Source: Methylococcaceae bacterium
Lineage (GTDB): Bacteria > Pseudomonadota > Gammaproteobacteria > Methylococcales > Methylococcaceae
Direction: 5' to 3'
DNA: 44,644 nt
Assembly: GCA_004299145.1 (NCBI GenBank)
Contig: SCQD01000136.1
Coordinates: 1 to 44,644 of the forward strand
Numbering within the stretch: position 1 is the first letter of the stretch; each line of letters begins with the position of its first letter. Made by a program: the position numbers and the translations under genes. This document shows positions 1 through 44,644 of the stretch, piece by piece. The notes below the pieces were generated by a model. That model was not told where the DNA came from. It ran no database searches and saw nothing but the letters and a program-made list of their open reading frames with translations.

Positions 1-2
1 CG

Positions 3-200
3 CATATCGGCAAGGTGGAGAAACTGGATGAGTTTCTCGCCGCCCTGGCCGATGAGCTGGCGCTGTCCCCCGCCATCGTCAAAAATCAGCACAGTGCAAA
101 CCGGCAGGTGTGCGAGGATGCCGACAAGTTCAAAACCGCTGAAATCAAGCGCCTGGTCGAAACGGTGTATGAAGCCGATTACCGGCATTTTGGTTACTGA
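3..200 (+). CDS. Sulfotransferase family protein, C-terminal fragment
   Basis: The open frame enters from the left edge and ends at TGA 198-200, so only the last 65 residues are visible. The tail contains VYEADYRHFGY; an acidic tyrosine-containing stretch ending in FGY is typical of the end of sulfotransferase family 2 proteins (carbohydrate sulfotransferase-like, PAPS-dependent). The PAPS-binding 5' loop would lie outside the window, so the assignment rests on the tail alone. It is convergent with the downstream panE gene and its last 56 bases overlap the 3' end of that gene. It could be another protein with a similar C-terminus. Confidence 0.5.
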   Translation, partial: HIGKVEKLDEFLAALADELALSPAIVKNQHSANRQVCEDADKFKTAEIKRLVETVYEADYRHFGY

Positions 201-1128
201 CGGACATAACTTCGCTGCAACGGTCACGCTGCGCCTCTTTCAACTTCAGCAACGCATAGACGGTTTCCAGGTGCGGTATCGGCACGCCGGCCTTGTGCCC
301 GGCGCGCACGGCGTTGCCCAGGATGACTTCAGTTTCCAAGGGCTGGCCGGCTTCGAGGTCCACCAGCATGCTGGTTTTGTAGGCGGCCATTTTTTTCGTG
401 CCGTGGATGCTCTTGTCGACCAGCGTGTCGGGCAGGGGGTGGCCGACGGCGGCGGCGATGGCGACGACTTCCTGCATCAGGGCGCGAATCAAGCCTTCCT
501 GGCCGTTGAGTATCCGGCCGGTATCCAGGCCGGTCAGCACGGATACCGGGTTGAAAGCCGCGTTCCATACGCATTTTTGCCAGCGGGCCGTGGCGATGTC
601 CGCGTCGGCGTTGCACAGAACCCCCGCGCTTTGAAACGCTTCGCTCAACCATCGGGCTTTATCGGACAGCCCGCTCGGATAACTCCCCAGCGACAAATGG
701 CCATAGGCCTGGTGATGCACGTGGCCCGGCGCGGTGCGGGTGACGCCGATGAAGGCCAGGGCGCTGATGATTTCATGATCGGGATAGGCCTGGGCGATTT
801 CCGGCTCAATTTCGATGCCGTTGGACAGCAGCACGATGGCGGTGTCGGGGCCGACCGCGTTTTTCAGCAAGGCGACCCGGTCCGCGCCTTCCACCACTTT
901 GATGCACAACACCGCGTAATCGGGTTTGGCCGGCAGTTCCGCAGCGTCGCGCACCACGTGCCGGGGCTGGTAGTGAAAATCGCCGTCGACGCTGTGAATG
1001 TGGACGCCGTGGATTTTGACGTGCTCGTAGTCGGAGCGCGCTTGCAGACTGACCGCTGCGCCGGTCTGCGACAGTTTGCCGGCAAAATAACTGCCTACCG
1101 CGCCGGAGCCGATAAAAAGGATGTTCAT
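145..1128 (-). CDS. panE: 2-dehydropantoate 2-reductase
   Basis: 327 residues. Reduces ketopantoate to pantoate with NADPH in the cytoplasm (pantothenate/CoA pathway). The N-terminus MNILFIGSGAVGSYFAGKL is the Rossmann GxGxxG nucleotide loop. The C-terminal ApbA/PanE domain contains KCVWNAAFNPVSVLTG, with the Lys and Asn typical of the active site. I start at ATG 1128, which puts the glycine loop at the N-terminus; the open frame runs about 31 codons further up but that part is the hda 3' end. The start overlaps the hda stop by 4 bases (ATGA type), so the two are translationally coupled. The C-terminus looks about 20 residues longer than usual, and the extension is encoded antisense to the sulfotransferase tail. 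panB, the enzyme one step earlier, lies about 10 kb away. Confidence 0.88.
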   Translation of the reverse strand: MNILFIGSGAVGSYFAGKLSQTGAAVSLQARSDYEHVKIHGVHIHSVDGDFHYQPRHVVRDAAELPAKPDYAVLCIKVVEGADRVALLKNAVGPDTAIVLLSNGIEIEPEIAQAYPDHEIISALAFIGVTRTAPGHVHHQAYGHLSLGSYPSGLSDKARWLSEAFQSAGVLCNADADIATARWQKCVWNAAFNPVSVLTGLDTGRILNGQEGLIRALMQEVVAIAAAVGHPLPDTLVDKSIHGTKKMAAYKTSMLVDLEAGQPLETEVILGNAVRAGHKAGVPIPHLETVYALLKLKEAQRDRCSEVMSVSNQNAGNRLHTPFRPGA

Positions 1129-1823
1129 GGGTGATCTTGTAAATATTGTTTGAGAAAAGGCACGGTCAGCCTGCGTTGCGCCGCCAGGGTGGCTTGATCC
1201 AGCCCTGCCAGCAGGCGGCACAGGCTGGGCCAGTCGCGCTGACAGTGGGCCAGCAGATAATTGCCCACTTTGGGGGAGATGCGCATGCCCAACTGCCGGG
1301 CGCGCTGCGTCAAAGCCGCCAGCTTGTCTTCATCCGTCAACGGGTGCAGGCGCAAGGTGAGCCCCCAGGCCAGGCGGGAGCGCAAATCCGCCAACTCGAT
1401 GCGCAGGGAAGGCGGCACGGTGTCGGCGGTGACGATCAGGTATTTGCCGTTATCGCGCAGACGGTTGTAGAGGTGAAACAGCGCGAGTTCCCAATCCCGG
1501 TTGCCGGCAATCGCCTGGACGTCGTCCAGGCACAGTAAATCCATGCTTTCCATGCCGTCCAGCAGCGCCGGGCCGTGGGCACAAAGTTCGCGCAAGGGTA
1601 GGCAGGCGCTGCGGCGTCCGGCGGCCTGAGCGGCTTGGCAGCAGGCGTTGAGCAAATGGCTTTTGCCCAGGCCGGATTCCCCCCACAGATAAACCAAAGC
1701 ATCGCCGCTGCCCGTGGCGGTGGCCTGTAAAGCCGCCAGGACCGTGCTGTTGGAGCCGGCGACGTAGGCAGCAAAGCTTTGCTCCGGGTCGAGGTGAAAC
1801 GGCAAGGGAACCTGAGCAACCAT
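1125..1823 (-). CDS. hda: DnaA regulatory inactivator Hda
   Basis: 232 residues, the usual size. Hda is a DnaA-related AAA+ protein that, with the DNA-bound sliding clamp, stimulates ATP hydrolysis by DnaA and so limits re-initiation. Visible motifs: an N-terminal clamp-binding type segment (QVPLPFHLD), a Walker A variant GESGLGKSHLL near residue 50, Walker B LLCLDDVQAI near 97, and an arginine-finger region DLRSRLAWGL near 150. It sits 10 bases downstream of wrbA and overlaps panE by 4 bases, inside a minus-strand unit arsC-wrbA-hda-panE. A DnaA fragment is unlikely because there is no domain IV DNA-binding signature. Confidence 0.9.
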   Translation of the reverse strand: MVAQVPLPFHLDPEQSFAAYVAGSNSTVLAALQATATGSGDALVYLWGESGLGKSHLLNACCQAAQAAGRRSACLPLRELCAHGPALLDGMESMDLLCLDDVQAIAGNRDWELALFHLYNRLRDNGKYLIVTADTVPPSLRIELADLRSRLAWGLTLRLHPLTDEDKLAALTQRARQLGMRISPKVGNYLLAHCQRDWPSLCRLLAGLDQATLAAQRRLTVPFLKQYLQDHP

Positions 1824-1833
1824 GCCGATTTGC

Positions 1834-2469
<636 letters not shown>

Positions 2470-2817
2470 TTAAATGATCGCCAACACGCTGTCCGGCGGC
2501 CGGCCTATGGCGGCTTTGCCGTTGCTCAGCACGATGGGGCGCTCGATGAGCACGGGGTGAGCCGCCATGGCGTCGATCAGCGCGGCGCGGCTTAATCCGG
2601 CGTCGGCCAGATTCAACTCGGCGTAAGGCGCTTCGTTTTTGCGTATCAGCTGGCGTGGCTCCATGCCCAGTTTATGCAGAATGTCGTCCAGTTCGGCGGC
2701 GTTGGGCGGGGTTTTCAGGTATTCGACGATGGTCGGCGTAATGCCGCGCTCTTGCAGCAACTTCAAAGTTTCGCGCGATTTGCTGCAGCGCGGGTTGTGG
2801 TAGAGGGTGACGGTCAT
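2470..2817 (-). CDS. arsC: ArsC-family glutaredoxin-dependent reductase
   Basis: 115 residues, thioredoxin-fold ArsC family. The N-terminus TLYHNPRCSKSRETLKLL carries the single active Cys in the HNPRCSKSR signature of glutaredoxin-coupled arsenate reductases. The C-terminal half has LIERPIVLSNGKAAIGRPPD, with the conserved Arg-Pro and glycine motif. There is no arsenic resistance cluster around it; it heads a unit with wrbA, hda and panE, as do the YfgD-like housekeeping paralogues. Its substrate may therefore not be arsenate. No clear ribosome site precedes ATG 2817. Confidence 0.8.
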   Translation of the reverse strand: MTVTLYHNPRCSKSRETLKLLQERGITPTIVEYLKTPPNAAELDDILHKLGMEPRQLIRKNEAPYAELNLADAGLSRAALIDAMAAHPVLIERPIVLSNGKAAIGRPPDSVLAII

Positions 2818-2939
2818 GCGCGTGCTGTCAGGTTAAAAGCTTCGGGGATGGTATTAAAACATACAGCCTGCGTTGTTAGCCAAGCAGTGGGGGCGATGGC
2901 GCCTTGAGTTAATACACGATCCTGATCATGCTCTCGCGG

Positions 2940-3512
2940 TTAAGCGAACACAATGCTTTCATAGATTTCCGCCAGGGTGAGTTCGGTAGTGGGGCAGGGT
3001 AGCTTTATGCTTTGCGTCAACTCAATATATGTATCCACCCACCATTGATTTTCTTCATCGCGATAAAACAGGCTGGCATAGGGCCGGTCTTGCGAGACGG
3101 TGAGATAAGCCTTGAGTGACGCAATGGCTTGATAAGCGAGCAGCTTTTCGTTGTAGTCCTTCCACTCGGTGGATTTGGACAGGATTTCGACGATCAGGCA
3201 GGGTTTTTCCAGGTAGTATTCGTCGGCATCGTCGTCGGCCGCGCAGCTCACCACCACATCAGGGTAATAGTAGCTTTTGCGCTTGCCGATACGGACTTTC
3301 ACATCCGACGCATTGACCCGGCAAGGCGTGCCGCGCGCCGCCAGACGCAACGTTGTGGTGATGTTGACGGCGATGTCGTTGTGCCGTCTGCTGGCGCCCG
3401 CCATCAGGAATATCTGTCCATCGACATACTCATGGCGTTCTTTCGCCGCTTTTTCGCTTTCCAGATAGGCTTGCTCTGAAATGTAGCCAATCTTAAGTTT
3501 AGTCGCCTGCAT
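2940..3512 (-). CDS. Uma2 family putative PD-(D/E)XK endonuclease (DUF820)
   Basis: 190 residues, typical of the Uma2/DUF820 family, which has a restriction-endonuclease-like fold and an uncertain biological role. Motifs: RHEYVDGQIFLMAG near residue 26, YYYPDVVVSC near 82 (active Asp), CLIVEILSKST near 104 (the ExK-type core), then DYNEKLLAYQAI. The start lies 7 bases after the pyrE stop, so it is likely cotranscribed with pyrE. Such genes are often numerous and mobile in cyanobacteria and methanotrophs. No methyltransferase is nearby, so this is not a classical restriction system. Confidence 0.82.
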   Translation of the reverse strand: MQATKLKIGYISEQAYLESEKAAKERHEYVDGQIFLMAGASRRHNDIAVNITTTLRLAARGTPCRVNASDVKVRIGKRKSYYYPDVVVSCAADDDADEYYLEKPCLIVEILSKSTEWKDYNEKLLAYQAIASLKAYLTVSQDRPYASLFYRDEENQWWVDTYIELTQSIKLPCPTTELTLAEIYESIVFA

Positions 3513-3519
3513 AAAAAGC

Positions 3520-4161
3520 TCAGACTCCGTACTGCTCCCGATATTTTTCCATGCCGGCCAATTCGGCAGCCAGACTTTGCCGTTGGCGCAGAAAGCCTAT
3601 GATGTCCGCCAGGGTAATTAAGGACTTAACCGGCATGCCGAACGTGGCTTCCACTTCCGCCACGGCGGAGCGGTCTCCCTGGCCTTTTTCCTGACGGTCC
3701 AGTGCGATCAGCACGGCGGAGGGTTCGGCGCCGGCCTGGCGGATGATGTCCACCGACTCGCGTACCGAAGTGCCGGCGGTGATCACGTCGTCCAAAATCA
3801 CCACCTCGCCCTGCAAAGGCGCGCCCACCAAGCTGCCGCCTTCGCCGTGGTCCTTGGCCTCTTTGCGATTGAAGGCAAACGGTACTTCCCGGCCGCTGAT
3901 GTCGGCCAGGGCGATGGCGGTGGCGCACACCAAAGGGATGCCTTTGTAGGCGGGGCCATACAGCACCGAATAGTGCAGGCCCGCGTGCAACAGGCCCTGG
4001 GCATAAAAACGGCCCAGTTTCCCCAGGCGGGCGCCGCTGTCGAACAAGCCGGTGTTGAAAAAATAAGGGCTTTGACGCCCCGATTTCAGCGTGAACTGGC
4101 CGAAGCGCAATACGCCGCAATCGATCGCGTACTGAATAAACTCTTGCTGGAAAGGTTGCAT
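3520..4161 (-). CDS. pyrE: Orotate phosphoribosyltransferase
   Basis: 213 residues. Converts orotate and PRPP to OMP in pyrimidine synthesis. [19 protein letters not shown] is the N-terminal substrate segment, [13 protein letters not shown] the catalytic flexible loop with the Lys and His, and [17 protein letters not shown] the PRPP-binding motif. The open frame extends 31 codons above ATG 4161, but the family begins [14 protein letters not shown]-like, so I use 4161. It is divergent from ettA across 135 bases and is followed at 7 bases by the Uma2-type gene. Confidence 0.92.
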
Positions 4162-4296
4162 GGCAATGAAACAATGGAGTGGATAAACGGTTACCCAGGA
4201 ATGATACGGGCCACCTGCCGTTTTTGCCACACCATGCGCCCGGCCGTGGAACATGGAATAATAGCTCCATCCCTTGTTAATCAGTAGGTTTCAGCG

Positions 4297-5964
<1,668 letters not shown>

Positions 5965-6007
5965 GGATGTGGCTGGAAATTAATTACGCTTAATTTGGGA
6001 GATGAAC

Positions 6008-8794
6008 GTGTTTGGCAATCTATCGATAAAAGGACGGTTGACGACTGTCGTGGCGGTTTTGGCCTTATTGTCGCTGCTCATCGGCGCCATGGGACTGTTC
6101 GGCATGAGTAAAGCCAACGATGCCTTGAAAACGGTGTACGAGGATAGAGCCGTTCCTTTGGATCAGCTGGGGGATATCCGTGAGTTGATGCTGAAAAACC
6201 GCATCCGCTTGGCTACCACCCTGATAGACGCCGCGCAGCTGCCGGGCGGCGGCATGGCGCTGGATAGGGACTTGGTGGCGCAAAACACCGCCGACATCGA
6301 AAAGTACCGCGATGAAATCACCCGGTTATGGACGGCTTATCTGGCGACCTACCTTACGCCGGAAGAAAAAATACTGGCGGCCAAATTTGCCGAGAGCCGG
6401 GGCAGGTTCGTCACGGAAGCCATCGCGCCCGCCGTCGCCGCTTTGCGCGCCAATCGCTACGACGAGGCCAAACAAATCATTATCGGCAAAGCACGGCCGC
6501 TGTATGAGGCCGCCAACGTCGACATGACCGCTTTGGCCCATTATCAGGTCGAAGTCGCCAAAATGGAGACCGAAGCCGCGAAAGCGCGCTATGAACTCAC
6601 GCGCAACATCACGATAGCCGCTCTTTCGCTGGGTTTGCTGCTGGCGTTTTGGCTGGGCCGCAGCTTGATGGCGGCGGTTTTGCGTCCACTCGAACACGCC
6701 ATGTTGGTTTTTCACCAGATCGAGCAGGGGAATTACAGCAATCAGATTCACGTCGACCATAAGGACGAAATCGGCCAGGTGCTGGACGCGTTGCGCGCCA
6801 TGCAGAGCAAGCTGGCTCTGGACGTGGCGGAATCCGCGCGCGTGGCGGCGGAAAACCTGCGCATCAAGGTGGGTTTGGACAATGTCTCGACCAGCGTGAT
6901 GATCGCGGATAACGACCGTAAAATCATTTATATGAACCGCGCGGTCACCAATATGCTCAAAGCGGCGCAGACCGATCTGCGCAAAACATACCCCGGTTTT
7001 GACCCCGACAAGCTGGTGGGCGGCAGTATCGACGAATTCCACAAAGCACCCGGCCATCAGCGCCAGATGCTGTCCACCTTCACCGCCACCCACAAAACCC
7101 AGATCACCATCGCCGGGCATACCTTTGCGCTGGCCGCCAATCCCGTGCTCAACGAGAAAGGCGAACGCCTGGGAGCCGTGGTGGAATGGGACGATATCAC
7201 CGAACGCTTGATCGCTCAGGAGCATGAGCGCGCGCTGGCGGCGGAAAACCTGCGCATCAAAATTGCCCTGGACAACGTGGCGACCAGCGTAATGATCGCC
7301 GACAACCAACGCAATATCATCTATATGAACCCGGCGGTGGTTAACATGCTGCGCAACGCCGAGGCCGACGTGCGCAAGGTATTGCCGACGTTCAACGTCG
7401 CCGGCCTGTTGGGCGCCAACATGGACCAGTTCCACATAAATCCGTCGCATCAGGCCAACCTGCTGGGGTCGTTGACCAGCAACTACAAATCGCAAATCAG
7501 CATCGGCCCGCGCACCTTTGCACTGTCGGCCAGCCCGGTCATCGATGCCCGGGGCGAACGCCTCGGGGCGGTGGTGGAATGGCAGGACCGCACGGCGGAA
7601 GTGATGGTTGAAACGGAAATGTCCGAGTTGGTGAAGAGCGCGATCATGGGCGACTTTACCCGGCGCGCCAAATTGGAGGGCAAGGAGGGGTTCTTCAAGA
7701 TCATGGCCGAAAGCATGAATAAGCTGCTGGAAACCAGCGAAACCTCGCTCGACGAAGTCGTCCGCGTACTGAATGCGCTGGCGCGGGGCGATCTCACCGA
7801 AACTATCGACAATGAATACTTCGGTACTTTCGGACGGTTGAAGGACGATTCCAATAAAACCGTGCATAACCTGAAAAACCTGATCGAAGACATTAAAGTC
7901 GCGGTCGAATCCATCAGCACCGGTGCACGGGAAATAGCCAACGGCAACGCCGACTTGTCGCATCGCACGGAAGAACAGGCATCCAGCCTGGAAGAAACCG
8001 CCTCCAGCATGGAACAGCTGTCCGCCACCGTAAAGCAAAACGCCGACAGCGCGCTGCAGGCCAACCAAATGTCGATGGCGGCTTCGCAAGTGGCGGCCAA
8101 AGGCGGCAGCGTGGTGCACGAAGTGGTCAGGACCATGACCGACATCAACACCAGCGCGCGCAAGATCGTCGACATTATCAGCGTCATCGACGGCATCGCC
8201 TTCCAAACCAACATCCTGGCGCTCAATGCGGCGGTGGAAGCGGCCCGTGCCGGTGAACAAGGACGGGGGTTCGCCGTGGTGGCCGCCGAAGTGCGCAACT
8301 TGGCGCAGCGCTCCGCCGCCGCCGCCAAGGAAATCAAGACGCTGATCAGCGACTCGGTGGACAAGGTGGAAATCGGCGCCGATCTGGTCAATCAGGCGGG
8401 CAATACCATGGAAGACATCGTCAGTTCCGTGAAGCGGGTGACCGACATCATGGCGGAAATCACGGCGGCTTCGGCGGAACAGAGCAGCGGCATCGAGCAG
8501 GTGAATACCGCCATCACCCAGATCGACGAAGTGACGCAGCAGAATGCCGCGCTGGTGGAACAGGCCGCTGCCGCGGCGGAATCACTGACCGAACAGGCGC
8601 AGACTTTGCTGCAGTCGGTCAGCGTGTTCAAACTCAGCGCTACCGGCGGCAGTAAAGCCTTGGCGCTGCGCAGCCCGGCCGTGCTTGCCAAGCCCACTCC
8701 GACCACGCCCATCAGATCGGCGCCGGTCAAACCCAAGTCGCCCGTCAAGCCGGTCAAGCCAGCGAGTGACGATGACGAGTGGGCGGAATTTTAA
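6008..8794 (+). CDS. Methyl-accepting chemotaxis protein with two tandem PAS units
   Basis: 928 residues. Inner-membrane chemoreceptor: TM1 near 10-30, a four-helix-bundle type periplasmic domain to about 190, TM2 near 200-220, HAMP, two near-duplicate PAS units (from about residues 280 and 411), and a cytoplasmic signalling domain with the hairpin [30 protein letters not shown]. The tail is a Pro/Lys-rich linker ending EWAEF, matching the xWxxF pentapeptide tether for CheR/CheB. I prefer GTG 6008 over ATG 6002: GGGAG at 5997-6001 abuts the ATG but is 6 bases from the GTG, and [11 protein letters not shown] is a typical receptor start. No che kinase genes are nearby. Confidence 0.9.
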
Positions 8795-8872
8795 GGCTGG
8801 TTCATGATCAACGCCGGAATCAATAGCAAGCAACAGGGCCTGGTCATGGGCAGTGGCCGGGAGTGCCGACAA

Positions 8873-8917
8873 TTGAGCTATCCGTCATCTTGATGCTATG
8901 ATGATTCGGGATATAAA
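8873..8917 (+). promoter_or_regulatory. Candidate sigma-70 promoter(s) for pcnB
   Basis: Two overlapping options are visible: TTGAGC (8873-8878) with TATGAT (8897-8902) at 18 bases, and TTGATG (8890-8895) with TATAAA (8912-8917) at 16 bases. Either would give a short leader before the pcnB ribosome site at 8931. This is a reading of consensus only. Confidence 0.45.
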
Positions 8918-8930
8918 GCTAACCCATAGC

Positions 8931-8947
8931 AAGGATTTTCTGCCATT
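8931..8947 (+). promoter_or_regulatory. Ribosome binding site and AUU start of pcnB
   Basis: AAGGA at 8931-8935 is followed by nine bases and ATT at 8945. From this ATT the frame reads I-FSFVKRLFF and runs into the conserved PcnB sequence with no stop. The only stop above it is TAG at 8927-8929, and the frame has no ATG, GTG or TTG between that stop and GTG 9002. E. coli pcnB is known to start at AUU, which limits its expression. Confidence 0.75.
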
Positions 8948-10348
8948 TTTAGTTTCGTCAAACGACTTTTCTTCAGCAGCGCCAAGCCGCAGCCCCAGCA
9001 GGTGGATGCCTCTCTCTCCCTGCCCAGGGTCTATCCTCGCCAGGAACACGGCATTTCCCGTTCGCAGATCAACGACAACGCTTTGAAAGTCATGTACCGG
9101 CTGCGCAAGGCCGGCTATCAGGCTTATCTGGTGGGCGGCTGCGTGCGCGATTTATTGCTGGGCCGCGAGCCGAAAGATTTTGACGTGGTCACCGACGCGC
9201 ACCCGGATCAAATCAAGGCGGTATTCCGCAATTGCCGCCTGATCGGTCGGCGCTTCCGCCTGGCTCACGTGCATTTCGGCCGCGAGGTGATCGAAGTCGC
9301 GACTTTCCGCGCGCTGTCCACGGATGAAGACGACGGCAGCGAAAACGGCGACCGGCTGACGAAAAACGGCCGCATTCTGCGCGACAACATTTACGGCACC
9401 ATCGAAGAAGACGCCTGGCGCCGCGACTTTACCGTCAACGCGCTGTATTACAACATCCAGGATTTCTCCGTGGTGGATTACGTGGGCGGCATGGACGACC
9501 ACAAAGCCGGCAGTTTGCGCCTGATCGGCGATCCCGAACAGCGCTACCGGGAAGACGCCGTGCGCATGCTGCGCGCCGTCCGCTTTGCCACCAAACTGGG
9601 CTTCGTTATTCACCCGGCTTGCGCCGAGCCATTGCCCCGATTGGCGCCGTTGCTGGCGGAAATTCCAGCGGCCCGGCTGTTCGATGAAGTGGTCAAGCTG
9701 TTTTTGTCCGGCTATGCCTTGCAGAATTTCGAACAACTGCGCCACTACGACCTTTTCCACCAGTTGTTTCCCCTCACCGACGAAGCATTGAGCTTGCAGG
9801 GCGAGGGCTATCCGCTGACCTTCGTCGCCAAAGCGCTGAAAAACACCGACGCCCGCGTGGCGGAAAATCAGCCGGTGGCGCCGTATTTTTTGTTTGCCGC
9901 GCTGCTCTGGGAGCCGGTGCGCATCCAGGCGGAAGCCGCGATCGCTTCAGGCATGCACGAAATCGTCGCTTACCAGGAAGCTGCCGCCGACGTTACCGAC
10001 GAGCAAGCGGATTACACCGCTTACCCTCGCGCCATCAGTCTGGCCATGCGCGACGTCTGGCAATTGCAGCCGCGTTTCAACTATCGCCTGGGGAGCCGGC
10101 CGTTGCGCTTGTTGTCGCACCCGCGTTTTCGCGCCGCTTACGATTTTTTGCTGCTGCGCGCGGAAACCGGCAGCGCCGAACCGGAGTTGGCCGAATGGTG
10201 GACGCAGTTCCAGGCCGCCGACGAAGCCGGGCAAAAAGCCATGGCTGCCGGTCAAAAAACCGGTAGTACGGCTGCCAGCCGCAAAAAACGCAAGCCGCGC
10301 CGGCGTGGCCCCAGTTCGCGCAAGTCCGATGTTGCAACCGACGCCTGA
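8945..10348 (+). CDS. pcnB: Poly(A) polymerase I
   Basis: 467 residues if started at ATT 8945 (448 from GTG 9002). Adds 3' poly(A) tails that promote RNA decay. Class II nucleotidyltransferase core: YLVGGCVRDLLLGREPKDFDVVT (glycine motif and metal-binding DxD), RLAHVHFGREVIEVATFR, DNIYGTIEEDAWRRDFTVNALYY and YREDAVRMLRAVRFATKLGF are all present in family order. The arginine/lysine-rich tail (RKKRKPRRRG) matches the basic RNA-binding end of bacterial PAP, not CCA-adding enzymes. The upstream start restores the basic, Phe-rich N-terminus. Its last 20 bases overlap folK. Confidence 0.93.
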   Translation: MFSFVKRLFFSSAKPQPQQVDASLSLPRVYPRQEHGISRSQINDNALKVMYRLRKAGYQAYLVGGCVRDLLLGREPKDFDVVTDAHPDQIKAVFRNCRLIGRRFRLAHVHFGREVIEVATFRALSTDEDDGSENGDRLTKNGRILRDNIYGTIEEDAWRRDFTVNALYYNIQDFSVVDYVGGMDDHKAGSLRLIGDPEQRYREDAVRMLRAVRFATKLGFVIHPACAEPLPRLAPLLAEIPAARLFDEVVKLFLSGYALQNFEQLRHYDLFHQLFPLTDEALSLQGEGYPLTFVAKALKNTDARVAENQPVAPYFLFAALLWEPVRIQAEAAIASGMHEIVAYQEAAADVTDEQADYTAYPRAISLAMRDVWQLQPRFNYRLGSRPLRLLSHPRFRAAYDFLLLRAETGSAEPELAEWWTQFQAADEAGQKAMAAGQKTGSTAASRKKRKPRRRGPSSRKSDVATDA

Positions 10349-10844
10349 AACGGTGACGGCCTACATCGGCCTGGGCAGCAATCTGCAAGACCCCATCGCC
10401 CAGATTCAGCGTGCGCGCCGCGCGATTGCGCAAACGGCGGGCATGGCCGAACTGGCGTTTTCCAGTCTGTATCGCAATCCGCCCATGGGGCCGGCCGATC
10501 AGCCCGATTACGTCAACGCGGTGATGGCCATCGCCACGACGCTGGCGCCCCACGCGCTGTTGGGTTGCTTGCAGGCCATCGAGCAGCGGCAGGGCAGGGC
10601 GCGCAGCGGCGAGCGCTGGGGACCGCGTACCCTGGATCTGGACATTCTGCTATACGGTCAGCAGCAACTGCACAGCGCCGATCTGACCATTCCCCATCTT
10701 GGTATCGCCGAACGCGCGTTTGTGCTGTTGCCGTTGCTGGAAATCGCCCCCGACCTGACGATTCCCGGCAAAGGCGCGCTACGGGATTTGGCGGCTTTGT
10801 TGCCGGCTGATGCTTTGCTGCGCCTGGACGATCTTTTTTCGTAA
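10329..10844 (+). CDS. folK: 2-amino-4-hydroxy-6-hydroxymethyldihydropteridine pyrophosphokinase
   Basis: 171 residues, usual for HPPK. Transfers pyrophosphate from ATP to the pterin in folate synthesis. Motifs: AYIGLGSNLQDP at the N-terminus, SSLYRNPPMGPADQPDYVNAV, and the ATP/Mg signature RWGPRTLDLDILLYG near residue 97, then IPHLGIAERAFVLLPLLEI. ATG 10329 is chosen because it starts just before the conserved YIGLGSN strand; the longer open frame above it is a pcnB shadow. It overlaps pcnB by 20 bases. A pcnB-folK-panB order is common in gammaproteobacteria. Confidence 0.93.
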   Translation: MLQPTPETVTAYIGLGSNLQDPIAQIQRARRAIAQTAGMAELAFSSLYRNPPMGPADQPDYVNAVMAIATTLAPHALLGCLQAIEQRQGRARSGERWGPRTLDLDILLYGQQQLHSADLTIPHLGIAERAFVLLPLLEIAPDLTIPGKGALRDLAALLPADALLRLDDLFS

Positions 10845-10962
10845 TTATTCACCACATGCGAGTTGGTGAAGAGTTATCACGCAAAGTTTATGTTTAGAGC
10901 CAAAAGCAGGAATCTGCGGATGAATGATGTTTCTGTTTTCCAAGCCACCGGACCCATTCGCC

Positions 10963-11835
10963 ATGACTGATCTCAAGCCTCTCTCAAGAAGCCTTAGTGA
11001 TTCCGCTACGCGGCGGCTTTCAAGAAGCCTTAGTGATTCCGCTACGCGGCGGCTTTCCGTGCCGGAACTGACTGCCATGAAGCAGCGTGGCGAAAAAATC
11101 ACCTGTCTGACCGCATACGATGCCGGCTTCGCCCGCGTGCTGGAAGACAACGGCGTGGACGTGCTGCTGGTGGGCGATTCTTTGGGCATGGTGGTCCAGG
11201 GGCATGCGTCGACGTTGCCGGTCGGCATGGACGACATGGTCTATCACTGCGCCGCCGTCAGCCGCGCCAGCCGTCGTGCCCTGGTGGTCGCCGACCTGCC
11301 GTTCATGAGTTACAGCACGTCCGAGCAAGCCGCCGCCAACGCCGCGCGTTTGCTGCAACAAGGCGGGGCGCACATGGTCAAGCTGGAAGGTGGCTATCGG
11401 CGCGCCGCCGTGGTGCATCATCTGGTCGATCAGGGGATTCCGGTGTGTGGTCACCTGGGGCTGTTGCCGCAGTCCATCCACCAACTGGGCGGTTATAAAG
11501 TACAAGGGAAGACTGAAAAAGAGGCGGAACGGCTCATCGAAGAAGCTTCCCTGCTGGAAGAAACCGGCATCAGTCTGCTGGTGCTGGAGTGCATTCCAGC
11601 CGCGCTGGCGGCGGAAATTACCGCTCAGCTGCGCATTCCCACCATCGGTATCGGTGCGGGTAATTACTGTGACGGTCAGGTGCTGGTGCTGTATGACATG
11701 CTGGGGCTGACGCCGAACATGCCGCGCTTTTGCCGGGATTTTCTGCACGGCGCCGACGGCATCGCCGGTGCCGTGGCAAATTATGTGGCTGCGGTGCGTA
11801 GCGGGCAGTTTCCCGACGCAGAGCACAGCTATTAA
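10963..11835 (+). CDS. panB: 3-methyl-2-oxobutanoate hydroxymethyltransferase with repeat insertion
   Basis: 290 residues from ATG 10963. Makes ketopantoate from ketoisovalerate and methylene-THF. Core motifs: ITCLTAYDAGFA, LLVGDSLGMVVQGH (metal-binding Asp), VKLEGG, PVCGHLGLLPQS and IGIGAGNYCDGQ. Residues about 8-31 are SRSLSDSATRRL twice, the product of a perfect 36-bp tandem repeat. Without those 24 residues the protein would be 266, the usual size, and the N-terminus would read MTDLKPL-SVPELTAMKQRGEK as in homologues. Another possible start is ATG 10924, which adds 13 residues and has a weak GGA ahead of it. The insertion sits before the barrel, so the enzyme may still be active. Confidence 0.9.
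   Translation: MTDLKPLSRSLSDSATRRLSRSLSDSATRRLSVPELTAMKQRGEKITCLTAYDAGFARVLEDNGVDVLLVGDSLGMVVQGHASTLPVGMDDMVYHCAAVSRASRRALVVADLPFMSYSTSEQAAANAARLLQQGGAHMVKLEGGYRRAAVVHHLVDQGIPVCGHLGLLPQSIHQLGGYKVQGKTEKEAERLIEEASLLEETGISLLVLECIPAALAAEITAQLRIPTIGIGAGNYCDGQVLVLYDMLGLTPNMPRFCRDFLHGADGIAGAVANYVAAVRSGQFPDAEHSY
10984..11055 (+). repeat. 36-bp dispersed palindromic repeat, two tandem copies, inside panB
   Basis: Two identical 36-bp units (10984-11019 and 11020-11055), each starting TCAAGAAGCCTTAGTG. Each contains the hairpin CCGC-TAC-GCGG and outer AAGCC/GGCTT arms. A third copy, about 33 of 36 bases alike, is in the interior of the palindromic element near 44030-44068 on the minus strand, so this is a dispersed repeat and not just a local duplication. 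The unit is 12 codons long and has no stop in this frame. Confidence 0.85.
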
Positions 11836-11842
11836 GGGAAGT

Positions 11843-11994
11843 CGTTCCCACGCTTCGATGTAGGGTACGCTGTGCGTACCGTTCGACTGAGACCGTGGGA
11901 ATGAGAAAGCACAGCGAGGGTTGGTAGCGGTGGGGGCATTACGGGACGCGGAGCGTCCCGGGCTGCATTCCCACGCAGAGCGCGGGAACGATAA
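11843..11994. repeat. Composite of dispersed palindromic repeats downstream of panB
   Basis: The 164 bases between panB and creA hold no gene but several palindromes. An outer pair CGTTCCCACG (from 11843) and CGTGGGAA (11894-11901) surrounds one arm (11859-11880) of the TGTAGGGTACGC repeat that occurs complete at 32.4 and 33.0 kb. A hairpin GGGACGC-GGA-GCGTCCC follows at 11943-11959, then TTCCCACGC with GCGCGGGAA to about 11994. The half copy nested inside another palindrome suggests successive insertions. Confidence 0.75.
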
Positions 11995-11999
11995 GAAGA

Positions 12000-12470
12000 T
12001 TACGGCTTGGCCCAGGGCATGACCGGCACGGTGGAAATGCTGTTGGCCGGGGCGCCTTCGATGAGTTTGCGGCTGATTGCCAGATACACCAGTGTGTTGT
12101 GTTTGGCGTCCCACAGCCTGACGATTTTGGTGGCTTTGAACAGTATCGACGTGTCTTCGGAAAACACGGTTTCTTCGTTGGGCAGACGGGCGGGTAAACT
12201 GATCGGTCCGGTTTGGCGGCAGGCCAGCGAAAACTGTGAAGGGTCTTCCGCCAACCCCAATCCGCCCGAAATTCCCCCGGTTCTGGCTTGGCTGATATGG
12301 CAGGTGACGCCGGAAATTTTGGGGTCTTCAAATGCATCGACACAAACCTTGTGGTTGGCGCCGATCATTTTCCAGACCGTGGTGACGCAACCGACTTCAT
12401 CGGCCTGGGCGGAGTTCCCATAAACGGCGAGTGCAGCGATAAACAACAGGCGAAAAAAGCGGTATTTCAT
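12000..12470 (-). CDS. creA: CreA family periplasmic protein
   Basis: 156 residues. The N-terminus MKYRFFRLLFIAALAVYG followed by SAQA is a Sec signal peptide, with cleavage likely before DEVGCV. The mature part has DEVGCVTTVWK, HKVCVDAFEDPKISGVTCHISQARTGG and FSLACRQTGP, the conserved blocks of the CreA family with its four Cys residues. The molecular role of the family is not known. It stands alone between the repeat cluster and the divergent 1158-residue gene. Confidence 0.88.
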   Translation of the reverse strand: MKYRFFRLLFIAALAVYGNSAQADEVGCVTTVWKMIGANHKVCVDAFEDPKISGVTCHISQARTGGISGGLGLAEDPSQFSLACRQTGPISLPARLPNEETVFSEDTSILFKATKIVRLWDAKHNTLVYLAISRKLIEGAPANSISTVPVMPWAKP

Positions 12471-12626
12471 GGCAGTGATCGCGGAAAGTGGATGACCCTC
12501 GGCATTAAAACGCCTGGACGAGCCGGACGCAAGTCGGGTCGATAAACCCGGTTGGGAAGTTATTTTCAGCCATCTCCTGAGTTAAGCTCCTTTTCCCTAA
12601 CAATAAATAAAGGTCCCTAAAACAGC

Positions 12627-15600
12627 ATGAACTTTGAGCAAAACCTGGGTTTGGGCGATAAGCCCCTGGATCACGACCCGCAAGCCGAACGCAAGCGTTT
12701 GCAGCTGTACATCAACCTCAAACTGTCGTCCACCGGACAACCCACCACCCGCGCCGGCGACGACGAATTCATGTCGATCGCCCACGACCTGCTGAAAAGT
12801 TATCGGGAAAAAAATCGCCTGCTGACCCACTATCTGTGCCCCATCGACCGGCGCATTCAGGCGTTTCTGGACGGCTATCTGCAAGACCTGGGTCCTGATG
12901 AGGGCAAGCTGCGCCTGCCCAGCAACAGCCTGGTGCTGGATCGTTACGGCGTGGCGCGCGAACTGTCCCTGCCGGCCGACGGCGACGTGTTCACTTCAGA
13001 TATCGTGTCCAGCTACCGCATCCGCCAGGGCATTTTGCACAATCCGGCCAACGACCGCCGCACCACCGAAGGCTCGTTTCACATCGCCGAAGGCGGCCTG
13101 CCGATTCCGGGCGATAAAAAAGCCGTGCCCAAGCTCGCTTTCGCCCGTTTGTTGGCCAGCGCCCTGAATCCGCCGGAAACCCTGCTGCAACTGCCTTTTT
13201 CCGCGCACGAAGCACACAAGGCCCGGTTATTCGTATCGCTGCTGCTGCGCCCGGTGATCTGCCCGGAAATTCCTACCGTGGCGCCGGCCAAGTCCATGGA
13301 AATCCGTTTTTTCGCGCCGGGCAACCTGGTCAGCAACCTCGATTTCGTCGAAAGCATTTTCGGCAACGCCGGCAACCCCTATCTGCCGGAAAACGACGCC
13401 GCGCTGGACGTTACCCGCTGGAGCGGGCATACCGGCTGCGTCATCCTGGCGCCCCATTTGACCCGGCTCAGCAAAAAAGCACTCGGCCTGCCGCACTACA
13501 GCGAGGCCGGCGAGCGAGCGCGCCGCGACGGCATGTGCTGGCAGGATGAAGCCGAACTGTACAACAACGGCAACGCTTTCAAAATTACCGCGCGCGACAG
13601 GCAAGGCGTCATCGTGACCATTCTGGCCGATAACTACTACGGCTATTGCAAAAAAGAAGTCAAAACCCAGATCAGCTATGCGGCGAATCTGTTCGGCCTG
13701 GCGGAAGAAGAACACGCCGGCGGCGCGCTGGCATTTCCGCGCCATAACCACGGCGAGGAATTCGGCGTGGACAGCCGTATCCGCCAGAACGCGGAAACCT
13801 TTACGTTCGCGAAAATGCTGGAGCGCTACGGCGAGTGCGTGGAACTGCAACCGCAGGGCTATGCCGTCGATAAACAGTACCCGGACTTGCTCTACGTGCC
13901 GCTGGATATCAGCGTCGATTTACGCACCCAGACCATCAGCTGGCACAACGAGGCCGGCAAACAGCAGATCAAGCTGCGCCCCGGCAAAACCTATATGCAG
14001 CCGAACGGCTACAAAATCGAGATGCACAAGCATCCCAAAGCCACTTCCTGGCGCCTGATCGGCACGGACGCGGAAGGCGTGTTCTGCCACAAGCCCTGCA
14101 CGGTGTCGGGCGGGGGCAAGTCGGAAATTTCCAAGTCCATCGACGACGCGGTCATTTATGGCCCGGTATTCGTGCAGGATTTCGAAGCGGATATGCAGCA
14201 GGTGACCGCCATATTCAACCGCGATTATCGCGACCGGCTTAAACCCGAGTTTTCCCACGAAGACCGCGACCCCAGCCGTCGCCCCTTAAGCCCGGAACGC
14301 AGCTTGGGGTCGGTGATCAAGCTGCTGACGCCGTCACCCAGCAACACCGATGCCTACAACGCCTGGTTGGCGACGCTGCCGCCGCACATCCTGTCGCAGG
14401 TGTTCATCATCAAGCGTTTTTACAAGAAAGAATGGGGCGACAGCTGGCGCGAGCACCTGTCGGTGGACGTCATCAACGGCATGCCTGGCCACGCGCTGAA
14501 ATTGGAAGGGCGCGAACTGGTGGCGTCTTATCTGCGGGTTGGGTTGGGCAAATCCGGCAACTGGCTGACTTACAAAGTTCGGCAGGATTTTATCGCCACC
14601 GAAAAAATCCAGATGGAAGACGACATCAGCGCCTCGGTGGTGGTCAGCCGCGACGTGCTGCCCAACTTGTCGCCCAAATCGAACACGCCCAGCGTCAAAC
14701 TGGTCAAAAACTGCGAATACCGCTTGTTTCAGCGCCCGGACGACGCCATCCATCGCGGTTTCGACAAGCAAACCGAGTCCGACATGGCGCAGCCGAACAA
14801 TTTCATCGCCAATTTCGAGCCGCTGATCGGCGACAAGCTGGCGGAAATCGTCGAAGACGTGGTCGAGTTCCAAAAATACACCGCGCCCATGCGCGAGGTA
14901 TTGCAGGCGGCTTACCAGCAGGGCGACCAGTATGTAGTGTCTTCCGCCAGCCCGCGCCTGGTCGACGGCAAACCCAGCAAAAACCCGCGTTATTTGCAAA
15001 TCAGGCCGGATTTGCAAAAACCCATCCGCACCCATATCGCCGAAATGGGTGCGCGCTTGGCCCGGCAACTGCCTTTGCAGCAAAAGCCGATGCTGCCGGT
15101 CAACGCCGTGCTCACCGGACGGCGCAATAATCCGCCGGAGCCGGGGATACGTTCACTGGCGGTTTACAACCCTATCCATTACCAGGAACTGCCCGAGCTG
15201 TTCATGGACTTTATTTGCAGCGTCACCGGCAAATCGCCCTCCACCACCGGCGCCGGCAGCGAAGGCGCGCTCACCAAGGGGCCGTTCAACGCCCTGCGCG
15301 CCACGGCTGATTTGAACAACGCGCTGGTGTCGTTCATCGTCACCGGCTATGCCGGATTTTCCAGCGCGGCCGGTTACATCGGCCCGAACCGGCGCGTGGA
15401 TCACGACATCAGCCTGTTGATCCCGGAAATCTGGGCGCGCCTGGAAGAAACCGAGCGCCAACCGGAATACCTGATCAAGGAAGGCTATCTGGAGGCCTTG
15501 CACGATTTCGATTACGCAGGTCAGAGGGTGCTGGCCAGCCGCCTGGGTTATCGCATTACCGATCGCTTTGTGGCGGCCTTTATGGGCAAGATATTTGACA

Positions 15601-16103
15601 ACCCGGCGGTGGCCATGGACGAAGCCATCCTCAAGCCGGAAACCCAGGACATGGCGGTATACGTGGACGGCATCAACAACATCGTCGAAGCCCAGCAGCG
15701 CGCCGCGCAGCATTACCTGGACGACGGCAGCATCGAAGACGCTTGTCCTCCGCTCAAGGCTTTGCTGTACATCATGGCCAGCGGCGTTTACCAGGGCAAA
15801 GATGTCCATCACCCGGATGTACGCAAGTTGTTCAGCCGGGAATATTTATTGAACTCCCACTGGTATGCGCTACGGCTGGATACCAAGCAACAGCGTGATA
15901 TCGTTTTGTGGCAACGCCACTGCGACGATTTGCAGGCGTTTCTCGCGCTGGAAGGCTACGAAGACGTTGCCGAAACCTTGGAAATCGAAGCGCGCTTGCA
16001 GGAGGCGCGCGCCAAGCTGGCGCACTGCCAATCCGCCGCGTATCGGCAGAGCTTGCAGGGCACTATCGGTGCGGATTTGCTGGGAGGTTATGAAGCGGAT
16101 TAA
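12627..16103 (+). CDS. Putative PPi-type phosphoenolpyruvate carboxykinase
   Basis: 1158 residues, about 130 kDa, single long frame with no transmembrane segments. I recognise it as similar to PPi-type PEPCK (Propionibacterium and Entamoeba family), which interconverts oxaloacetate plus PPi with PEP, CO2 and phosphate. Supporting segments from memory: HTGCVILAPHLTRLSKKAL near 268, TILADNYYGYCKKEVKTQIS near 330, a phosphate-loop-like SGGGKSEISKS near 493, and GKSPSTTGAGSEGALTKGPF near 869. Size and these blocks separate it from ATP- and GTP-type PEPCK, to which it has little global resemblance. The start at 12627 has AAGG about 13 bases upstream. The name is the least certain part; an uncharacterised relative is the alternative. 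Confidence 0.6.
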   Translation: MNFEQNLGLGDKPLDHDPQAERKRLQLYINLKLSSTGQPTTRAGDDEFMSIAHDLLKSYREKNRLLTHYLCPIDRRIQAFLDGYLQDLGPDEGKLRLPSNSLVLDRYGVARELSLPADGDVFTSDIVSSYRIRQGILHNPANDRRTTEGSFHIAEGGLPIPGDKKAVPKLAFARLLASALNPPETLLQLPFSAHEAHKARLFVSLLLRPVICPEIPTVAPAKSMEIRFFAPGNLVSNLDFVESIFGNAGNPYLPENDAALDVTRWSGHTGCVILAPHLTRLSKKALGLPHYSEAGERARRDGMCWQDEAELYNNGNAFKITARDRQGVIVTILADNYYGYCKKEVKTQISYAANLFGLAEEEHAGGALAFPRHNHGEEFGVDSRIRQNAETFTFAKMLERYGECVELQPQGYAVDKQYPDLLYVPLDISVDLRTQTISWHNEAGKQQIKLRPGKTYMQPNGYKIEMHKHPKATSWRLIGTDAEGVFCHKPCTVSGGGKSEISKSIDDAVIYGPVFVQDFEADMQQVTAIFNRDYRDRLKPEFSHEDRDPSRRPLSPERSLGSVIKLLTPSPSNTDAYNAWLATLPPHILSQVFIIKRFYKKEWGDSWREHLSVDVINGMPGHALKLEGRELVASYLRVGLGKSGNWLTYKVRQDFIATEKIQMEDDISASVVVSRDVLPNLSPKSNTPSVKLVKNCEYRLFQRPDDAIHRGFDKQTESDMAQPNNFIANFEPLIGDKLAEIVEDVVEFQKYTAPMREVLQAAYQQGDQYVVSSASPRLVDGKPSKNPRYLQIRPDLQKPIRTHIAEMGARLARQLPLQQKPMLPVNAVLTGRRNNPPEPGIRSLAVYNPIHYQELPELFMDFICSVTGKSPSTTGAGSEGALTKGPFNALRATADLNNALVSFIVTGYAGFSSAAGYIGPNRRVDHDISLLIPEIWARLEETERQPEYLIKEGYLEALHDFDYAGQRVLASRLGYRITDRFVAAFMGKIFDNPAVAMDEAILKPETQDMAVYVDGINNIVEAQQRAAQHYLDDGSIEDACPPLKALLYIMASGVYQGKDVHHPDVRKLFSREYLLNSHWYALRLDTKQQRDIVLWQRHCDDLQAFLALEGYEDVAETLEIEARLQEARAKLAHCQSAAYRQSLQGTIGADLLGGYEAD

Positions 16104-16207
16104 GCCTAGTGGCTAAATTCGCAGGGCTGGTCTGAATGTAAGGGAGATGGTTTGCAGGGACGCTTGGGCCAGCTCGTGCTGCAAAAAACTGTGGATTATT
16201 GTTAAAA

Positions 16208-16304
16208 AAGCCTTGTTGCGGTACGGCGTCACTGTTGACGGATGCCGGATATCATTATTATTGTTTTATCCCGGTATCCAAGCGGCCATCGCGCAACAAG
16301 GCTT
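16208..16304. other. Large stem-loop between convergent genes; possible terminator or structured RNA
   Basis: Two perfect 13-base arms, AAGCCTTGTTGCG (16208-16220) and CGCAACAAGGCTT (16292-16304), enclose 71 bases. Inside is a second imperfect pair, GGATGCCGGATA with TATCCCGGTATCC. On the minus strand the arm runs into TTTTTT, so it could end the 57-residue gene transcript; on the plus strand the tail is only moderately U-rich. The rest of 16104-16411 shows nothing else I can support; a 75-residue open frame there looks spurious. Confidence 0.55.
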
Positions 16305-16411
16305 AATGCTTTTCTCTCCTCTCTTCCTTAAGCTCGATTATTTATTGTTTGTTCCTAAGGTTCTACAAGCTTAGGTTTTAGCCGGCTTAAGCCGTTTGGT
16401 TCGGCTAAAGC

Positions 16412-16585
16412 CTATTTGCCGTGCTGCTTGGCGATCTGTTTGTCGACTTCAGCTTTGGTTTCCGCATAGCCGCTGGAGAAACCAGCGCTTTCCATTTCAC
16501 GGCTTTTCAGCATGAACACCAGAACGACGGTCAGCGCGATAACGCCGGCAATGATCAACCAGAAATTGTCTTTTTCTTGTTCCAT
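16412..16585 (-). CDS. Small single-pass membrane protein, 57 residues
   Basis: Reads MEQEKDNFWLII and continues as one hydrophobic helix (about residues 8-26: WLIIAGVIALTVVLVFMLK), then a polar tail rich in Glu and Lys ending AKQHGK. ATG 16585 has GAGG seven bases upstream, and a near-consensus promoter lies about 137 bases above. Charge distribution suggests a cytoplasmic C-terminal tail. I do not recognise a family. The ribosome site, clean helix and dedicated promoter make it a real gene despite its size; the opposite-strand open frame is a shadow. Confidence 0.75.
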   Translation of the reverse strand: MEQEKDNFWLIIAGVIALTVVLVFMLKSREMESAGFSSGYAETKAEVDKQIAKQHGK

Positions 16586-16721
16586 CTTTGTAACCTCAGG
16601 GTTTAATGATAGTTAATATTACAGTAATGTTTAACATCACGGAGCAACGCATGCAACGCTACGCAGAACAACGGGGATCTACGCGATGACGAAGTAAAGA
16701 CCAAGCGTCTTCCGTGTGCAT

Positions 16722-16750
16722 TTTTTAAACAGTCTGTTTCCTTGTGTCAA
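16722..16750 (-). promoter_or_regulatory. Strong sigma-70 promoter for the 57-residue membrane protein gene
   Basis: On the minus strand, TTGACA (16745-16750) is separated by exactly 17 bases from TAAAAA (16722-16727). The transcript would carry a leader of about 125 bases before ATG 16585, containing the small palindrome ATTACTGTAAT and a GTTAA/TTAAC pair. Only the consensus match supports this. Confidence 0.6.
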
Positions 16751-16831
16751 GCATTTTGTACCGGAAGGCAGGCGCACCCTGCGAATAACGCGGGATTTAT
16801 GGCGCAAGCGGCTTGAGACAAAGTGCCGTCT

Positions 16832-16865
16832 TCCGCAAGCACAGGCGTGCAAAGTGCGGATTTTT
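16832..16865 (+). terminator. Intrinsic terminator or attenuator upstream of hemW
   Basis: TCCGCA (16832-16837) pairs with TGCGGA (16855-16860), with an inner GCAC-AGGC-GTGC helix, followed by TTTTTCTT. It points in the hemW direction and lies about 80 bases before the chosen hemW start. No gene ends just above it on this strand, so it may act as a leader attenuator. Confidence 0.5.
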
Positions 16866-16942
16866 CTTCAACGATCGACACAAATTCGATGAACAAACAC
16901 ATGACGTCAGGCGAGCCCCTGGGAACGCTCAACAAGCACCTA

Positions 16943-18085
16943 ATGCACCCACTTCCTTTAGGGTTATACGTGCACATTCCCTGGTGTGCCCGCAAATGTC
17001 CCTATTGCGACTTCAATTCGCATCAGGCCGGGGCGCTGCTGCCGGAGCGGCAATACGTAGCGGCGTTGCTGGCCGATTTAGCGCAAGAGTTGGCCTTGTA
17101 TGACCCCCTTCGGCCATTGCAAACGCTGTTCATCGGCGGCGGCACGCCCAGCTTGTTCAGCGCCGCCGCCATCGCTGAACTGCTGCACGGCATCGCCGGG
17201 CTGATACCCGTGGCGGCTGATGCCGAAATCACCTTGGAAGCCAACCCGGGAACGGCTGAGACAGGCAAGTTTGCCGGCTTTCGGACGGCGGGGGTCAATC
17301 GTTTGTCCATCGGCATACAGAGTTTCCAGGACCAGCACCTGAAAGCGTTGGGGCGCATCCACAGCGGTGCCGAAGCGGTTGCGGCGCTGTCGGCGGCCAA
17401 AGCGGCGGGGTTTGCCAACGTCAATCTGGACTTGATGTTCGGCCTGCCCGGTCAAAGCATTGAGGACGCCGTTGCCGACGTGCGCACCGCCATTGCGTTG
17501 CAGCCTGCGCAGATTTCCTACTATCAACTGACTCTGGAACACGGCACCCCGTTTGCCCGGCAGCCGCCGCTTTTGCCCGAAGACGGCCTGATCTGGGATA
17601 TGCAGCAGGTTGGCCAGGCCATGCTGGAACAGGCGGGCTACCGGCAGTACGAGGTCTCTGCTTATGCCCGCGAGGGGCGGCAGTGCCGTCACAACCGAAA
17701 TTATTGGGAGTTTGGCGATTATCTGGGGATAGGGGCGGGCGCCCACGGCAAGCTGACGCCGGCGGACGGCAGTGTGGTGCGGCGCTGGAAAGTTAAACAT
17801 CCCGCCGCTTACCTGGAAAAAGCCAGTGCTGGGCAAGCATTGGCAGATCAAGAAATCGTGAGCGACTTACAAAAACCGCTGGAGTTTTTGATGAACGCGT
17901 TGCGGTTAAAAGAAGGGTTTGCCGAGCGGCTGTTCAGCGAGCGCACCGGGCTGCCCGTCACCGCCCTGCAACCCCAACTGGATGCTTGCCTGAGCGATGG
18001 CTTGCTGCAGCGCCACGCCGGTCACGTTCGCTGTACGGAGCAGGGGTGGCGGTTCCTGGACAGCGTTTTGGGCCGTTTTTGTTAA
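16943..18085 (+). CDS. hemW: Radical SAM heme chaperone HemW
   Basis: 380 residues. HemW binds heme and a [4Fe-4S] cluster and is thought to deliver heme to respiratory enzymes; it is related to but distinct from coproporphyrinogen oxidase Hem[19 protein letters not shown] carries the CxxxCxxC cluster motif near residue 12; [25 protein letters not shown] and [11 protein letters not shown] are radical-SAM core blocks; [21 protein letters not shown] is the HemW signature. I start at ATG 16943 because the family begins just before LYVHIPWC; the frame is open to 16823. The stop overlaps the convergent dcd stop by 4 bases. Confidence 0.9.
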
Positions 18086-18648
18086 GCCTTGGGCAAAGTT
18101 ACCCCGGTCTGGCCCTGATACTTGCCGCCCCGGTCGCTGTAGGAGGTTTCGCACACTTCGTCGGCGCCGAGGAACAGCATTTGGGCCACGCCTTCGTTGG
18201 CATACACTTTGGCGGGCAAGGTCGTGGTGTTGGAAAACTCCAGCGTCACGTGGCCTTCCCATTCCGGCTCCAGCGGCGTGACGTTGACGATAATGCCGCA
18301 GCGGGCATAAGTGGATTTACCCAGGCAGATCGTCAATACGTCGCGGGGTATGCGGAAATATTCCACGGTACGCGCCAGGGCAAATGAATTGGGCGGGATG
18401 ATGCATACGTCGGAAGTGATATCCACGAAACTGCTGGCGTCGAAGTTTTTCGGATCGACGATGGCGGAATTGATGTTGGTGAATATTTTGAATTCGTTCG
18501 AGCAGCGCACGTCGTAGCCATAGCTGGACGTGCCGAAAGAAATCACCCGTTCCTCGTTGACGTGGCGTACCTGATGGGGCTCGAACGGTGTGATCATGCC
18601 GTGTTGCTGCGCCATGCGGCGTATCCAGCGATCTGATTTAATACCCAT
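18082..18648 (-). CDS. dcd: dCTP deaminase
   Basis: 188 residues. Deaminates dCTP to dUTP, feeding thymidylate synthesis. Family blocks: [63 protein letters not shown] (catalytic Ser-Arg region) and [21 protein letters not shown] with the catalytic Glu. C-terminus [14 protein letters not shown] is the typical nucleotide-closing tail. Starts 3 bases after the mrp stop, so mrp-dcd form one transcript. Confidence 0.94.
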
Positions 18649-18651
18649 GAT

Positions 18652-19743
18652 TCAGTCGTTCGTTACTGTGATCGTCGGAAACCGCGCGCTATAGTCTTTG
18701 GCGCGCACCGCCAAGCGCCCAGCCGTTTTACGGGCGATATCCCGGTAGATGGCGGCAATCGGGCCGTCCGGCTCGGCGACCACGCTGGGGTGGCCGCCGT
18801 CGGCATTTTCACGGATGCCGGCATCCAGCGGCAGGGCGCCCAATAAGTCCACGCCGTATTTTTGCGCCATTTTTTCGCCGCCGCCGCTGCCGAAAATGTG
18901 TTCGGCGTGCCCGCAGTTGCTGCAGACGTGCACGCTCATGTTTTCCACGATGCCCAGTATCGCCACGCCGACTTTTTCGAACATTTTCAGCCCTTTCTGC
19001 GCGTCCAGCAGGGCGATGTCCTGCGGCGTGGTGACGATGACGGCGCCGCTCACCGGAATTTGCTGGCACAAGGTCAATTGGGTATCGCCCGTGCCCGGCG
19101 GCAGGTCGATGATCAGATAATCCAGCTCGCCCCACAGGGTATTGTTCAACAACTGCTGCAAAGCGTTGGTGACCATGGGGCCGCGCCAGATCATCGGCGT
19201 ATCTTCCTCGATCAAAAAACCGATGGAATTGACCTTGACGCCAAAAGCTTGTTTGGGCGACATATTTTGGCCGTCCGGGCTGTCGGGCGGACCGGACAAG
19301 CCCAGCATTTGCGGCAGGCTGGGGCCGTAAATATCCGCGTCCAGTATGCCGGTTTGCGCGCCCTCGGCGGCCAGCGCCAAAGCCAGGTTGACGGCGACGG
19401 TGCTTTTGCCGACTCCGCCTTTGCCGGAGGCCACGGCGATGATGTTTTTAACGCCCGGCAACGGCTTGAGGTTTTTTTGCACGGCGTGGGCGACGATGTG
19501 GGTATCGACGCTGATGTCCACTTGGCTGGCGCCGGTGGCGGCACGGATTTGTTCGCGCAGTGCATCAGCCAACAGCGTTTTAAAGCCTGCGGCGGGATAG
19601 CCCAGCAGCAATTGCAGTGATACTTGGTCTGCGTCTATGTCGATGCGTTTGACGGTTTTGCTGCTCAGCAGATCCTTGCCGGTGTGGGGGTCGATATAAG
19701 CATTCAGTACGGTTTCGATATCGGTTTGGCTGATCGGCTTCAT
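18652..19743 (-). CDS. mrp: Iron-sulfur cluster carrier protein Mrp/ApbC
   Basis: 363 residues. A cytoplasmic P-loop ATPase that carries and transfers Fe-S clusters. An N-terminal MIP18/DUF59-like domain (about 1-85) precedes the deviant Walker A SGKGGVGKSTVAVNLA near 107; LDADIYGPSLPQMLG and YLIIDLPPGTGD follow. The CxxC cluster site is CSNCGH near 280. ATG 19743 is preferred over the 36-codon longer frame because MKPISQTDIETVLNAY matches the family start. Divergent from the tRNA-Gly gene. Confidence 0.92.
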   Translation of the reverse strand: MKPISQTDIETVLNAYIDPHTGKDLLSSKTVKRIDIDADQVSLQLLLGYPAAGFKTLLADALREQIRAATGASQVDISVDTHIVAHAVQKNLKPLPGVKNIIAVASGKGGVGKSTVAVNLALALAAEGAQTGILDADIYGPSLPQMLGLSGPPDSPDGQNMSPKQAFGVKVNSIGFLIEEDTPMIWRGPMVTNALQQLLNNTLWGELDYLIIDLPPGTGDTQLTLCQQIPVSGAVIVTTPQDIALLDAQKGLKMFEKVGVAILGIVENMSVHVCSNCGHAEHIFGSGGGEKMAQKYGVDLLGALPLDAGIRENADGGHPSVVAEPDGPIAAIYRDIARKTAGRLAVRAKDYSARFPTITVTND

Positions 19744-19854
19744 GGAGTGCGTGGCTAGTGAATTTCCGGGTATTTTACCCGATTGTTCGATGCGGCTTTT
19801 GTGCAGCCTAAACAAAACCATGGGCCGCGTCCAGCCGCTCATCCACTCCAATCC

Positions 19855-19883
19855 TTGCGCCCGGCCAGGCCGGATGTAATAAT
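19855..19883 (+). promoter_or_regulatory. Candidate promoter of tRNA-Gly
   Basis: TTGCGC (19855-19860) with TAATAA or AATAAT (19877-19883) at 16-17 bases, followed by a GC-rich stretch as expected for a stringently controlled stable-RNA promoter. The tRNA begins about 30 bases downstream. Confidence 0.4.
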
Positions 19884-19917
19884 CATCGCCTCTTCCAGCC
19901 CTGTAGCGGCACCTTAA

Positions 19918-19992
19918 GCGGGCGTAGTTCAGTGGTAGAATCCCAGCTTCCCAAGCTGGTTGTCGACGGTTCGAATCCGTTCGCCCGCTCCA
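19918..19992 (+). tRNA. tRNA-Gly (anticodon CCC)
   Basis: 75 bases including an encoded CCA end. The acceptor arms are GCGGGCG and CGCCCGC. The anticodon stem CCAGC/GCTGG encloses the loop TTCCCAA with anticodon CCC (reads GGG). The T arm contains GGTTCGAATCC. D-loop AGTGGTAGA is canonical. It closely resembles E. coli tRNA-Gly(CCC), glyU. Confidence 0.96.
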
Positions 19993-20160
19993 CCATATCC
20001 CTCATTCGATTTATCCTGGCCAGGAAACGGCTTGCTTTATGTGAGCGGGGCGGGTTTGTCGATATTCATTGTGGGGAAATCCATGGGACACTGGATTAAG
20101 CCTCGCCGGCCCCCCCTTAATTCGGTTAATATGAAAACCACACAATTCAGGGGGATGGCG

Positions 20161-21480
20161 ATGAAAAACATCAAGAAAATCGAATTGGCCGGCACGGCGG
20201 GTTTAGCGGCGGCTGTTGCGGCGACATTGGCGATTATGCCGACGCCAGCCTGGTCCGGCGGCGCGTCTTTGGACAGCTTTGTCGACGGGGTGCACCATAG
20301 CACGACCATGTCATCCTACAATGACTTCGTCAGTCAAAGAAACGCCGGAATATTCGACGATATCAACAATCTGTATAAATCATCGCTGGATCCGGCTTCC
20401 GCGGTGCTGAATCTCAGCGGCACCGACGTCATCGCGACCACGGATGCGGGGAGTACTTCCATCGTCTTGAGCGTGCCCGATATCGGCTTCGTAAAAACTT
20501 TTTCCGAAGGGAGCCGGTCGGCTTCGCAAAAAGCCGTGGAAACTTATCTGAAGCATAACTATAAGTCGCTGGTTTCCAAGATAATGACCCAGGCCCCGTT
20601 AAACTCCATCGCTGGTTCGCCGACCAGCGGTCTGCTGTTTACCAGCGCTACGACGGACTACAACTTCGGACAAGGCCGTGATTTTACGCCAAGCGGCGGC
20701 ATCGGCATCAGCGAGAACCGGCCCAATATGTCCTTCGGCTTTGGCACCAGCACCATCGGTTCCACCACCATAAACACTTATAGCGTGCCGCTGGGCTATA
20801 CCTGGAATTTTGAAAACGGCTATGGCCTGGTGACCAGTTTGCCGATCAGTTACGTTGAAACCGTCTATAACAACACCACTACCATTCCTTCCTATCAGGC
20901 ATCTCTGGGCTTAGGTGTACGCGTTCCTTTTAATCATTATATCGATCACGAAAACCGCTGGGATTTGACGCCGATATTCCGCATCGGGGCGTCGGGATCG
21001 GAGCAGGATTATTCGTCGATCGGTGTTTTGTATTCCGGCGGTCTGCTCAGCGAATATTACTTCGATGTCGGTGGCTTGGATCTCAGCCTGCGCAACATGG
21101 TGGCCTACTACACCACGGTTCCGGTTTATGCCAGCGGCATTTCCACCGAACTGTTCGGCAGCGTGGATAATTACTTGTTTAAAAACGGTATTCGCGTGGC
21201 TTCTCCCCTATCGATACCCGGGGTCGGCGATCATTTATTCGGCAGGCCGGTTACCGCTTCTGTTTACTATAACAATACCAGTATCACCGGCAGCAATCTG
21301 TTCGTTCAGGAAGCACATGAGTTTGGCTTTGATATCGGGCTGCTGGGAAAGAAAGCGTCCGCCGATAGTTCGTGGGTGGCATCGCAGGTCACGGAAAACG
21401 AATTGCGGGTAGGTTTTGGCTACACGCACGCCGACGGCGTCAGCAATGCGGTCAATGCCACCATGGGCTTCAGTTTTTAA
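20161..21480 (+). CDS. Outer-membrane beta-barrel protein of unknown function
   Basis: 439 residues. The N-terminus MKNIKKIELAGTAGLAAAVA with PTPAWSG is a signal peptide. After a soluble segment to about residue 165, the sequence alternates polar and aromatic residues in strands (SFGFGTSTIG, YSVPLGYTWNF, YGLVTSLPISYVETVY, ENELRVGFGYTHADG) and ends ATMGFSF. A C-terminal Phe after alternating residues is the outer-membrane insertion signal. I choose ATG 20161 because AGGGGG lies seven bases upstream; ATG 20131 and 20155 are in frame. No specific family recognised. It precedes a Sel1 lipoprotein by 33 bases. Confidence 0.7.
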   Translation: MKNIKKIELAGTAGLAAAVAATLAIMPTPAWSGGASLDSFVDGVHHSTTMSSYNDFVSQRNAGIFDDINNLYKSSLDPASAVLNLSGTDVIATTDAGSTSIVLSVPDIGFVKTFSEGSRSASQKAVETYLKHNYKSLVSKIMTQAPLNSIAGSPTSGLLFTSATTDYNFGQGRDFTPSGGIGISENRPNMSFGFGTSTIGSTTINTYSVPLGYTWNFENGYGLVTSLPISYVETVYNNTTTIPSYQASLGLGVRVPFNHYIDHENRWDLTPIFRIGASGSEQDYSSIGVLYSGGLLSEYYFDVGGLDLSLRNMVAYYTTVPVYASGISTELFGSVDNYLFKNGIRVASPLSIPGVGDHLFGRPVTASVYYNNTSITGSNLFVQEAHEFGFDIGLLGKKASADSSWVASQVTENELRVGFGYTHADGVSNAVNATMGFSF

Positions 21481-21513
21481 AGCGGAATCGCCATGCAAGT
21501 GCGGAGCAGCGCC

Positions 21514-22110
21514 ATGATTTATGTCAGGACACCCATACTGATGGTCCTTTGCCTGGCCGGCGCAATGACCCTCTTGGGTTGCGCCGGTGCGAAGGCCCCG
21601 TCTCAGCCGCCGGAATCCTCGGCGATTTCCGGCTGTACGCAGCGTTTGTTGGCCCTTAAACCCGACGAAATGCCAATCGAAAACTGTGGAGCCGATAAGC
21701 CGATCTGCGATGCGGCTACGCTCAGCAGTAAAGCGGAACAAGGCAATGCGGTGGCGCAGTACAATCTGGCGGTCCGTTACCATATGGGGTCCGGCATGGC
21801 GCCGGATGATGAGGCCGCCATGTTGTGGTTCAGGCGCGCCGCTTTGCAGGACCTGCCGCAGGCGCAAGCGCAATATGGTCTTTTGCTGTCCAACGGGGTT
21901 GGCGTGCAGGAGGGCGACCTCGAAGTGCAAAAAGAAGCGCAAAAATGGCTGATGAAAGCCGCAAAAGCCGATATGGGCGTGGCGCAAATGGCGTTGGGGC
22001 TGATGTACAGCCAGGGTTGCGGCGGCGTGCCGCAGTTGTCCGGCACTGCCGCCGAATGGTTTGGGCGCGCGGCTCAGCACGGGATCACCTTGGCTGCGCT
22101 GCAAAAATAA
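21514..22110 (+). CDS. Sel1-like repeat lipoprotein
   Basis: 198 residues. MIYVRTPILMVLCLAGAMTL then LLGCAG is a lipoprotein signal with the acylated Cys in LLGC. From about residue 70 come Sel1/TPR-like repeats: GNAVAQYNLAVRYHMGSG, DEAAMLWFRRAALQDLPQAQ, YGLLLSNGVGV, EAQKWLMKAAKADMGVAQMALGLMYSQGCG. Such proteins act as protein-interaction scaffolds. ATG 21514 has GGAG seven bases upstream; ATG 21493 is an alternative. The stop is 8 bases from the convergent NodT-family stop, and it is likely cotranscribed with the barrel protein before it. Confidence 0.8.
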   Translation: MIYVRTPILMVLCLAGAMTLLGCAGAKAPSQPPESSAISGCTQRLLALKPDEMPIENCGADKPICDAATLSSKAEQGNAVAQYNLAVRYHMGSGMAPDDEAAMLWFRRAALQDLPQAQAQYGLLLSNGVGVQEGDLEVQKEAQKWLMKAAKADMGVAQMALGLMYSQGCGGVPQLSGTAAEWFGRAAQHGITLAALQK

Positions 22111-22118
22111 GCCGCGAT

Positions 22119-23606
22119 TCACCGCTCCAGCATTTCACCCCAATCCGTGCGTGCTTCCATGGTTTGGCGAACCTCGGCCGGCACGACGGCTTTTCCTTCC
22201 CGGATTTCCCAGCCGCCTCCCAAGGCTTTGTACATGGCGATCAGATTGCGCGCCGCATCACCCTGGCTGCCGCTCAGCCGATCTTGTTGTTGCAGCAAAA
22301 ATTGCTGGGAATTCAAGACGCGGGTGTAATCCTCGACGCCGTCCCGGTACTGGGCCAAGGCGATGTCCACGGCGCGGCGCGCCGCGTTCACGCTGGTTTT
22401 AAGCTCCGCGACTTGTTCCTGCGCTTTGAGAAAACCTATCCTGGCGTCTTCCACTTCGCGCAGCGCGGTCAACACGGCGCCCTGGTAGCCGATCAACAGC
22501 TCCTGAAAGCGCGCGTCCTGCACCCGCACATTATTTTTCAAGCGGCCATATTGCAGTATCGGCCAGGTTACCGTCGGTCCCACTTTGGCGGCCAGCGCGT
22601 GCATGCCCAGAATATCGAACGCGTCCACGCCGTTGGTGCTGCCGGAAACCAGGCCGATGCTGCCTTGCAGCGAAAAACGCGGCCACAGTTCGGCCTGGGC
22701 GATGCCTATCATGGCGCTTTGCGCCGCCGCTTTGAATTCCTCGCGGCGCACGTCGGGCCGATGCCGCACCACTTCGACGGGAATGCCCACGGTGACGGCG
22801 GCGTCGGCTGCGGGGATGGTGGTGCCGTCGCCGAGCAAAGCGGTTAAATGGTCCGGCGCCAGACCCAGCAGCACGCACAGCGCATTGGTGGATTGGCGCA
22901 GACCGGCTTCCAGGTTGGCGACCAGCGCCCGCGTGGCGTACAGCAGGGCTTTGGCCTGCTGTACGTCCAGCTCGGTGCTGATGTGATTGCGGAACTGCGC
23001 TTCGGCGATGCGCAAGCTGTTCTGCTGGATGTCGCGGTTTTCCCGCGCCAGCGTCAGGCGTTGCTGAAACGTGCGGATTTGCGCATAGCCGGCCGCCGCT
23101 TCGGCGGTGAGGCTGACCAGGATGTCGTCGTAATCCAGCAGCGATGCCTGCAATTGCGCGTCGGCGGATTCTATGCCGCGCCGGAAACGTCCCCAGATAT
23201 CCACTTCCCACACCGCGTCGAAGCCGGACTGAAAGGCGGTATAGACCCGGTCGTAGCCTTCAAGATTCGGCATATTGCCGCTGAGCTGGTTGTGGGATAA
23301 ATCGACGCCCAGCTGCTGCTTTTGCGGAAAAAAATTGCCTCTGGCGATGCCCAGCTGGGCGCGCGCTTCCATGATGCGCACGGCGGCGGCCTGCAATCCC
23401 AGGTTTTGCCGGTAAGCGGCATCGACGACGTTATTCAGCGCCGGGTCGTCGAATAATTTCCACCATGCGCGGATATCACCGCGTTTCAGCAATGCATTAT
23501 CCCGGTCCAGCCAGGCCTCGGGCACTTTGAGATCGGGGGCGGCAAAATCCGGTCCCAGCTTGAAACAGCCGGTCAGCAGGCTGGTCAATGCCAATACGGC
23601 CAGCAT
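22119..23606 (-). CDS. NodT-family outer-membrane efflux lipoprotein with repeat-encoded N-terminal extension
   Basis: 495 residues from ATG 23606, the usual size for TolC-like channel factors of RND pumps. MLAVLALTSLLTGC is a lipoprotein signal, followed by LGPDFAAPDLKVPEAWL and two OEP repeats (WKLFDDPALNNVVDAAYRQN; DVWEVDIWGRFRR-type; LWPRFSLQGSIGLVSG; VEDYTRVLNSQQFLLQQQDRL). The frame stays open 98 codons further, to ATG 23900, which lies 2 bases after the HEAT-protein stop and has AAGG near it. That extension is made almost entirely of palindromic repeats and contains the 17-residue unit KLELPxLRSQAELGNER twice. The ancestral start may have been ATG 23900. If translated from there, lipoprotein export would probably fail. 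No membrane-fusion or RND pump gene is adjacent. Confidence 0.82.
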   Translation of the reverse strand: MLAVLALTSLLTGCFKLGPDFAAPDLKVPEAWLDRDNALLKRGDIRAWWKLFDDPALNNVVDAAYRQNLGLQAAAVRIMEARAQLGIARGNFFPQKQQLGVDLSHNQLSGNMPNLEGYDRVYTAFQSGFDAVWEVDIWGRFRRGIESADAQLQASLLDYDDILVSLTAEAAAGYAQIRTFQQRLTLARENRDIQQNSLRIAEAQFRNHISTELDVQQAKALLYATRALVANLEAGLRQSTNALCVLLGLAPDHLTALLGDGTTIPAADAAVTVGIPVEVVRHRPDVRREEFKAAAQSAMIGIAQAELWPRFSLQGSIGLVSGSTNGVDAFDILGMHALAAKVGPTVTWPILQYGRLKNNVRVQDARFQELLIGYQGAVLTALREVEDARIGFLKAQEQVAELKTSVNAARRAVDIALAQYRDGVEDYTRVLNSQQFLLQQQDRLSGSQGDAARNLIAMYKALGGGWEIREGKAVVPAEVRQTMEARTDWGEMLER

Positions 23607-23639
23607 GCCGGGCCGGCGCGGTTTCTGCTCGTTCCGCTG

Positions 23640-23858
23640 GTTCCGCTCGTTCCCAAGCTCCGCTTGGGAACGCAGTGCGGGAAGCTCCAGCTTCCGCTCG
23701 TTCCCAAGCTCCGCTTGGGAACGCAGTGTGGGAAGCTCCAGCTTCCCGATTAGGCGCGGAATGCCGGCAAACGTGACCAGGGAAACCCCGGTTTTCCGAT
23801 CAAACACGGGAAGCCGGAGCTTCCCGGGCCGGGTTCCCAACCCGGAGGTTGGGAACCA
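23640..23858. repeat. Cluster of dispersed palindromes at the 5' end of the NodT-family gene
   Basis: A 51-bp unit is present twice (from 23648 and from 23699), each with CGTTCCCAAGC-TCC-GCTTGGGAACG and a GGAAGC-TCCA-GCTTCC hairpin. Further hairpins are GGGAAGC-CGGA-GCTTCCC (23808-23825) and GGTTCCCAACC-CGGA-GGTTGGGAACC (23832-23857). 51 is a multiple of three and no copy contains a stop in the gene frame. The same motif families occur at 11.8, 31.5 and 42.3 kb. Confidence 0.85.
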
Positions 23859-23902
23859 GCGGGACCAGCGGGACCAGTGCAACGAACGTGAGCTTGCCAT
23901 CG

Positions 23903-26365
23903 CTAACCCGCCTTGCTGGAGATTTTAATGGGCACGATGACGCTGGATGGCGCCGTATGGATGTGATTGGCGTCCGCCGCCGGGTTGGCGCGCCGGTTCG
24001 GGGTTTTATGCCGGGACGAGGCCAGATCCAGATTCAGCAACGGAAAGATCATGTAGTTGATCAATAACAGCCCCATCAAGCTAAGCGGCCAGAACGCCAG
24101 CCAGAAGGCATAGGTCGCCTGAAAGTATTCGACGGCGCGCATGATGCGGATTTGCTCGGCGGTATGGGCGAGATAATCGGCATATTCGCCGGCGTCGAAG
24201 GCTTTCAGGAAACTGAGTAGTTGGAAAAACTCGCCGCTGCGCGATTCTTCATAGGCACGCCGTAAAAATACGTTGAGTGCTTTCAAGTGACGTTTGTGGA
24301 ATTGCGGGTGAGCCGTGCCGTGGGTTTGCGCCATGTAAAACACCACGTCTTCGATATTCTCCGCTTCCTGCGGCAACGTCATGTGCGGCACGATATAACG
24401 CCACAGACTGGGGCGGCTATGGTGGACGTCGTAAACGTGGTTGAGGTAATGCAGCAATACGCTCAGCGATTCCGGGGTATCGATGGCGATCAGCGCGTTC
24501 AGCGCCTGGGTTTTTACCGACAATTCTTCGGGCGTGTGCTGCAAAGTGGCGATCAGGCTTTGCACGGCGGCTTTTTCCGCATCGTCGTGCCAGGCGGGAG
24601 CGGCATCGCCCAGCATCGACCAACCGCTGTCGCCGTCGTTCAAAATCAAATCAATGAGGTAGAGCGCTTTTTGTTTATCCGCGACGCCCGCCAAGGCGAT
24701 AACCGCATAAGCGCGGCCAAACGCATCGGAATCGCTGCGATAGTTTTGCAGCATGCGCACGATTTCGGTGAATTTGGGGTCGTTGGAGCCCTGGGTATCC
24801 AGCAAGGCGAAATTGCCGGCCGCGATGGCCGCCAGACGGCGCACCTCGGGGTTCTGGTCGCGCATCAATTCGAAAATCAGCGGCAAGCTGTACGGATTTT
24901 TCCATTCCGCCAATTGCCAGGCCAGGTTGGCGCGCACCGCCGGATTCGGATCGATCAACAGATAATCCAGGCCATCGCTGTAGCCTTGCCTTAACAGGCC
25001 GCGTATTTCTTCATAGTGCGCCATGGGCAAGCCCATGAGCGCCGTGCCTGCCGGCGGCGGCGCGTTTTCGCTCGCCAGTTTCAGCAAACCGCGCCGGATG
25101 TATTCCTGTTCAAACGAAGCGCCGGCTGATTTTTGCAATGGCGGGTATTTGTCGCGGTTGAGAAAGTCCGGGATGGATCTGGCCTCGGCCACGCCGTACA
25201 AAGGCCGCACGCTGACGCCGAAACGGGTTTGCAGAAAGTCGTCCAGTTTGGCTTGCGAATAAGTGACGTGGGAAATGGTTTTTCTGCGGTAATCCAGCAA
25301 GGGTTGCAACGCTTCCGCGCCGATGCGGCTCAAACCCCGCAATACGGCGTCGCGTTTCGCCAGATAAAGGCCGAGAAAATCCTGGTTGAGGCGCTTTTGG
25401 CGGGGATATTCCGCGTCCAGATCGGCGTAAATATGGATCAACGGGTGCACCAGGCGCACATCGCCGGCAAAGCGGCGCACCATAAAATCGATAAATTCGA
25501 TTTTATGGGACTCGTCGACCTTATCGTCCGCCAGCAAGCCCAGCAGGGCATTAAAGCGCTCGTCGGCTTGGCGTTTTTTGAACGCTAGTTCGTCGTTATC
25601 CAGCAAGTTCCAGGTTTCCAGCAAGGTGTGATAGCGCGCCTTGGAAATGGCGTTTTCGCGCAGCAAATCGTCGATATTGCGCCGATCCAGGGCGTGGCGC
25701 CGCATGCTGGTGCCGTTCACCGAAGCCGCGTTCAATTGGGCCAGCATCTCCGACAGCTCGCGCTCCTGCCGCTCTTTTAGCATTTGTAGTATTTCGCGCA
25801 CCCGCGAATCCTGATGCATCAGGGGCTGCAATTCATCCCAGTTGATAGTCGTGCTATTGGGTGTCGCCGCTACGGCGTGTAAACGTTCGCTTTTTTCTGT
25901 TGCCGCCGTTGAAGCCCCCACATTCCCAGGCTGGGCAAGCGGCGGTAAACCCAGTATCCCGAGTTTATGCGGCGCGTCTTCCGTTAAAGACAACGGTTTG
26001 GGCCGATTCCATGAAATGGCTGAAAACGCGTCATCGTTATAAGGAATCTGGGTGGCGCTGTACAAATAACCGCCCATAACCAGCAGCAACACCAAGAGAA
26101 ACTGAATGAACAGCTTTTCCCATAAGCCGCCGCTAAACAGGCGGTACAGCAGATTTGCCGCGAGAAAAACGCCGGCGCCCAGTTGCAGCGGGGCCGGCCA
26201 GTGCAGCAGCAGCGGCTCGGTCAGGATGACGATGCAGCAGGATACGATGACAAAATAGAGTATCAGGCTGAGTATGGTTTTATCCTGCCGGGATTTGGTC
26301 TTGTGCTGGAACACCAATAGTGCAACAGCCGCCATCAGCGCAATCAGAGTGGTAAACAGCGTCAT
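23903..26365 (-). CDS. Membrane protein with large HEAT-repeat-like periplasmic domain
   Basis: 820 residues, family not recognised. Four hydrophobic helices lie in the first 105 residues (LFTTLIALMAAVALLVF; ILSLILYFVIVSCCIVIL; QLGAGVFLAANLLY; FIQFLLVLLLVMGGYLY) and one near the C-terminus (FWLAFWPLSLMGLLLINYM). Basic residues after helix 1 (KTKSRQDK) and after the last helix (SSRHKTPNRR) place about residues 106-745 in the periplasm. That region has helical repeats of HEAT type, e.g. PNPAVRANLAWQLAEWKNP and QNPEVRRLAAIAAGNFA. It starts 5 bases after the amidotransferase-like gene and ends 2 bases before the NodT frame, so the three are one operon. Confidence 0.7.
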   Translation of the reverse strand: MTLFTTLIALMAAVALLVFQHKTKSRQDKTILSLILYFVIVSCCIVILTEPLLLHWPAPLQLGAGVFLAANLLYRLFSGGLWEKLFIQFLLVLLLVMGGYLYSATQIPYNDDAFSAISWNRPKPLSLTEDAPHKLGILGLPPLAQPGNVGASTAATEKSERLHAVAATPNSTTINWDELQPLMHQDSRVREILQMLKERQERELSEMLAQLNAASVNGTSMRRHALDRRNIDDLLRENAISKARYHTLLETWNLLDNDELAFKKRQADERFNALLGLLADDKVDESHKIEFIDFMVRRFAGDVRLVHPLIHIYADLDAEYPRQKRLNQDFLGLYLAKRDAVLRGLSRIGAEALQPLLDYRRKTISHVTYSQAKLDDFLQTRFGVSVRPLYGVAEARSIPDFLNRDKYPPLQKSAGASFEQEYIRRGLLKLASENAPPPAGTALMGLPMAHYEEIRGLLRQGYSDGLDYLLIDPNPAVRANLAWQLAEWKNPYSLPLIFELMRDQNPEVRRLAAIAAGNFALLDTQGSNDPKFTEIVRMLQNYRSDSDAFGRAYAVIALAGVADKQKALYLIDLILNDGDSGWSMLGDAAPAWHDDAEKAAVQSLIATLQHTPEELSVKTQALNALIAIDTPESLSVLLHYLNHVYDVHHSRPSLWRYIVPHMTLPQEAENIEDVVFYMAQTHGTAHPQFHKRHLKALNVFLRRAYEESRSGEFFQLLSFLKAFDAGEYADYLAHTAEQIRIMRAVEYFQATYAFWLAFWPLSLMGLLLINYMIFPLLNLDLASSRHKTPNRRANPAADANHIHTAPSSVIVPIKISSKAG

Positions 26366-26370
26366 AGGAT

Positions 26371-29300
26371 TTATGCGGCTTTTGCGAAGTCATCGCCATG
26401 ATTGGCGTCCAGATTGCGGGTTAAGAAACCTCGCTGTTCTTCACTCAGTAACGTGGTAGGCAAACTGATTCGATAATCCTGTTTGGCGTTATCGATGACC
26501 AAGTGTTCAACACCGTCTATCAAGCGCAGGCCGCCGATAAATTTGTCGGCTGTTCTGTCTTTACTGACACTGACCAGCGTGCCGCTTTCCCAACCCGCGC
26601 CGGGTTGCAGCCATATTTGCGGCGGCAAATGGGAGCGGTCATTCCCTCGACCAGCCCGGGACAGGCTCTGGCCGCCGTGCAGGCGGGACGCCTGCGCTCC
26701 CAGGGCGGGGTTGAAAGTGATGCTGACGGCGTTGTCGAAAAAGGCGAACACCGCGAAAGCCGCGTCGTCGGCCGGGATGCTTTTGTTGAACGACTCCAGC
26801 ACGGAGCGGGGCGCCATGGTGTCGACGTGGATGTCCATGGGCGATACCGGATGCTTGGTGGACTGGATTTGCGCCTGATTGGCGGTATCCGCTGCCCCGG
26901 TCAGGTTCATCAGGTCGATGCCGTAGTTCAGCAGGGTTTGATAAATGGCGAACGATCCGGGTATCCAGCGCATCACTTCCCAAACGGCGCGGTTCACCAA
27001 GGCCTTGCGGCGTTCGCCGATGACGAATTCGACGACCAGACCATCCGCCAGGTCGATCAGCCGGCGGTTGATCAGGCGCAGCGTTTCCGGCGACAGTTTT
27101 TTTTCGTATTTTTGCCGCAGCGGTTCCAGGCTGTCGGACAGCACGGTTTGGTAGGGCTTGGCGGCGTGATCACGCTCGCTGCGGTTCATGTAATACGAGC
27201 CGTGCCGGACTTTGTCGCGCGATTGGGGCTGGCCGTGGTTGAAGCGTATGCCGCCGATTTGCGCGAACACCATGTTTTCTTCCGCCGCGTTGTTGGCTTC
27301 TTCAACGCCTAAGCGTTCGTCCGGCGTGCGGTGGATGGTTACCACGCCGCGATGCGCGCGGATACCGAAGCGGTGCAGTGCGTCCTGCACCGTGTCGGCC
27401 CAGTAGAAATATGGAGTCAGAAAAGCCGGCGCATTGGAAAACAGCGTGGCGTTATAGCGCTCTATCATGCGGGCGATATAGCGGCGATCGATATACAGTT
27501 CCGCCCTGGCGCCGATGCGCTCCAGCACCGGCCGTCCCTGCCAATGGCGGATGCCGCAGTGGATCAGCCACAAAGCGGACAAAAACAGGGCGGCGTCCAA
27601 TACGTGCGCGATAAGGCCGATGCCGCCGATGAATTGCAGCGGCGCGCTGAGCACGCCGAAGATCGGCACGCCGAACACGGTGGCGATGACGATGTAACCG
27701 GCGAAAATGGCCCAGGCGCGCACGAATTCGATGTTGTTTTCCGCCCGGGCCTGCGCCTCGGCTTCCAGGGCGGCGCTGTCGGGCGTGTCTATAGCCCATC
27801 CTTCGGCGGTATGGCCGACCCGGTTGGGGATCTCGATCTGATAAACGGCGGTTTGGAAGTCGCGGAACGCCTGAATGTCGATCCATTGCAGGTCGTGGCG
27901 GATTTCCAGCTCCCTACCCAGGAACCTCTGGTTGAAGACAGTTCCCTCTCCCCTCGGGAGAGGGAGCCCGAAAGCATCGGTTTCTGAGTGCCGTTCGGTG
28001 TGGAAAACGCGCTCGGGTAGAGAGCCTAAAGCCGTGTCTCTGCCAGGGGTATGGGGATAGACGCCATGTTGGGTTTCTCGCAATTCCAGCGCCCGCTGAG
28101 TCAAGCCGATCAGAATTTCCGTCAACACCGCCTGGGTGGCCACCGGCACCAGGGTAGCGGCTTCCGCCCGGCGCCGGCCGCAGCTGCCGTCCGGGGCCAG
28201 GTGGCTCAAGTTGAGAAAGGTATTGGGCAGCAACGGATCTTCGGGATGGTAGCCCTGGCCCAAAGCCTGGCTCATCGAGTTCAGCGCGCTTTGCGTCAGC
28301 ACGAAACAGCGCTGTGCGCCGACCAGATCGCGGGCTTTGCGCAGCGCCGCCAGGGTGGACTGGGTTTGCGCCGAATTGCTCACGCCCAGAAACAGCGTTT
28401 TATCGCCGTAGCTGCCGATGCCTTCCCGCTTGCTGCGCTTCATTTCTTTGAGCACGTTGCCGGAATTTTCCGCGCGGATGCGCAAGCCGGGCAGGATGGA
28501 GCGCAGCGCCAAGGCAAATTCGCCGATCAGATCCTGATTAAAATCCACGCCAAACAGCACCAGGTCGTGTTTACCGGGGTCGCGCCGCGGATCGAGCAGG
28601 TTGCCCAGCACCAGGCCGCAAAAATTTTCCAGGGTGGCGTGGTTTTCGCCTTGCGGCGCGAATGATTGCACCACGCGCTGCAGGTTGTAAGGAATGTCCT
28701 GGATGTCCCGTTCCACCTCGGTGCCCGGCACTTCCAGCCGGGTATAGCGGTCGATTTTCGGGTTGTGGTTGATGGCGAACCAGTCGCAGCGCAGCGCGCC
28801 CGTAGCGGCGGGATGATCGTCCAGCAGCGTGCCGGGCGCGGGCTGCGGCCGCCGCGACAAATCGTCGCTGGGCTCGGCCCGGTTGTAAATACGGATCGGG
28901 TCCATGCCCGGCAGCGGGCTGTAATCCACCGTGGCGTATTGCCCGTCTTCCAGATAAATCTGCACCGCGTCGTCGTCGGGATTGCCGCGCTGCAAGGCGG
29001 AGGTGACGCCTTGCGGTTCGGCGCTGCCGAAAATTTCGCCCAGCGTGCGGTTGTGGCCCAGCGAAAACGCCTGGGTCAGCGAAAAAATCCCCAGACGTGG
29101 CTCCAGCGTGGTGCATACCATCAGGGCAAACTCGCCGACCAGATCGCGCGAAGCGCGCCGCATCACCCAGGCCAAATCGTGCCGGTAAAACGCATCCTCG
29201 AATGCCGCGATAAACCGCGTGGCAGTCGCTTCGTTCATGTGGCCCTGTACGCAATCCAGCACGGCGGCGCGTACTTTTTGTTTGGCGGCTTCGCATAAGT

Positions 29301-30735
29301 CTTCGATGGATTGAGCGCGCGAAAGGTCATGGCCTTTTAATTCCCTCACCCCAACCCTCTCCCGGGGGGAGAGGGAGCCGGCAGGTTCCTGGGTAAGGCC
29401 GGGGCGAAGATTTAGGCAGTGTTCACCCAATTCCGCGCGCGCTTTGCTGATCGCCAGGTCGACGGCTTCCGCCCAGGTATACAGGCGGAACAAATCGAAT
29501 TTATGCCGGCAAATCTCCTGGTTGAAGTCCAGCGCCGAGGTGAAGGCGGCATAGCGCAAGGCTTTATAGGCCAAGCCCTGGGTGTAGACGAAGTCCACCC
29601 ATTCGGCCACGCTGCGCGAGTCGGAATTGCCTTGCGAGGTGGTGGAAGGCATGGCCGCCGTGAGTATGGCGCGGGCTTCCATCTGGCTGAAATAGCGCCG
29701 TTCGGTCCGCTGGTCGATGCAAACGTCCAGGTGCACGCCGTCCATGTCGCCGTTGTGGGCGATCATGTTGAACACTTCGCCGTAGTGGCTGACCAATTGC
29801 CCGTTTTCGACGCGGTGATGCATCATCCAGTCGAAATGTTCATACCAGTGCGGCTGGGCGTTATGCCAATGGGTGGCTCCGCCGGTGGCGTAGCGCAGGT
29901 GCAACAAGGTCACTTCAAAGCCGCCGGGCCGGCTATAGCCCTCTTTGGCGGCTTTTTCCAGCAGCTTGCCCAGTTTGCCGCTGATGACCTTGACGATGTC
30001 TTCGCGTTTGCCTTTGACGGCTTTGTCGAAAATGATCGACCAAGCCTGGAGCTTTTTGACGATGATGGAGAATCCCCCCGATTGCCCGCCCCGGGTGGAG
30101 GCTTCGCGCGCCAATATTTCCACCAGTTCCCGCAGCCGTTCGGACAGCAGCGGCGCCGGCGCATCCGTATCCGGCAGTTTATAGCGCACGGCAAACGCCG
30201 GCCCGCAAGCCCAATAAGGCGCATGGCCCTGGATGAAAGCCGTCAGATCCGGCACGGACCACATGGCCAGCAGGGAGCTGGCCATAAACCCCAGCAGCAT
30301 GACCAGCTCCGGTGCCACGACAGACCCGTCGTGCGCCCAGACGGCATAAACGCAGCCGGCGATGACCATGCCGATGGCGTTCATCAGCGCGCCGCCCACC
30401 GCGACCAGCCGGTATTGCCACGCGGCTGCGAGGGGCCGGGCCAGGCGCGGCGGGTTGTCGGAAAACTGCGGCAGCGGATGCCAGGGCAACAAGCTCAGCG
30501 CGAGTTCCTTGAGTTTGATGCCTTCCAGCAGCGTTTTGCCGTCGAAGGCGGAGCGTTCGCCGGTAACCGCGTAAAGGCACAGCGCATGGCCGAGACCATG
30601 TAACAGCAGTGCCGGTACGTTGCCCCAGCGCAGCGGCAGGCAGGCCAGCGCCAGGACAAGGCGTCCCGCCCACAGCAGGCCAGGCAAAAAAATATTATCG
30701 GTAGGCGGTATGACCGTTCGCGGCTTGGTAGGCAT
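26371..30735 (-). CDS. Membrane-embedded GlmS-like protein: amidotransferase-fold plus SIS core
   Basis: 1454 residues. Order: hydrophobic N-terminal domain (about 15-170), class II glutamine amidotransferase-like domain, SIS domain, two hydrophobic helices near 1010-1060, and an unassigned C-terminus. Amidotransferase marks: ACGPAFAV with Cys177 in the place of the catalytic N-terminal Cys, RGGQSGGFSII at 215, RYATGGATHWHNAQPH at 281, AHNGDMDG at 326, and VQIYLEDGQYATVDY near 597. SIS marks: DIQDIPYNLQRVV linker, then VLFGVDFNQDLIGE and FLGVSNSAQTQSTLAALRKARDL near 740-800. Class II enzymes need Cys at the very N-terminus, so this domain is either matured by cleavage or inactive. Residues about 446-466, 892-944 and 1344-1379 coincide with dispersed DNA repeats. 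No function is claimed. Confidence 0.65.
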   Translation of the reverse strand: MPTKPRTVIPPTDNIFLPGLLWAGRLVLALACLPLRWGNVPALLLHGLGHALCLYAVTGERSAFDGKTLLEGIKLKELALSLLPWHPLPQFSDNPPRLARPLAAAWQYRLVAVGGALMNAIGMVIAGCVYAVWAHDGSVVAPELVMLLGFMASSLLAMWSVPDLTAFIQGHAPYWACGPAFAVRYKLPDTDAPAPLLSERLRELVEILAREASTRGGQSGGFSIIVKKLQAWSIIFDKAVKGKREDIVKVISGKLGKLLEKAAKEGYSRPGGFEVTLLHLRYATGGATHWHNAQPHWYEHFDWMMHHRVENGQLVSHYGEVFNMIAHNGDMDGVHLDVCIDQRTERRYFSQMEARAILTAAMPSTTSQGNSDSRSVAEWVDFVYTQGLAYKALRYAAFTSALDFNQEICRHKFDLFRLYTWAEAVDLAISKARAELGEHCLNLRPGLTQEPAGSLSPRERVGVRELKGHDLSRAQSIEDLCEAAKQKVRAAVLDCVQGHMNEATATRFIAAFEDAFYRHDLAWVMRRASRDLVGEFALMVCTTLEPRLGIFSLTQAFSLGHNRTLGEIFGSAEPQGVTSALQRGNPDDDAVQIYLEDGQYATVDYSPLPGMDPIRIYNRAEPSDDLSRRPQPAPGTLLDDHPAATGALRCDWFAINHNPKIDRYTRLEVPGTEVERDIQDIPYNLQRVVQSFAPQGENHATLENFCGLVLGNLLDPRRDPGKHDLVLFGVDFNQDLIGEFALALRSILPGLRIRAENSGNVLKEMKRSKREGIGSYGDKTLFLGVSNSAQTQSTLAALRKARDLVGAQRCFVLTQSALNSMSQALGQGYHPEDPLLPNTFLNLSHLAPDGSCGRRRAEAATLVPVATQAVLTEILIGLTQRALELRETQHGVYPHTPGRDTALGSLPERVFHTERHSETDAFGLPLPRGEGTVFNQRFLGRELEIRHDLQWIDIQAFRDFQTAVYQIEIPNRVGHTAEGWAIDTPDSAALEAEAQARAENNIEFVRAWAIFAGYIVIATVFGVPIFGVLSAPLQFIGGIGLIAHVLDAALFLSALWLIHCGIRHWQGRPVLERIGARAELYIDRRYIARMIERYNATLFSNAPAFLTPYFYWADTVQDALHRFGIRAHRGVVTIHRTPDERLGVEEANNAAEENMVFAQIGGIRFNHGQPQSRDKVRHGSYYMNRSERDHAAKPYQTVLSDSLEPLRQKYEKKLSPETLRLINRRLIDLADGLVVEFVIGERRKALVNRAVWEVMRWIPGSFAIYQTLLNYGIDLMNLTGAADTANQAQIQSTKHPVSPMDIHVDTMAPRSVLESFNKSIPADDAAFAVFAFFDNAVSITFNPALGAQASRLHGGQSLSRAGRGNDRSHLPPQIWLQPGAGWESGTLVSVSKDRTADKFIGGLRLIDGVEHLVIDNAKQDYRISLPTTLLSEEQRGFLTRNLDANHGDDFAKAA
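26679..26695. repeat. Dispersed palindromic repeat inside the amidotransferase-like gene (3' copy)
   Basis: GCAGGCG-GGA-CGCCTGC, a perfect 7-bp stem with a 3-base loop, inside a longer repeat-like stretch (about 26600-26705). It is translated as part of ALGAQASRLHGG, a peptide typical of translated copies of this repeat. The local protein sequence lacks the character of the flanking domain. Confidence 0.6.
27943..27965. repeat. Dispersed palindromic repeat inside the amidotransferase-like gene (middle copy)
   Basis: TCCCTCTCCC-CTC-GGGAGAGGGA, a 10-bp stem with a 3-base loop. It is the same family as the copy at 29355 and is translated as LPLPRGEGT, between the SIS domain and the C-terminal helices. 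Confidence 0.65.
29355..29375. repeat. Dispersed palindromic repeat inside the amidotransferase-like gene (5' copy)
   Basis: CCCTCTCCC-GGG-GGGAGAGGG, a 9-bp stem, within a repeat stretch of about 29340-29400 that begins CCCTCACCCCAACCC. It is translated as GSLSPRERVGV, interrupting the amidotransferase-like domain around residue 455. Confidence 0.7.
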
Positions 30736-30801
30736 GGGCTTGAGGCTCTTTTTATTCTTTGTGGCGGCGCTTGCGCTGGGGGATGCTTCAGGCGGATTGC
30801 G

Positions 30802-31203
30802 CTATGAGCACAGTTGCTGGGCTCGGCCACTGACCGCTTGCATGGCCCCGCTGCCGTCCACCCGCCAGCGATAGTGCAGTTCCATGCTTTTGCTGACCAT
30901 GAAAGCGCGCTCCACGTCATAGCCGTTATCCAGAGCAAACACGCGCCAACCCAGGTCGCGATGACTGGGTTTCAGGCTGTGGTCCATCCATTGCTCAACC
31001 GTTTCCCCCGCTTTGCAGGGCTGGTTTTTGACGATTTGTTCCGCGTCCGTCTGACTGGCGACGGCGGCGGGAGCGGCGCTGGACAGTGCGCAGAGCAGCA
31101 GCGCCAGCGGCATCAGCGTTCGTTTTGCCCTGGCACCTCCGGCCGGCATGGCGTGGTGCGGGCGGGTGTTGATGTGCGTGCCGGTGAGGATGTTGTTGTT
31201 CAT
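30802..31203 (-). CDS. Small secreted protein of unknown function
   Basis: 133 residues from ATG 31203. A long basic n-region is followed by KRTLMPLALLLCALSSAAPA and AVA-S, a Sec signal peptide. The mature part is about 80 residues with two Cys (NQPCKAGE near its start, AQQLCS at the end) that could form a disulfide, and the conserved-looking core LGWRVFALDNGYDVERAFMVSKS. Not recognised. It is the first gene of the operon with the amidotransferase-like, HEAT and NodT genes (66 bases before the next start), so it probably works in the periplasm with them. Confidence 0.65.
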   Translation of the reverse strand: MNNNILTGTHINTRPHHAMPAGGARAKRTLMPLALLLCALSSAAPAAVASQTDAEQIVKNQPCKAGETVEQWMDHSLKPSHRDLGWRVFALDNGYDVERAFMVSKSMELHYRWRVDGSGAMQAVSGRAQQLCS

Positions 31204-31304
31204 GGCGGATTCTGCTCCCAAATTGAAAAGGTAACGGTCGATGCTGCCCGGTGCTGCGGCCAGTTGTCATGCACGCACCAAAACAGAGCGTTATTTTTTT
31301 ATGA

Positions 31305-31319
31305 GCACGAAACAAGTGC
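31305..31319 (-). promoter_or_regulatory. Operator-like palindrome GCAC-N7-GTGC, site 1
   Basis: GCAC-GAAACAA-GTGC. It lies in the leader of the four-gene operon, about 95 bases downstream of the putative start of transcription. One of three equal sites within 192 bases. Confidence 0.5.
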
Positions 31320-31350
31320 TTATATCGTCGTGCGGCCTATGGCCGTGACC

Positions 31351-31404
31351 GGCAGCAGATGGCTTTGTAAACACAGGGGGAATGCTCAGTTTCCTTCTGC
31401 TGCC
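31351..31404 (-). other. Hairpin in the operon leader
   Basis: GGCAGCAGA and TCTGCTGCC are perfect 9-base arms around 36 bases, just downstream of the candidate promoter at 31417-31443. This would fold near the 5' end of a roughly 200-base leader. It matches no riboswitch class I can recall. Confidence 0.4.
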
Positions 31405-31416
31405 AGGCAGGGAAAA

Positions 31417-31443
31417 GTTATAGTAGTATCGAATCGCTGTCAA
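31417..31443 (-). promoter_or_regulatory. Candidate promoter of the four-gene membrane operon
   Basis: Minus strand TTGACA (31438-31443) and TATAAC (31417-31422), both near consensus but only 15 bases apart, a short spacing that often marks dependence on an activator. Palindromic sites lie just upstream at 31452 and 31482. Confidence 0.5.
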
Positions 31444-31451
31444 CAAAAAAA

Positions 31452-31466
31452 GCACCAACGAAGTGC
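31452..31466 (-). promoter_or_regulatory. Operator-like palindrome GCAC-N7-GTGC, site 2
   Basis: GCAC-CAACGAA-GTGC, 8 bases upstream of the -35 hexamer at 31438-31443, a usual place for an activator. Confidence 0.5.
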
Positions 31467-31481
31467 AAAAAAATATTTAAC

Positions 31482-31496
31482 GCACCACAATTGTGC
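31482..31496 (-). promoter_or_regulatory. Operator-like palindrome GCAC-N7-GTGC, site 3
   Basis: GCAC-CACAATT-GTGC. Its centre is 30 bases from that of site 2, about three helical turns, so two dimers could bind the same DNA face. Confidence 0.5.
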
Positions 31497-31504
31497 GCTT
31501 ATAT

Positions 31505-31551
31505 CGTTCCCACGCTCCGCGTGGGAACGCAGCCCTGGACGCTCTGCGTCC
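31505..31551. repeat. Dispersed palindromic repeat upstream of nadD
   Basis: Two consecutive hairpins: CGTTCCCACGC-TCC-GCGTGGGAACG (31505-31529) and GGACGC-TCT-GCGTCC (31537-31551). The same pair of motifs, in variant form, occurs at 11.9 kb. Confidence 0.8.
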
Positions 31552-31618
31552 CGAGTTCGCCACAGTCACGGGACTTGCCTTACCAAGGACGCATGCAAGC
31601 GAGGGAACGCGGAAAGCA

Positions 31619-31646
31619 TTGACATCTGCTTTTTTGTAACGACAAT
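31619..31646 (+). promoter_or_regulatory. Candidate nadD promoter
   Basis: TTGACA (31619-31624) and GACAAT (31641-31646), 16 bases apart. Transcription would begin near 31653, giving a leader of about 70 bases. Confidence 0.5.
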
Positions 31647-31653
31647 CGGCGGC

Positions 31654-31722
31654 ATGATTACCTGGGATGAAGCGAAGCGGAAAAACATGAAATCAGACGT
31701 TTTACCCATGGGGAAACATTGA
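31654..31722 (+). other. 22-codon leader ORF overlapping the nadD start, possible BrnT remnant
   Basis: Reads MITWDEAKRKN, then MKSDVLPMGKH and a stop whose A is the first base of the nadD ATG. The first eleven residues resemble the N-terminus of BrnT-type toxins (DUF497), after which the similarity stops. It could be a truncated toxin gene or a coupled leader peptide. No ribosome site is evident, and the predicted start of transcription lies almost at its ATG. Confidence 0.3.
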
Positions 31723-32417
31723 TGCCGCATGAGTATGACAGTGATGCCCTGCCGATGACCGGCATCCTCGGCGGCACTTTCGACCCGATCCACCACGGCC
31801 ACTTGCGCATCGCCCTGGAAGTCCAGGAAATTCTGGCGTTGCGTGAAGTGCGCTTCATCCCTTGCCGCCAGCCGCCACACCGTGGCGAGCCTTCCGCCAC
31901 GGCGGAACAACGCTTGCATTTGCTGCGCCTGGCGCTGGGCGACATGCCGGGATTTGTGACTGATACGCGCGAGTTGGAGCGGCCAGGGCCGTCTTATATG
32001 GTGGATACGCTGGCGTCGTTGCGGGCGGAGTTGGGGGCTGCGCCTTTGTGCTTGATCCTGGGCTACGACGCTTTTCTCGGCTTGCCCGGCTGGCATCGCT
32101 GGCGAAACCTGTTAGATTACGCGCACTGGGTGGTGGTGCGGCGCCCCGGGCCTGCACCAGTACCGACCGGAGCATTGGCCGCGTTGCAACAAGAGCGCCG
32201 CCTGGAGCCCGAACAACTGCATACCGCCGCTTGCGGCGGTATTTGTTTTTTACCCGTCAGCCAGTTGGACATTTCCGCCACGCAAATCCGTACGCTGTTG
32301 CGTAGCGGCCGTAATCCAAGCTATTTATTGCCGGACGCCGTGCTGCGGTTTATTGAGCAAACCGGCTTGTATGGCTGTGACCATTCACCACGAAGCACAC
32401 GAAGTCCTGTTACGTAG
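31722..32417 (+). CDS. nadD: Nicotinate-nucleotide adenylyltransferase
   Basis: 231 residues. Adenylates nicotinate mononucleotide in NAD synthesis. TGILGGTFDPIHHGHLRIA is the nucleotidyltransferase HxGH motif; IPCRQPPHRG, YDAFLGLPGWHRW and the ISATQIRTLLRSG block (the ISSTxIR-type motif) follow. GGGG lies ahead of ATG 31722. The family normally ends soon after FIEQTGLYG; here another 14 residues follow and the TAG stop lies in the first bases of a palindromic repeat, so the native 3' end appears to have been replaced. Confidence 0.92.
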   Translation: MPHEYDSDALPMTGILGGTFDPIHHGHLRIALEVQEILALREVRFIPCRQPPHRGEPSATAEQRLHLLRLALGDMPGFVTDTRELERPGPSYMVDTLASLRAELGAAPLCLILGYDAFLGLPGWHRWRNLLDYAHWVVVRRPGPAPVPTGALAALQQERRLEPEQLHTAACGGICFLPVSQLDISATQIRTLLRSGRNPSYLLPDAVLRFIEQTGLYGCDHSPRSTRSPVT

Positions 32418-32471
32418 GGTACGCTGTGCGTACCTTCGAGGACGTCGAACGGTACGCACAGCGTACCCTAC
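32414..32471. repeat. 58-bp palindromic repeat between nadD and rsfS
   Basis: Perfect 21-bp inverted arms (32414-32434 and 32451-32471), beginning GTAGGGTACGCTG, with an inner TTCGA/TCGAA pair in the loop. A second complete copy lies inside the nuclease gene at 32952-33012 and a half copy at 11859. It supplies the nadD stop codon. Confidence 0.9.
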
Positions 32472-32501
32472 AATCTGAACCCCATCCTCTTGGAGAAATC
32501 T

Positions 32502-32912
32502 TTGCAAAATCTCATCGACAATCTGCAACAGCACCGCAAACAGCCGGCCGCGTTCCTCAAACCAGTCTTACCCGCCGACGAGCTGCTCACACTGGTGCTG
32601 TCCATCCTGGACGACGGCAAGGCCGTCAACGTTACCGTGCTGGACGTGCGCAAAAAAACCGGCATCACCGATTACATGGTCGTCGCTGGCGGCACCTCGG
32701 ACCGGCACGTGCGCTCCCTGGCCGAGAAGGTGGCGGAAAAGGTCAAGGAGCACGGCATCCTGCCTTTGGGCACGGAAGGCAAAGACGCCGCCGAATGGGT
32801 GCTGGTCGACCTGGGCGACGTCATCGTGCACGCCATGAAACCTGACACGCGCGAACTGTACCAGCTGGAAAAACTGTGGGGGACCGACTACGGCAACGCC
32901 GATCCCAACTAA
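32502..32912 (+). CDS. rsfS: Ribosomal silencing factor RsfS
   Basis: 136 residues from TTG 32502. Binds ribosomal protein uL14 and blocks subunit joining under starvation. Blocks: LVLSILDDGKAVNVTVLDVRKKTGITDYMVVAGGTSDRHVRSLAEKV, then GTEGKDAAEWVLVDLGDVIVHAMKPDTRELYQLEKLWG, which is the full DUF143 domain. GGAG at 32492-32495 is six bases from TTG 32502; TTG 32490 is an in-frame alternative. nadD-rsfS is the usual order, but rlmH, which often follows, is not here. Confidence 0.93.
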   Translation: MQNLIDNLQQHRKQPAAFLKPVLPADELLTLVLSILDDGKAVNVTVLDVRKKTGITDYMVVAGGTSDRHVRSLAEKVAEKVKEHGILPLGTEGKDAAEWVLVDLGDVIVHAMKPDTRELYQLEKLWGTDYGNADPN

Positions 32913-32916
32913 GGAT

Positions 32917-33822
32917 ATGGCTGAAAACCACGTGCTGATCGCGCCTATCGATGTAGGGTACGCTGTGCGTACCGTCCGAGGGCATCGAACGGTACGCACA
33001 GCGTACCCTACAAGGCTGCTGGGCATCCTGCTGCTGACGCTGGCGGCCCAGGTTGAGGCCGATGTTTATCGCTGGCAGGACGAAAGCGGGCGCGTGCACT
33101 ACGGCGATCAGCCGGCGCCCGGCGCCCAGTCCGTCAAAACTACTGCCGACGCGGTGTACCGCAAAGTGCGCAGCGTCCACGACGGCGACACGCTGACCCT
33201 GGACGATAGCCGCAAAGTGCGCTTGCTCGGCATCAATACTCCGGAAATCGACAGCGCCGGCAGCGTTGCCGAAGCCGGGGGCGAGGCAGCCAAAAACTGG
33301 CTGAAAGCGCGCATCGAAGGCCACAGCATACGGTTGGAGCAGGATGTTGAGGCCCAGGACCATTATGGCCGCACCCTGGCCCACCTATACGCCGAAGACG
33401 GCGAACACCTCAATCTGGAATTGGTGCGCCGGGGATTGGCGGTCGCCAGCGTTTTTCCGCCCAACCTCAAGCACGCCGAGGAACTTGCCGCCGCCCAGCG
33501 CCAAGCCCGGCAAAACAAGCTGGGCATCTGGGGCGATCCGGCCTATGCGCCCCAGCCCATCACCGGTTTGGCGCAGCAGCCTGGGCGCGGCTGGCGGCGC
33601 TGGGTCGGCACGCCGACCGCGCTGGACTACGGCCGCACCCATGCCCGATTGATATTCAGCGATACGGTAGCCGTCGATATTCCCAAAGAAAACCTGGCGT
33701 TATTCCCGCCGCTTAAAAGCCTGTTGGGCCAGCGCCTTGAAATACGCGGCTGGGCCTCGCGCCGCAAGCAAAATTACACCGTGCTGATCCGCCATCCCAG
33801 TGCATTGGAGGCGCTGGACTGA
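32917..33822 (+). CDS. Secreted DUF4124 plus thermonuclease-like (SNase) protein with repeat-encoded N-terminus
   Basis: 301 residues. RLLGILLLTLAAQVEA is a signal peptide core. DVYRWQDESGRVHYGDQP is a DUF4124 domain. The SNase domain runs from VYRKVRSVHDGDTLTLDD (near 84) through RLLGINTPEID, QDHYGRTLAHLYAEDG and LVRRGLAVAS, with the acidic metal site and Arg pair of staphylococcal nuclease homologues. A C-terminal domain of about 85 residues ends in VLIRHPSALEALD. Residues 12-32 (GYAVRTVRGHRTVRTAYPT) are translated from a palindromic repeat lying ahead of the signal helix. The start at 32917 has AAGGA only one base away, so the true start is uncertain. Confidence 0.82.
   Translation: MAENHVLIAPIDVGYAVRTVRGHRTVRTAYPTRLLGILLLTLAAQVEADVYRWQDESGRVHYGDQPAPGAQSVKTTADAVYRKVRSVHDGDTLTLDDSRKVRLLGINTPEIDSAGSVAEAGGEAAKNWLKARIEGHSIRLEQDVEAQDHYGRTLAHLYAEDGEHLNLELVRRGLAVASVFPPNLKHAEELAAAQRQARQNKLGIWGDPAYAPQPITGLAQQPGRGWRRWVGTPTALDYGRTHARLIFSDTVAVDIPKENLALFPPLKSLLGQRLEIRGWASRRKQNYTVLIRHPSALEALD
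32952..33012. repeat. 61-bp palindromic repeat inside the nuclease gene
   Basis: 22-bp inverted arms (32952-32973 and 32991-33012) around a 17-base loop, the same family as 32414-32471. It is read through without a stop and makes the segment immediately before the signal-peptide helix. Confidence 0.9.
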
Positions 33823-33848
33823 AAGTGAGGGTTAAAGCATCAGGTTTT

Positions 33849-33877
33849 TTAATTCAACATACTCGTATTTTTACAAT
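33849..33877 (+). promoter_or_regulatory. Candidate promoter of the first hybrid kinase
   Basis: TACAAT (33872-33877) lies 17 bases after TTAATT (33849-33854) in an AT-rich stretch of the otherwise unremarkable 144-base gap. The -35 is weak. Confidence 0.35.
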
Positions 33878-33966
33878 ATGATTATCCATGGCTCATCGAT
33901 CGGGTTTGCCTCTTAATTGCCATCCACGCCGAACCGGCGCCGCACTTTTCTTTGCCTGCTGAATTC

Positions 33967-36834
33967 ATGCGCAATCGTTTTATTTTGCCGGTGGCGGTCG
34001 CCCTCGCTTACTGGCTGTTTGCCCGCCTGGGATTGTTGCTGGCGGTGCCGCCAGGGTATGCGACTGCCGTGTGGCCACCCTCGGGCATAGCCTTGGGTGC
34101 CGTATTGGTGTGGGGATGGTGGGCTTTGCCGGGGGTGTGGCTGGGGTCTTTTTTGGCCAATGCGCTGACGGCTTTCGATATTGCCGCGCCGTTCAGTTCT
34201 TTGCTGGTTCCGGCCGGTATCGGGGTTGGCGCGCTGTGCCAGGCGGGCCTGACGGCTTACGCCATTCGGCGCTGGGTGGGATATCCCACGGCTTTGGCGA
34301 CCGATGGCGAGGTTTTGCGTTTTTTGGCGCTGGCCGGGCCGCTGGGCGGCTGCATCAACGCCACGCTCAGCGTCAATTTACTCTGGCTGCTGGGCCGCAT
34401 GCCGTGGATGGACTTTGCCGGCAACTGGGCAACCTGGTGGGTGGGCGATACCATCGGCGGCCTGATTTTTACGCCCTTGTTGTTGATCGGCTTCGGCGAA
34501 CCGCGCGCCGCCTGGCGTAACCGCAGCAAGTCGGTGGCGCTGCCGTTGTTGATGAGCTTTTTGATGGCCACGGCTTTTTTTGCCTATGCACGCAAAGCCG
34601 AACACCAGCAACAGACACAGGAATTCAAACAGACCGCCGAGCTGGCTTTCAACGCCATCGATGCCGAGTTGAACCGCTACAGCACGGCGGTGTGGTCTTT
34701 GCGCGGCTTGTTCGATGCTTCGCAGTTTGTGGACAGGCAGGAGTTTCAGCGTTTTGCCCAAACGCTGCTGGAGCGCGAGCATGGGTTACAGGCCCTGTCC
34801 TGGAATAAGCGCGTCACCCATGCCGAGCGTGCTTCGTTCGAACGGGCGCAACAGTCCGGCGGGCTGAGTGATTTCGCCATTCGGGAGCAGGATGCCCAGG
34901 GCAGGCTGGTGCCGGCCGCCAGCCGGGATGAATACGTGGTGGTGACTTACATCGAGATTCTGGAGGCCAATCGCCCCGCGCTGGGCTATGACGTGGCCTC
35001 GGAAGCCGTGCGGCTGACGGCGCTGCAAAACGCGCGGGACAGCGGCGCCATGGCGGCCAGCGCCCCTTTGTTGCTGGTGCAGGAATCCAGCGTATTGGCG
35101 CGGTCTTTCGCGCCAGCCGGGCAGCAAGCCCGGCAACATTTCGGCGTTTTATTGTTCGTGCCGGTCTATCGGCACGATGCAGTGCCGGACAGCGTGAACG
35201 GGCGGCGCAGTGCAGTGACGGGATTTGTCGTCGGCGTATTGCGCCTGGACCGCGTGCTGGATACGGCGCTCAAACCGTTGGTGGCACAGCGCCGCTTGTT
35301 GCGTTTGCGCCTGGCCGATGCGGACGCAGGGCTGGCTCAGCAGGCGCTGTATGCCGATGAAGGATTCAGCGCCGGCGCCGCACTGAACTTCCGGCAGATT
35401 TTGGCCGTGGCTGGGCGGCGCTGGTTATTGGAAGCGTCCAGTTCGGAAGTGGGGCTCGTGCAAAGCTGGACCACCTGGTACGTGCTGGCGGGAGGACTGT
35501 TGTTCACCGGCCTGCTGGGCGGGGTTTTATTGCTGCTGACCGGCCGCACCCTGCACATGGAAACTTTGGTGCGGGCGCGTACCTCTGAATTACTCGACAA
35601 TAACCGGCGATTGCAGGTCGAAATCGCGGAGCGCAACAAAACCGAAGCCGCTTTGCGCGAGAGTGAGCACAGCTACCGGCTGGCCAAGGAAGCGGCGGAG
35701 CAGGCCAGCCGGGTAAAAAGCCGGTTTTTGGCCAATATGAGCCACGAAATCAGGACGCCCATGAATGCCATCATCGGTTTCAGCGGGTTGGGGCAGGAAT
35801 GCAACGCTCCCGACGATGCGCGGGATTATTTCGAGCGCATTCATCTCGCCGCCGAAAATCTGCTGGGCATCATCAACGATATTCTCGACTTTTCCAAAGT
35901 GGAAGCCGGTGAAATGAAGCTGGAATCGGCGGAGTTCCGCCTGGCTGATCTGGTTGGCGCCGCCACGGACTTGATCAAGCCCAGGCTCGCTGAAAAGGGC
36001 TTGTCATTGCGGGTGGAGGTGGCGCAGGAACTGTCCGGTACTTTGCTGGGCGATGCGCTACGTATCCGCCAGGTATTGGTGAATTTGCTCAATAACGCGG
36101 TCAAGTTTACCCGGCAAGGCGGGGTGGAACTGCGGGTGGAGCCGGGAGCGGCGCAAGCCGGCGGCTTGGTTCAGCTGCGCTTTGCGGTACAAGATACCGG
36201 CATCGGCCTGGAAGACGCGGCTTTGCAGCGGCTGTTTCAGCCGTTTACCCAGATGGACGCCTCCACCACGCGCAAGTATGGCGGCACCGGCTTGGGTTTG
36301 GCCATTTGCCGGCAACTGGTGCAGTTGATGGGCGGTGAGATCAGCGTGACCAGCCGTCCCGGAGCCGGCAGTTGCTTTACTTTCACCGTGCTGGTGGGGA
36401 AAGTGGCGGTCGCAGCACCTGCCGCAGCACGGGAGCAGCCCGGGCAGCAAGCTGCCCAGGCCGAGTCGTTGCGCGGGCGGCGCGTGTTGCTGGTGGAAGA
36501 TAACGAGGTCAACCAGCTGGTGGCCGGCAAGATTCTGGCGCGCCTGGGGTTGATCGTGGACATTGCCGCCGACGGCAGGCAAGCGCTGGCCGCGCTGGCT
36601 GCTCAAGCTTATCAGTGGGTGCTGATGGACATACAAATGCCGGTGATGGATGGGCTGGAAGCCAGCCGCCATATTCGGCAGGATGAGCGGTGGCGGCAAT
36701 TGCCCATCATCGCCATGACGGCCCACGCCATGCTGGATGAAGTGCAGGAATGCCTGGACGCCGGCATGAATGACCACATCGCCAAACCCATACACGCCGA
36801 TGACTTGATGCGCGTATTGGTGAAGTGGTTGTGA
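33967..36834 (+). CDS. MASE1/CHASE hybrid sensor histidine kinase with receiver
   Basis: 955 residues. Multi-helix MASE1 membrane domain (about 1-200, [16 protein letters not shown] being typical), an extracytoplasmic CHASE domain (about 220-500, e.g. [15 protein letters not shown]), a further helix near 510, coiled coil, HisKA with [19 protein letters not shown], HATPase with N box [13 protein letters not shown] and G boxes DTGIGL and [10 protein letters not shown], and a receiver [13 protein letters not shown] with phospho-Asp in [12 protein letters not shown]. It lacks an HPt, so it needs a partner for phosphorelay; the next kinase has one. ATG 33967 is chosen over TTG 33952. Confidence 0.9.
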
Positions 36835-36902
36835 AGCATGAAGAATATAAGGCCCGAAAAAAGGGCGATAACCGCTAATAAACTTAACTTGTAATACAAC
36901 CG

Positions 36903-37532
36903 ATGACTAACCCTACCCGCACCATCAATCTCGGCTTCACACCGGAACGTTTTTCCGAAGGCTGCCATATGTGTTACATCTACAACGACGAAATCGAACG
37001 CCGCGAAGTCATGGCGCGCTTTATCGAAAGCGGCGTGGCGGATGGTGAATACGTTTTTTACCTGGTCGACTCGATGCCGAAAGCCGAAATGCAAGCGCAT
37101 CTGCAACAGATGGGGATACATTTGCCGCCGGCTGCCGACGAGCGGCGTTTCGACGTGCTGCAGGCTGAAACCACCTATTGCCCCGAGCATGCGTTTTCAC
37201 CCGAGACCATGCTGGATACGCTGAAAAGCCTGTACGAGCAGAGCGTGGCCGATGGTTTTGCCGGCTGTCGCGGCATGGGCGAAATGACCTGGGCGCTGCG
37301 CGGCATTCCAGGCTCGGAGCGGTTGGTTGAGTATGAGTCCCGCATCAACATCGTGGTGCGCACCCATCCTTTGACGGCGATCTGCCAGTATGACGCCAGC
37401 CGTTTCGACGGCGCGACGATCTTCAATATTTTGAGCGTGCACCCGATGATGGTGGTGCGCGGACAAGTGGTGAAAAATCCTTATTACATTCCCCCCGAAG
37501 AGTTTCTGGCCAGACACGCCGTCACCGTCTGA
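36903..37532 (+). CDS. MEDS domain protein
   Basis: 209 residues, one MEDS (methanogen/methylotroph DcmR sensory) domain. [37 protein letters not shown] is the N-terminal block; the middle has [40 protein letters not shown] and the end [33 protein letters not shown] proteins act as sensors for small molecules, proposed for one-carbon compounds. It ends 4 bases before the next kinase start, so the two are coupled and it probably feeds that kinase. Confidence 0.85.
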
Positions 37533-37536
37533 AGAC

Positions 37537-39594
37537 ATGGAAGCTTTATCCATACAAGCCAATGTGCTGGGGCATTTGCTGGTCATCCAGCAGACCCTGG
37601 ACGTCATGCCGAACGTCCAGGGCGTGGCCTCCTTCTTGTGCGAGGCTTTGCGTAAAATTCCGGGGGTGGGGGCGGCTTATCTGTGCGTCGATGGGGAAAT
37701 TTATCCGCCCGGCGACAGCTTTAAACGGCAGGATAAATGCGGGGCAGAGCAGGCGTGCGACAGTTTTCAGTTTGACGATACCGCCATTCCCAGCCTGTAT
37801 ACGCTGCCGTTGCGGACTTCGCGCCATCAATACGGCTGTCTGGCGCTGCAAATTGCCGATAATACCCTGTTCGAACCCTACCGGGTATTTATCGACAATA
37901 TTGCCAATACGGTGGCGCAATCGCTGGAAAATCGCAAACATATCGCTCAGCTTAACGAGCTGAACCAGGATATGGTGAAGCACGTGCAGGAGAAAACCGT
38001 CGAACTGCTCGCGGCCAAGGAGGCGGCGGAACAAGCCGCCAAGGCCAAAACCAATTTTCTGGCGAACATGAGCCACGAAATCCGCACGCCCATGAACGCC
38101 ATCATCGGCTTGTCGCACTTGGCGCTGGAACACGTGCAGGACGCCAGGCTGCACGATTATCTCAGCAAAATTTACAGCGCCTCGCAGTCGCTGCTGGAAA
38201 TACTCAACGATATTCTCGATTATTCCAAGGTCGAGGCCGGCTGCCTGAACATCGAATCCGCTCCTTTCCGGCTGGATGACGTGCTGGATCACCTGCACAC
38301 GCTGTTTGCCCTGCGCGCCGAAGAAAAACGCCTGGCCTGGCGCATGGATATCGCCCCCGGCGTGCCGCGTCGGTTGCTGGGCGATGCGTTGCGCTTGCGG
38401 CAGATCTTGGCCAACCTGATCGGCAATGCCATGAAGTTTACCGATCAGGGCGAGGTGCGTCTGAGCATCGGGTTGGCCGATCAGGCGCCGGTTGATCTTG
38501 ACAGCCGGGTTCGCCTCGTTTTCAGCGTCCAGGATACCGGCATCGGCATGACCCAGACGCAAGTGGCCGCTTTGTTTCAACCCTTCATGCAAGCCGATGA
38601 TTCGATTACGCGCCGCTTTGGCGGCACCGGCCTGGGATTGGCGATCAGCCGCGAATTGCTGCATTTGATGGGCAGTGAGTTCAGCGTAGCCAGCCTGTTG
38701 GGACAAGGCAGCACGTTTCGTTTCGAGTTGACGCTGGGGGTGGTGGCCGGGGCCGGTGGAGCATCGACTCAGGATGAAGCCGAATCGGCGCGGTCTGCAC
38801 GCGCGCCTTCGCCACCGCTGAGCAAAAAAGCGCGCTGCTTGGCGGGTAAGCGCATTCTGGTGGCGGAAGATAACGCGCTCAATCAGCAGGTGGTGCGCGA
38901 GATGCTGGAACTGCTGGGTTGTCGCGCCATTTTGGTGGGCGATGGCTGGGAAGCTTTGGCGGCGCTGGAGCTGGAGGCTTGCGACGCGGTGTTGATGGAC
39001 GTGCACATGCCGAGGATGGACGGCTTGGAGGCCACCCAGCGTTTGCGCGGCCAGTCCCGTTATCAGCGCCTGCCCATCATTGCGCTGACCGCCGATGCCA
39101 TGCCCGAAGAACGCCGGCGCTGTTTGTCGGTCGGCATGAGTGATTTTTTGACCAAACCGGTTTCATCCGAAGCTTTATTCGCCGCCTTGCATCGTTGGGT
39201 TTGTCCGCACGAGAACTGCGATGTTTTATGGGAGCCTGCCATGCCAAGACCCGCACCACAACCCGCCACGGCGGAACTGGATTTCAGCCATTTGGGCGAA
39301 CTGGCCGAAGACCCGGCGTTTATCGAACAGCTGTTGCAGACTTTTCTGAGTAATTTCGAGCATTTTGCCGAGGATCTGCCCCGGCATTTGACGGCGGGTG
39401 ATTGGCCGAAAGCGCGTCAGCGGGTCCATGAGCTGAAAGGCGCGGTGAGCAATATCGGCGGTACCAGGCTGCGCGAGGCCTGCATGGCGCTGGAGCAGGA
39501 ATTGAAGCACGAAACCTACAGCCAGGCCAGACTGGATGCGGTATTGCGGGGATTGGCCGAGGTTCAGTCGATTTGCAGCGGTTTTCACCCGTGA
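37537..39594 (+). CDS. Hybrid histidine kinase with GAF-like input, receiver and HPt
   Basis: 685 residues, soluble. A GAF-like N-terminus (about 15-135), a coiled coil, His[26 protein letters not shown] near 170, HATPase with [19 protein letters not shown] and [10 protein letters not shown], a receiver [14 protein letters not shown] with Asp in [12 protein letters not shown] near 488, and a C-terminal HPt with the phospho-His in [12 protein letters not shown] near 632. All steps of a phosphorelay are therefore present. It is coupled to the MEDS gene upstream. No response regulator with an output domain is in the window. Confidence 0.9.
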
Positions 39595-39707
39595 ATAAAT
39601 CATATGCCAAAGCGGATATCTTGCACGCGGAGTTTTATCCGGAAACAATGCCGTCAAGTTAGTTCCCCCGCCCTGCGCGCCGCCTGGGAATGGGGGAAGC
39701 CGCCTCC

Positions 39708-40213
39708 TCAATATGGCCAACGCCACGCCACGATTTCCAGCACGTCCACGCCGTGTTCGTGGGCGTAACGGCGGCAGGCGATTTGCTGGTTGCGGAACTT
39801 CTCCTTGGCGTGGGCGCCGCAGGTTTTCAACGCCGGCACGCGGTCGATGGCGTCGATCGCCAGGTTGAAACGGTCGATCTGGTTGTTGATGGCCAGTTCC
39901 AGCGGCGTGTTGATCTTGCCTTGGTGGAGAAAAAGCCGTGGCGTCCGCTCAGCAGATAGCCTTCCATGGTGTGCTCGCTGAGCATTTCCATGACGCGGCC
40001 GTCGGGCTCCAGTTCGGTGCCGTCGCCGTCTTCCGGGAAATAGTCGGCAATCCAGAATTTTTTGCTGACCTCGTAGACCGCGCCCAGTTTGTTGGAGGTG
40101 TTCTCGTCCGGGCCGAATACGCGGAAATTCCGCGCGTTGGCTTTCATGATGTCACGCAGCAACCGGCCCAGCGGCGGGGTATTTTCCGCTTCGATTTGGC
40201 CCGGTTTGTCGCA
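39708..40213 (-). pseudogene. Remnant of xylulose-5-P/fructose-6-P phosphoketolase
   Basis: On the minus strand the sequence reads [20 protein letters not shown], then [31 protein letters not shown] and [24 protein letters not shown], all phosphoketolase-specific. It then jumps, with a frame change near 39920, to [32 protein letters not shown] and ends CRRYAHEHGVDVLEIVAWRWPY. About 280 internal residues between GRHGFF and GKINTPLEL are missing, as is everything before DKPGQ. Even the canonical EGWLEGY is shortened to EGY. Clearly non-functional. A working copy may exist elsewhere. Confidence 0.85.
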
Positions 40214-40536
40214 TACAAAGACAACGTTTTACTCGCCTTTTATTGCAATTCTTCGCGATGGCGCTCCAGCCTTCGAGCGTTAGTTCGCTCTCTGGGCTGC
40301 TCAGTTCCTCCAACAGTTTCGCTGCAAAACCACTGTCTATCGAAGCAGCGGTGCCTCACTCAGTGCAGCCGTTGTTGGCAAGCCTTTTGCTTGGGTTCTC
40401 AAGAGCGCCGATTTTCCGTCGCCGGCGGGTTGTTCCGCGCATTCCGTCCCGATACGGCGGTTTTTCATGCGGCGTTCCAGCGGGGCACGCTTTAGACGTA
40501 GTGCCATGGATTTATTATTGAAAGATGGTGGTTATT
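40214..40536. other. Unassigned stretch between the phosphoketolase remnant and the second chemoreceptor
   Basis: 323 bases. The plus-strand open frame to 40495 and the minus-strand frame reading KLLEELSSPESELTLEGW both look non-genic or degraded; neither resembles a family I know. The junction with the phosphoketolase remnant at about 40213 is abrupt. It may be a scar of an older insertion or deletion. The 113 bases at 39595-39707, beyond the other end of the remnant, also hold nothing recognisable. Confidence 0.4.
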
Positions 40537-42216
40537 ATGAACGTTCAAGATCGTTTGCAATGGTTGACGCCCTTGGCTTGCGTGGTCATTTTCAGCCTGG
40601 GGGGCGTGGGGCTTTATCATTTGAACAGCCTGTCGGCGGGCGTGGGCGGCAATTTACAAACGTTGCAACATGAGACGGCGGCGCTGATCGCCGCGGAAAA
40701 CGCGCACAGCCATTTCAAAACCCAGGTGCAGGAATGGAAGAATCTGTTGTTGCGCGGCGGGGAGTCCAAAAACTTCGACAGCCATACCCAGCGTTTTGCC
40801 GAGGAAGAGCTGCATACCCAGTCTTGCTTGAAGCTGGTGCAGGAACTGCTGGTCAAGCTGCAACAACCCGCCGGCGACGTCGAGTCTTTGTTGAAAACGC
40901 ATATGGAATTGGGCAATCGCTACCGCCATACCGCGCTTACCCTGTTCAATCAGGCCGATGCCACGCCGGCGCTGACGGTGGAGCAGGTCAATCCGGTGTT
41001 TACCGTGGATCAGCTGGCGCATGACGCCGAGCGCCCGGTCGACGAGGCGCTGGATAAGCTGTCGTTGCGATTGGAGCAACTGGCGCGGCAACGCATTGAC
41101 GACAGCCAGCAATACAATGCCGCCAGCCTGTCGAACAGCCGCAGCTACGTGATAGGCGTGGCGTTGCTGGGTTTGCTGGTGACCGGCGTTTTTTCCTTGA
41201 GCAGCAGCCGCGAACTCATGCGCCAGTTGGGTGGCGATCCGGCCAAAGCCGCCGCTGCCGCGCGTAAAATCGCCGCCGGCAATCTGACCTTCGACATTAC
41301 GCCGGAATCGGATAACCACGACAGCTTGATGCACGCGCTGCAGGACATGCAATCCCAGCTGCGCGGCATGATCAGCAACGTGGTGAGCTCAGCCGATGAA
41401 GTCGCCCACGCGGCGGAGCAACTGGCCTATACCAGCAACCAGGTGTCCGGTTCTTCCATGGAACAACAGCAGTCCGCCGATGCGATGGCGTCAGCCATGC
41501 AGGATATGTCGGCGCGCATCGAACACATCGCCCACAACGCCGACGACGCTCATCAGCGCGCCCACAAGGCGGCGGCCTATTCCGACGAAAGCGCGGCCAT
41601 CGTCAATCAAGCCGTGCACGAAATCGTCAAAATCGCGGAAGTCGTCAACCGTTCGTCGGAAAACATCAAGTCTTTGGGGGCGCATTCGGAAAAAATATCC
41701 GACGTGATCCACGTGATCAAAGACATCGCCGATCAAACCAATCTGCTGGCGTTGAACGCCGCCATCGAAGCCGCCAGAGCGGGCGAGCAGGGGCGCGGTT
41801 TTGCCGTGGTGGCCGATGAAGTGCGCAATCTGGCGGCGCGCACCGCCAAGTCCACCCAGGAGATCGCCGCCATGATAGAAACCATCCAGAACGGCACGCT
41901 CAGCGCCGTGGGCGGGATGGAAGAGGGCAGCCGCCGCGTTAATGAAGGCGTGTCCATGGCCAATAAAGCCGGCGAATCCATGCTGAACATCAAGGAAGGG
42001 ACCAGCAACGTGATCCATTCCATCGACGAAATTTCCGATGCGTTGCAGCAGCAAGCCAGTGCCGCCGAACAATTGACGCACGGTATCGAGCAAGTGGCGC
42101 GCACTACCCGCGAAAACAGCACCGCCGCCGGCACGCTGGCTTCCTCGGTGGACCAGTTGCGCGAGATGTCGCGGCAATTGAAGCGGTCCACGGAGCGGTT
42201 CAAACTGGGGTATTAG
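40537..42216 (+). CDS. Methyl-accepting chemotaxis protein
   Basis: 559 residues. TM1 near 12-30 ([17 protein letters not shown]), a helical periplasmic domain to about 205, TM2 near 208-228 ([18 protein letters not shown]), a HAMP segment with [19 protein letters not shown], then the signalling domain with hairpin [37 protein letters not shown]. There is no C-terminal CheR pentapeptide (it ends [11 protein letters not shown]), unlike the receptor at 6 kb. ATG 40525 is an alternative start four codons upstream. Confidence 0.9.
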
Positions 42217-42249
42217 CAGTGACCGGGATAGCCGGTCCCACAAAGTTAA

Positions 42250-42296
42250 GGCTGCACCGTTCGCTCCGAGCCTGTCGAAGGGGGAGCGGTGCAGCC
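42250..42296 (+). terminator. Strong hairpin after the chemoreceptor gene, possibly a terminator; dispersed repeat
   Basis: GGCTGCACCG (42250-42259) and CGGTGCAGCC (42287-42296) pair perfectly, with CTCC/GGAG adding pairs inside. The loop has GAGCCTGTCGAAGG, a sequence typical of dispersed intergenic repeats in many proteobacteria. No T-run follows directly, so termination is uncertain. Confidence 0.4.
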
Positions 42297-42344
42297 TGAC
42301 GTGAGTTCAGGATTTAGTTAAAAACAACTTTCCAGGTTTCCTCG

Positions 42345-42365
42345 TTCCCACGCGCTGCGTGGGAA
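42345..42365. repeat. Dispersed palindromic repeat between the chemoreceptor and pepA
   Basis: TTCCCACGC-GCT-GCGTGGGAA, the same family as at 11.8 and 31.5 kb, followed by a second GC-rich hairpin near 42374-42388. It lies between convergent genes. Confidence 0.75.
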
Positions 42366-42429
42366 TGCGGTTTGGGCGCGCCGCGCCCCGTGTCCATAAA
42401 TGCCGCATTCTCGAGATCGGCAGCCATCA

Positions 42430-43929
42430 TTACTTGACCCTGTTCAATAAAAACTGCGCCATCAAAGGCACGGGCCTGGCAGTGGCGCCTTTATCCTGGC
42501 CGGTTTTCCAGGCCGTGCCGGCGATGTCCAGGTGCGCCCAGTGGTACTTTTTGGCAAAGCGCGACAGAAAACACGCCGCCGTGATGGCGCCGCCGTCCGG
42601 GCCGCCGATATTGGCGACGTCGGCGAAATTCGACTTGAGCTGTTCCTGATATTCCTCCCAAATCGGTAGCCGCCAGGCGCGGTCGCCGGCCTCCTCGCCG
42701 GCCTGCAACAGCTCGTTGCACAGCGCATCGTCGTTGCCCATCAAACCGCTGGGCTGGCGGCCCAGCGCCACCACGCAGGCACCGGTCAGGGTGGCCATGT
42801 CGACGACGGCTTCCGGGTTATAGCGCTCGGCATAGCTGAGGGTATCGCACAGGATCAGGCGGCCTTCGGCGTCGGTATTGAGGATTTCGATGGTGATGCC
42901 TGCCATGCTGGTAACGATGTCGCCGGGCTTGTTGGCGTTGCCGCCGGGCAGGTTTTCCGTGGCCGGTACCAGGCCGACCAGATTCAGCGGCAAAGCCAGT
43001 TCCACCGCGATTTGCAGCAAGCCCAACACGCCGGCGCCGCCGCACATGTCGTATTTCATCTCGTCCATATTGGCGGCTTGCTTCAACGAAATGCCGCCGG
43101 CGTCGAACGTCAGGCCTTTGCCCACCAGCACCAGCGGTTTTTGCTTGGCTTCACCGCCCTTGTATTCCAGCACGATCAGCTTGGCGGGCTGGCGGCTGCC
43201 CTTGGAAACCGACAGCAGGGCGCCCATGCCCAGTGCTTCCATATCGGCTTCGTCCAGAATTTTGGCTTTGAGCTTTTTGGACTGCTTGGCCAGTTTTTCC
43301 GCCTGTTCGGCCAGATACGTGGGCGTGCACAGATTGCCGGGCAGATTGGCCAGGTCCTTGACCAGCTCCATGCCGTGCGCGATCGCCAAACCCTGGTTCA
43401 AGCCGTTGCCTGCCTCCGTTTCGGCTTCATCGGATTGAAACTGAAAGACGGTTTTTTTCAGCTTGGGCGGCTTGTTATTGTCCTCACCGCTTTTCTTGCA
43501 CTGGGTAAAGCGGTACAGACCGTCTTCGAAAATCATGGCCGCCTGGCGGGTTTTCCATTCCACCCCGTATTCGCCGACCGTCACATCCGGCAATGCGCAC
43601 ACCGCCAGTTCGGAACCACAGTCCTTGGCCGCTTTGATGGCGGCGGTCAGCGCCTTGCGATAATCCTTGGCGCTCAGCTCGCCTTCCTTGCCCAGGCCGA
43701 CCAGCAGAATGCGCTCGGCTTTGCTGCCGTGCGGCAGGTGGTTGACGGGCAAAATATCGCCCGCTTTGGCGGCGGGGTCGTCGCGCTTGAGCAGGCGGGA
43801 AATCAGGCCGTCCAGCGCTTCGTCCTGCGCCAGGGTGGCGGCGGGCAGCTTGCGCTTCTGGTAAAAGCCCAAAATCAGGCAGCTGCCTGGGTGATGTTCA
43901 ACAGAACCGGTTTTTATCGCGTAGTCCAT
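42430..43929 (-). CDS. pepA: Leucyl aminopeptidase (M17)
   Basis: 499 residues, the family length. Hexameric cytoplasmic aminopeptidase with two metal ions; the E. coli homologue also binds [19 protein letters not shown] near 273 and [13 protein letters not shown] supply the metal Lys and Asp residues. [18 protein letters not shown] near 350 is the M17 signature with the metal ligands Asp and Glu and the catalytic Arg. The N-terminal domain is present. Monocistronic as far as can be seen, convergent with the chemoreceptor. Confidence 0.94.
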
Positions 43930-43973
43930 GGGGGTTTGATCAATAGTGGTGGATTAAAGGGATATATATACCT

Positions 43974-44114
43974 TGCGCGGTCATAAATTGCGGTTTTGCT
44001 CCCCCAAACCCTCGCTTCGCTCTCCCTGCGGGAAAGCCGCCGCGAAGCGGTATTACTAAGGCTTCTGGGGGCTGGGGTGAAGGCAGCCAAGAAAATGCAA
44101 TTTATGACCGCGCA
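43974..44114. mobile_element. 141-bp MITE-like palindromic element
   Basis: Perfect 18-bp terminal inverted repeats: TGCGCGGTCATAAATTGC at 43974-43991 and its complement at 44097-44114; imperfect pairing continues outward through a TATAC motif. There is no coding capacity. The interior carries a minus-strand copy of the 36-bp repeat found twice in panB and a CCCCCA/TGGGGG pair. No clear target duplication was seen. It may be a MITE or a large repeated hairpin. Confidence 0.65.
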
Positions 44115-44281
44115 CAGTGTATAGAGCGGTGCACGGCGCGCCGGAATTATCAACGGATTATGGCAAACCGGCTATCGGGCTGAATGGCCGTGCAAGTGTA
44201 CCGGAGTTGCCGTGAAATTCCAGCCAGACGCAGTCATTGACGACTGTTCGACAAGACTTACCGAGCCCAAGGGGTACGACC

Positions 44282-44644
44282 GGCTTTGTCGTCTTGTGTC
44301 GACAAGATACTACGACGGCGATGAAAGGGGTTCGGCATGTGCTGGAACGGCTGGACTTGACGCTCAACGACAAGAAGAGCCGGACGGTGGACGCCCGGAA
44401 AGAGCACTTTGCTTTCTTAGGTTTTTCTATCAGGGTACGCACCAGCCGTGTCACCGGGAATCGCTATCCGCACGTGGAGCCTTCGGCAAAGTCACTGATG
44501 CCCGAGGTGGTGAAAGAGGTCAACCAAGTCCTGCGGGGCTGGACAGGCTATTTTCACTACCGCAACAGTACACGGATGATGGGCAAGCTGCGCTACCATG
44601 TGGAAGAACGGATACGCACGCACCTGGGCAAACGCCACAAAGTC
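44282..44644 (+). pseudogene. Group II intron reverse transcriptase/maturase, 5'-truncated, running off the window
   Basis: The frame reads FVVLCR near 44285, then VRHVLERLDLTLNDKKSRTVDA, FAFLGFSIRV and the maturase domain with LRGWTGYFHYRNSTRMMGKLRYHVEERIRTHL, still open at the right edge. This is the end of the RT domain plus the X/maturase domain of group II intron-encoded proteins. The YADD catalytic block, expected just before FVVLCR, is not there, and the preceding 150 bases do not encode the rest, so the copy is truncated at its 5' end. The adjoining 44115-44281 shows nothing recognisable. Confidence 0.8.

Follow-up and report, generated by a model that had tools for sequence, protein, structure and literature searches.

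A GlmS-like amidotransferase and SIS core within a 1454-residue membrane protein of Methylococcales, encoded beside an outer-membrane lipoprotein and linked to amt and P-II genes

We found that the stretch of DNA analysed here (44,644 nucleotides of a Methylococcaceae bacterium, hereafter the window) encodes P0001, a 1454-residue protein in which a class II glutamine amidotransferase (GATase) region and a SIS domain follow each other in the order seen in GlmS, between predicted membrane segments. An apparently competent, GlmS-derived GATase core is thus placed inside a membrane protein, within a conserved gene set that reaches the outer membrane. We propose, with a probability of roughly 0.38, that this gene set encodes a nitrogen-regulated envelope complex whose GlmS-derived cytoplasmic module senses glutamine and gates a channel.

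Results

P0001 carries the motifs of GlmS in a membrane protein

The features of P0001 in the window are as follows.

26371..30735, minus strand: P0001 ORF, 1454 aa, ATG start, with an M50-like N-terminus, class II GATase, SIS-1, transmembrane hairpin and conserved C-terminal half
30226..30735, minus strand: residues 1-170, predicted membrane domain like a degenerate M50 site-2 protease (H46-G-L-G-H50 ... N119 ... P162-D163), from sub-threshold Pfam matches and motif
30205..30207, minus strand: codon of Cys177, the equivalent of the GATase nucleophile, Cys in 12/12 and aligned with the first Cys of GlmS and PurF-type ORFs
28861..30207, minus strand: class II GATase-like region, residues 177-625, with a helical insert at about 390-530 (fold search, profiles, conserved residues)
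28066..28758, minus strand: SIS domain of the GlmS SIS-1 type, residues 660-890 (profile, fold)
27562..27708, minus strand: predicted transmembrane hairpin, residues 1010-1058 (hydropathy)
26836..27540, minus strand: strongly conserved C-terminal half, residues 1066-1300, a possible SIS-2 remnant (conservation; sequence tests negative)

The translation holds, in order, C177 GPAFAV, R215 GGQSGGFS, R281 YATGGATHWHNAQPH, H327 NGDMDG and VQIYLEDG (last residue G598), followed towards the C-terminus by a SIS stretch with S786-N-S-A-Q-T791. The first-pass annotation had taken this order for a GlmS-like GATase plus SIS core built into a membrane protein, and the fold search, the profile ranking and the conserved residues described below bear it out. 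Hydrophobic segments lie N-terminal to Cys177 (40-58, 110-128 and 143-161) and again at 1010-1028 and 1040-1058. Segment 860-878 also exceeds the hydropathy threshold, but it falls inside the SIS domain and we read it as a buried helix. From simple hydropathy and a charge count, the large soluble parts of P0001 are predicted to be cytoplasmic.

Direct database searches identified little. Pfam at E 1 gave no match for P0001, and PDB sequence searches with the single sequence and with profiles returned nothing but lone chance matches (E 0.86 and 1.7). Scores against the NCBIfam GlmS models stayed far below the cut-offs (NF001484, 13.8 bits against 381; TIGR01135, 11.7 bits against 418.05). P0001 was absent from the plasmid records searched, and no protein of its type was described in the titles and abstract openings returned by a literature search.

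The fold search and the profile ranking point to GlmS

We modeled residues 1-960 with AlphaFold2 (mean pLDDT 62.9). The SIS part of the model was good and the GATase part poor, with ten-residue blocks at pLDDT 30-70 over residues 170-390; the limits of the helical insert that splits the GATase were read from this model. The top Foldseek match was E. coli GlmS (E 2.6e-6, 729 columns). A complete lack of fold matches, which would have spoken against the earlier reading, was not seen, though the GATase part of the model is of low confidence. The E. coli GlmS chains aligned over 724-739 columns, but with TM-scores of 0.13-0.29 and an rmsd of 19-25 Å. The match lists consisted mostly of SIS domains, and the N- and C-terminal parts were hardly probed by fold. 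With VIA-align, the P0001 SIS domain matched known SIS domains at a Z of about 18.

HMMs built from four parts of P0001 were compared with 1590 distinct ORFs, 13 GlmS yardsticks among them. Among the non-family matches listed, GlmS made up 8 of 10 for residues 177-400 (best E 0.05), 9 of 14 for residues 177-625 (best E 0.19), 9 of 14 including the five best for the SIS domain alone (660-885; best E 0.023), and 12 of 14 including the four best for GATase and SIS together (177-885; best E 0.018). Because the best E-values are weak, the ranking of GlmS weighs more than any single value. In single hhalign comparisons with a GlmS alignment, the GATase gave E 0.0056 at a probability of only 6.5% and the SIS domain E 0.00088 at only 23%. 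Pfam GATase_2 matched two of the 12 family members at E 0.13-0.2, under its cut-off. The assignment of P0001 as a GlmS-type GATase plus SIS-1 is supported, the GATase fold being less certain than the SIS domain.

The window genome has a separate GlmS, scoring 751 bits and above the cut-off over model positions 1-533, where its contig ends, with positions 582-607 on another contig; therefore P0001 is not the housekeeping GlmS. The same genome holds another class II GATase, a 503-aa ORF (L040), which we took to be PurF by its length and motifs rather than by a PurF model.

The GATase residues are kept, while the sugar-phosphate half is altered

Class II GATases have a Cys nucleophile, a conserved Arg, an oxyanion Asn-Gly pair and an Asp, and P0001 has the whole set. 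All 12 aligned genomes have C177, G178, R215, G216, R281, N328, G329 and D372; for one of them, whose gene is spread over two contigs, the GATase half was taken from L056. Cys177, Asn328 and Gly329, the positions at which free variation would have spoken against the earlier reading, are thus invariant. In a MAFFT alignment using five of the 12 family members, C177, R281, N328 and G329 fell together with GlmS and the PurF-type ORF; D372 was placed as the GATase Asp by reading the SDS motif and not by this alignment. Since these residues are kept in 12/12, nothing marks the GATase as dead, and it appears catalytically competent. That the Cys, Arg, Asn, Gly and Asp are all conserved also fits an active enzyme, which speaks against the sensor that we propose below.

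In the SIS domain, S786, S788 and T791 of the SxSxxT phosphate loop are found in 12/12. The Thr-Ser position of the GlmS 'CGTS' motif is Val-Asp in P0001, again in 12/12, and sequence tests of the C-terminal half identified no isomerase site. The earlier suggestion of a catalytically dead domain therefore has to be divided: it does not hold for the GATase, which keeps its catalytic and glutamine-binding residues, and is plausible for the sugar-phosphate half.

Ala176 precedes Cys177 in 12/12. This invariance leaves no start codon directly before the Cys, so that only cleavage would expose it as the N-terminal residue. Activation by such cleavage, which the first-pass annotation had suggested, is possible judging from the residues; propeptides are known for PurF and GltB. 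We discarded a lipobox or a signal-peptidase cut at Ala176-Cys177, since the GATase side is predicted to lie in the cytoplasm.

The two ends of P0001 differ in conservation

Residues 945-1310 are strongly conserved, and mean column identity is 72% in the C-terminal half against 40% in the N-terminus. The C-terminal half showed no significant similarity to GlmS SIS-2 by hhalign (E 0.78), and an HMM of this half retrieved no GlmS ORF from the 1590 ORFs, which include 13 GlmS. In view of these two results, we do not claim a second SIS domain in P0001. Structural alignments to GFAT reach model residues 656-659, that is P0001 1285-1288, on low-confidence residues. Pfam gave the C-terminal half a weak holin-family match (best E 0.0077, in 4 of 12 members), which we read as a reflection of the transmembrane hairpin.

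The M50 motif comprises zinc ligands HxxxH and a later Asp, with a catalytic Glu in HExxH. At the N-terminus of P0001, H46, G47 and H50 are present in all 11 rows that cover them and D163 in 12/12; the motif reads HGxGH in 11/11, Gly standing at the position of the catalytic Glu. Pfam Peptidase_M50B was found in two of 11 homologues (E 0.0016 and 0.049), both times spanning HGxGH, and its cut-off was not reached (best 18.7 bits against 26). The same scan of the N-terminal part gave three unrelated families once each at E 0.18-0.52. When an N-terminal profile was compared with 2115 ORFs, RseP-type ORFs came third and fourth among the non-family matches (E 0.34 and 0.47), behind two others. An inactive M50-like domain is thus suggestive only.

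P0001 relatives were found only in Methylococcales

Across the order, class and phylum samples searched, P0001 relatives were found only in Methylococcales. They were found in 12 of 311 genomes of this order and in 6 of the 50 genera sampled; both the class sample (369 genomes) and the phylum sample (398 genomes) yielded P0001 in one genome only, that of the window. Labels among these records include Methylococcus capsulatus, Methylobacter sp., Crenothrix polyspora, Methylococcaceae bacterium and, in one case, 'uncultured proteobacterium'; a named strain with the gene set is Methylococcus capsulatus Texas (ATCC 19069). A contig scan by exact P0001 peptides, which reaches close relatives only, gave six loci.

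In the alignment of 12 sequences, the homologues share 59-71% identity with the window P0001, and those not cut by a contig end measure 1346-1421 aa. The window protein has 87 in-frame residues that are missing from the 11 other sequences (443-471, 891-916, 924-938 and 1354-1370). At least the first of these stretches is a dispersed repeat.

29323..29409, minus strand: in-frame stretch 443-471, a dispersed palindromic repeat that none of the 11 other homologues has

P0001 is the first of three consecutive genes

P0001, P0002 and P0003 are consecutive in 12/12 loci, with P0001 first. The neighbours in the window are as follows.

23903..26365, minus strand: P0002, 820 aa, with four N-terminal transmembrane segments, a HEAT-repeat domain predicted to be periplasmic and a C-terminal transmembrane segment (HEAT_2, 2.3e-18; topology)
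22119..23606, minus strand: P0003, a NodT/TolC-type outer-membrane lipoprotein (TIGR01845, 295.8 bits, above the cut-off of 210.05)
30802..31221, minus strand: P0004, a small predicted exported protein directly upstream of P0001, with two Cys invariant in 6/6 aligned copies

The topology of P0002 comes from simple hydropathy and a charge count. Outside Methylococcales, the P0002 profile gave local matches in four of 312 genomes besides its own; two of these, on reading, look like HEAT-repeat protein kinases. The true start of P0003 is probably residue 99 of a 593-aa ORF. Homologues of P0004 lie near P0001 or amt in four other loci. As a separate observation, the window genome has two M50-HlyD-like fusions.

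The gene set is linked to amt and P-II

Eight of the 12 loci have a P-II gene next to the operon, seven have amt somewhere in the fetched stretch, and nine have one or both. Canonical P-II was recognised at four loci (two by Pfam, two by alignment) and a divergent P-II-like gene at four more, in M. capsulatus and three further Methylococcus genomes (by BLAST only); amt was recognised by Pfam at three loci and by BLAST at the rest. The loci with neither gene are the window, across its whole 44.6-kb contig, L030, whose contig starts inside P0001, and L031, on a 6.6-kb contig. The window genome does have three amt genes, all on other contigs. P-II stands before the operon, divergent from it or after it, and these varied arrangements indicate that the linkage survived rearrangement. 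At L036, the same-strand order is amt, P-II, P0004, P0001, P0002, P0003. One candidate P-II gene, L033:15468-15902 on the minus strand, turned out to be a wrong-strand shadow of the real divergent P-II-like gene on the plus strand.

NtrC-type palindromes stand upstream of the operon in most loci tested

The NtrC core consensus is GCAC-N7-GTGC. We set this consensus before the sequences were inspected, and the scan found only three sites in the 44.6 kb of the window, all within 31305-31496, upstream of P0004-P0001.

31305..31319, no strand assigned: NtrC-type palindrome GCAC-N7-GTGC (consensus scan)
31452..31466, no strand assigned: NtrC-type palindrome GCAC-N7-GTGC (consensus scan)
31482..31496, no strand assigned: NtrC-type palindrome GCAC-N7-GTGC (consensus scan)

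The intergenic stretch that holds them also serves a divergent gene at 31719. Across ten loci, the 350-bp upstream stretches held 13 sites in all, and 7 of the 10 had at least one: three in the window, two in each of four Methylococcus-genus loci, which as close relatives are worth little more than one count, one at L035, and one at L036 (before amt). L027, L028 and L032 had zero sites in these 350-bp stretches. In the same stretches, each of eleven other palindromes with this base composition, and each of four variants with altered spacing, gave 0-1 sites.

The background was seven sites in 223,471 bp of other loci. Only one of them lies upstream of amt, 150 bp ahead of the amt-P-II locus of the window genome itself (L102); that of L104 is inside an amt ORF, and the rest are at unrelated places. 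At operon loci, four sites are off the regulon pattern: L034:18516, L036:13740 and L035:324 fall within coding sequence, and L029:18818 at another place. At L033 and L037, a site precedes the aligned portion of amt by 142 and 170 bp, respectively. As a positive control, 9.5 kb of E. coli K-12 around glnA-glnL and glnK-amtB gave four sites, two before glnA and one each before glnL and glnK, whose promoters we take to be NtrC targets. A comparison by hand showed that the reverse complement of the first L034 site is identical to one of the E. coli glnA sites. A simple consensus scan for sigma-54 -24/-12 elements, at 8 or more of 11 matches, found none before P0001 or P0004 in the window, nor before P0001 at the other loci tested, and gave weak sites only outside those upstream regions; a scan of this kind can miss a true promoter. 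With NtrC-type sites upstream in 7 of 10 loci, including the window, the operon would count as a candidate member of the Ntr regulon, and it looks nitrogen-controlled.

Discussion

We propose that P0001 forms the inner-membrane and cytoplasmic core of a complex in which P0002 would supply the periplasmic HEAT domain and P0003 a NodT-type outer-membrane channel, and in which P-II, the ammonium transporter and P0004 would often take part. The GlmS-derived GATase-SIS module would bind glutamine and may hydrolyse it slowly. Glutamine occupancy, possibly combined with P-II and with a sugar phosphate bound at the SIS site, would signal nitrogen status, and the signal would pass through the membrane segments of P0001 to P0002 and the channel, as from GlnK to AmtB. 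A sensor of glutamine or of a sugar phosphate, which the first-pass annotation had put forward, is favoured by the nitrogen-control context, and we infer that a role as glutamine sensor or gate is more probable for P0001 than glucosamine-6-phosphate synthesis. Against this proposal stand the low confidence of the GATase model and its poor superposition on GlmS, the three of ten loci where no palindrome was seen, the sigma-54 scan that gave no good site, and the window contig, on which neither amt nor P-II lies. A fuller version, to which we lend only tentative credit, is an undescribed envelope machine in which the glutamine-sensing GATase-SIS core, with an inactive M50-like domain, steers a TolC-type channel via the periplasmic HEAT protein, alongside Amt and P-II, in the nitrogen acquisition or nitrogen-compound traffic of methanotrophs.

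P0001 could instead be an active, membrane-bound glutamine amidotransferase. Cut at Ala176-Cys177 by Ntn autoprocessing or by a protease, it would use the free Cys to hydrolyse glutamine and pass the ammonia to a sugar phosphate or another acceptor, the product leaving via the HEAT/NodT channel. The invariance of C177, R281, N328, G329, D372 and Ala176, the complete SxSxxT loop and the outer-membrane protein in the operon, each in 12/12, all agree with this. It is set back by the Val-Asp that replaces the GlmS Thr-Ser throughout the family and by the SIS-2/isomerase site that sequence tests did not find; hydrolysing glutamine would presumably also be costly when nitrogen is limiting. We consider this enzyme rather unlikely. 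A GATase that looks competent, an altered sugar-phosphate half, the genome's own GlmS, the reach to the outer membrane and the apparent nitrogen control together lead us to favour the glutamine-responsive module over it.

The remaining explanations are less probable. Were the M50-like N-terminus the main function, P0001 would be a zinc-binding pseudo-protease regulating a membrane substrate, with GATase-SIS as its metabolite sensor; H46 and H50 (11/11) and D163 (12/12) are kept while Gly takes the Glu position in 11/11, and there are the weak Peptidase_M50B matches. The tie to M50, however, consists of two sub-threshold Pfam matches and a reading of motifs, in a scan where unrelated families reached E 0.18-0.52; the RseP-type ORFs ranked only third and fourth outside the family, and the N-terminus is the less conserved end. 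We judge this improbable. Slightly less credible still is an export system outside nitrogen metabolism, for which the neighbourhood and the palindromes would be incidental: NodT is an efflux outer-membrane family, three of the ten loci are without a palindrome and the amt genes of the window genome sit on other contigs, but amt or P-II recurs near the operon, with varying gene order, at 9 of 12 loci and the palindromes are enriched over matched controls. That the window P0001 is a decaying gene with in-frame repeat insertions, as the stretches 443-471, 891-938 and 1354-1370 might suggest, seems very improbable, for every insertion keeps the frame, the ORF stays open for 1454 aa, all catalytic residues are kept and the operon is intact.

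If the glutamine-responsive complex is real, it would be a new coupling of cytoplasmic glutamine status to envelope traffic, in organisms in which ammonium interacts with methane oxidation. With its small size and its presence in M. capsulatus Texas, the gene set lends itself to direct testing.

Comparison with known systems

The pairing of GlnK with AmtB is the subject of published work (for example PMC3831643 and PMC3198391). P0001 itself is closest to GlmS/GFAT, with which it shares the class II GATase motif order, the linker, SIS-1, the GATase catalytic residues and the top Foldseek matches. GlmS begins at the Cys and is without membrane segments, as are the GlmS ORFs we fetched, whereas P0001 has 176 residues before the Cys, a helical insert in the GATase, a transmembrane hairpin after SIS-1, an unrecognisable SIS-2 and altered sugar-contact residues. 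In Tyr282 and Gln294 it agrees with the PurF-type L040 and not with GlmS, and by eye it shares the SDS motif; in PurF, however, a PRTase domain comes after the GATase half, while the GATase of P0001 continues into a SIS domain. With M50 site-2 proteases it shares HxxxH and a later Asp within hydrophobic helices, and it differs from them in the Gly that replaces the catalytic Glu (11/11) and in a Pfam score under the cut-off.

At the level of the gene set, P0003 is a NodT-family outer-membrane lipoprotein as in NodT/TolC-dependent tripartite exporters, but the HlyD adaptor, the ABC protein and the RND pump are absent among the conserved neighbours and the 12 window neighbours scanned. The set resembles GlnK-AmtB in its linkage to amt and P-II and in its NtrC-type promoter sites. 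It differs in adding a large GATase-SIS membrane protein, a periplasmic HEAT protein and an outer-membrane channel, none of which, to our knowledge, is a part of GlnK-AmtB.

Other genes in the window and at further loci

Three genes follow each other on one strand of the window:

33952-36834 (+), MASE1-CHASE hybrid histidine kinase
36903-37532 (+), MEDS/DcmR sensory-domain protein
37537-39594 (+), hybrid kinase with an Hpt domain

Elsewhere in the same genome, two M50 proteins retain an intact HExxH motif; the C-terminal part of both is HlyD-like by eye, and HlyD-like ORFs adjoin both genes:

L110:2293-4422 (-), M50 protein, 709 aa
L111:3093-5246 (+), M50 protein, 717 aa

In four loci of the genus Methylococcus (L029, L033, L034 and L037), the NodT-type lipoprotein gene P0003 is directly followed by a divergent P-II-like gene, for example:

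L033:15483-15836 (+), divergent P-II-like gene

These genes share 35-38% identity with the canonical P-II of locus L036, and by eye they are without the usual T-loop sequence.

Repeats at the start of the P0003 ORF and apparent repeat insertions in P0001

The start of the P0003 ORF in the window includes tandem copies of a repeat, to which a 29-bp piece at 31504-31532 is related:

23641-23746 (-), tandem copies of a repeat of about 51 bp

The true start of P0003 is probably residue 99 of the ORF.

In the alignment, the membrane protein P0001 carries three extra in-frame stretches that are missing from the 11 other homologues:

29323-29409 (-), first stretch
27922-28065 (-), second stretch
26626-26676 (-), third stretch

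The DNA around the first stretch (29320-29424) has 47 matches in its own genome, counting itself, and is predicted to form a hairpin, as folded from the unshuffled sequence only. Dispersed palindromic repeats appear to have been inserted into coding sequence with the frame kept, a pattern similar to that of the Rickettsia palindromic elements.
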